The notes beneath the pieces were generated by a model. The model searched no databases, was not told the DNA's origin, and saw nothing but the letters and a program-made list of their open reading frames with translations. From Trueperaceae bacterium (lineage in GTDB: Bacteria > Deinococcota > Deinococci > Deinococcales > Trueperaceae): DNA of 45,457 nucleotides. Both the position numbers and the translations under genes were made by a program. Positions 1-45,457 of the stretch are shown here, one piece after another (the stretch's first letter is position 1; every line of letters begins with the position of its first letter). The DNA lies in assembly GCA_019454765.1 (NCBI GenBank), contig JACFNR010000001.1, positions 1 through 45,457 of the forward strand, written 5' to 3'.

Positions 1-90
1 AGCCGGCCGCGCGGAGCCGACCGCGCGCATGGCCGACCGCCCGCGGAGCCGACCGGCCGGGCGGGAGGCCGGTGGTAGACTCCTTGGGTC
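1..90. other. Upstream region of dnaX with short direct repeats
   Basis: No gene is visible here. The 13-mer GCGGAGCCGACCG occurs at 11-23 and again at 43-55, a period of 32 bases, with a related GGCCGACCG at 31-39. The repeats may be the edge of a longer array cut by the window, or chance in GC-rich DNA. The only promoter-like element is the -10 box at 76-81. Confidence 0.4.
76..81 (+). promoter_or_regulatory. Putative leaderless -10 box of dnaX (TAGACT)
   Basis: TAGACT fits the TANNNT -10 pattern and lies 9 nt before the dnaX ATG at 91. Transcription would then start at or just before the start codon. No good -35 and no Shine-Dalgarno sequence is visible. Transcription from here is inferred. 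Confidence 0.5.
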
Positions 91-1722
91 ATGTCGGCTC
101 TGTACCAACGGGCGCGGCCGGTCACCTTCGACGAGGTCGTCGGGCAGGACCACGTCAAGGACGTGTTGACGTCCGCCATCGCGCGCTCCCGCGTCGGCCA
201 CGCCTACCTCTTCTCCGGGCCCCGCGGCGTCGGCAAGACCACGACGGCCCGCCTCCTCGCCATGGCGGTCAACTGCGAGGCTCCCGCCGCGGAGCGGCCT
301 TGCGGCCGGTGCGAGTCGTGTCGGCTGGTGCAGGCCGGGTCTCACCCCGACGTGGTCGAGCTCGACGCCGCCTCGAACAACTCCGTCGAGGACGTGCGCG
401 ACCTGCGCGAGCGCGTCATGTTGACGAGCATGCGGGGCGGCACGCGGGTGTGGATCCTCGACGAGGCGCACATGCTCAGCAAGGCCGCCGCCAACGCCCT
501 CCTCAAGACGCTCGAGGAGCCGCCGCCCGGCCTGGTGTTCGTCCTCGCGACGACGGAGCCGGAGCGCCTACCGCCAACCGTCCTGTCGCGCTGCCAGCAC
601 TTCCGGTTCAGGCGCCTCACCGACGACGAGATACGGGGCAAGCTGGCGCGCCTCGCGAACGCCGCCGGGGTGGCGGCCGAGACGGCCGCGCTCGACCTCG
701 TGGCCCGGAGCGCCGACGGCGGCATGCGCGACGCAGAGTCGCTCCTCGAGCGGCTCTTGGCCTCCGGCGAGGCGGTCACCCTCGTCCGCACGGAGGACGC
801 CCTGGGCCTGCCGCCTCACGAGCGGCTGCGGGCGATGGCGTCGGCCCTGGCGAACGGCGACCTGGCCTCCCTGCTGGCGGAGGCAGACGCCCTCTACCGC
901 GCCGGCTTCGCTCCGCGGACGGTGGCGGACCAACTGGCGCGCAGCCTACGCGGCGCCCTCCACGCCCTGCTCGCCGGCGAGCCGTGGCTGGCAGCGGGCG
1001 AGGACGACCTGCTGAGGTTGCTGCACGCCCTCGACGACGAGCAGGAACGCTTCGTGCGCCACGACGACCTCTACTCCCTCGAGGTCGCCCTCATCAAGGC
1101 GCGTAACGCCCTGCTAGGGAACGGGCCTGCGGCGGGCGCCGCGGTCGCGGCGTCCGCGGCGGCGGCCGCCGCGGCGGGCGCCGTGGCGGACGGCGTCATG
1201 CCCGTGGCGAGGGGCGCGGTGACCGGGACGGTGGGCGAGACGGCGAGCGAGACGGTGGGCGAGGCCGTGTCCGGGGACGCGACCGGCCCTGCCGTCGCGC
1301 GCCGCCGTCCGAGCGGCAGCACCCCCCGCGCCGCCGGGGCCGAAGCGCCGCCCTCGGGCGGTGCTCGCGGGGCCTCCCCGGAGCCGGACGCCGCTCCCGG
1401 CGGGGACCCCGCGCAGGTCCCTGCTGACGGGGAGCAGGTCGGTCAGTTCTCCTGGCACGCGGTGCGCAGCCAGGCCGACGTGCGCCTGAAGGCCTTCCTG
1501 GCGCCGGTGCGCGTGGAGCACTCGGGCAGCGCCGTGCGCGTGACGTTCCCCGAGGCGAACGAGTTCCACCACAAGCAGTTGATCATGCGCCTGGCCGCGT
1601 TCGAGGAGCTGCTGACGGCCGTCGTCGGTCCCGGCTTCGACGTCACCATCGATGGCCCGGCGGGCACCTCGCGCTTCACCACGAGCGGGAGCACCCGAGG
1701 GGGCGGTCCAAAAAAAGCGTGA
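91..1722 (+). CDS. dnaX: DNA polymerase III gamma (0-frame product of dnaX)
   Basis: Clamp-loader ATPase subunit of DNA polymerase III (543 aa). It loads the sliding clamp with the delta and delta' subunits. The N-terminal AAA+ domain has a Walker A motif (GPRGVGKTT, about residues 43-51), a four-cysteine zinc module (Cys62, 71, 74, 77), and a Walker B segment ending DEAHMLS. A three-helix collar region follows, then an Ala/Gly-rich linker from about residue 350. A short folded segment (about 450-530) resembles tau/gamma domain III-IV. The 0-frame stops at 1720-1722, just after an A7 run, and a long open frame continues in -1, so this product is best read as gamma. The ATG at 91 fits the family N-terminus. 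The order dnaX-ybaB-recR is conserved in many bacteria. Confidence 0.95.
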   Translation: MSALYQRARPVTFDEVVGQDHVKDVLTSAIARSRVGHAYLFSGPRGVGKTTTARLLAMAVNCEAPAAERPCGRCESCRLVQAGSHPDVVELDAASNNSVEDVRDLRERVMLTSMRGGTRVWILDEAHMLSKAAANALLKTLEEPPPGLVFVLATTEPERLPPTVLSRCQHFRFRRLTDDEIRGKLARLANAAGVAAETAALDLVARSADGGMRDAESLLERLLASGEAVTLVRTEDALGLPPHERLRAMASALANGDLASLLAEADALYRAGFAPRTVADQLARSLRGALHALLAGEPWLAAGEDDLLRLLHALDDEQERFVRHDDLYSLEVALIKARNALLGNGPAAGAAVAASAAAAAAAGAVADGVMPVARGAVTGTVGETASETVGEAVSGDATGPAVARRRPSGSTPRAAGAEAPPSGGARGASPEPDAAPGGDPAQVPADGEQVGQFSWHAVRSQADVRLKAFLAPVRVEHSGSAVRVTFPEANEFHHKQLIMRLAAFEELLTAVVGPGFDVTIDGPAGTSRFTTSGSTRGGGPKKA

Positions 1723-1753
1723 CGGGGCAGGCGGCGCCTGGCCCCGAGGTCAC
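1697..1753 (+). promoter_or_regulatory. Programmed -1 frameshift signal in dnaX
   Basis: All three parts of a classic bacterial -1 signal are present. The slippery heptamer A AAA AAA lies at 1710-1716, in phase with the 0-frame lysine codons 1711-1713 and 1714-1716. A Shine-Dalgarno-like GAGGGGG is at 1697-1703. After a 7-nt spacer holding the 0-frame UGA (1720-1722), a stem pairs 1724-1728 with 1741-1745 and 1729-1732 with 1736-1739. It can be extended by 1719-1723 with 1749-1753. Slippage puts the ribosome into a 256-codon open frame. E. coli dnaX uses the same architecture (A AAA AAG). Polymerase slippage on the A7 run, as reported in Thermus, would give the same product. Confidence 0.85.
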
Positions 1754-2489
1754 GGAGCGCGGCCCGCTTCCCACCGCCTCGCCCGCGGCGCCGCGGTCGG
1801 CGCCCGCCAATGCGGCCGGCCCGCAGGCACCGGCCGCACCGGGGGCCGCTGGTCGCGGCGCGGGACGCGGCGCGGGACGCACCGCGGGACGCAGCGCAGG
1901 ACGCGATGCGGTCGCCGCGCCCGACCGCGCCGGGGATCACGGCGCGGCCCCACGCCCACAGGCGGCCGGCGCGGACCGCCCCCCGCCTCCACAAGCGAGC
2001 CCACCAGGAGCGAACCCACCGGAGGTGGGCGACCTAATCCCCGACGACGTCGTCTCCTCGGCGGGCGGGGGTACCGGGGACCTGTGGGGGGAGCCTTGGG
2101 GCGAGCCGCCCGTCGAGCCTTGGGAGGACGAGGCGCGCACCCCCCAGGCGGCCGCGGTGTCCACAGCTGACCCGGCCGCTGGCCCGGCCGCCGCCCCCGC
2201 TCAGACCAGGGCCGCCGGCCGGGCGCGCTCGGCCGCGAAGCGGCAAGGGGGCGGCGCGCGCTCCGAGCGGCGGGGCGCGGCGGGGTCGGCGCACGGTCGC
2301 GGACCTGTCGACAGCGACACACCCCAGGGCAAGGCGTTCGCGGAGGTCGTGGCGCTCTTCCCCGGCCGCGTGATCGAGGTGTTGCCGCTCGGCCGCCCCC
2401 CGGACACCGACGACAAGGGCACCGGCGACGAGACCGAAGCGCCGTTCGCTGCCGGTTACGATGACCCCATGGAGGCGGGCTCCGAGTAG
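1716..2489 (+). CDS. dnaX: dnaX tau-specific C-terminal extension (-1 frame)
   Basis: This frame is reached by -1 slippage at 1710-1716: the next codons are AGC (1716), GTG (1719), ACG. It adds Ser plus 256 residues to the first 542 of gamma, giving a tau of about 799 aa. About the first 200 added residues are low complexity, rich in Ala, Pro, Gly and Arg, and read as a flexible linker. The end is more protein-like (KAFAEVVALFPGRVIEVLPL near the C-terminus, then an acidic tail). It could be the part that contacts the polymerase alpha subunit or the helicase, as tau domains IV-V do in E. coli. No Shine-Dalgarno sequence or good start codon opens this frame independently. The coding reading is inferred from the frameshift signal and the long open frame. 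Confidence 0.75.
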   Translation, partial: SVTGQAAPGPEVTERGPLPTASPAAPRSAPANAAGPQAPAAPGAAGRGAGRGAGRTAGRSAGRDAVAAPDRAGDHGAAPRPQAAGADRPPPPQASPPGANPPEVGDLIPDDVVSSAGGGTGDLWGEPWGEPPVEPWEDEARTPQAAAVSTADPAAGPAAAPAQTRAAGRARSAAKRQGGGARSERRGAAGSAHGRGPVDSDTPQGKAFAEVVALFPGRVIEVLPLGRPPDTDDKGTGDETEAPFAAGYDDPMEAGSE

Positions 2490-2558
2490 GGCGACGCCTG
2501 ACCCGCCGACCCGTCGCCGCGCCCGCGCGCCGCGCCGGGCCGCGCCTTAGGAGTGGAC

Positions 2559-2879
2559 GTGAACATCCAGAAGCTGATGAAGGAGGCGCAACGCGCCCAG
2601 CAGAAGGTCGCGGAGGCGCAGGAGCGCCTGGCGAGCATGTCGGTCGAGGGCTCCGCCGGGGCGGGGCTCGTGCGGGCGGAGGCCACCGGCGACGGCACCG
2701 TCACCAAGGTCCGCATCGACCCGAAGGTCGTGGACCCGTCCGACGTCGAGATGTTGGAGGACCTCGTCACGGCGGCGGTCAACGAGGCGCAGCGCAAGGC
2801 CAAGGAGCTGCAGGAGCGGGAGATGGGCGCGGCGATGGGCGGCGTGGGCGGCCTCGGCGGCCTGGGGGGCATGCTCTGA
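2559..2879 (+). CDS. ybaB: YbaB/EbfC nucleoid-associated protein
   Basis: A small dimeric DNA-binding protein of the YbaB/EbfC family (106 aa), thought to act in nucleoid organisation. The N-terminus (MNIQKLMKEAQRAQQK) and the helical-sheet-helical pattern with VRIDPKVVD in the middle are typical. The C-terminus is a Gly/Met-rich tail (GGVGGLGGLGGML). A GTG in frame at 2553 overlaps the AGGAG at 2549-2553; the GTG at 2559 lies 5 nt after that AGGAG and gives the family N-terminus, so it is preferred. The gene sits 69 nt after the dnaX tau frame and 43 nt before recR. Confidence 0.92.
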   Translation: MNIQKLMKEAQRAQQKVAEAQERLASMSVEGSAGAGLVRAEATGDGTVTKVRIDPKVVDPSDVEMLEDLVTAAVNEAQRKAKELQEREMGAAMGGVGGLGGLGGML

Positions 2880-2922
2880 GCGAGCTGTCCGCCGGCCGGA
2901 GCGGCACCCGAGGGGCGCCACG

Positions 2923-3525
2923 TTGAGCGTCCGCTTCCCAGGTCCGCTCCTGACCCTCATCCGCGAGCTCGGGCGCCTGCCGGGGATCGGTCCCAAGAGC
3001 GCACAACGCCTCGCGTTCCACCTCTTCAACCGCCCCGAGGCCGAGGTCAGGGCGCTGGCAGAGGCGCTCGTCGAGGCCAAGACCGGCCTGGCGCGCTGCC
3101 CGATCTGCTACAACGTCATGAGCGCCGACGCTGACTGCTGCGCGGTGTGCGCCGACGCGCGCCGCGACCGCGGCCTGCTCTGCGTCGTCGAGCAACCGGC
3201 CGACCTGCTCGCCATCGAGCGCTCCGGCGAGTTCCAGGGGCTCTATCACGTCCTCCACGGCGCCCTCAGTCCCATGAACGGCGTCGGGCCCGATCAGCTC
3301 ACCATCGCGGCGCTCGAGCGCCGGGCGGCGGGGCTGCGCGAGGTGGTGCTAGCCACCTCCACCACCGTGGAGGGCGAGGCGACCGCGCACTACCTGGCGC
3401 GTCAGCTGGCGCGAAGCGGCGCGACCGTCAGCCGCATCGCCTACGGACTGCCGGTCGGTGGCGACCTGGAGTACGCAGACGAGGTCACGCTGGGGCGCGC
3501 CATCAGCAACCGCCGCCCCGTCTGA
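2923..3525 (+). CDS. recR: Recombination mediator RecR
   Basis: RecR (200 aa, the usual length) works with RecO to load RecA on gapped DNA. An N-terminal helix-hairpin-helix (LGRLPGIGPKSAQRLAFHL) is followed by a four-cysteine zinc finger (CPIC...CAVC). A Toprim domain starts at LLCVVEQPADLLAIE, and the C-terminal Walker B-like segment is followed by the family ending (IAYGLPVGGDLEYADEVTL). The start is TTG at 2923, preceded by GAGGGG at 2910-2915; it gives the expected N-terminus. recO lies in the same window at 6873, so both RecA-loading partners are encoded within 4 kb. Confidence 0.95.
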   Translation: MSVRFPGPLLTLIRELGRLPGIGPKSAQRLAFHLFNRPEAEVRALAEALVEAKTGLARCPICYNVMSADADCCAVCADARRDRGLLCVVEQPADLLAIERSGEFQGLYHVLHGALSPMNGVGPDQLTIAALERRAAGLREVVLATSTTVEGEATAHYLARQLARSGATVSRIAYGLPVGGDLEYADEVTLGRAISNRRPV

Positions 3526-3535
3526 GCGCCCCCCC

Positions 3536-3563
3536 TTGACCTCGCAGGGGCCGTGCGTATAAT
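3536..3563 (+). promoter_or_regulatory. Sigma70-type promoter of topA
   Basis: TTGACC at 3536-3541 and TATAAT at 3558-3563 are separated by 16 nt. This is the best match to the vegetative consensus in the window and stands out in GC-rich DNA. It lies just after the recR stop. Transcription would begin near 3570, giving a leader of about 45 nt to the topA ATG at 3616. It also rules out starts at 3553-3562 for topA. Confidence 0.85.
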
Positions 3564-3615
3564 GTGCGCGCTTCGCGGGAGGATTGGGGTCAGTGCATTG
3601 TCGTCAACTCATGCC

Positions 3616-6564
3616 ATGAAGCGGCTCGTCATCGTGGAGTCGCCCACCAAGGCACGCACGATCAAGCGGTTCCTGCCGGCCGACTACCAGGTCGAGGCGA
3701 GCATGGGTCACGTGCGCGACCTGCCGTCCAGCGCCGCCGAGATCCCCGACAAGTACAAGGGGAGCGAGTGGGCGCGCCTCGGGGTGAACGTGGACGCCGG
3801 CTTCGAGCCCCTCTACGTCGTCTCGCCCAAGAAGAAGGCCGTGGTCAAGAACCTGCAGAGCGCGCTGGCGCAGGCGGGCGAGGTCTACATCGCGACTGAC
3901 GAGGACCGCGAGGGCGAGTCGATAGGTTGGCACCTCGTCGAGGTCCTGAATCCGCGGGTGCCGGTCAAGCGCATGGTGTTCCACGAGATCACCGAGCGCG
4001 CCATCCTGGAGGCGCTCAGCAACACGCGCGACATCGACGCCCACCTCGTGGAGGCGCAAGAGACGCGCCGCGTGCTCGATCGGCTGGTCGGTTACGCCAT
4101 CAGCCCGCTACTGTGGCGCAAGATCGCGCCCAAGCTGAGCGCCGGCCGCGTCCAGAGCGTCGCCGTGCGCCTCCTCGTCATGCGGGAGCGCGAGCGCATG
4201 TCGTTCGTGCCGGCCGCCTACTGGGACCTGAGCGCCAGGCTCGCCAAGGGCGGCGCAGGCACGAGCGGGCGCTTCGAGGCCGCGCTCACGCATGTCGGCG
4301 GGCGCCGGGTGGCGGGTGGGCGCGACTACGACGCGGCCACTGGCCGCCTCAAGGCGGAGCTGCGCCGCGGCGACGACGTGATCGAGCTGGCCGAGGCGGA
4401 CGCGAGGCGCCTGGCGGCCGCCGCGGAGCGGGCCGCCTGGAAGGTGCTCGGGCTGGAGGAGCGGGAGCAGACCCGCGCGCCTGCCGCGCCCTTCACCACC
4501 TCGACCTTGCAGCAAGAGGCGAGCCGCAAGCTGGGCCTCGCCGCGCGCGACACCATGCGCGTCGCCCAGAGCCTGTACGAGAACGGCTACATCACCTACA
4601 TGCGCACGGACTCGACCAACCTGTCGGAGGAGGCGCTCGCGGCCACGCGCGCCGCCATCGAGGCGCGTTACGGCCCCGATTACCTGGGCGGGGCACGGAA
4701 GCACAAGGGCGCGGCCCGCAACGCCCAGGAGGCGCACGAGGCGATCAGGCCCGCCGGCACCGAGATGCGCACGGCCGACGAGCACGCCCTCAAGGGGCTC
4801 GAGGCGGCCGTCTACGACCTGGTGTGGAAGCGAACGGTCGCCTCGCAGATGGCCGACGCGCGCCTCAAGTTCGTGACCGCCCGCATCGGCGCCACGCCTG
4901 ACGGCGAACCCGAGCTGAGCTTCCGGGCCAGCGGCCGCACCGTCCTCTTCCCGGGCTTCTTCCGCGCCTACGTGGAGGGAAGCGACGACCCCGACGCCGC
5001 GCTAGACGACCGTGACCAGCCGCTGCCGCCACTGACGCAGGGCGACTCCCTCGACTGCGCCGGCGTGACGGCGGCGGGTCACGAGACCAAGCCACCGGCC
5101 CGCTACACCGACGCCTCGCTCGTGAAGCTGCTCGAGACGGAGGGGATCGGGCGGCCGAGCACCTACGCGAGCATCATCGACACCATCCAGGCGCGCGGCT
5201 ACGCCCGCAAGCAGGGTCAGCAGCTCGTGCCGACGTTCACGGCGTTCGCGACCAACAACCTGCTCGAGCGGCAGTTCAGGCAGCTCGTCGACACGGAGTT
5301 CACGGCGCGCATGGAGCGCGTCCTCGACGACATCGCGGCCGGCGAGCGCGCCTCCGACACCTACCTGAAGGACTTCTACCTGGGTGACAACGGCATCGTG
5401 CGGCTGGTGGACGACGCCCTCGGCGCCATCGACGCGCGCCAGATCTCGACGGTCGAGAACGCCGCCTGGGCGCCGTACGTGGTGCGGGTCGGCCGCTACG
5501 GACCGTACGTGGAGGGCCCGCTGGACGGCGAGGTCAAGACGACCTCGCTCCCCGCCGACCTGGCACCCGGCGACATCACGAAGGCCGAGCTGGAGCGGTA
5601 CCTGGTGGAGGCCAACATGGGCGACGTCGTCGTCGCCACCGAGCCCGCCTCGGGCCAGCCGGTGCTTCTGAAGCGCGGTCCGTTCGGGCCGTACCTGCAG
5701 CTGGGCGACGCCGGCCCCGGCGGCGAGAAGCCCAAGCGCGTGTCGCTCCCGCCCAACGTGGCGCCCCACGACGTGGGCGCCGAGCTCGCCCTCGAGCTGA
5801 TCGCGCTCCCCGCGCGCCTGGGCGAGCATCCAGACGACGGCAAGGTGGTGGAGGTCGGCATCGGCCGCTACGGTCCGTACGTCAAGCACGGCGGCGTCTA
5901 CGCCAGCATCCCCAAGGGCGAGTTCCTGCTGGACGTCACGCTCGCGCGCGCCCTCGAGCTCCTGGCGCAGAAGAAGCGCCGCGGCAACGCCCCGCTCAAG
6001 GAGCTGGGCCCCGACCCGCGGACCGGCGAGCCCATCGAGCTCTACGAGGGGCGCTTCGGTCCCTACGTCAAGCGCGGGAGCGTGAACGCGTCGTTGCCCC
6101 GGACGCTGCCCCTCGACGTGGTGACCGTGGAGCAGGCGAGCGACCTGCTCGACGCGCGCGAGGCGGCGGGCGGCGGTAAGCGCCAGGCGAAGGGCAGGGC
6201 CGCAGCGAGGGGGAAGACGCGACCGGCGACCAAGGGCGCGACCAAGGGCACGGCGAGGGGCAAGAAGGGCAAGGCGGCCAGCAAGGCGGGCAGCGCCCGG
6301 GCGAGGGGCGCCAAGGCGCGGGCAGCCGACGCCAAGCCCAAGGCGACGCCCGAGCAACTCGCCGCCTACCTCGACGAGCTGGCGCCCGACGACGCCGCCG
6401 TCCTGCGCCTGACGCTCGGCGCCGGAGCGCCGGCCTTGAACGTGGCGGAGGCCGCCGAGCGCCTGGGAATCGACGAGGCGGACGCCCTGGCGCGCAACAA
6501 GCGCGGGCTGTTCAAGCTGCGCATGAGCTTCGGGCGGGACCGCACGCGGGGTTCCGGCGGGTGA
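3616..6564 (+). CDS. topA: DNA topoisomerase I (type IA)
   Basis: Relaxes negative supercoils through a 5'-phosphotyrosine intermediate (982 aa). The Toprim domain starts at once (MKRLVIVESPTKA) and holds the acidic TDEDREGES motif at about residues 94-102. The catalytic tyrosine is Tyr328 in TYMRTDSTN. The core runs to about residue 600 (EGIGRPSTYASIIDTIQ). Instead of zinc ribbons the C-terminus has four Toprim-C repeats with the signature GRYGPYV / GPFGPYL / GRFGPYV. A Lys/Ala/Gly-rich basic stretch follows at about residues 854-910, then a roughly 70-residue helical tail. The frame is open back to 3553, but that lies inside the promoter, and MKRLVIVES is the family N-terminus. No close Shine-Dalgarno precedes 3616; GGGAGG at 3577-3582 is 33 nt away, so an in-frame TTG at 3598 is possible. 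Confidence 0.95.
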   Translation: MKRLVIVESPTKARTIKRFLPADYQVEASMGHVRDLPSSAAEIPDKYKGSEWARLGVNVDAGFEPLYVVSPKKKAVVKNLQSALAQAGEVYIATDEDREGESIGWHLVEVLNPRVPVKRMVFHEITERAILEALSNTRDIDAHLVEAQETRRVLDRLVGYAISPLLWRKIAPKLSAGRVQSVAVRLLVMRERERMSFVPAAYWDLSARLAKGGAGTSGRFEAALTHVGGRRVAGGRDYDAATGRLKAELRRGDDVIELAEADARRLAAAAERAAWKVLGLEEREQTRAPAAPFTTSTLQQEASRKLGLAARDTMRVAQSLYENGYITYMRTDSTNLSEEALAATRAAIEARYGPDYLGGARKHKGAARNAQEAHEAIRPAGTEMRTADEHALKGLEAAVYDLVWKRTVASQMADARLKFVTARIGATPDGEPELSFRASGRTVLFPGFFRAYVEGSDDPDAALDDRDQPLPPLTQGDSLDCAGVTAAGHETKPPARYTDASLVKLLETEGIGRPSTYASIIDTIQARGYARKQGQQLVPTFTAFATNNLLERQFRQLVDTEFTARMERVLDDIAAGERASDTYLKDFYLGDNGIVRLVDDALGAIDARQISTVENAAWAPYVVRVGRYGPYVEGPLDGEVKTTSLPADLAPGDITKAELERYLVEANMGDVVVATEPASGQPVLLKRGPFGPYLQLGDAGPGGEKPKRVSLPPNVAPHDVGAELALELIALPARLGEHPDDGKVVEVGIGRYGPYVKHGGVYASIPKGEFLLDVTLARALELLAQKKRRGNAPLKELGPDPRTGEPIELYEGRFGPYVKRGSVNASLPRTLPLDVVTVEQASDLLDAREAAGGGKRQAKGRAAARGKTRPATKGATKGTARGKKGKAASKAGSARARGAKARAADAKPKATPEQLAAYLDELAPDDAAVLRLTLGAGAPALNVAEAAERLGIDEADALARNKRGLFKLRMSFGRDRTRGSGG

Positions 6565-6863
6565 GGCCGGCGGGGCCCGGCTCTGCCCTGAACCTGCCGG
6601 CGCTCGCCGCGTCCGCCGCGGGGGAGCCGCTCGCCGTGCCCGGCGGGCCGTTCGTCGTCCAGGAGCTGCGCGCCAGGAGCGCCATGACGGGAACCGGCCC
6701 CCGCTGGCTGCTGGTGCTCAGCGGCGAGGTCATCGTGGACCTGCCGGGGGGCGACTTCCGGGTGCTGCGCCGGGGCGACGCCCTCCACTTCCCCGAAGGC
6801 GAGGGGGCGACCTTGAGCAGCGTCGCAGCGCCGGCGGTCCTGGTGTGGCACGCCTCGCGCTAG
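6561..6863 (+). CDS. Small cupin-like protein
   Basis: A 100-aa protein that looks like a single cupin beta-barrel. A strand-rich core (WLLVLSGEVIVDLPGG) is followed by FRVLRRGDALHFPEGE, the usual cupin 2 pattern of Gly turn, strand and G-D turn. The metal-binding histidine pairs of true dioxygenase cupins are largely absent, so a binding or regulatory role is more likely than catalysis. GTG at 6561 overlaps the topA stop by 4 nt (GTGA), so translation is probably coupled. Its own stop codon lies inside the -10 box of recO. The substrate is unknown. Confidence 0.7.
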   Translation: MRPAGPGSALNLPALAASAAGEPLAVPGGPFVVQELRARSAMTGTGPRWLLVLSGEVIVDLPGGDFRVLRRGDALHFPEGEGATLSSVAAPAVLVWHASR

Positions 6864-6866
6864 ACT
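6861..6866 (+). promoter_or_regulatory. Putative leaderless -10 box of recO (TAGACT)
   Basis: TAGACT lies 6 nt before the recO GTG at 6873 and overlaps the stop codon of the cupin-like gene. The hexamer is identical to those before dnaX and before the HD-domain gene. recO may therefore also be transcribed alone as a leaderless message. Confidence 0.5.
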
Positions 6867-6872
6867 CGCCGC

Positions 6873-7610
6873 GTGAAGCGCTACACCGTCGCCGACGGTC
6901 TGGTGATCAAGCGGCAGGCCCTGCCCTCGGGTGACGTGATCGTCACGCTTCTCGGGCGCGAGGGCAAGTGGCGCGCGGTCGCGCGCAAGGGCAAGCTGCC
7001 CGGCGGCAACGTCGGGCGCCTCTCCCTGTTCCACGACGTGACGGTCCAGTTCTACCGCCGCCAGGAGGACGACCTGGCCCTCCTGACGCAGGTCCAGCTG
7101 AACGGCGCGCTGCCTGGGCTCACCGAGCCGACGGCCTACCCCTACGCCCACCTGCTCTGCGAGCTCGCCGACGCGCTCACCGTGGACGTGCACCTGGAGT
7201 CGCGCGTGTACGACTACCTGACCTCGGCGCTGCGCGGCCTGGCCTCCCACCACGACACCGAGCTGGTGACGCTGCTCTACGCCTGGCGCCTCCTCGGCGT
7301 GGCTGGCCTCGCGCCGCGGGTCGACGCCTGCATCGCCTGCGGCTCGGCCGGTCCCCTGGTGGCGTTCGACGTCGAGGCCGGCGGCCTGACCTGCGCCGAT
7401 TGCCGCGCGGGACGGGCCCTACAGGGGGCGGCGGCCGACGAGTTGGCCCGGCTGGTGGCCGGCCCGATGAGCGCCGCCCTCGCGACCGACTACCCCGACC
7501 GACGGGGGCAGTGGCGCCTGCTCGAGGCCTACGTCGCCTACCACGTTCACGACCTGCGGAGCTTCGCCGCCGCCCGCGAGCAGGGGGCGGCTCGCCCGGA
7601 GCCGGCCTGA
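6873..7610 (+). CDS. recO: DNA repair protein RecO
   Basis: RecO (245 aa) binds single-stranded DNA and SSB and works with RecR to load RecA. The N-terminal OB fold is visible (VADGLVIKRQALPSGDVIVTLLG, then VARKGK). A helical domain follows with a four-cysteine zinc site (CIAC and CADC, 19-20 residues apart), as in the Deinococcus-type protein. GTG at 6873 is preceded by a leaderless-type -10 box and not by a Shine-Dalgarno sequence. Its stop overlaps the plsY start by one base (TGATG). Confidence 0.92.
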   Translation: MKRYTVADGLVIKRQALPSGDVIVTLLGREGKWRAVARKGKLPGGNVGRLSLFHDVTVQFYRRQEDDLALLTQVQLNGALPGLTEPTAYPYAHLLCELADALTVDVHLESRVYDYLTSALRGLASHHDTELVTLLYAWRLLGVAGLAPRVDACIACGSAGPLVAFDVEAGGLTCADCRAGRALQGAAADELARLVAGPMSAALATDYPDRRGQWRLLEAYVAYHVHDLRSFAAAREQGAARPEPA

Positions 7611-8278
7611 TGGGGGCGGCGCTGGCGGCGCTCGCGGTGGGCTACCTGCTCGGTTCGGTGCCGACCGCCGCGCTGGTGGCGCGGGCCCGGGGCCAGGACG
7701 TCTTCCGGCTGGGCTCGGGGAACATGGGCGCCATGAACACCGCGCGCAACCTCTCGCTCGGCTGGGGCGTGATCGTGCTCCTGCTCGACGTCGGCAAGGG
7801 CGCCCTCGCCACCTACCTTGGGCTGCTCATGGCCTCGGCCACCGCCAACGCGCTACAGCTGGCGCCGAGCCCGGCGGCGCCGAGTCCGGCGGTCCCGCTC
7901 GCCGCCGGCCTCGGCGCCGTGCTCGGGCACGCCTTCTCCATGTTCGTGCGGTTCAGGGGCGGCAAGGCGCTCGCCACGACCCTCGGCGTATCGCTGCCCT
8001 ACTACCCCGCGGTGGGGCTGGCCGGGCTCGTGCTGATCGTGGCGCTCTACCTGATCACCAGGCGCGCGGGCGCCGCCGCCGTCGTGACCATGCTCGCGTA
8101 CCCTGCCTTGGCGTTCCTGGCGCTCGAACGGCTCGGGTGGCCGCGCGACGAGACGTTCGCCGTCGTCACCGGAGTCTTGCCCATCGTGGCGATAGTCCTC
8201 CTCAAGCACCTGTTGGCGCGGCGCAAGGAGGCGGCGCTCACTGCCAACGCTGACGGCGCTCGGGAACGGCGCCGCTGA
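7610..8278 (+). CDS. plsY: Glycerol-3-phosphate acyltransferase PlsY
   Basis: Integral membrane acyltransferase (222 aa) that uses acyl-phosphate to acylate glycerol-3-phosphate, the first step of phospholipid synthesis. The conserved cytoplasmic loops are visible: GSVPTA with RLGSGNMGAMNTAR, DVGKGALATYLG, and HAFSMFVRFRGGKALATTLG. About five hydrophobic segments fill the rest. The ATG at 7610 overlaps the recO stop by one base, which suggests coupled translation. The 3' end overlaps the convergent folC by 41 bp. Confidence 0.93.
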   Translation: MGAALAALAVGYLLGSVPTAALVARARGQDVFRLGSGNMGAMNTARNLSLGWGVIVLLLDVGKGALATYLGLLMASATANALQLAPSPAAPSPAVPLAAGLGAVLGHAFSMFVRFRGGKALATTLGVSLPYYPAVGLAGLVLIVALYLITRRAGAAAVVTMLAYPALAFLALERLGWPRDETFAVVTGVLPIVAIVLLKHLLARRKEAALTANADGARERRR

Positions 8279-9536
8279 GCAGGTCCCGCGCCTCGCCCAC
8301 CAGGAAGAGGCTGCCGGCCACGACCACCGTGTCGCCGGGGGCCGAGAGGTCGAGGGCCGCGCGCAGCGCCGCGCCCACCCCGGGCGCCGCCACCGCGCCC
8401 GGCAACCACGCGGCCAGGTCGGAGGCGGGCACGGCCCGCGGGCTGTTGGACGCCGCCGTCACGACGAGGCGCCGCGCGCGGGGGGCAAGCGCGGCGACGA
8501 TGCCGGGCACGTCCTTGTCGGCCGAGGCGCCCACGACGAGCACCGCCACCTCCCCCGTCAGTTCCTCGATGGCGCGCGCCAGCGCCCGCGCGCCGGCCGG
8601 GTTGTGGGCGCCGTCCAACACCACGCGCCGCCCCTCGCACCAGAAGCTCTCCAGCCGCCCGGGCCAACCGGCGGCGGCCACGGACGCCACGGCGCGGCCG
8701 GGCTCCACGCCGAGCGCCACGGCCGCCTCGAGCGCCACGGCCACGTTGGCCACCTGATGCAGACCGACGAGGGGGGTGCGCACCCACGCCCCGTCCTGTG
8801 TCGCGCCGGGGTGACGCCAGACGAACTCGCTGCCGTCCCAACCGATGCCGCTCACCTCGCCCCAGAACCCCGCGCCGTACTCGAGGAGCGGCGCCCCGAG
8901 CCCGGCCGCCCGCGCGGCCACCACCGTGGCGGCCGCCGGCTCCGTCACCCCCGAGACGACGGGCACGCCCGGGCGCATGATCCCCGCCTTCTCGAAGGCG
9001 ATCTGGGCCAGGTCGTCGCCGAGGACGGCCGTGTGATCCAGTCCCACCGAGGTGATGACGCTCAGGACGGGCGTCACGACGTTCGTGGCGTCCAGGCGCC
9101 CACCCAACCCCACCTCGAGCACGGCGACGTCGACCGCGGCGTCGGCGAAGCTCACCAGCGCCGCCGCCGTCATGACCTCGAAGAACGTGTTCCCGAGTCG
9201 TTCCGCCGTGGGCCTTAAGGCGGCCACCGTCGCCTCGAGGCGATCCGCGTCGGTCTCGCGCCCGTCCACGACGACCCGCTCGCCCACCCGCTGCAGGTGA
9301 GGGCTCGTGTAGAGGCCGACCGTGCGGTCGGGCGCCACGAGCGCCGCGGCGAGGGTGTGCGCCACGCTCCCCTTGCCGTTCGTGCCGGCGACCAGCACGC
9401 TCGAGTAGCGCTCAGCGGGCGCCCCGAGCGCCGCCAGCAGCGCCCGCATGGGCCCCAAGCCCGGCTTCACGCCGAAGCGCTGCAGCCCGAAGAGCCAGTC
9501 GAGCGCCGGGGTGGGCGCGGCGTCAGGTGCTTTCAT
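8238..9536 (-). CDS. folC: Folylpolyglutamate synthase / dihydrofolate synthase
   Basis: An ATP-dependent ligase (432 aa) that adds glutamate to dihydropteroate and folates. The Mur-ligase-type P-loop is VAGTNGKGSVAHTL near residue 50. The family motifs TSPHLQRVGERVVVDG, NTFFEVMTAAAL, VLEVGLGGRLDATNVV, and GLDHTAVLGD with AFEKAGIMRPGVPVV follow. The C-terminal domain has VVLDGAHNPAGARAL. It is transcribed leftward after the HD-domain gene, whose stop lies inside folC (14-bp overlap), and it is convergent with plsY. Confidence 0.94.
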   Translation of the reverse strand: MKAPDAAPTPALDWLFGLQRFGVKPGLGPMRALLAALGAPAERYSSVLVAGTNGKGSVAHTLAAALVAPDRTVGLYTSPHLQRVGERVVVDGRETDADRLEATVAALRPTAERLGNTFFEVMTAAALVSFADAAVDVAVLEVGLGGRLDATNVVTPVLSVITSVGLDHTAVLGDDLAQIAFEKAGIMRPGVPVVSGVTEPAAATVVAARAAGLGAPLLEYGAGFWGEVSGIGWDGSEFVWRHPGATQDGAWVRTPLVGLHQVANVAVALEAAVALGVEPGRAVASVAAAGWPGRLESFWCEGRRVVLDGAHNPAGARALARAIEELTGEVAVLVVGASADKDVPGIVAALAPRARRLVVTAASNSPRAVPASDLAAWLPGAVAAPGVGAALRAALDLSAPGDTVVVAGSLFLVGEARDLLSGAVPERRQRWQ

Positions 9537-10047
9537 CGCACTCCCTGAGTAGGGCGGCCTCGGGGTCGGCGCCCGCGCCGGGACCGTGGTGACCGGCCAC
9601 GAGGTCGACGACCCGAGGCGTCACGCCGGCGCGCGCGAGGAGCGACGCCCCGTAGGCGGCGTGGTGGACCCGCGCCTGACGAGCGCCCGCCAGGCCCCGC
9701 AACCGCGGTTCGCCGGGCAGCGTCACCGGGGGCAGTAGGTGGGTGAGGACGCGCCACAGGGCGGCCTGGGGCGTGTCGAGCTTCCCGACGTCGTGCAGCA
9801 GCGCGGCCGCGACGAGCTCGCGTGACGCCCGCGGGGAGAGCACCAGGACGCGCCGCGCCACCTCGAGCCCATGGGCCCTCTCGTGGGCCGGCATGCGCCC
9901 GAACAGCGCGAACTCCGCGGCCGTCAATCGCGCGCGCGCCCAGTCGTCGTCGGGGCGGGCCAGTGCCGGCGCCGCCGCGAGCAGGGTGCGGCGCGCGGCG
10001 TTGACGTACCAGGCGCGTGGTCTCCTGTTCGCGGCGGCCCCTCTCAT
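9523..10047 (-). CDS. HD-domain protein, probable phosphohydrolase
   Basis: A 174-aa protein with an HD metal-binding domain: AHERAHGLEVARRV supplies the first His, AALLHDVGKLDTP the His-Asp pair, then HHAAYGASLLARAGV and VAGHHGPG. This arrangement is found in small HD hydrolases acting on nucleotides or phosphate esters; the substrate cannot be read from sequence. The frame is open much further upstream, but that part is a shadow of the opposite-strand gene. The ATG at 10047 is preceded by a TAGACT box 10 nt away. It forms a two-gene unit with folC. Confidence 0.8.
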   Translation of the reverse strand: MRGAAANRRPRAWYVNAARRTLLAAAPALARPDDDWARARLTAAEFALFGRMPAHERAHGLEVARRVLVLSPRASRELVAAALLHDVGKLDTPQAALWRVLTHLLPPVTLPGEPRLRGLAGARQARVHHAAYGASLLARAGVTPRVVDLVAGHHGPGAGADPEAALLRECDEST

Positions 10048-10057
10048 CCCACCGCCG

Positions 10058-10063
10058 AGTCTA
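10058..10063 (-). promoter_or_regulatory. Putative -10 box of the HD-domain gene (TAGACT)
   Basis: On the minus strand this reads TAGACT, 10 nt before the ATG at 10047. It is divergent from a TATGCT at 10088-10093 that could serve the rightward gene at 10130, so the two promoters would lie about 25 bp apart. Confidence 0.45.
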
Positions 10064-10129
10064 CGGCCGCCGACCGGGCCCGGACGGTATGCTGGCCGGG
10101 TTACCGCCGCCATGGCGGCCCAGGAGTAG

Positions 10130-11308
10130 ATGGTGTCCACCACTTCCGACCGCCCCTCCCCCCTGCCCGCCGCCCTCGCCGTGGCCGCGCTGCTGTTCGC
10201 CTTGGGCCCGGGCTGGGTCCGGGCGCAGCCCGGCGCCGCGCCCACCGACGACGCGTCTCGGAGCGCCGTCACGCGAGAGGCCACCGTCGACCCGGTGCCC
10301 GCCGCCGCCGACGCGGCGGTGGCGACCTGGCTCGCCAGGAAGCCCGTCTCCCTCGAGACGCTGGCCGGGCTCGACCCCAAGGAGCTCTGCCTGCGGCTCC
10401 CCGACCTCGTCACCAACCCAGCGCCGCCGCCCGGCACGCAGGTGAGGATCGAGGACCGCATCGAGGGTCCGAGCGACGACCCCGACGTGCGCCGCTTCAC
10501 GTACGCGGCCGTGAGACCCGGCAACCAGCTCGACGTCGTCGAGGTGGTGATGGAGCGCGGCGCGGGCGAGTGGCGGGCCGCCCGCGTCGGCTTCCGCGCC
10601 GCGGGCCAGCCGACCGGCGTGCGCGCCTGGTTGCAGACACCCGCCGCCGGGTGGGCGTTCGCCGCCTTCTCGTTGCTCGTGCTGTTGGGGCTGCTGCGGC
10701 GGGGCTCGCTGCTCAGGCGCTGGCTTGCCGGCGGGTTCCAGGCCATCAGGGAGCACAGGCGCCTCGTGACCCTCACCCTGCTGGGACTCTACGGGCTGTT
10801 CGCCCTCGGCGCCTACACGGGCACGACGCTGCCGCAGGAGTGCGAGCAGGCGGTGCTCGACGTCGTGAACGCCGCCATCGGGAGCGTCGGCGCTACCGCG
10901 GCCTACGGTAGCGGCAACGTGCTGCGGGCGGCGGCCACGACCTACTTCCAGAACTTCGGGGTGGTGACGGCGTCCGTCACCTTCCCGTTGGCGGCCCTGT
11001 TCGGGGTCCCCGCCTACGCCTTCGCGGCGGCGTCCTTCTTCACGCAGGGAGTGCCGTTCGGGCTGCTCGCGACGGGCGGACCCCTCTACCTGTTCTTCCT
11101 ACTGGTGCTCCTCGCGCTCGAGCTGACCTCTTACTTCCTCGTGGTCGCGGGCGGCGGCATGCTGCTTGCCACGGTCGTGGGGCGCGGGGCGCCGGGCAGG
11201 TTCGCGCGCGGGTTCCGCAAGCTTCTGCTCATGCTGCCGGTGGCCGGCGTGCTGCTGCTGATAGGCGCGTGGTACGAGGCGCTCATCATCATCCTCGGGC
11301 TCGCCTAG
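10130..11308 (+). CDS. Polytopic membrane protein, possibly SpoIIM-like
   Basis: A 392-aa membrane protein with an N-terminal signal or anchor (LAVAALLFALGPGWVRAQP). An extracytoplasmic domain of about 130 residues follows, then five to seven hydrophobic segments from about residue 170 (for example AFAAFSLLVLLGLL, LYLFFLLVLLALELTSYFLV). The C-terminal half (YFQNFG..., a Gly-rich helix, then an E-L-T-S-Y-F helix) loosely resembles the SpoIIM/DUF95 family, but I do not recognise it firmly. AGGAG at 10122-10126 is 3 nt before ATG 10130 and 6 nt before GTG 10133, so the latter may be the real start. Its stop overlaps the convergent neighbour by 4 bp. Confidence 0.7.
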   Translation: MVSTTSDRPSPLPAALAVAALLFALGPGWVRAQPGAAPTDDASRSAVTREATVDPVPAAADAAVATWLARKPVSLETLAGLDPKELCLRLPDLVTNPAPPPGTQVRIEDRIEGPSDDPDVRRFTYAAVRPGNQLDVVEVVMERGAGEWRAARVGFRAAGQPTGVRAWLQTPAAGWAFAAFSLLVLLGLLRRGSLLRRWLAGGFQAIREHRRLVTLTLLGLYGLFALGAYTGTTLPQECEQAVLDVVNAAIGSVGATAAYGSGNVLRAAATTYFQNFGVVTASVTFPLAALFGVPAYAFAAASFFTQGVPFGLLATGGPLYLFFLLVLLALELTSYFLVVAGGGMLLATVVGRGAPGRFARGFRKLLLMLPVAGVLLLIGAWYEALIIILGLA

Positions 11309-12195
11309 GCGCGGGGCGGTTCCCCCCACACGCGCCTGACGGCGGGGGCGACGTCGAGTAGCGAGCGGGCCACGCCGAACTCGGCGGCGCGCGGTCCGGC
11401 GGCGAGGAGCGGCACCGGGTTGCGCGTGTGGTGACCCGACGCCACGTCTTCCAGGTTCCCGTGGTCCGAGGTGACGACCACCGTGACCCCCCCGGCGAAC
11501 AGCACGGCCAGGAGCTCGTCCAAGCGCCCGAGCAGGGCGACGGCGCCGGCGAAGTCGCGAGCGTGACCCAGGGCGTCGGTGGGCCACACGTCGAGGAACA
11601 CGAAGCTGGCGCCCTTCGCGAGGTGCAGGAGCACGGCGCCCGCCGCAGCTGCGCTCTGCGGCGCCAGGTTCGCGTCGAAGCCAAGGAGGCGCCCGCCCCC
11701 CACGTCGGGCGCGACCGCCTGCCCCGCGCGGTAGGCGTCGAGATCGCGCAGCTCCACGCCGGCCGCCATGGCGGCGACCACGGGCGCGTTGGGCCGCTGC
11801 CTCCGGCCACCCAGGTGCTCGAAGTACGGGGGCGGGTAGGCGTTCGCCAGCACGGCGCCACGCCGGCGCGCGCCGTCCTCGAACAGCGTGCCGTGTTGCA
11901 GCAGGGCCTTGAGGGTCGGGCCGGGCCACGGCCCGTAGTGGCGCCCCATGGCGAGCGCGCCGTTCACGCCCGTCAGCAGGGTCGTCTGGCCCGTGGCGGA
12001 CTGCGGCAGGCCCTCCACGCCGAGGGTGGCGTCGAGGCGGCGGTAGACAAGTGTCTCCTCGTCGAGCTCGTTCAGGTCGCGCGTGAGCGGTCCGCCCAGC
12101 ACACCGCGCAGGAACGGCATGGCGGCCGCCGCCAACGGGTTGGTGGCAGCGTCGTTGGCGCCGAGCCCCACGCCGTCCAGGAACACGAACAGCAC
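11305..12195 (-). CDS. Alkaline-phosphatase-superfamily metalloenzyme (phosphomutase-like)
   Basis: A 296-aa protein of the superfamily that includes cofactor-independent phosphoglycerate mutase and phosphopentomutase. The N-terminal metal-binding motif FVFLDGVGLG is followed by the nucleophile region GLPQSATGQTTLLTGVN and the C-terminal metal ligands VVTSDHGNLEDV and HTRNPVPLL. It is shorter than full iPGM, so the substrate is uncertain. No ATG precedes the first motif. The GTG at 12195 is the only sensible start downstream of the trpS stop (12246) and leaves a 50-nt gap. No clear Shine-Dalgarno sequence is visible. It is probably the last gene of the leftward rluB-trpS run. Confidence 0.75.
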   Translation of the reverse strand: MLFVFLDGVGLGANDAATNPLAAAAMPFLRGVLGGPLTRDLNELDEETLVYRRLDATLGVEGLPQSATGQTTLLTGVNGALAMGRHYGPWPGPTLKALLQHGTLFEDGARRRGAVLANAYPPPYFEHLGGRRQRPNAPVVAAMAAGVELRDLDAYRAGQAVAPDVGGGRLLGFDANLAPQSAAAAGAVLLHLAKGASFVFLDVWPTDALGHARDFAGAVALLGRLDELLAVLFAGGVTVVVTSDHGNLEDVASGHHTRNPVPLLAAGPRAAEFGVARSLLDVAPAVRRVWGEPPRA

Positions 12196-12245
12196 GCCGT
12201 CGGCCGGCGGCGCGCCCTGACCACCCCGCGGCCCCTCGGTCGGCG

Positions 12246-13259
12246 TCAGCCCACCCCCATGGCGGTCCGCACGCGGCGCATGGTGGCGTCGGCGATGCCG
12301 CGCGCGCGCTCCGCGCCCTTCGCCAACAGGTTGTCGAGCTCGGCGGGGTCGCTCATGTAGTCGCGGTAGCGCGCCTGCACGGGCGCCAGCGTGCTCACGA
12401 CCGCCTCGACCACCGCCTTCTTCAGCTGCCCGTACCCAGCCCCCGCGAACTCGCTCTCGATCTCGGCCATGCTCCGCTTGGTGAGCACCTGGTAGATGGC
12501 GAGCAGGTTGCGCACCCCCGGCGAGGCGTGGTCGAAGCGCAGCTCGCGGCCGGAGTCGGTCACGGCGCTCATGACGGCCTTCTTGACGGTGGCGGGGTCG
12601 TCGAGGAGGTTGATGGCGTGCCCGGGCCGATGCACGGCCACGCTCTTCGACATCTTGGCCGTGGGCTCGTCCAGGCCCATGATGCGGGCGCCCACCGCGG
12701 GGACCTGCGCCTTGGGCACCACGAACACGTCGCCGAACAGGTGGTTGAAGCGTTGCGCCAGGTCGCGCGTCAGCTCGATGTGCTGCACCTGGTCCTCGCC
12801 GACGGGCACGCTGACCGTGTCGTACAGGAGGATGTCGGCCGCCATCAGCACCGGGTAGTCGAGCAGGCCGGTGCCCACGCTCTCGCGCCCCTCCGACTTG
12901 GCCTTGAACTGCGTCATCCGGTAGAGCCAACCGAGCGGGGTGACGCAGTTGAGGAGCCAGGTCAGCTCCGTGTGCTCGCGCACGGCGGATTGCACGAAGA
13001 CGACGTTGCTCTCCGGGTCGATACCCGCCGCGAAGTAGATGGCGGCGGCGCTCCGCACCTGATCGCGGAGCCTCGCGGGGTCCACCTCCTCGGGGACGGT
13101 CAGCGCGTGGAGGTCGACCACGCAGAAGATGCTGTCGCGTTCGTGCTGCTGGGCGACCCACTGGCTGAGGGCCCCCACGTAGTTGCCGAGGTGGAGGGCG
13201 CCGGTGGGTTGGATGCCCGAGAAGACGCGCGGCTTGACGGCGCTCGTGGTCTGGTTCAT
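12246..13259 (-). CDS. trpS: Tryptophanyl-tRNA synthetase
   Basis: Charges tRNA-Trp (337 aa, normal length). The class I signatures are present: the HIGH equivalent in GIQPTGALHLGNYVGAL near the N-terminus and KMSKS in DEPTAKMSKSVAV. GEDQVQHIELTRDLAQRFN is a strong family marker. The ATG at 13259 is preceded 8 nt away by TATACT and has no Shine-Dalgarno, so it may start a leaderless transcript within the longer leftward run. The frame is open further upstream but only as a shadow of the amylase gene. Confidence 0.96.
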   Translation of the reverse strand: MNQTTSAVKPRVFSGIQPTGALHLGNYVGALSQWVAQQHERDSIFCVVDLHALTVPEEVDPARLRDQVRSAAAIYFAAGIDPESNVVFVQSAVREHTELTWLLNCVTPLGWLYRMTQFKAKSEGRESVGTGLLDYPVLMAADILLYDTVSVPVGEDQVQHIELTRDLAQRFNHLFGDVFVVPKAQVPAVGARIMGLDEPTAKMSKSVAVHRPGHAINLLDDPATVKKAVMSAVTDSGRELRFDHASPGVRNLLAIYQVLTKRSMAEIESEFAGAGYGQLKKAVVEAVVSTLAPVQARYRDYMSDPAELDNLLAKGAERARGIADATMRRVRTAMGVG

Positions 13260-13267
13260 GACGGCCA

Positions 13268-13273
13268 AGTATA
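13268..13273 (-). promoter_or_regulatory. Putative leaderless -10 box of trpS (TATACT)
   Basis: On the minus strand this reads TATACT, 8 nt before the trpS ATG, inside the 26-nt gap after the amylase stop codon. It is an AT-rich island in otherwise GC-rich sequence. Confidence 0.55.
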
Positions 13274-13285
13274 CGGGGCGGGCCG

Positions 13286-14889
<1,604 letters not shown>

Positions 14890-14893
<4 letters not shown>

Positions 14894-16059
14894 GGGTAGG
14901 TCTTGCCCACCCAGGCGAGCGGGCTACTCGCCACGCCGCGCACGCGCATCTCCCAGTGCAGGTGCGGGCCGGTGGAGAGGCCCGTCGTGCCGACGAGCCC
15001 GATCACGTCGCCCCGGTCAACGCGCTGCCCGACCACCGCCCGCACCTCCGACATGTGGAAGTAGTAGCTCATGAGGCCGGCGCCGTGATCGATGGCCACC
15101 CACCCCCCCTTGATGGGGTAGGCGCCCGCGACCACGACGACGCCGGCGTTGGTGGCGTGAACGGGCGTCCCCTGCGGCACGGCGAGGTCGAGGCCGTAGT
15201 GGTACGAGACCGGGCCGCCCTGCTCGTAGCGCCGCGCGTCGCCGAAGCCGCTCGTCGTGACCCCCTCGATGGGCGGCGCGAACGGCTCCTTCCACTGCGG
15301 CGCGGGCAGCGCGCCTGCCCAGGCCGCCGCCACCGTGTTCGCCTCCAGTTCGCGGCCCTCGGGGGTGATCACCGCCAAGGTGGCGGCCGAGAGCCTGAGC
15401 TGCTCCACCTCGACCGGTAGCGGCTCCAGCACGACGCTCGCCTCTCGCGCTAGGCTCCGGCCGAACTCGTCGACCACCACGAGCCCCACCTGAAGGGTGA
15501 GCGGGTCGACGGACATGGGTGCGGCGAGCATGCCGCGATAGCCGCCGTCCGCATCGGCCAACAGCGGGATCTCCGCGCCGTCGACGGTCAAAGTCACGGA
15601 GCTCACGGCGGCGGTGGTGGCCGCGTCGGCGTTCGGTCCCGGCAGGCCGGCGACGGAAAGGCCGATCGGGTCGCCCGATCGCGCCGCGGCCGGCGCGCTC
15701 AGCACGGGCGCGAGCTCGGGCACGCCGATGACGACGGCGTCGCGCTCCGTGACGTTCCCCGCGCCGTCGGTGGCGATCAGCCGCGCCGGCTGCGCGCCAG
15801 GCACCGCCGGAACGTCGAAGGTGGCGTCCTGGTCCACCCGCTCGACCCTCGCGCCCCCGTACTCGAGCACGTACGTCACCGGCTCGTCCGCGCTGACGAA
15901 CAGCCCGAGCGGCGCGCCGACCGGGAGCCGCGTGGGCGCCTCCACGTAGAGTCGCGGCGGTGTGGTGTCGCGCAGCGCCGCCGCCACAGTGAGGGTGAGC
16001 AGTACCGCTGTCAGCACGGCGAGCGCGCCGAGGGCGTAGCGGCGGGGGCGCAGCATCAC
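14890..16059 (-). CDS. M23 (LytM-type) metallopeptidase, membrane-anchored
   Basis: A 389-aa cell-wall peptidase or amidase-activator-like protein. An N-terminal hydrophobic segment (YALGALAVLTAVLLTLTVAA) anchors or exports it. Two Ig-like beta regions follow (about residues 35-240), then the LytM domain at the C-terminus. The zinc ligands are visible as H287-x3-D291 (YHYGLD), with His335 and the H366-x-H368 pair in PHLHWEM, so the domain looks catalytically competent. It overlaps hpt by 4 nt upstream and the amylase gene by 4 nt downstream. Envelope remodelling is the likely role. Confidence 0.88.
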
Positions 16060-16625
16060 CCGGCTTGGCTGGTGACGAACGGCAGGTTGCGCTGGCGGTG
16101 GTCGACGTCGAGCCCGTAGCCGTACACGAAGGCGTCGTCGATCACGAACCCGACGTAGTCGATGGGCACGTCGACCTTGCGCCGCGACGGCTTGCTGAGG
16201 AGGGTCGCCACCTTGATCGACGCGGGTTGCCGCCCCTTCAGGTACGACTGCAGGTACTGCATGGTCAGGCCGGTGTCCACGATGTCCTCGACCAGCACGA
16301 CGTGCCGGCCCTTCAGGCTCTGCTCGAGGTCCTTGACGAGCCTGACCTCGCCGCTCGACTCGGTCCGCGAACCGTAGGACGACACCGACAGGAAGTCGAG
16401 CGTCAGCGGGCGATCGATGGCCCTGACCAGGTCGGCCATGAACATGAACGCGCCGTTCAGGACGCAGATGAGGTGCAGGTCGCCCTCGGCGTGGTCGGCG
16501 GCGATCTGGCGCCCCAGCTCTTGCACGCGGCGCGCGATGGTTGCCTCGTCGATGTGGACCGCGCCGTTACCGCGGTGGAAGATGCTCGTAGCCGGCGCCT
16601 CGGCGCCTGTACCGTTGGGTTGCAC
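16056..16625 (-). CDS. hpt: Hypoxanthine phosphoribosyltransferase
   Basis: Purine salvage enzyme (189 aa) that makes IMP or GMP from the base and PRPP. The PRPP-binding motif VVLVEDIVDTGLT is present, as are ICVLNGAFMFMADLVRAI, FLSVSSYGSRTESSGEVRLVKDL and the C-terminal YVGFVIDDAFVYGYGLDVD with RNLPFV. The start is GTG at 16625, with a purine-rich AGGGAG about 10 nt upstream. It lies 51 nt after the pseudouridine synthase gene and overlaps the M23 peptidase start by 4 nt. Confidence 0.94.
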   Translation of the reverse strand: MQPNGTGAEAPATSIFHRGNGAVHIDEATIARRVQELGRQIAADHAEGDLHLICVLNGAFMFMADLVRAIDRPLTLDFLSVSSYGSRTESSGEVRLVKDLEQSLKGRHVVLVEDIVDTGLTMQYLQSYLKGRQPASIKVATLLSKPSRRKVDVPIDYVGFVIDDAFVYGYGLDVDHRQRNLPFVTSQAG

Positions 16626-16676
16626 GCTGGGCCACTCCCTGGCGCGGACCGGGTCCGGCGCGGTGCCGCGGGCGGC

Positions 16677-17573
16677 TTACCCCGGCCGCTGCTCGCGAGT
16701 ATAACCAAGGGCCCGCAGGTCCTTGGCCGACAACTCGCGGAAGGCCCCCACGGCCAGGTCGCCAAGCTTGAGACCGCCCACCCTGACGCGGACTAGGCGG
16801 TCCACCGTGTAACCGAGCGCCTTGAACATCCGGCGGACCTCGCGCTTGCGCCCCTCCGCGAGCACCACCGCGGCGCCTCCCGGTGCCGGGCGGGCGCTCA
16901 GGGCGGCGGCGCGACCGTCCTCGAGCTCCACCCCGTCGACCAGCCGCTTGAGGCTCGTGCCGTCGACGCGCCCCTGCTTGGTCCACACCCTGTACTCCTT
17001 CTCGAGCTCGTAGCGCGGGTGCGTGAGGTGAAGCGTCAGGTCGCCGTCGGTCGTCAGGAGCAGCAGCCCTTCCGAGTCGCGGTCCAGGCGCCCGACCGCG
17101 TGGAGGCCGGGCGTGGGCGGTAACAGGGCGAAGACGGTGGCGCGGCCGCGCTCGTCCTTGGCGGTCGTGACGTAGCCGGGCGGCTTGTTCAGGGCGTAGG
17201 TGACGTTGCCCTCCGCCACGTGGAGCTGCTTGCCGTCGACGCGCACGTCGTCACCGACCTCCGCGCGGTCGCCGAGTCGCGCCACGCGGCCGTTGATCGT
17301 CACCCGCCCGGCAACGATGAGCTGCTCCGCGGCGCGCCGGCTCGCTCGCCCCGCGCGGGCGATCAGGCGCTGCACGCGTTCGCCCGAGCGCGCCTCGCCC
17401 GCCTCGGCGGGCCCGCTGGCATGCCGCGATCCCGGCCGCGATCGGAATCGCGACCGCCCGCTCCCGGCCGTCGCCGGAGTGCGCCCGGGTCGCTGCTCAG
17501 TGGCGCGATCGGGGTGGGCCGCGCGCTGGGTCCTGCTTGCCGGGCTCCGTTTGGGGGGGCGGTGCGCGCTCAT
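16677..17573 (-). CDS. RsuA/RluB-family pseudouridine synthase
   Basis: A 298-aa rRNA pseudouridine synthase. After a basic, low-complexity N-terminus of about 75 residues comes an S4 RNA-binding domain (ERVQRLIARAGRASRRAAEQ). The catalytic domain follows, with the catalytic Asp in VGRLDRDSEGLLLLTTDG and the family motifs ALNKPPGYV, HPRYELEKEYRVW and EGRKREVRRMFKALGY. It is closest to RluB (23S) by eye, but RsuA cannot be excluded. The ATG at 17573 lies 8 nt after a TATCAT box. It heads the leftward run and is divergent from the thioesterase gene. Confidence 0.9.
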   Translation of the reverse strand: MSAHRPPKRSPASRTQRAAHPDRATEQRPGRTPATAGSGRSRFRSRPGSRHASGPAEAGEARSGERVQRLIARAGRASRRAAEQLIVAGRVTINGRVARLGDRAEVGDDVRVDGKQLHVAEGNVTYALNKPPGYVTTAKDERGRATVFALLPPTPGLHAVGRLDRDSEGLLLLTTDGDLTLHLTHPRYELEKEYRVWTKQGRVDGTSLKRLVDGVELEDGRAAALSARPAPGGAAVVLAEGRKREVRRMFKALGYTVDRLVRVRVGGLKLGDLAVGAFRELSAKDLRALGYTREQRPG

Positions 17574-17581
17574 CAGCGCCA

Positions 17582-17606
17582 ATGATAGTGGACGCGCGGG
17601 TAGCAT
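17582..17606. promoter_or_regulatory. Divergent leaderless -10 boxes (rluB-type gene / thioesterase)
   Basis: The minus strand has TATCAT at 17582-17587, 8 nt before the ATG at 17573. The plus strand has TAGCAT at 17601-17606, 5 nt before the ATG at 17612. Two divergent genes are thus separated by only 38 bp, with both -10 boxes inside it and no room for normal leaders. Confidence 0.55.
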
Positions 17607-17611
17607 GGCGC

Positions 17612-18070
17612 ATGGCTCCTCGCACCGCCGAGACCCTCGACAGCACCCTCACCGCGCTCCTGGAGGGGGTCATACCGTTCAACCGGCACATCGGCGTGAA
17701 GGTCGCGAACATCGACCGCGCCGGCCTCAACCTCACGCTCACCCTCGCCCTGCGCGACGAGCACATCGGCAACGTGATCAGGCGCATGCCGCACGGCGGG
17801 CTGGTGGCGGCGCTGGTGGACGCCGCCTCGGGCGGCGCGGCCGCCCTCACGCTCGACGATCTCACGCAGGCGCCCAGCATGGCGACGATCGACATGCGGG
17901 TGGACTTCCTCCGGCCGGGGCGCGGGCCGGAGCTTCGCGCCGTGGCGCAGGTGATGCGCAGTGGCAGGAGCGTGATCGTGGTGCGCACCGAGGTGCTCGA
18001 CGCCGACGGCTCGCTCGTGGCGCTCGGCTCGAGCGCCTTCACCGTGGAGCGCGGCGGGCGGACCGAGTGA
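17612..18070 (+). CDS. PaaI-type hotdog-fold thioesterase
   Basis: A 152-aa single-hotdog acyl-CoA thioesterase. Family features are NRHIGVKVANIDRAGLNL, the active-site turn RMPHGGLVAALVDAASGGAA, and the central strand ATIDMRVDFLRPGRG, then VAQVMRSGRSVIVVRTEV. The acyl substrate cannot be read. The frame extends upstream, but ATG 17612 follows a TAGCAT box and gives the family-like N-terminus. The stop is 10 nt before the aminopeptidase start, so they form a two-gene unit. Confidence 0.82.
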   Translation: MAPRTAETLDSTLTALLEGVIPFNRHIGVKVANIDRAGLNLTLTLALRDEHIGNVIRRMPHGGLVAALVDAASGGAAALTLDDLTQAPSMATIDMRVDFLRPGRGPELRAVAQVMRSGRSVIVVRTEVLDADGSLVALGSSAFTVERGGRTE

Positions 18071-18080
18071 GGAGTAGAGC

Positions 18081-19169
18081 ATGATCCACCCCTTGACCTT
18101 CCGTCACGCCCAGTTGCTGGTCGACTACTGCCTTGAGGTGCGTCCCGGCCAGGCGGTGCTCGTGCAGGTCGACACGCCGGCCATCCCGCTGGCGCGCGCC
18201 TTGACGCGGGCGGTGCTGGCGGCGGGCGCGGAACCGCACCTGCGCCTCGCCTACCCGGAGCAGGCGGCCGACCTGCTCGAGCTGGCGAGCGACGAGCTGC
18301 TCGCCGCCGAGCCCGTCCTGCAACTGGAGGAGATCAGGCGCATCGACGCGTGCGTGCGCGTGAACGCGCCCACGAACTCGCGCCACCTCGAGGGGACCGA
18401 CGCGGCGCGCCAGGCCGCCCTCGGGAGGCGCATGCGGGAGGTCACCCGCCACCGCGTGACGCGCACCCGCTGGGTGGGCACGCTCTACCCCACGCCCGCC
18501 GCCGCGCAGGCAGCCGGGATGACGACGGACGCCTACGAGGAGTTCGTGCACGGCGCCATGTTCCTGCACGACGTGGACCCGGCGACGCGCTGGCGCGAGC
18601 TGGGCGCCGCCCAGCAGCGGTGGGCGGACCGGCTGGCGCAGGCGGACGTGGTGAGGATCCAGGGGCCCGGGACCGACCTGCGTCTCAGCGTGAAGGGGCG
18701 TCGCTGGGCCAACTCCGACGGCAAGCGGAACATGCCGTCGGGCGAGGTGTTCACGGGGCCGGTCGAGGACAGCGCCGAGGGCACCATCCACTTCGCGATC
18801 CCTTCCAGCGTGGCGGGCACCGTGGTGGAGGGCGTGACCCTCCGCTTCGAGGCTGGCCGGGTGGTGGCCGCCACGGCCGAGCGGGGGCAGGCGACGCTGG
18901 AGGCGCAGCTCGCCGCCGACGCCGGCGCGCGCTTCCTGGGCGAGCTCGGGGTGGGCACCAACCCCCACATCACCACACCGACGCTTCAGACGCTGTTCGA
19001 CGAGAAGATCATGGGAACCGTCCACCTGGCGCTGGGCGCGTCGTACCCCGAGACGCTGGGGCGCAACGAGAGCAGCATCCATTGGGACCTCGTCTGCGAC
19101 CTCCGGCGCGAGGGCGTGGTGACGCTCGACGGCGAGCCGTTCCTGGTGGACGGCAAGCTGGTCGGCTGA
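18081..19169 (+). CDS. M29 family aminopeptidase
   Basis: A 362-aa metal-dependent aminopeptidase of the AmpS/AmpT (M29) family, known from Thermus and Bacillus. Family motifs holding metal ligands are NSDGKRNMPSGEVFTGP (the Glu), ELGVGTNPHI, and KIMGTVHLALGASYPE with SSIHWDLVCDL near the C-terminus (His and Asp). It is cytoplasmic, with no signal peptide. GAGGAG at 18069-18074, overlapping the thioesterase stop, is 6 nt before the ATG. It probably works in peptide turnover. Confidence 0.92.
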   Translation: MIHPLTFRHAQLLVDYCLEVRPGQAVLVQVDTPAIPLARALTRAVLAAGAEPHLRLAYPEQAADLLELASDELLAAEPVLQLEEIRRIDACVRVNAPTNSRHLEGTDAARQAALGRRMREVTRHRVTRTRWVGTLYPTPAAAQAAGMTTDAYEEFVHGAMFLHDVDPATRWRELGAAQQRWADRLAQADVVRIQGPGTDLRLSVKGRRWANSDGKRNMPSGEVFTGPVEDSAEGTIHFAIPSSVAGTVVEGVTLRFEAGRVVAATAERGQATLEAQLAADAGARFLGELGVGTNPHITTPTLQTLFDEKIMGTVHLALGASYPETLGRNESSIHWDLVCDLRREGVVTLDGEPFLVDGKLVG

Positions 19170-19194
19170 CGACCCCCACCACGCTTCGGCAGCA

Positions 19195-19215
19195 GCTGCT
19201 GCTGCTGCTGCTGCT
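19195..19215 (+). repeat. (GCT)7 trinucleotide repeat
   Basis: Seven perfect GCT units follow two GCA units at 19189-19194, forming GCAGCAGCTGCTGC, which can fold on itself. It lies 25 bases after the aminopeptidase stop and directly abuts the presumed -35 element of tRNA-Leu. Confidence 0.9.
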
Positions 19216-19243
19216 TGCGTTCGAGCGCGGCGCCAGGTATCCT
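19215..19243 (+). promoter_or_regulatory. Putative promoter of tRNA-Leu
   Basis: TTGCGT at 19215-19220 and TATCCT at 19238-19243, with a 17-nt spacer, lie 42 nt before the tRNA. The T of the last GCT unit is the first base of the -35. Confidence 0.45.
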
Positions 19244-19284
19244 TCTAAGCCGCGGCCGCCCTCGGGGCGCGCCGCGAAGCGCGT

Positions 19285-19371
19285 GCCGAAGTGGCGGAAC
19301 CGGTAGACGCGTACGATTCAGGGTCGTATGTCCGTGAGGACGTGTGGGTTCAAGTCCCACCTTCGGCACCA
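19285..19371 (+). tRNA. tRNA-Leu (anticodon CAG)
   Basis: An 87-nt type II tRNA. The acceptor arms GCCGAAG (19285-19291) and CTTCGGC (19361-19367) pair perfectly. The anticodon stem TACGA/TCGTA frames the loop TTCAGGG with CAG at 19319-19321. A long variable arm (GTCC...GGAC) fits leucine. The T arm is GTGGG/CCCAC with TTCAAGT. Discriminator A and CCA are encoded (19368-19371). It reads CUG. Confidence 0.97.
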
Positions 19372-19411
19372 CGCTGCAATGCTCGTCCGCAGGCAATGCT
19401 CGTTCACAGGG

Positions 19412-19441
19412 CGGAGCGCCCCGGTCACCCGGGGCGCTCCG
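19412..19441. terminator. Hairpin between convergent tRNA-Leu and glyS
   Basis: A 13-bp perfect stem (19412-19424 with 19429-19441) has a TCAC loop. It lies between the tRNA and the end of glyS and can serve both. The plus-strand tail TTCGTCT is only weakly T-rich. Confidence 0.7.
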
Positions 19442-19520
19442 TTCGTCTGCGATGCGAGTTGCAGGGCGGGTTGCCATGCTTCGGCCCATCGGCCCCGCTG
19501 GGCGCCCTCGGGGCTCCCGA

Positions 19521-21681
19521 TCAGGCGCCCGCGAGGTGCTCGAGGCTGCCGAGGCGGCGCAGCACCCTCACGACCTCGCCGAGCAGCGCCAGGCGGTTGC
19601 GGCGCAGGTCACCGTCGTCCGCGAGCACCAGCACGCCGTCCAGGAACGCGTCGAGGGGCGCCTTGATGCCGACGACCGCCGCCACGTGCGGCTCGAGTCC
19701 GCTCAGCGCCGCGGGCGCCGGGTCGCGCAGGTCCCAGGCCGGGAGCTGCGCCTTTGCCGCGGCCAGCAGCTCGTCGACGCCCCGCTGCGCTCCGGGCAGC
19801 GCCGCCAGCAGCGGCGCCTCGAGGGGCGACTGGAACAGCTCGCGCTTCACGCCCGCCCCCGGCTCGCGCTTGGGGCGGTCGAAGGCGTGCACGTCCACCG
19901 CCTGCGGCTCGCCCTTGGCGAGGTTGGCGGCGCGCTTGTAGAGCGCCATCAGGTCGTCCATCTCGCCGAGACGCAGCATGGCCGTGAGCAGCTCGACGCG
20001 CCTGGCGGCGCCGATGGCGGTGACCGAACCCTGGATGGCCGCCCGCACCACGTTCACGGCCGCGCCGTTGCCCTCGAGGAGCGAAGCGACGCGGTCCCAG
20101 ACGAACTCGACCACCTGGGCCTGCACCTCGGTCGTGGCCGTCACCGGCCCGCCGGCGTAGGCGGCGGCGCTCGCTTCAACCAGGGTGGTCAGCGGTAGCG
20201 GCCAGCCCATGGCCCCGAGGACACGGGCCACGGCCAGCCCGTCGCGCCTGAGCGCGTACGGGTCGGCGGAGCCGCTCGGGCGCTTCCCGAGCGCGAAGAA
20301 GCCGATCAGCTTGTCGACCCTGTCCGCCACGGCGAGGAGGGCGCCGGCCGCGCCAGTCGGGACGGCGTCCTCGTGCGTCTTGGGACTCACGCCGCCGAGC
20401 AGGGCGTCCGCGGTGGCGACCGGCAGCCCCTCGGCGAGCGCGTACGCGCGCGCCATCACGCCCTCGAGCTCCGGGAACTCGAAGACCATCTCGGTGGCGA
20501 GGTCGGCCCTGAAGACCGGCAGCGCCTGGGTGGCCGCGTCGGCGTCGGCCTGCGGGAGGTCGAGCGCGTCGACGAGAGCGACCACCGCCTCCCCCACCCG
20601 CGACGTCTTGTCGGCCATGCTGCCTAGTTCCTTCTGGAAGGCGATGCCGCTCAGGCCCCAGGCGTGCTGCGAGAGGCTCTTGCGTCGGTCCGCGCGCCAG
20701 AAGAAGCGGGCGTCCTCCAGCCGACCCGCCAGGACCTGCTCGTAGCCGGCGCGCACCAGCGCCTCATCGGGGACGCGGTTGTTGGAGATGCCCACGAACG
20801 CGTTGGCGAGCCGGCCGGTTGCCCCCATCGTGGGGCAGAAGCGCTGGTGCTTGATCATCACCGTCGCGAGCACCTCGTCGGGCAGCTCGAGGAAGGCGTC
20901 CGCGAAGCGGCCCAGGACGCCGAACGGGCTCTCCACGAGGTCCGTCACCTCGTCCAGGAGGGCGTCGTCGTGCGCGGGGACGAGACCGGCCTCGGCGGCG
21001 GCGGCCTCCGCGGCCCGGCGCGTCGCCTCCCTGCGTGCAGCGCGGTCGGCGATCACGTGCCGCTCGGCGAGGAGCGGCGCGTACTCGGCGGCGGAGGCGA
21101 CCTCGAACTCGGCGGGCGCGAGGAAGCGGTGACCGCGTGACCGGGTTCCCGAGCGGACGCCCGCGACCTCGAGCGGCAGGAGCGCCCCGTCGAACAGGGC
21201 AAGCAGCCACGCTACCGGTCTGATGAACGGCGTGGTCTGCTCGCCCCAGCGCATCTTGCGAGGTGCCGGCAGGTCGAGGACCACGCCGGCGAGCAGCTCC
21301 GGCAGCACGGCGGCGGCGGGCTCGCCCCCCACCGGCACGAGCGCGTACAGGTAGCTGCCCTTGGCGTCGTCGCGCCGCGCGAGCTCGGCGGCGCCGACAC
21401 CGTTCTTGGCCGCGAACGCCAGCGCGGCCCGGGTGTGGCCGCCGGCGGCGTCGTAGGCGACCGACGCGGGCGGTCCGCGCCGCTCCTCCACCCGCCGCGG
21501 GGTCGCCGCCGGGATGCCCTTGACCCACACGGCGAGGCGCCGCGGCGTGGCGTAGCCGACCACCTCGCCGGGCGTCAGCCTGGCGGCCACCAAGCGCTCG
21601 TTGATCAGCTCCACCAACGCCTCGCCGCCACCCTTGACGTACCAGCTGGGCAGCTCCTCCGTGCCGATCTCGAACAGGAGG

Positions 21682-21689
<8 letters not shown>
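19521..21689 (-). CDS. glyS: Glycyl-tRNA synthetase beta subunit
   Basis: The beta chain (722 aa) of the bacterial alpha2-beta2 glycyl-tRNA synthetase; it binds tRNA-Gly and supports the alpha catalytic subunit. The N-terminus [16 protein letters not shown] is diagnostic. Other family markers are [52 protein letters not shown] with the helical core, and [16 protein letters not shown]. The C-terminal anticodon-binding region ends in a DALON-like helical segment. The start is GTG at 21689, overlapping glyQ by 8 nt, so the two are co-translated. Confidence 0.95.
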
Positions 21690-22551
<862 letters not shown>

Positions 22552-22597
22552 GCTTCTCCTAAGGCGGCCCGTGACGCCTGCCGTGGCCGCGCGCGTG

Positions 22598-22637
22598 GGC
22601 GGCCGGGCCGTGCCCGGCCGCCGTGGCGGCGATTGTA
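22598..22637 (-). promoter_or_regulatory. glyQ leader: -10-like box and strong 5' hairpin
   Basis: On the minus strand TACAAT (22632-22637) could be a -10 box, giving a leader of about 75 nt. The leader would begin almost at once with an 11-bp GC stem (22598-22608 with 22612-22622, three-base loop). It is too short for a T-box. The hairpin is real in sequence; its function is unknown. Confidence 0.4.
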
Positions 22638-22814
22638 AGCCGCGCGCACGGCGCGACGTGCGCCGTCCACGGCGCGACGGGGTTAAGGAATTGGTAACGA
22701 AGTCGCAGCCCGCGCCGGCGCCCTGCGGGTACTATGTCCGTATGTTCTTGCGGAGAGTGCCGCTCCCTACGACCATCACGCGAGCAAGCCGGCCGAGCCG
22801 GCGCGGAGGTCGCC

Positions 22815-25028
22815 GTGAATAGGTACGACGACAGGGCCAGGCTCGTCTTCCATTACGCGCGCGAAGAGGGCGCGAAGCTGGGTCACACCATGATCGGCCC
22901 CGAGCACCTGCTGTTGGGCCTGATGCGCGAGAGCGGCACCGCCGCCAAGGTGCTGGAGGAGTTCGGGGCGTCGCTCGACGAGTTCCGGCTCCAGGTCGAG
23001 GAGATGGTGGGGCGCGGCGACGGCCTGCCGAAGAACGAGGCCGCGGCAATCACGCCGCGCGCGCGGCGCGTCATGGAGCTGGCGGGGTCGGAGGCGCGGA
23101 GCATCGGTTCGACCATCATCGCCACCGAGCACATCCTGCTCGGCATCATCCGCGAGGGCGACGGCGTCGCGTACCGCATCCTGCAGACGCTCACGCGCGA
23201 CGTCGACTCCGTGCGCTGGCGCATCCTCGCGGCGGCCGACCCGAAGGGGCAGGCGGAGGCGGTCAACACGCCGTTCCTCGACGAGTACGCCCGCGACCTC
23301 ACGCGCGAGGCGGTGGACGGCAAGCTCGACCCCGTCATCGGGCGCACCGAGGAGATCAGGCGCGTCATCCAGATCCTGTCGCGTCGCACCAAGAACAACC
23401 CCGTGCTCATCGGCGAGCCCGGCGTCGGCAAGACGGCCATCGTGGAGGGCCTGGCGCAGGCCATCGTCGAGGGCCGCGTCCCACCCAACCTGCTCAACCT
23501 GCGGGTGCTCTCCATCGAGCTGAGCAACGTGGTCGCGGGCACGAAGTACCGCGGCGAGTTCGAGGAGCGGCTCAGGCAGATCATCGAGGAGCTGCGCCGC
23601 GCCCGCGTGGTCGCCTTCATCGACGAGCTGCACACGCTGGTGGGCGCCGGCGGGGCGGAGGGCACGCTCGACGCGGCCAACATCTTGAAGCCGCCGCTGT
23701 CGCGGGGCGAGGTCCAGGTCATCGGCGCCACCACCACGGGCGAGTACCACCGCTACATCGAGAAGGACGCGGCGCTCGAGCGCCGCTTCCAACCGGTCAT
23801 CGTGCTGGAGCCCTCGCCGGCCGAGTCGCTCGAGATCCTCGTGGGCCTGCGCGACAAGTACGAGGCGCATCACGGCGTGGTCATCCCCAAGGAGATGCTG
23901 GAGTTGGCGGTGCGCTTCGGCGAGCGGAGCCTGCCGGGCCGGAACTTCCCCGACAAGGCCATCGACCTCATCGACGAGGCGGCCTCGCGCACGCGCCTGA
24001 ACAAGTCGTTGGGCTTCCCCGTCCTGGAGCGGCCCGACGGGACCCCCGTCGTGAGCCGCGAGGACCTCGAGGCGGTCGTGAACTCGTGGGGCGGCATATA
24101 CGTCGACGACCAGGACAACGAGAAGGTCGCGCACATCGAGGAGCACCTGGGGCGCAAGGTCGTCGGGCAGGGCAACGCGATCCGCGCCCTCGGGGCGGCC
24201 CTGCGACGCGCGCGCGTCGGCCTGGGCGGCCGCACGCGGGTGGCGGCGTCGTTCCTGTTCGTTGGGCCGTCGGGCGTCGGCAAGACCTTCCTCGCCAAGG
24301 AGCTGGCCGTGCTGCTGTTCGGCAGCGAGCGCTCGCTGGTGCGCCTCGACATGACCGAGTACCAGGAGCCGCACTCGATCAGCAAGCTCATCGGGGCGCC
24401 GCCGGGGTACGTCGGGCACGAGCAGGGCGGCCGCCTGACGGAGGCCGTGAGGCGGCAGCCTTTCAGCGTCGTGCTGCTCGACGAGATCGAGAAGGCCCAC
24501 CCCGACATCTACAACACGTTCCTGCAGGTGCTCGACGACGGGCGCCTGACCGACGGGCTCGGCCGCACCGTGGACTTCCGCCGCGTGATACTGATCATGA
24601 CGAGCAACACGGGGTTCAACAAGGCGGGCTCCAGCATCGGCTTCCAGGGCGGCGCCGGCCAGCAGGGGCCGGAGGAGCCGCTCAAGGGCATCTTCTCCCC
24701 CGAGTTCCTCGATCGCCTCGACGAGGTCATCGTCTTCGAGACCTTCGACAAGGAAGAGGTACTGATCATCACGAACCAGATGCTCGACGACATCCGCCGC
24801 GAGCTGCTGGGCCGCGACGTGCAGGTGGCGTTCGGCCCCGAGGTGGCCGCCTTTCTCGTCGAGCGCCTTCCCAGGGGCGAGAGCGTGAGGCCGATGCGCG
24901 CCGTCATCAGGGAGTACATCGAGGACCCACTGTCGCTGGAGCTCCTCGAGCACGGCGACTCCGAGCCGCTGCTCGTCACCATCGAGAACGACAGGGCCGT
25001 GTTCGCGCGGCCGGTGCCGCTGGTTTGA
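22815..25028 (+). CDS. clpC: ClpC-type Clp protease ATPase
   Basis: A HSP100 unfoldase (737 aa) feeding substrates to ClpP. The N-domain has the two Clp-N repeats ([20 protein letters not shown] and [19 protein letters not shown]). AAA-1 has Walker [14 protein letters not shown] and Walker [20 protein letters not shown]-2 has [14 protein letters not shown] and [25 protein letters not shown] loop matches the ClpP-binding position. The linker between the AAA domains is short: no UVR or M domain of the Bacillus ClpC kind is seen. The sensor-2 region reads [19 protein letters not shown] in place of the usual GARPL. The start is GTG 22815, 4 nt after GGAGGT at 22805-22810. An upstream frame from 22734 lacks family similarity. 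Confidence 0.93.
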
Positions 25029-25061
25029 CCGCCCTCGAGCACGCGGGGTGAGGTGAGCCGG

Positions 25062-26396
25062 GTGGCGCGCGGCGCCGGTTTCGTGTGCGAGGAGTGCGGG
25101 GCGCGCAGCCCCATGCAGATGGGCCGCTGCCCGACCTGCGGCACGTGGGGCAGCATGGTGCCGGTCGAGGCGCCGCCGGAGCGCCCTGGCGGTCCGAAGC
25201 AGCGCGGCGGCGCCCACCGGCAGCTCGCCACCGTCAGGCTGGAGGAGGTCACCGACGCCGCCCTGGCGCGCTTCGGGAGCGGCGACCCGGAGGTCGACCG
25301 CGTGCTGGGGGGCGGCTGGGTGGTCGGCTCGGCGGTGCTCCTCGCGGGCGAACCCGGCATCGGCAAGTCGACGCTGCTCCTGCAGCTGGCGCAGCACGCC
25401 GCCTCGGCCGCGCGCAGCGTGCTGTACGTGGCGGGCGAGGAGTCGCCGGCCCAGGTGCGCCTTCGCGCCGATCGCCTCGGCCTCGGCGCCGGCCTCTCGC
25501 TCACCCGCGAGTCGGACGCCCACGTGATCGCCGACCACCTGCGCGCGGCGGCGCCCGACCTGGCCATCGTCGACTCCATCCAGACGCTCGTGACGGAGGA
25601 GGGCGGGGTGCCCGGCACCCTCACGAGCCTGCGTGACGCCACCGCGCTGCTCGTCGAGGCGGCCAAGAGCGCCGGCGTGACCCTCGTGCTCATCGGGCAC
25701 GTGACGAAGCAGGGCTCCATCGCCGGGCCAAAGGTGATCGAGCACGTGGTGGACGCCACCTTCGCGCTCGAGTCCGCGGCCGGGCTGCGCGTCATGCGCG
25801 CCATCAAGAACCGCTTCGGCCCGGCGGGTGAGGTGGGCGTCTTCGAGATGACCGCCGGCGGCATGCGGGCCGTCGCCAACCCCAGCGAGGCGTTCCTGGC
25901 CGAGCGGCCGCTCGGGGCGCCCGGCTCCGTCGTCGTGGCCGCCCTCGAGGGGCAACGACCGCTGCTGCTCGAGGTGCAGGCGTTGGCGTCGAAGAGCCCG
26001 TACTCGGCGCCGCGCCGCGTGGTGCAGGGGCTCGACGCCCGCCGCGTCGACGTGGTGCTCGCCGTGCTGGAGCGGCGCCTCGAGCTGCCCCTCGAGGCGC
26101 TCGACGTCTTCGTCAACGTGGCGGGGGGCCTGCGCGTGACCGATCCCGGCGCCGACCTGGCCGTGGCCGTGGCGGTCTACTCGGCCGTCACGAACCGGGC
26201 GGCGCCCGAGAGCACGGCGTTCGTGGGCGAGGTCGGCCTGGCGGGCGAGTTGCGCTCCGTGAGCCAGATGGCGCGCCGGCTCGACGAGGCAAGGCGCGCC
26301 GGGCACCCGCGGCTCATCGGTCCGCGGTCACGCGAGCTGGCCGCCGGAGTCGGCACCCTCCGCGACGCCCTGCTGCTACTCTGGGACGCGCCATGA
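25062..26396 (+). CDS. radA: DNA repair protein RadA (Sms)
   Basis: A RecA-like ATPase (444 aa) in branch migration and recombinational repair. The N-terminal C4 zinc finger is CEECG...CPTCGTWG. Walker A is AGEPGIGKSTLLLQL, Walker B LAIVDSIQTL, and the RadA-specific KNRFG motif is in AIKNRFGPAGEVG. The Lon-like C-terminal domain ends with VGLAGELRSVSQMARRL. GTG codons at 25053 and 25062 are both in frame. The second has AGGTGA 5 nt before it and gives MARGAGFVCEECG, close to the family start. It lies 33 nt after clpC and overlaps the next gene by 4 nt. Confidence 0.94.
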   Translation: MARGAGFVCEECGARSPMQMGRCPTCGTWGSMVPVEAPPERPGGPKQRGGAHRQLATVRLEEVTDAALARFGSGDPEVDRVLGGGWVVGSAVLLAGEPGIGKSTLLLQLAQHAASAARSVLYVAGEESPAQVRLRADRLGLGAGLSLTRESDAHVIADHLRAAAPDLAIVDSIQTLVTEEGGVPGTLTSLRDATALLVEAAKSAGVTLVLIGHVTKQGSIAGPKVIEHVVDATFALESAAGLRVMRAIKNRFGPAGEVGVFEMTAGGMRAVANPSEAFLAERPLGAPGSVVVAALEGQRPLLLEVQALASKSPYSAPRRVVQGLDARRVDVVLAVLERRLELPLEALDVFVNVAGGLRVTDPGADLAVAVAVYSAVTNRAAPESTAFVGEVGLAGELRSVSQMARRLDEARRAGHPRLIGPRSRELAAGVGTLRDALLLLWDAP

Positions 26397-27523
26397 CCGC
26401 CCTCGACCACGACGCCAAGTCGACCGCCGCGAACCACCGGGGCGGCGACCGCGGCGTCGAGGTCGGTGCTGCGCTCGCGCGCGGGGCGCTCACGCTCGGT
26501 GGCGGACTCGTCGGCTTCCTGCTCGGCAGCCTGCTCGTCGGGCGCGGCGTGCTGTCCGGCCCTAACAACCTGCTCTTCCTCACCATCGTCGGGGTGCTCT
26601 CCGGTTACCTCTTCAGCGCGCCGGCAGCGCGCCGGTTCGGGGCGGCCTGGTCGCGCCTCATGGCGCGCCTCACCCGGGTGAGACCCGACGTCGTGTTGGC
26701 GGCGCTGGCCGGCGCCACCCTGGGGCTCCTCGTGACCGTGCTCGTCAACAACATCCTCGCCAACGTGCCCGGCTTCACCTGGTACTGGTCGCTTTTGGTG
26801 GCCGTGCTGCTGGTGGCGGGCCTGGGCGGCTTCTTCGTCGCCAACCGGCGGCTCCTGCCGCTACCGTCGGCGGACGGCCGCCGTCCCTACGGCGCCGCGC
26901 GTGGCACGCACGACAAGGTGGTCGATAGCTCGGCCGTCATCGACGGGCGGCTGCTCGCCGTCCTCGAGTCGAACTTCCTCGAGGGGCGGCTGGTGCTCCC
27001 TCACTTCGTCTTGACCGAGATCCAACGCATCGCGGACTCCGACGACCAGTTGAAGCGGCAGCGCGGCCGGCGCGGGCTCGAGACGCTCGACCTGCTCGCC
27101 GCGCAGCAGGGCGTGGTCACCGAGGTGGCGCACGACGACGTGGGCAAGGGGCCCGTCGACGACAAGCTGGTCCGCCTCTGCCTGGAGCGTGACGCCGACC
27201 TCATCACCACCGACTACAACCTCAGCCGCGTCGCCGCCTTGCAGGGGGTGCGGGTGTTGAACCTGCACCAACTCGCGAGCGCCGTCAGGGTCGCCTACCT
27301 ACCGGGCGAGCGCCTGGCCCTGAGCATCGTCCGGCAGGGCCGCGAGCACGGGCAGGGCCTCGCCTACCTGGAGGACGGCACCATGGTGGTCGTCGAGGAG
27401 GCGGGCGAACTCGTTGGTAACACGATCGACGTGATCGTCACGTCCAGCTTGCAGACCAACATGGGGCGCATGCTCTTCGCCAAGCCCGCCGATCACCCAG
27501 ACCGCCTTGACACGGCACCCTAG
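26393..27523 (+). CDS. PIN/TRAM-domain membrane protein (YacL-like)
   Basis: A 376-aa protein with four predicted transmembrane helices in the first 160 residues, then a PIN nuclease domain and a C-terminal TRAM RNA-binding domain. PIN acidic residues are visible in VVDSSAVIDGR, VLTEIQRIADS, VDDKLVRLCLERDADL and ITTDYNLSRVAAL. The TRAM part runs from RQGREHGQGLAYLEDGTMVV to the end. A membrane-tethered RNase or toxin-like role is inferred. clpC-radA-PIN/TRAM order is shared by Firmicutes and Deinococcota, where ispD often follows; here a tRNA follows. The ATG overlaps the radA stop by 4 nt. Confidence 0.9.
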   Translation: MTALDHDAKSTAANHRGGDRGVEVGAALARGALTLGGGLVGFLLGSLLVGRGVLSGPNNLLFLTIVGVLSGYLFSAPAARRFGAAWSRLMARLTRVRPDVVLAALAGATLGLLVTVLVNNILANVPGFTWYWSLLVAVLLVAGLGGFFVANRRLLPLPSADGRRPYGAARGTHDKVVDSSAVIDGRLLAVLESNFLEGRLVLPHFVLTEIQRIADSDDQLKRQRGRRGLETLDLLAAQQGVVTEVAHDDVGKGPVDDKLVRLCLERDADLITTDYNLSRVAALQGVRVLNLHQLASAVRVAYLPGERLALSIVRQGREHGQGLAYLEDGTMVVVEEAGELVGNTIDVIVTSSLQTNMGRMLFAKPADHPDRLDTAP

Positions 27524-27537
27524 CCCCGACGTACTCT
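27507..27537 (+). promoter_or_regulatory. Putative promoter of tRNA-Ala
   Basis: A perfect TTGACA at 27507-27512 overlaps the end of the PIN/TRAM gene, and TACTCT lies at 27532-27537, 25 nt before the tRNA. The 19-nt spacer is longer than ideal. Confidence 0.5.
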
Positions 27538-27562
27538 CAGGGCGCCCGGCTCAGGCGCGCGT

Positions 27563-27638
27563 GGGGCCTTAGCTCAGCTGGGAGAGCGTTCGCTTTGCAA
27601 GCGAGATGTCGCCGGTTCGAGTCCGGCAGGCTCCACCA
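27563..27638 (+). tRNA. tRNA-Ala (anticodon TGC)
   Basis: A 76-nt tRNA. The acceptor GGGGCCT pairs with AGGCTCC and holds the G3-U70 pair that defines alanine. The anticodon stem TTCGC/GCGAG frames the loop TTTGCAA with TGC at 27596-27598. The T arm is GCCGG/CCGGC with TTCGAGT. Discriminator A and CCA are encoded. Confidence 0.97.
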
Positions 27639-27974
27639 ACGGCGCGGCCTCGTGCCCCCGGCCCCTCGGCCGGGGGCACGGTCGTGAGGAGGGGGTCGCC
27701 GCCGCGGCCCCTTACACCGCCGCGGCGGCGCGGACCGTGGCGTATCACCCTGTTCACCGCCCCGCCAGGCTCTAGCATCTGACAACCGAACGCGCGTCTG
27801 TCACGCCCTTGGGAGGGGGAACGCGGCGGCGGGGGCCGGGACGTTGGTCCCGAAAGGGCCGGAAACCGGTTTGTGATAGATTGTGCCAGGTTCTCATGCG
27901 GTACTAACCGCGCTGAACGCGTTTGTGCGGGCCGGAGCGGGCCCGCGCCTCATAAGGAGGTCGATCCGAGCATC
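27639..27974. other. Gene-free stretch upstream of the act operon
   Basis: No convincing protein gene. It holds a terminator-like hairpin after tRNA-Ala (27651-27680) and a TGATAGATT extended -10-like element at 27874-27882. Three TTGTG repeats lie at 27871, 27881 and 27923. A 7-bp hairpin (27927-27933 with 27940-27946) lies just before the strong Shine-Dalgarno at 27954-27960. TTGTGC (27881) and TACTAA (27902) could also be a promoter, with a short 15-nt spacer. These are likely the control region of actA-F. Confidence 0.5.
27651..27680 (+). terminator. Hairpin after tRNA-Ala
   Basis: A perfect 13-bp stem (27651-27663 with 27668-27680) with a CCTC loop, 12 nt after the tRNA. There is no T tract, so either termination does not need one or the hairpin mainly protects the 3' end. 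Confidence 0.7.
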
Positions 27975-28079
27975 ATGAGCGTCGAATCTAGTCGGCCAAC
28001 ACCCTCACGTGGATCGTGGCCGTGTCCCACAGTCTCGGCCATGCACCGCCCCGGGAAGCGCGCTGAGGTACCTGTCTGA
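27954..28079 (+). CDS. Possible 34-codon leader frame upstream of actA
   Basis: AAGGAGGTCGATCC starts at 27954. Apart from one extra C it matches the full complement of the 16S rRNA 3' tail (AAGGAGGTGATCC). Seven bases later ATG 27975 opens a 34-codon frame ending TGA at 28077-28079, which overlaps the actA ATG by one base (TGATG). The peptide (MSVESSRPTPSRG at its start) resembles nothing I know. It uses A/T-ending codons such as GAA, TCT, AGT, CCA, ACA and CGT, unlike its neighbours. It could be a leader peptide that couples translation into actA, or a non-coding leader with a strong ribosome site. Confidence 0.4.
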   Translation, partial: KEVDPSIMSVESSRPTPSRGSWPCPTVSAMHRPGKRAEVPV

Positions 28080-28737
28080 TGCCGCAGTTCTTCCCTCCGA
28101 ACTCGAACGCGTTCGTAACGTGGGCCGTGTGGGGTGGAGGCGTCTTCGCCGTGCTCATGCTCATCGCCCTGCCGTTCTACGCGCGCGTGACCAACAACAA
28201 CGTCGGCGTCCCCGTGGCGCAACCGATCGACTACCCGCATAACCTCCACGTGGTGCAGGTCGGGCTCGACTGCCGCTTCTGCCACACGACCGTGGAGACC
28301 TCGAACACGGCCTCGGTGCCCCCCACCGAGACCTGCATGGGTTGCCACTCGCAGCTGCGCGTCAACACGCCGCAGCTCCAGAACGTGGTGGACTCGTGGA
28401 ACAGCGGGACGCCGATCCAGTGGAACCGGGTGCACGAGCTGCCCGATTTCGTCTACTTCAACCACAGCGTCCACGTGAACAACGGAGTGGGCTGCAGCAG
28501 CTGTCACGGGCGCGTGGACGAGATGGCACAGATCTGGAAGAACGAGCCCATGACGATGGGTTGGTGCCTGGAGTGCCACCGCAACCCGGAGAAGGCGCTG
28601 CGGCCCGTTAGCGAGGTCTTCAACATGGCGTACGAGCCCTTGCCCGAACCGACGGCGCAGCTGGCGCTGGGGGCAACCCTCGTGGAGCAGTACCACATCG
28701 ACACCGACAAGCTCATCCAGTGCTCGACGTGCCACCG

Positions 28738-28741
<4 letters not shown>
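28079..28741 (+). CDS. actA: Alternative complex III pentahaem cytochrome ActA
   Basis: The pentahaem c-type cytochrome subunit of alternative complex III (220 aa). One N-terminal transmembrane helix (GGGVFAVLMLIALPFYARV) anchors it, with the haem domain on the outer side. Five CxxCH sites are present: CRFCH (Cys65), CMGCH (86), CSSCH (139), CLECH (163) and CSTCH (215). Length and haem count match the ActA family. GAGG at 28065-28068 is 10 nt before the ATG, which also overlaps the stop of the upstream leader frame. The gene overlaps actB by 4 nt. Confidence 0.93.
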
Positions 28742-31721
<2,980 letters not shown>

Positions 31722-31722
<1 letters not shown>

Positions 31723-33161
31723 TGGCGGTAACCGCCGGCAAGCCCAAGGTGCCCTTCCGGGAGACGAACCGCGTCATCCGGCCGGGCGAGACCTACGGGG
31801 GGATCGACGACGCCGTACTGACGCCGGTGCTGGCCACCGTCGAGAAGACGCCCCTTTGGTGGTGGATCGGCTTCGGCATCTCCGCCACCGTGCTGGTGAT
31901 GTACCTCGTGTCGGTGGTCAAGCTGATCACGACCGGCATCGGCATCTTCGGGAACAACATCCCCGTCGCCTGGGGGATGCCCATCATCAACTTCGTCTGG
32001 TGGATCGGCATCGGCCACGCCGGGACGCTCATCTCGGCCGCGCTGCTCCTCTTCCGCCAGCCGTGGCGCACGACCGTCAACCGCTTCGCCGAGGCCATGA
32101 CGATCTTCGCCGTCGTCTGCGCGGGTCTATACCCCATCCTCCACTTGGGAAGGCCCTGGGTCTTCTACTGGCTCGTGCCGTACCCGAACACCATGGGCCT
32201 GTGGCCGCAGTTCCGCAGCCCGCTCGACTGGGACCTGTTCGCCATCGGCACCTACTTCACGATCTCGGTCGTCTTCTGGTTCATCGGCCTCATCCCCGAC
32301 CTGGCCACGCTGCGCGACCGGTCCAAGACGAAGTTCCAGCAGTTCGTCTACGGCATCTTGAGCCTCGGCTGGAACGGCTCGACCAAGGCGTGGCAGCGCT
32401 ACCAGCGCGCCTACCTCCTCCTGGCGGCTCTGAGCTTCCCCCTCGTGCTGAGCGTGCACTCGACCATCGCCATGGACTTCGCCGTGGCCCAGCTGCCGGG
32501 CTGGAACAACACCATCATGCCGCCCTACTTCGTGGCGGGCGCCGTGTTCGCCGGCTTCGCCATGGTGCTCATCCTGGCGGTGCCGCTGCGCAAGGCGCTC
32601 AGGCTCGAGCACCTCATCACGCTCCGTCACCTCGACAACGCCGCCAAGCTGATGCTGGCCACCGGCATGATCGTGGTGTACGGCTACTTCATCGAGATTT
32701 TCACCGCCTGGTACTCCGGCGTGGAGTTCGAGCGCTACATGATCTGGAACCGCATGTTCGGGGACCACGCCATCTTCTTCTGGGCGCTGATCTTCTGCAA
32801 CTTCGTGGCCATCCAGCCCATCTGGTTCCGCCAGGTGCGCCAGAGCCCGTGGGCGCTCTTCATCATCGCCATCATCGTCAGCGTGGGCATGTGGCTCGAG
32901 CGGTTCGTGATCTTCGTGGTCTCGTTGACCAAGGACTTCCTGCCCTCGTCGTGGGCAGACTACGTGTCGACCGTCTGGGACTGGTCGCTGTTCATCGGTA
33001 GCCTCGGCCTCTTCTCCACCCTGTTCTTCCTCTTCATCCGACTGCTGCCGTCCATCGCCACGGCCGAGACGAAGGAGACTGCCTTCCACGATCACCATCA
33101 CGGCAGCGACGCCTTCGAGCTCGCCCGCATGAAGTACTTCAACGCGGAGGAGCCGGCATGA
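31722..33161 (+). CDS. actC: Alternative complex III quinol-binding subunit ActC
   Basis: A NrfD/PsrC-like integral membrane protein (479 aa) with about ten transmembrane helices. In alternative complex III this subunit carries a quinol site and probably a proton path. Recognisable stretches are VAWGMPIINFVWWIGIGHAG, ILHLGRPWVFYWLVPYP and VLSVHSTIAMDFAVAQLPGW. The C-terminus is cytoplasmic and His-rich (DHHHG). GGGAG at 31711-31715 is 6 nt before ATG 31722, which overlaps the actB stop by one base. It overlaps actD by 4 nt. Confidence 0.94.
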
Positions 33162-33727
33162 GCAGCGTCACGCTCGGACGCAACGCGGCGGCACCGGCCC
33201 CGGCCCTCTACGGCCTGGTGGCTCAGTTCGACAGCGTGGAGGCGATCAGGGAGGCGGCGACGCGCGTGCGCAACGCCGGCTACACGAAGATCGACGCCTA
33301 CACGCCGTTCCCCGTCGAGGGGCTCGACCTCGACCTCGGCATGAAGCCCACGCGCCTCGGCTGGGTCGTGCTCATCATGGGCATCCTCGGCGGCCTCGGC
33401 GGCTTCTGGATGCAGTGGTGGGCCAACACGAACTACTACGCCATCAACATCGGGGGCAAGCCGTTCAACAGCTGGCCGAACTGGATCGTCATCATGTACG
33501 AGTGCACCATCCTGTTCGCGGGCCTGACCGCCGGCATCTTCATGATCGTGCGCAACGGCATGCCGCGGCCCTACCACTCGATCTTCAACACGCCGGGTTT
33601 CGAGAACGCCATGCGCGACCGCTTCTTCCTCTGCATCGAGGCGAAGGACCCGAAGTTCGACCTGGCCGCCACCCGCGCCCTCCTCGAGGGGCTCGAGCCG
33701 CTCGTCGTGTCGGAGGTGGAGAAGTGA
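33158..33727 (+). CDS. actD: Alternative complex III subunit ActD (DUF3341)
   Basis: A small membrane subunit (189 aa) of the DUF3341 family. An N-terminal soluble part (LYGLVAQFDSVEAIREAATR then GYTKIDAYTPFPVEGL) precedes two transmembrane helices (LGWVVLIMGILGGLGGFWMQ and IVIMYECTILFAGLTAGIF). The Y-T-P-F-P motif is conserved in the family. Its role in the complex is structural as far as is known. It is flanked by 4-nt overlaps on both sides. Confidence 0.92.
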   Translation: MSSVTLGRNAAAPAPALYGLVAQFDSVEAIREAATRVRNAGYTKIDAYTPFPVEGLDLDLGMKPTRLGWVVLIMGILGGLGGFWMQWWANTNYYAINIGGKPFNSWPNWIVIMYECTILFAGLTAGIFMIVRNGMPRPYHSIFNTPGFENAMRDRFFLCIEAKDPKFDLAATRALLEGLEPLVVSEVEK

Positions 33728-34317
33728 GCCGCCGCAGGCTGCGCCTCCTCGCCGTCGCCGCCATCGGCGCGCTGCTCCTGAGCGCCTGCGGTCGCAACAT
33801 GTACGACCAGCCGAAGGCCAAGGCGTTCCAGTCGTCGCCCTTCTTCGCCGACGGCTCCGCCATGCGGCCGCTGCCGACCGGGACGGTGTCGCGCGAGTTC
33901 GGCGCGCTGGAGCCCACGTACCTGACGGGCCTCGGGCCCAGCGGGTTCGTCAGCGAGCTGCCGGTCGAGCTGACCGCGGACCTGCTCCTCAGGGGCCAGG
34001 AGCGGTTCGACATCTACTGCTCGCCCTGCCACAACTACAACGCCGACGGGCGCGGCGCCACCGTCCTGAAGGGTTTCCCGCAACCGTCCGACTTCACCAC
34101 CACCCAGCGCCTGCTCGACGCGCCGGTGGGGTACTTCTTCAACGCCATGACGAACGGCTTCGGCCGCATGTACAGCTACGCGTCGCGCGTGCCGGTCGAG
34201 GACCGCTGGGCCATCGCCGCGTACATCAAGGCGCTGCAGCTCAGCCAGAACGCCGCCATAGCCGACGTGCCGGCCGGCGCGGCGCTGACGAGCTCGACCA
34301 CGGAGGCCAACCGATGA
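33724..34317 (+). CDS. actE: Alternative complex III monohaem cytochrome ActE
   Basis: A 197-aa lipoprotein cytochrome c. The signal peptide ends in LLLSAC, a lipobox, so the mature protein is lipid-anchored outside the cell membrane. Haem binding is CSPCH at Cys99, inside RGQERFDIYCSPCHNYNADG; GFPQPSDFTT follows as in other ActE proteins. MYDQPKAKAFQSSPFFADG after the lipobox is also typical. GTG 33724 overlaps the actD stop by 4 nt (GTGA). It probably passes electrons from ActA outward. Confidence 0.93.
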   Translation: MSRRRLRLLAVAAIGALLLSACGRNMYDQPKAKAFQSSPFFADGSAMRPLPTGTVSREFGALEPTYLTGLGPSGFVSELPVELTADLLLRGQERFDIYCSPCHNYNADGRGATVLKGFPQPSDFTTTQRLLDAPVGYFFNAMTNGFGRMYSYASRVPVEDRWAIAAYIKALQLSQNAAIADVPAGAALTSSTTEANR

Positions 34318-35510
34318 CTCCGCTGAAGCTACCGCCCATCGACACCGCCAAGGCGCAGATGGCCGGGTTGGTCATCGGCGGGGCCGCGCTGGCGGCGGCC
34401 GTGATCCTCGGCTTCACGGGCCGCGCCGACGGCTTCTTCCAGTCGTACCTGGTGAGTTACCTGTTCTGGGCCGGCCTGTCGATCGGCTCGCTCGCACTGC
34501 TGTTCCTCGTGCACCTGGCGGGCGGCTCGTGGGGCGCCCTCATCGTGCGGCCGCTGGAGGCGGCGGCCAGCGCCGTGCCTCTCTTCGCGCTCCTGTTCGT
34601 GCCGATCATCCTCGGCATGGGCCGGCTCTACCCCTGGACGGACGCGGCCTACGTGGCGTCGCAGCCCACGGTGGAGGCCAAGACGCTCTACCTGAACACC
34701 GCCTTCTTCATCGTGAGGGCCGTGGTCATCTTCGGGATCTTCACGCTCGGGGCACTGCTCTACCGCAACCTGAGCAAGCGCCAGGACGCCCAGGCCGCCG
34801 GTCCCGACGCCGAGCGGACCGGCTACCGCATGAAGAACCTGTCCGGCCTCTGGTTCGTGGTGTACGTCCTCACCATGACCTTCGCGGCGTTCGATTGGGC
34901 CATGTCGCTGACCCCCACCTGGTTCTCGGGCATCTACCCGGGCATCATCATGGCGGGTCAGGTCGTGTCGGCGCTCGCCCTGATGATCCTGGTGATGGTG
35001 AACCTCTCGACCAAACACCCCACCATCGACAAGCTGTTCACCCCCAAGCGGCAGCAGGACCTCGGCAACCTGCTCATGGCCGTGATCATGTTCTGGGCCT
35101 ACACGCAGGTGTCGCAGCTGATCATCCAGTGGTCCAACAACGTGGTGGAGACGGCCAGCTGGTACGTCGTGCGCTTCGACCCCACCTGGATCGGGCTCTC
35201 CGCCTTCATCCTGTTCTTCGGCTTCTTCGCGCCGTTCATGATCCTCTTCTCCCGCTGGGTGAAGCGCACGCGGCGCGCGCTGTCGATCGTGGCCGTGTGG
35301 GCGCTCATCGTCCAGTTCATCAACTACTTCTGGTTCGTTGTCCCCGCCTTCGACCGGCCGGGGTTCCAGTTCACCTTCCTCGACCTGCTCCTCCTGGTGG
35401 GCCTGGGAGGCGTGTGGGTGGCGGCGTACGCGCGCGCCCTGGCAGGCCGCAACGTGCTGCCCGCCAACGACCCGCGGCTCGTGAAGGTGGTGGCCGACCA
35501 GCATGCCTGA
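34314..35510 (+). CDS. actF: Alternative complex III membrane subunit ActF
   Basis: A 398-aa integral membrane protein with about ten transmembrane helices, distantly similar to ActC. Recognisable stretches are SYLFWAGLSIGSLALLFLVH, TFAAFDWAMSLTPTWFSGIY and LLMAVIMFWAYTQVSQLIIQ, the last a hallmark of ActF. ATG 34314 overlaps the actE stop by 4 nt, and its end overlaps the next gene by 8 nt. Family knowledge places it next to ActC in the membrane. Confidence 0.94.
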   Translation: MTPLKLPPIDTAKAQMAGLVIGGAALAAAVILGFTGRADGFFQSYLVSYLFWAGLSIGSLALLFLVHLAGGSWGALIVRPLEAAASAVPLFALLFVPIILGMGRLYPWTDAAYVASQPTVEAKTLYLNTAFFIVRAVVIFGIFTLGALLYRNLSKRQDAQAAGPDAERTGYRMKNLSGLWFVVYVLTMTFAAFDWAMSLTPTWFSGIYPGIIMAGQVVSALALMILVMVNLSTKHPTIDKLFTPKRQQDLGNLLMAVIMFWAYTQVSQLIIQWSNNVVETASWYVVRFDPTWIGLSAFILFFGFFAPFMILFSRWVKRTRRALSIVAVWALIVQFINYFWFVVPAFDRPGFQFTFLDLLLLVGLGGVWVAAYARALAGRNVLPANDPRLVKVVADQHA

Positions 35511-36354
35511 GCAGAACCGCAGGTACCTGATAAGCGAGAAGCAGATCCGCCTGGCCGTGTTCCTCGGCACCGTCGGCATGATCGTGGCGGTCGCGGTGCT
35601 CTTCTTCCTCGCCACGTCGAGGCCGAAGGGCTCGTTCCAGGTCCTCGACGGTGCGGCGTTCCAGCAGCAACTGGACGCGGCCGTGGCCAGCATCACCGGC
35701 TACGAGGACCTGGGCGGCGGGAAGGCCCGCATCGACATCAACCGCGCCATGGAGCTGGTGGCGCAGCGCGGCGTGGAGGACCCCGGGTTCTTCACGGCGG
35801 CGGCCCCCGCGCCCGCGGCGGCGGCGCCCACGGCGGCGGCGCAGGAGGCGCCCGCCGCGTCGGCGCCAACGGGAGCGGCGCCGGCGGGAGCATCGTCAAC
35901 CGGTGAGGCGGCCGCCGGTGAGGCGGCCGCCGGCACCGGGGCGACGCAGGTGGCGGCCGGTCCGGACGGCGAGGCCCTGTTCGTGAGCACCTGCTCCGCC
36001 TGTCACCAGGCGAGCGGCCAGGGCATCCCGTCGGCGTTCCCGCCCTTGGCCGGTCACGCGCCCGACCTCTACAAGGCTGACCGCGACCTGCCGCTCGAGA
36101 TCGTCGTCTTCGGCATGCAGGGGCAGATCACGGTGGCCGGCACGGCCTACAACGGCGTCATGCCGGACCACCTGCGCCTCGAGGACGCCGCCATCGCCGC
36201 CATCCTGGATCACGTGATGACCGCGTGGGGCAACGACGCGAACCTCCCCGCGGACTTCGAGCCGTACACCGCCGACGACGTCGCCGCTGTGCGCGCCAAG
36301 ATGCTGACGATGGGCGAGGTGCATGACGCACGGGCGGCGGCCGGCCTCGACTGA
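35503..36354 (+). CDS. Membrane-anchored monohaem cytochrome c
   Basis: A 283-aa protein with one N-terminal transmembrane helix (LAVFLGTVGMIVAVAVLFFL). A small domain with DINRAMELVAQRG follows (about residues 70-90), then an Ala/Pro/Gly linker of about 60 residues (about 99-157). The C-terminal cytochrome c has CSACH at Cys164 and a likely axial Met220 in VMPDH. It is the last gene of the operon and overlaps actF by 8 nt. It could shuttle electrons from the complex to an oxidase encoded elsewhere. The RAME-L-x-x-RG segment recalls small proteins linked to haem-copper oxidases; that link is from memory. Confidence 0.85.
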   Translation: MPEQNRRYLISEKQIRLAVFLGTVGMIVAVAVLFFLATSRPKGSFQVLDGAAFQQQLDAAVASITGYEDLGGGKARIDINRAMELVAQRGVEDPGFFTAAAPAPAAAAPTAAAQEAPAASAPTGAAPAGASSTGEAAAGEAAAGTGATQVAAGPDGEALFVSTCSACHQASGQGIPSAFPPLAGHAPDLYKADRDLPLEIVVFGMQGQITVAGTAYNGVMPDHLRLEDAAIAAILDHVMTAWGNDANLPADFEPYTADDVAAVRAKMLTMGEVHDARAAAGLD

Positions 36355-36392
36355 GTAGCCGGCCGCGCACCAGCGGCACGCAGCAGGCACAC

Positions 36393-36442
36393 GGGGAGGG
36401 CCCCGCGCGACGGTTCGCGCGGGGCCCTCCCCTTCTCGTTCT
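36393..36442 (+). terminator. Rho-independent terminator of the act operon
   Basis: A perfect 17-bp stem (36393-36409 with 36416-36432) with a six-base loop is followed by TTCTCGTTCT. It lies 38 nt after the last cytochrome gene and 27 nt before the end of the convergent gyrB. Confidence 0.88.
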
Positions 36443-36468
36443 CGGCGCCCGGAGAGGGCGCCGATGGT

Positions 36469-38574
<2,106 letters not shown>

Positions 38575-38653
38575 TCGATTTTGAGCGTCCAGGACAGGTT
38601 TTATGCCCACTTCGACACGGCCCTTCGGCTTGCGTCCGCGGCTTGGCGAGGCC

Positions 38654-40012
38654 TCAGGTCCGCGTCTGCCCCTCGCCGTCCACCAGGTACTTGTAGGTGA
38701 CCAGCTGCTCGAGCCCCACCGGGCCGCGCGCGTGCAGTTTCTGCGTGCTGATGCCGATCTCTGCCCCGAAGCCGAACTCGAAGCCGTCGGTGAAGCGCGA
38801 CGAGGCGTTCACCACGACCGCGGCCGCGTCCACCTCGCGCCGGAAGCGCTCGGCGCGGCCCAGGTCGCGGGTAAGGATGACCTCCGTGTGCTGCGTGCCG
38901 TAGCGCGCGATGTGACCGAGCGCCTCATCCAGGCTCGGCACGACCCGCACGGCCAGCTCCAGGCCGAGGAACTCCTCCGCCCACTGCGCCTCGCCGGCCG
39001 GCTCCATGTCGGGCACCAGCGCCCGGGCGGCAGCGCAACCGTACAGGCGCACGCCCTCGGCCCGCAGCCTGCCCGCGGCCGCGGGCAGGAAGGCGGGCGC
39101 CTCGGCCTCGTGGACCAGCAGGGTCTCGATGGCGTTGCAGACGCCGGGGCGCTGCACCTTGGAGTTGAGCACGATGGCGAGCGCCGATGGGAGGTCGGCG
39201 CCCTCGTCGACGTAGAGGTGACAGTTGCCGACGCCCGTCTCGATGACCGGCACCCGCGCCGTGTCGACCACGTGCCTGATGAGCCCGGCGCCGCCGCGCG
39301 GGATGACCAGGTCCACGTGGCCGCGGGCCCTGAGCAGGGCCGTGACCAGCTCGCGGTCGGGCGAGTCGATCAGTTGCACGGCGTCCGCCGGCGCCCCCGC
39401 CTCCGCCAGGGCGCCTCGCATCAGGTCGACGAGGGCCCGGTTGCTGGCGAGGGCGTTGGAGGATCCGCGCAACACGGCGGCGCTTCCCGCCTTGAGGGCG
39501 AGCACGGCAGCGTCGACCGTGACGTTCGGGCGCGACTCGTACACCATGCCGACGACCCCGAACGGCACCGTCACGCGCCGCAACCGCAGCCCCCGCTCGG
39601 TCTCCCACCCCGCCAACACCCTGCCGAGCGGATCCGGTAGGTCGGCAACCTGTTCGACGGCCCGCGCCATCGCCTCGAGGCGCTCGGGGGTGAGCGTGAG
39701 GCGGTCGACGAGAGCGGCGCTCGTCCCCCGCTCGCGCTCCGCCGCCACGTCGGCGGCGTTGGCCGCCAGCACCGCCGCCGCCCCCGCCCGCAGGGCCGCC
39801 GCCACGGCGAGAAGCGCGGCGCGCCGGTCGGCCGCCTGGAGCCGACGGGCGGCCGTGCGGGCGGCGGCGAGCAGGGGCGCGAGCGCGGCGTCCGCCGCCG
39901 ACGCGGCGCCCGCGCCGGGCGCCGTCCCGGTCCCCCTTACCGGCGCCCCACCGCCCGCGACTCCCCCGTCGGCGGTCCGCACGACCTCGCTCCCTGCAGC
40001 GTCGACGTTCAT
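38654..40012 (-). CDS. proA: Gamma-glutamyl phosphate reductase
   Basis: The second step of proline synthesis: NADPH-dependent reduction of glutamyl-5-phosphate (452 aa). The family motifs are VPFGVVGMVYESRPNVT, KAGSAAVLRGSSNALASN, VIPRGGAGLIRHV, and the catalytic Cys in KVQRPGVCNAIETLLVH. EFGFGAEIGISTQKLHARGP closes the protein. A Gly/Ala-rich N-terminal extension of about 38 residues precedes the domain; the ATG at 40012 is kept because a TATAGT box lies 5 nt before it. proB is not nearby. Confidence 0.94.
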   Translation of the reverse strand: MNVDAAGSEVVRTADGGVAGGGAPVRGTGTAPGAGAASAADAALAPLLAAARTAARRLQAADRRAALLAVAAALRAGAAAVLAANAADVAAERERGTSAALVDRLTLTPERLEAMARAVEQVADLPDPLGRVLAGWETERGLRLRRVTVPFGVVGMVYESRPNVTVDAAVLALKAGSAAVLRGSSNALASNRALVDLMRGALAEAGAPADAVQLIDSPDRELVTALLRARGHVDLVIPRGGAGLIRHVVDTARVPVIETGVGNCHLYVDEGADLPSALAIVLNSKVQRPGVCNAIETLLVHEAEAPAFLPAAAGRLRAEGVRLYGCAAARALVPDMEPAGEAQWAEEFLGLELAVRVVPSLDEALGHIARYGTQHTEVILTRDLGRAERFRREVDAAAVVVNASSRFTDGFEFGFGAEIGISTQKLHARGPVGLEQLVTYKYLVDGEGQTRT

Positions 40013-40017
40013 GCGCG

Positions 40018-40059
40018 ACTATACCCAACACGGGCGGCCCGCCCCGTCGGCGTTAAGGT
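40018..40059. promoter_or_regulatory. Divergent leaderless -10 boxes (proA / SDR)
   Basis: The minus strand has TATAGT at 40018-40023, 5 nt before the proA ATG at 40012. The plus strand has TAAGGT at 40054-40059, 5 nt before the SDR ATG at 40065. The whole gap is 52 bp. Confidence 0.6.
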
Positions 40060-40064
40060 GACGC

Positions 40065-40805
40065 ATGAGCTTGTCACGAGAGAACAGCGGCGGGCGCCTG
40101 GCCATCGTCACGGGCGCGGGCGGCGATCTGGCGGGCACGGTGGTGCCGCGCCTAGTGGAGCAGGGGTGGCGTGTCGCCCTGACGACCAGGCCCGGCTCGG
40201 AGGCGAGGACGACGGCGCGCTACTCCGACCTGGGGGTGCCGGCAGAGCGGTTGCACGCCTTCGGCGTCGACCTCGCCGCGAGCGCGTCCGTCGAGGTGGG
40301 CTTCGAGGCCATCCGCGCCGCCATGGGCACGCCGGCGGCGCTGGTGCACCTAGCGGGACGCTTCGAGGGCGGGCCCCGGCCGGACGCGTCGGTGGCCGAC
40401 GCGGCCGCCGTGCTCGAGAGGACCCTCGACGGCAACCTCCGCAGCGCCGCCTACGCCGTCGCCGCCGTCCTCCCGGCCATGCTGGCCGCGGGCACAGGCG
40501 CCATCGTCGCCGTCGGGGCGGCGGCGGGGACCTCCCCCGCTCCCGGCTCGGTGGCGTACGCCGCCGCCAAGGCGGCGCTGGCGGCCTACCTCCGCTCCGT
40601 GGCCGCGCAGGCCGGCAAGGGCGGCGTCAGCGTGGGGCTCGTCGTGCCACAGGGGGCGTTCGACACGCCAGGCAACCGGGCGGCGATGCCGAAGGCCGAC
40701 CCGGAGGGCTGGATCTCGCCGGTGGCGTTCGCGGAGGCCGTCGAGTTCCTCCTCGCGCGCGGACCGCGAGGCATGGTGCACGAGCTGCCGCTCAGCGCCC
40801 ACTGA
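40065..40805 (+). CDS. Atypical short-chain dehydrogenase/reductase
   Basis: A 246-aa Rossmann-fold protein of the SDR superfamily. The YxxxK pair is intact (Tyr165, Lys169 in SVAYAAAKAAL), and Asn124 is kept. The catalytic Ser expected 13 residues before Tyr is Ala152 (VAVGAAAGT). The glycine motif is shifted (TGAGGDLAG instead of TGxxxGxG), and the NNAG motif reads HLAG. Either cofactor binding or catalysis may be altered, or it acts as a non-catalytic binding protein. It is convergent with the amidohydrolase gene, 19 nt away. Confidence 0.78.
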   Translation: MSLSRENSGGRLAIVTGAGGDLAGTVVPRLVEQGWRVALTTRPGSEARTTARYSDLGVPAERLHAFGVDLAASASVEVGFEAIRAAMGTPAALVHLAGRFEGGPRPDASVADAAAVLERTLDGNLRSAAYAVAAVLPAMLAAGTGAIVAVGAAAGTSPAPGSVAYAAAKAALAAYLRSVAAQAGKGGVSVGLVVPQGAFDTPGNRAAMPKADPEGWISPVAFAEAVEFLLARGPRGMVHELPLSAH

Positions 40806-40824
40806 GGGCAGCCGCGGCGCCGGC

Positions 40825-42399
40825 TCAGCCGGGACCGCCGTGAGTGAACACGCCGCCCTTCATGGTGGCCACCACCTGCAGCCCGTCGAGCGACACGAGC
40901 GGGTCGTGATCGAGCACCACGAGGTCGGCGTCGTATCCCACCTTGAGGGCCCCGGAGCGCCCCTCCGCCCCTATCGCCCAGGCCGCCCCGGTCGTGTACG
41001 CGGCCAGGGCCGCGTCGGGCGAGATGGCCTCCGTCGCCGGCAGGCGCCTGCCGGCGGCGTCGGTGCGGCGGCAGGCGGCCCGCAACCCGTCGAACACGCC
41101 CGGCGGCGCCACCGGCGTGTCCGACCCGAACGCCAACACCGCGCCCGCCGCCGCCAGGGAGCGCAGCGGGTAGGCGCGCTCCAGCCGGTCCGGTAGGAGC
41201 GCCTTGATGGACGCGATGTCGAAGGTCAGGTGGACGGGCTGCATGGACGCCACCACGCCGAGCCGCCCGGCGCGCGCCACGTCGACCGGGTGCATGTGCT
41301 GGGCGTGCTCGAGCCGAGGGCGCAGCCCCGCGGCCAGCCACTGCGCCCGCGTGGCCTCGAAGGCGTCGAGGGTGGCGCGCGTCGCGGCGTCGCCGATGGC
41401 GTGGACGACCGGGGTGAGCCCGGCGGCGAGCGCGAGCGGCACGCGCTCGCGCAGCACCTCTGGGCCGTCCATGGCCATCCCGACCCCGTCCGTTCCGGCG
41501 TACGGCTCGAGCATCCAGGCGGTCCGGCTGCCGAGGGCGCCGTCGGCGAAGAACTTGGCGCCCCCCACGCGGAAGCCCGCGCCACCCTGGCCGGTGGCGA
41601 GCCCGATCGCCGCCGCCGCCTCGATGTCCTGCTGCGGGATGCAGGCCCACACGCGCAGCTCGTAGGCGTCGTCGCTCGCCACCAGCGCCAGCTCGCGCCA
41701 GAGGGCGGCGCCCTCGGCCGCCATGTGGTGCACGGTGGTTATCCCGAGCGAGGCGAGGTGACGCCCGGCCCGCACCAGCGCCGCGCGCAGGGCCTCCCGC
41801 GTGGGCGCCGGCACCGCGCCTTCGACGAGGTCGACGGCGTGCTCGAGCAACAGGCCCGTCGGCTCGCCCCCCTCGTCACGGATCACGGCGCCGCCCTCGC
41901 CGCCGCCGGTGGCGGTGCTCACGCCCGCCGCGGTCAGCGCCGCAGCGCTCGCCCACGCCGAGTGGTGGTCCTGGCTGTGAACGAGCACCTTGCGGCCGGC
42001 CGCTGCCGCCTCGAGCGTGGCGCGTTCCTCGGCGCCGATGGTCGCCAGGCCCCAACGCTGCAGCCCGAGGCCTGTCGCGATGACCCAGTCACCCTCGCCG
42101 GCGGCGCGCCGCCGCAGGAGCTCCGCGGCGGACGCCAGGCTCGTGGTGGCGCTCAGGTCGAGGTAGTCGAGCTCGAGGCCGTGACGCGTGAGGTGCAGGT
42201 GCGCGTCGTGGAAGCCCGGCATGATGCACGCCGAGCCGAAGTCGAGGACGGTGGCGCCCCGGCCGGCCGCGTCGTGGAGGTCGGCGGGTTCGCCCACGGC
42301 GACGACCCTGCCACCCGCCAGCGCCACCCCATGGGCGCGCGGCCGCGCCGGGTCCATGGTGAGGACCGATCCGTACAGGACGGTGTCGGCGCGCGGCAC
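40825..42399 (-). CDS. YtcJ-like amidohydrolase
   Basis: A 524-aa metal-dependent hydrolase of the amidohydrolase 3 family. The first metal motif is PGFHDAHLHL, then HSQDHHSAWAS. VHAIGDAATRATLDAF and LEHAQHMHP follow, and the C-terminal Asp is in AFGSDTPVAPPG. The last part (DADLVVLDHDPL, then GGVFTHG) is the usual beta-sandwich end. The start is GTG 42399, directly after the stop of the enoyl-CoA hydratase gene. The substrate is not predictable; no signal peptide is seen. Confidence 0.88.
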   Translation of the reverse strand: MPRADTVLYGSVLTMDPARPRAHGVALAGGRVVAVGEPADLHDAAGRGATVLDFGSACIMPGFHDAHLHLTRHGLELDYLDLSATTSLASAAELLRRRAAGEGDWVIATGLGLQRWGLATIGAEERATLEAAAAGRKVLVHSQDHHSAWASAAALTAAGVSTATGGGEGGAVIRDEGGEPTGLLLEHAVDLVEGAVPAPTREALRAALVRAGRHLASLGITTVHHMAAEGAALWRELALVASDDAYELRVWACIPQQDIEAAAAIGLATGQGGAGFRVGGAKFFADGALGSRTAWMLEPYAGTDGVGMAMDGPEVLRERVPLALAAGLTPVVHAIGDAATRATLDAFEATRAQWLAAGLRPRLEHAQHMHPVDVARAGRLGVVASMQPVHLTFDIASIKALLPDRLERAYPLRSLAAAGAVLAFGSDTPVAPPGVFDGLRAACRRTDAAGRRLPATEAISPDAALAAYTTGAAWAIGAEGRSGALKVGYDADLVVLDHDPLVSLDGLQVVATMKGGVFTHGGPG

Positions 42400-43176
42400 T
42401 CAGCGACCCTCGAAGCGCGGCGCGCGCTTCTCCCTGAAGGCCGTCACCCCCTCGCGCGCGTCACCGGAGGCAGCGGCCTCCGACTGCGCGCGCGCTTCCA
42501 ACGCGAGCTGCGCCTCGAGGTCGTTCGCGGCCGCGGCCCGCAACTCCTCCTTCACCAGGGCGTAGGCTCGGGTCGGCCCACGCGCGATGGTCACGAGCTC
42601 CGCCATCACCTCGAGGTCGAAGCTCTCGTGCGAGATGACACGCTCCACGAGGCCGATGCGCAGGGCCTCGGCGGCGTCGACCCGGCGGTTGCCGAGCGCC
42701 AGCTCGTAGGCCCGGCCGGGCCCCACCAGGCGCGGCAGGAAGTAGCTCGCGCCGGCGTCGAGCGCGAGACCGATGCCCGTGAAGCCGAGCGCGAACGTGG
42801 CGGTGGCGGACGCGATCCTCAAGTCGCACGCGAGCGCCAGGCTGAGACCCGCGCCGGCCGCGACGCCGTTGACGCCGGCCACCACGGGCTTGGGGAGGGC
42901 CGCGATGGCCCGCACCACCGGGTGGTAGCTCTCCTCGAGCACCCGGCCGATGTCGGCGTCGAGTGGGGTGGCGCCAAGGTCGGCGCCCGCGCAGAAGCCG
43001 CGCCCGTTGCCGGTGATGAGGACCGCCCTGACGGTGTCCGCGGCGGCCTCGCCGGTCAGGACCTGGGCCAGCTCGCCCAGGAGGGTGCGGTCGAGGGCGT
43101 TGAGGACGTCGGGGCGGTTCAGGCCCACGCGCAGCGCGCCGCCCTGCTCCTCTAGGGTCACGGATTGGTAGCTCAT
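42400..43176 (-). CDS. Enoyl-CoA hydratase/isomerase family protein
   Basis: A 258-aa crotonase-fold enzyme. The oxyanion-hole segments are GNGRGFCAGADLG and VAGVNGVAAGAGLSLALACD. FALGFTGIGLALDAGASYFLPRLVG resembles the PaaG branch (phenylacetate ring 1,2-epoxyphenylacetyl-CoA isomerase); true hydratases have two Glu in these loops, which are not obvious here. AAGGAG is 6 nt before the ATG, and TAGGCT at 43201-43206 on the minus strand may be its -10. It forms a unit with the amidohydrolase, perhaps degradative. Confidence 0.87.
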   Translation of the reverse strand: MSYQSVTLEEQGGALRVGLNRPDVLNALDRTLLGELAQVLTGEAAADTVRAVLITGNGRGFCAGADLGATPLDADIGRVLEESYHPVVRAIAALPKPVVAGVNGVAAGAGLSLALACDLRIASATATFALGFTGIGLALDAGASYFLPRLVGPGRAYELALGNRRVDAAEALRIGLVERVISHESFDLEVMAELVTIARGPTRAYALVKEELRAAAANDLEAQLALEARAQSEAAASGDAREGVTAFREKRAPRFEGR

Positions 43177-43224
43177 GTCGGGCTCCTTGGGGTTGCTGAC
43201 AGCCTAGCAGGCGGCGGGGAGCCG

Positions 43225-43563
43225 TCAGGGTGCCAGACCGCCGCTCGCGAGGGCAACGATCACGTCGAAGTCGTCCGGCCGTTCGGCGTCGTCGAGCGCG
43301 GCGCGGTTGCGGACGAGCGCGCCGCAGCTCCGGCAGCGGTGGACGACCACCCACCCCTTCTTGGCGTTGTGTTCGACCGCGACGGGTTCGAGCACGCCGC
43401 GGCACGGGTTGGCGCGGTCACCGGGGTTGACGTCGACGTGGAGGGAGTGGAGGCAGTAGGGGCAGTGGTTGCGGTAGCCCCCGCCCTGGAGCGGCGGCAC
43501 GGTGGCGCCGCACTCCACGCACGTGAACGGCTGGTTGGCCCCGCGACCCGTGAAGCGCTTCAC
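43225..43563 (-). CDS. RNHCP-domain zinc-ribbon protein
   Basis: A 112-aa protein of the RNHCP family, named from the RNHCPYCLHSLHVD motif seen here. Three CxxC-type pairs (CVEC, CPYC, CRSC) suggest zinc binding. Its function is unknown. GTG 43563 (VKRFTGRG) is the family-like start, 6 nt after a TATGCT box at 43570-43575 on the minus strand. The frame extends further upstream without similarity. It is divergent from the ABC-F gene. Confidence 0.8.
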   Translation of the reverse strand: MKRFTGRGANQPFTCVECGATVPPLQGGGYRNHCPYCLHSLHVDVNPGDRANPCRGVLEPVAVEHNAKKGWVVVHRCRSCGALVRNRAALDDAERPDDFDVIVALASGGLAP

Positions 43564-43569
43564 GTGACG

Positions 43570-43627
43570 AGCATAGCCAAAGCGCCGTGGCGCCCCGTCG
43601 CCCACGGAGCACGGCCGCGGCTAAGAT
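43570..43627. promoter_or_regulatory. Divergent leaderless -10 boxes (RNHCP / ABC-F)
   Basis: TATGCT on the minus strand (43570-43575) lies 6 nt before the RNHCP GTG. TAAGAT on the plus strand (43622-43627) lies 6 nt before the GTG of a 14-codon frame. No Shine-Dalgarno precedes either. Confidence 0.55.
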
Positions 43628-43633
43628 GGGCGC

Positions 43634-43678
43634 GTGACCGCCCCCAGCCGCGCCGCCGGGAACCGGCGCAGGCGCTGA
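43634..43678 (+). CDS. Possible 14-codon leader peptide of the ABC-F gene
   Basis: A GTG placed 6 nt after TAAGAT opens a 14-codon frame ending in Arg-Arg-Arg-Arg and a TGA at 43676-43678. The ABC-F GTG follows two bases later. A small hairpin (43654-43659 with 43663-43668) lies within the frame. ABC-F antibiotic-resistance genes are often controlled by leader peptides, so an attenuation or reinitiation role is plausible. The peptide itself is too short to confirm. Confidence 0.35.
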   Translation: MTAPSRAAGNRRRR

Positions 43679-43680
43679 CC

Positions 43681-45457
43681 GTGGAGTTGTTGCGCGCCGG
43701 CGCCGTCGCGGTGGGCGCGGCGGGAGCGGAGTTGGTGGCCGGCCTCGACCTCCGGTTGGCGACCGGCGACCGCCTGGGGCTCGTCGGGCCGAACGGCAGC
43801 GGCAAGAGCACGCTGCTCCGCGTGCTGGCGGGGGTGGCGGCCCCGCTCGACGGGCGAGTGGCGCGCCCGCCTGGCGTTCGCGTCGGGCTGTTGCCGCAGT
43901 CCGTGGCGGCGCTGCCCGGCCGCACGGTGACCGAGGTCCTCCGAGCGGCCACGCTACGGGCCCGCGAGCTCGAGGCGCGCCTGCGGGAGTCGGAGACGCG
44001 CCTCGCCTTTGGCGGCACCGCCGACGACGCGGTGGAGCACGCCGCGCTCGCCGCCGAGTTCGACCGGGCGGGGGGCTACGGCGCGGAGGCGGCGGCGCGG
44101 GAGGTGGCGGCCGCCCTCGGCTTCCGCGCCGGCGGGCGCGACCTCACGTGCGCGGAGCTGTCTCCCGGTGAGCGGCGCCGCCTGCAGTTGGCCGTGACCC
44201 TGGCCGCGGCACCCGACGTCCTGCTGCTGGACGAGCCCACCAATCACCTCGACCTGACGGCGCGCGAGTGGCTGACGCGCCGCCTCGGAGCGTACGCGGG
44301 CGCCGTCGTCGTGGTCAGTCACGACCGCGCCCTCCTCGACGCGGCCACGACCCGCACGCTCTTCCTGGCCGAGGGACGCGCCTGGCACGAGCCCGGCCCC
44401 TACTCCCTGGCGCGCCGCCGCCGCGACGCGGCCGTCGGCGCCGGGCACAAGCGCGCCCGCGAACTGGAACGGGACGCGCGGCGCCTCGAGCGGATGGCGG
44501 TGGAGCTCGCCGCCTTCGGTCGCAAGGCCGCGGCCCGCCGCCGCCGCGCCGAGCGCGACGGCCGGGCGCTGCGCGTCGAGGCGCGGGTCGCGGCGCCCGC
44601 TGAGCGCGTCGCCCCGCCGCAGCTCGCGCCTCGCCAGGCGCCATCCACCCGCCTGCGGGCGGCGGGCGGCGAGACGCTCGTGACCGTCCGTCACCTGGCG
44701 GCGGAGGGCCTCCTGAGCGACGTCGGACTCGAGCTGCGCCGCGGCGAGCGCGTGGTTCTCGTGGGCCCGAACGGGAGCGGCAAGAGCACCGTCCTGAGGG
44801 CAGTGGCCGGAGACCTGACGGGCCTCGGCCCGCGCGCCGAGCTCGACTACCTTCCGGGCGTCAAGTTGCGCGTGGTGGATCAGCTCGACAGGGGACTGAC
44901 CCCGGGCGTGCCGCTGCTCGAGCAGGTGGCGGCGGCGGTGGGCGAGGCGGCGGGGCGGCGCCTGCTCGCGGACGCCGGAGTGCCGGCGCGCACCTGGGAG
45001 CTGACTCCCGAGCAGGTCTCGGGTGGCGAGAGGATCCGGGCGGGACTCGCCCTGGCGTTCGCCCACCCCGCCGACCTCTGGCTGCTGGACGAGCCTACGA
45101 ACGACCTCGACCTGGCGGCGGTCGAGGCCCTGGAGACGCAGCTGACGGCGATGCTGGCCGGCGGCTCGGCCGCCCTGCTGCTGGTCACCCACGACCGGCG
45201 CTTGGCCGAGAGGGTGGCGGACGAGGCGTGGTCGGTGGTCGACGGTAGCCTGCTCCGATACCGGGACGTGGGCGCCTACCTGCGAGGGGAGCACGAGCCG
45301 GACGCCCCCGTTCCTCCCGCCGTGGCCACGACGACCGTCGCCACGACGGCCGTCGCCTGGGCCGACCCGCCGGGCGTGGCGGAGACCCATCCGCCGGCCG
45401 CGGCGGCGGCCGTGGCGCGGCGACCCCGGCCGGGCTGGTCGGACCCGGCGCTCCTGG
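43681..45457 (+). CDS. ABC-F family ATPase (3' end outside window)
   Basis: A soluble tandem ATPase that acts on ribosomes; at least 592 codons, truncated by the window. Domain 1: Walker A GPNGSGKST (about residues 36-44), signature LSPGERRRLQLA, Walker B LLLDEPTNHLDL. A linker rich in Arg and Ala (about 245-330) follows. Domain 2: GPNGSGKST, signature VSGGERIRAGLALA, Walker B LWLLDEPTNDLDL. A C-terminal tail then starts (HEPDAPVPPAV). Both Walker B Glu are kept. Housekeeping (Uup/EttA-type) and resistance types cannot be told apart. GTG 43681 has no strong Shine-Dalgarno. Confidence 0.9.
   Translation, partial: MELLRAGAVAVGAAGAELVAGLDLRLATGDRLGLVGPNGSGKSTLLRVLAGVAAPLDGRVARPPGVRVGLLPQSVAALPGRTVTEVLRAATLRARELEARLRESETRLAFGGTADDAVEHAALAAEFDRAGGYGAEAAAREVAAALGFRAGGRDLTCAELSPGERRRLQLAVTLAAAPDVLLLDEPTNHLDLTAREWLTRRLGAYAGAVVVVSHDRALLDAATTRTLFLAEGRAWHEPGPYSLARRRRDAAVGAGHKRARELERDARRLERMAVELAAFGRKAAARRRRAERDGRALRVEARVAAPAERVAPPQLAPRQAPSTRLRAAGGETLVTVRHLAAEGLLSDVGLELRRGERVVLVGPNGSGKSTVLRAVAGDLTGLGPRAELDYLPGVKLRVVDQLDRGLTPGVPLLEQVAAAVGEAAGRRLLADAGVPARTWELTPEQVSGGERIRAGLALAFAHPADLWLLDEPTNDLDLAAVEALETQLTAMLAGGSAALLLVTHDRRLAERVADEAWSVVDGSLLRYRDVGAYLRGEHEPDAPVPPAVATTTVATTAVAWADPPGVAETHPPAAAAAVARRPRPGWSDPALL

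Follow-up and report, generated by a model that had tools for sequence, protein, structure and literature searches.

The window, meaning the whole stretch of DNA that was analysed (45,457 nucleotides, GC ~73%), comes from a Trueperaceae draft genome of 93 contigs. Positions 27001-39000 have a GC fraction of 0.67-0.69 and a shifted skew, compared with 0.71-0.77 in the rest of the window. An open reading frame of 543 amino acids occupies positions 91-1722 of the forward strand and is identified as dnaX by NCBIfam models NF011524 (677 bits) and TIGR02397 (348 bits); ybaB (2553-2879), recR (2923-3525) and a topoisomerase-like open reading frame lie downstream. The product of this 0 frame, the predicted gamma, would contain the AAA+ ATPase, the lid, domain III and most of the DnaX_C domain. 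The DnaX_C-like domain itself (amino acids 455-519; 1453-1647, forward strand) scores 22.3 bits in Pfam, below the cut-off of 26.2, and its placement with respect to the A run is unchanged in relatives.

The 3' end of the 0 frame reads CCA AAA AAA GCG TGA (…GGGPKKA-stop) and holds the predicted shift site, the slippery heptamer A_AAA_AAA, at 1710-1716 of the forward strand. An earlier note on this DNA had placed the heptamer there in the correct phase, and the coordinates check. The stop TGA (1720-1722) stands one codon further on, after GCG. This heptamer is the sole AAAAAAA on both strands of the window, for which dinucleotide shuffles predict a mean of 0.02. In the -1 frame, reading stays open over 1716-2489 of the forward strand, giving 257 amino acids before a TAG stop (2487-2489); the open frame that the earlier note had described is thus real, one codon longer than the 256 it gave. 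A shift at the heptamer would produce a predicted tau of 799 amino acids, with SVTGQAAPGPEVTER as the junction peptide in this organism. The DnaX_C-like domain lies 5' of the shift site, and would therefore be common to both products.

Conservation of the predicted shift site in Trueperaceae

Using an N-terminal DnaX query, dnaX was located in 35 of the 39 genomes of the family Trueperaceae. The survey of the site comprised 31 readable cases, drawn from the family dnaX DNA and further fragments; dnaX ends at a contig edge in G002, G014 and G034, and three members (G009, G012 and G029) have the two frames fused. The sites divide into A_AAA_AAA (16), A_AAA_AAG (12), a run of A9 holding A_AAA_AAA (G007), G_GGA_AAA (G024) and an A7 in phase 0 (G019). 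A_AAA_AAR is therefore present at 29 of 31 sites, and an in-phase X_XXY_YYZ heptamer at 30, the window included. A 0-frame stop (TGA, TAG or TAA) lies exactly one codon 3' of the heptamer at every site except G019. The five readable genomes of the window's genus fall in one supported clade and all share A7 and the layout, and the same sites were recovered in named public MAGs labelled Trueperaceae, Truepera, Deinococcales, Deinococci or Deinococcota. In G019 (L067) the sequence is CCG AAA AAA ATA GTC TGA, with stem and tail intact; tandem slippage on this phase-0 run would pair poorly, and the site does not fit standard-heptamer tandem slippage.

The earlier note had looked to related genomes for conservation of the A run and the stem, and had named a random A run or a missing open -1 frame in relatives as evidence against a shift. 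Comparison across the family did not refute the reading, and the heptamer is conserved together with a co-varying stem. This conservation places the site beyond chance. It also makes a homopolymer sequencing or assembly error, or a decaying gene, extremely improbable. Such an explanation could draw on the draft state of the window's genome and on apparent isolated indels in two relatives, but the same break recurs in 31 assemblies from many genera, including the single-contig G001, G017 and G021, and A6, A7, A9 and G3A4 all occur while the tail stays coding. The two indels lie elsewhere in the gene and may be assembly errors or real lesions: in G036 (L031) the indel falls within the tail and puts the tail motif out of frame, and in G061 (L151) it falls in the dnaX N-terminus, where the frame stops at codon 62.

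The tail in the -1 frame

Searched by itself, the tail had no match among Pfam or NCBIfam models, and with the tail included the spliced 799-amino-acid protein scored slightly lower on NF011524 (659 bits vs 677 for the 0-frame part), so the evidence for the tail lies in a terminal motif and in the fused relatives. The motif, KAFAEVVALFPGRVIEVLP in the window (2331-2387, forward strand), is found in the -1 frame in 30 of the 31 members, and fused relatives have it in their single frame. Its core, (L/V/I)F(P/A)G, stands near the end of the -1 frame at 30 of 31 Trueperaceae sites and can be summarised as LFPGRV; the version in G008, IFPGKF, fell outside the search pattern and was found by eye in the translated tail. 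The single-frame tau of other families ends with a homologous motif, e.g., LLGARLLWVRRP. This end of tau is part of the DnaX chain solved in PDB 4iqj, a structure from Thermus aquaticus in which the C-terminal region of tau is in complex with Pol III alpha and DNA.

Between close relatives it is mostly third codon positions, as read in the -1 frame, that change in the tail, and gaps between the closest pairs are only of 3n bases. Nonsynonymous change is also plentiful, as expected of a disordered linker. In the fused relatives the tail is joined to DnaX in different ways. G009 carries it in the 0 frame without an A run. G029 (L153) has TAAGAAAA in place of A7 (two changes) and an in-frame tail within which the contig ends; a strong 3' stem is still present there and is likely a relic. 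G012 (L032), an AT-rich member of the family, has tau in one frame with A9. The homology of the -1 tail to the C-terminus of single-frame tau, together with these three in-frame relatives, supports the predicted assignment of the 0 frame to gamma (543 amino acids) and of the -1 frame to tau, as the earlier note had proposed with a tau of about 799 amino acids. Two sequence features of reversed polarity are present: the tau C-terminal region in the -1 frame and a gamma stop directly past the shift site.

Flanking signals and the agent of the proposed slip

The sequence GAGGGGG, which the earlier note had pointed out upstream of the heptamer, was confirmed at 1697-1703 of the forward strand, 6 nt 5' of the heptamer. 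With the 3' end of 16S rRNA assumed to be CACCUCCUU, its anti-Shine-Dalgarno (aSD) duplex reaches -10.1 kcal/mol, stronger than at every control position in the gene. Across the family, mean aSD complementarity is highest where an 8-nt segment ends 6-8 nt 5' of the heptamer. It falls in the gene's top 5% at 17 of 31 sites and in the top 10% at 23; 14 sites lack a strong SD-like element. Spacing is 6 nt in the window and roughly 4-10 nt in the family, shorter than the 9-14 nt published for -1 stimulators (PMC5009743). As a comparison set, 20 genomes with single-frame dnaX and A8 or A9 were used, 19 from other families and G012. These also have an SD-like stretch of their own further upstream, near 12-15 nt, so part of the signal may reflect protein coding. 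The element is a likely, though not proven, stimulator.

The SD-like element also bears on the proposal that stop-start coupling yields the tail as a polypeptide of its own, since in the window it precedes a GTG (1719-1721) that overlaps the TGA (1720-1722) as GTGA. This proposal is very unlikely. An ATG, GTG or TTG overlaps the stop at only nine of 31 sites and no such overlap can exist at the nine sites with TAA or TAG, while the fused G009, G012 and G029 show the tail to be part of DnaX. Coupling would also leave the heptamer and its fixed place unexplained.

On the 3' side, a conserved stem-loop occupies 1723-1746 of the forward strand directly past the stop, with 1723-1728 paired to 1741-1746 and an inner helix of 1729-1732 with 1736-1739. 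The pairings in the earlier note (1724-1728 with 1741-1745, and the same inner helix) hold as to coordinates; the conserved part of the stem starts at C1723-G1746, 6 nt from the heptamer rather than the 7 nt it gave. It had further proposed an extension over the stop (1719-1723 with 1749-1753); these bases do pair, and in the minimum free energy fold they do so as 1718-1723 with 1749-1754 (1718-1754 overall, forward strand), but the extension is specific to the window rather than a family feature and is not evidence alone. The 41-nt fold of the window has z = -2.96 against shuffles. The window stem by itself is not significant, since 23% of the stretches of equal length in this gene fold equally well and 21% of the controls there match its anchored helix length. 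Single-sequence folding, ordinary against the local GC-rich sequence, was therefore dropped as proof of the stem in favour of an anchored family test, and the case for the stem rests on comparison across the family.

MAFFT left the 3' arms of the stems unaligned, and pairs were therefore counted from anchored helices, i.e., the longest helix with its 5' end fixed 6 or 7 nt past the heptamer, with other positions in the same genes as controls. The 31 genomes gave a sum of 247 pairs against 119 ± 8.5 in the controls (largest of 20,000 draws, 153), with genomes treated as independent and kinship ignored. Mean helix length rises from 2.6 pairs at +5 to 7.5 at +6, immediately past the stop, and 24 of 31 sites have at least six pairs. 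In the A8/A9 relatives, no helix of at least six pairs was found at +6, where the mean is 2.1. Stem pairs 3, 5 and 6 vary among several standard types across the family, including two-sided (compensatory) changes, and G008 has an unrelated stem sequence, yet a strong stem. The stem claimed as a signal in the earlier note thus stands on the family, the window's own copy being unremarkable.

Taken together, the sequences indicate that decoding of dnaX probably involves a programmed -1 ribosomal frameshift with reversed polarity, the 0 frame giving gamma and the slipped frame tau (probability roughly 0.88). Unshifted ribosomes would read A AAA AAA GCG TGA and release gamma. The SD-like duplex behind the ribosome and the stem-loop past the stop would keep the ribosome on A_AAA_AAA, and in some passages the two tRNA-Lys would re-pair one base back. 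The stop would then be passed out of frame and 257 more codons read to give tau, with a C-terminal tail that would be expected to serve as the tether for Pol III alpha. What the sequences show is the architecture of the site, with its conserved and co-varying parts, and a tail that is coding in character and homologous to that of tau; that the slip takes place on the ribosome, how efficient it is and what gamma and tau do in this organism we infer.

The main rival, which the earlier note had also raised, is that RNA polymerase slips on A7, so that some mRNAs carry A8 and yield tau by normal translation. It is kept here as an unlikely reading, ranked below ribosomal frameshifting. Polymerase slippage is established for Thermus thermophilus dnaX (PMC5009743; PMC1088944), and A8 or A9 stands at the same position of the gene in other families of the phylum. 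Antonov et al. considered it arguable even at the A7 found in Chlorobium phaeobacteroides (PMC3711429). It also fits G007 (A9) and G019 (A7, phase 0), and may act in some members of the family. The ribosomal reading is preferred on the length of the run, its fixed phase, the G_GGA_AAA site, the co-varying 3' stem and the lack of any sign of selection for a +1 stop. At twelve sites the run is just A6 with a G behind it, and at one it is G3A4; the latter, G_GGA_AAA, keeps a ribosomal slip site and loses the long A run that RNA polymerase would require. The phase is fixed in the family, and the conserved stem lies 3' of the run, still untranscribed while polymerase sits on it, whereas the known slippage-promoting stem is 5' adjacent and forms in the RNA exit channel (PMC5009743). 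Furthermore, slippage that inserts varying numbers of bases would be expected to favour +1-frame stops, a pattern that the A8/A9 relatives show. In the window this frame is open for 150 codons, and across the 31 sites for 4-288 (median 54), vs 0-10 codons in 19 of 20 A8/A9 relatives (Mann-Whitney p = 8e-8, genomes taken as independent). The family shows no sign of selection for a +1-frame stop.

Genes for both tRNA-Lys UUU and tRNA-Lys CUU are present in the genome that the window comes from and in most of the relatives examined. A 2016 review suggested that tRNA-Lys CUU lowers slipping on AAG (PMC5009743). The AAA site of the window avoids this problem, and the A_AAA_AAG sites of 12 members should be weakened by that argument. 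The idea that users of A_AAA_AAG lack tRNA-Lys CUU was not upheld, as most have both.

Evolution in Deinococcota and known dnaX systems

The A8/A9 single-frame relatives have runs in phases 0, 1 and 2, and with the exception of a single +1 frame both of their other frames reach a stop within 10 codons; judged by sequence, the other families of the phylum thus have the arrangement published for transcriptional slippage in Thermus. In a tree of the DnaX N-terminus, Trueperaceae form one clade (100/99) with single-frame families on both sides. The tree is rooted at the midpoint and the direction of change rests on parsimony, by which the simplest reading would be one change to the reversed form in the ancestor of the family, followed by about three losses. 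The closest company of G012 in the tree is G022 and G006, both A_AAA_AAG, so its single frame with A9 looks secondary, an apparent return to the slippage layout. On balance, the ancestor of Trueperaceae seems to have swapped polymerase slippage for a ribosomal -1 shift at an unchanged position in dnaX, with a reversal in which product is recoded. The heptamer would later have been exchanged among A_AAA_AAA, A_AAA_AAG and G_GGA_AAA, and some three lineages would have fused the frames, one of them going back to A9.

Such a series, with ribosomal signals, reversed roles and natural reversions in a relative of Thermus-type bacteria, could help to understand how a recoding mechanism comes to be replaced by a different one, and whether cells need gamma in the first place. 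A core replication protein, the long clamp-loader form tau, apparently depends on a programmed reading shift in nearly all sequenced Trueperaceae, and plain open reading frame calling would cut tau short across annotations of the family.

The dnaX gene is the classic case of one gene encoding two clamp-loader subunits by recoding, with Escherichia coli (ribosome) and Thermus (RNA polymerase) as its models. The site described here shares with E. coli the A_AAA_AAR heptamer and the stem-loop past a short spacer; an SD-like element also lies upstream in the window and most members, but at about 4-10 nt instead of the published 9-14 nt. The "textbook" label that the earlier note had applied suits these signals but not their polarity: the shift in E. 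coli gives the short gamma, the shift in Trueperaceae the long tau. Unlike that of E. coli, the site also lies 3' of the DnaX_C domain core. The resemblance to the A9 of T. thermophilus is one of place, between the DnaX_C domain and the terminal motif of the same gene, and the same two products are expected. The Thermus type has tau in one frame, A8 or A9 in any phase, stops in both other frames and no stem at a fixed place; the window has A7 rather than at least 8-9 A, and its tau is not in the template frame with near stops.

Reversed dnaX has been described before. GeneTack found 17 such genes in 12 genera (Antonov et al., 2013; PMC3711429), and a ribosomal reversed form has been proposed for a few bacteria, with C. 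phaeobacteroides named (Atkins et al., 2016; PMC5009743). These two-ORF genes share with Trueperaceae a 0-frame stop that ends gamma just past the A run and a tau that needs a -1 shift. Their runs are mostly A10 and were interpreted as transcriptional slippage, whereas Trueperaceae have A6-A7 or G3A4 in a fixed phase, together with a co-varying 3' stem, across a whole family of Deinococcota. Among 74 closed dnaX frames from a public-genome sample chosen by similarity to the query, the same layout occurs outside Trueperaceae only in L147. This uncultured Clostridia MAG has A10 just 5' of a 0-frame stop at 364 amino acids, and a 117-codon -1 frame. A literature search, whose coverage left out most subscription journals, found no paper on recoding of Truepera dnaX. 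Measured against the published cases, Trueperaceae appear to be a new, well-documented lineage of reversed dnaX rather than a new kind, with an unusually full comparative record.
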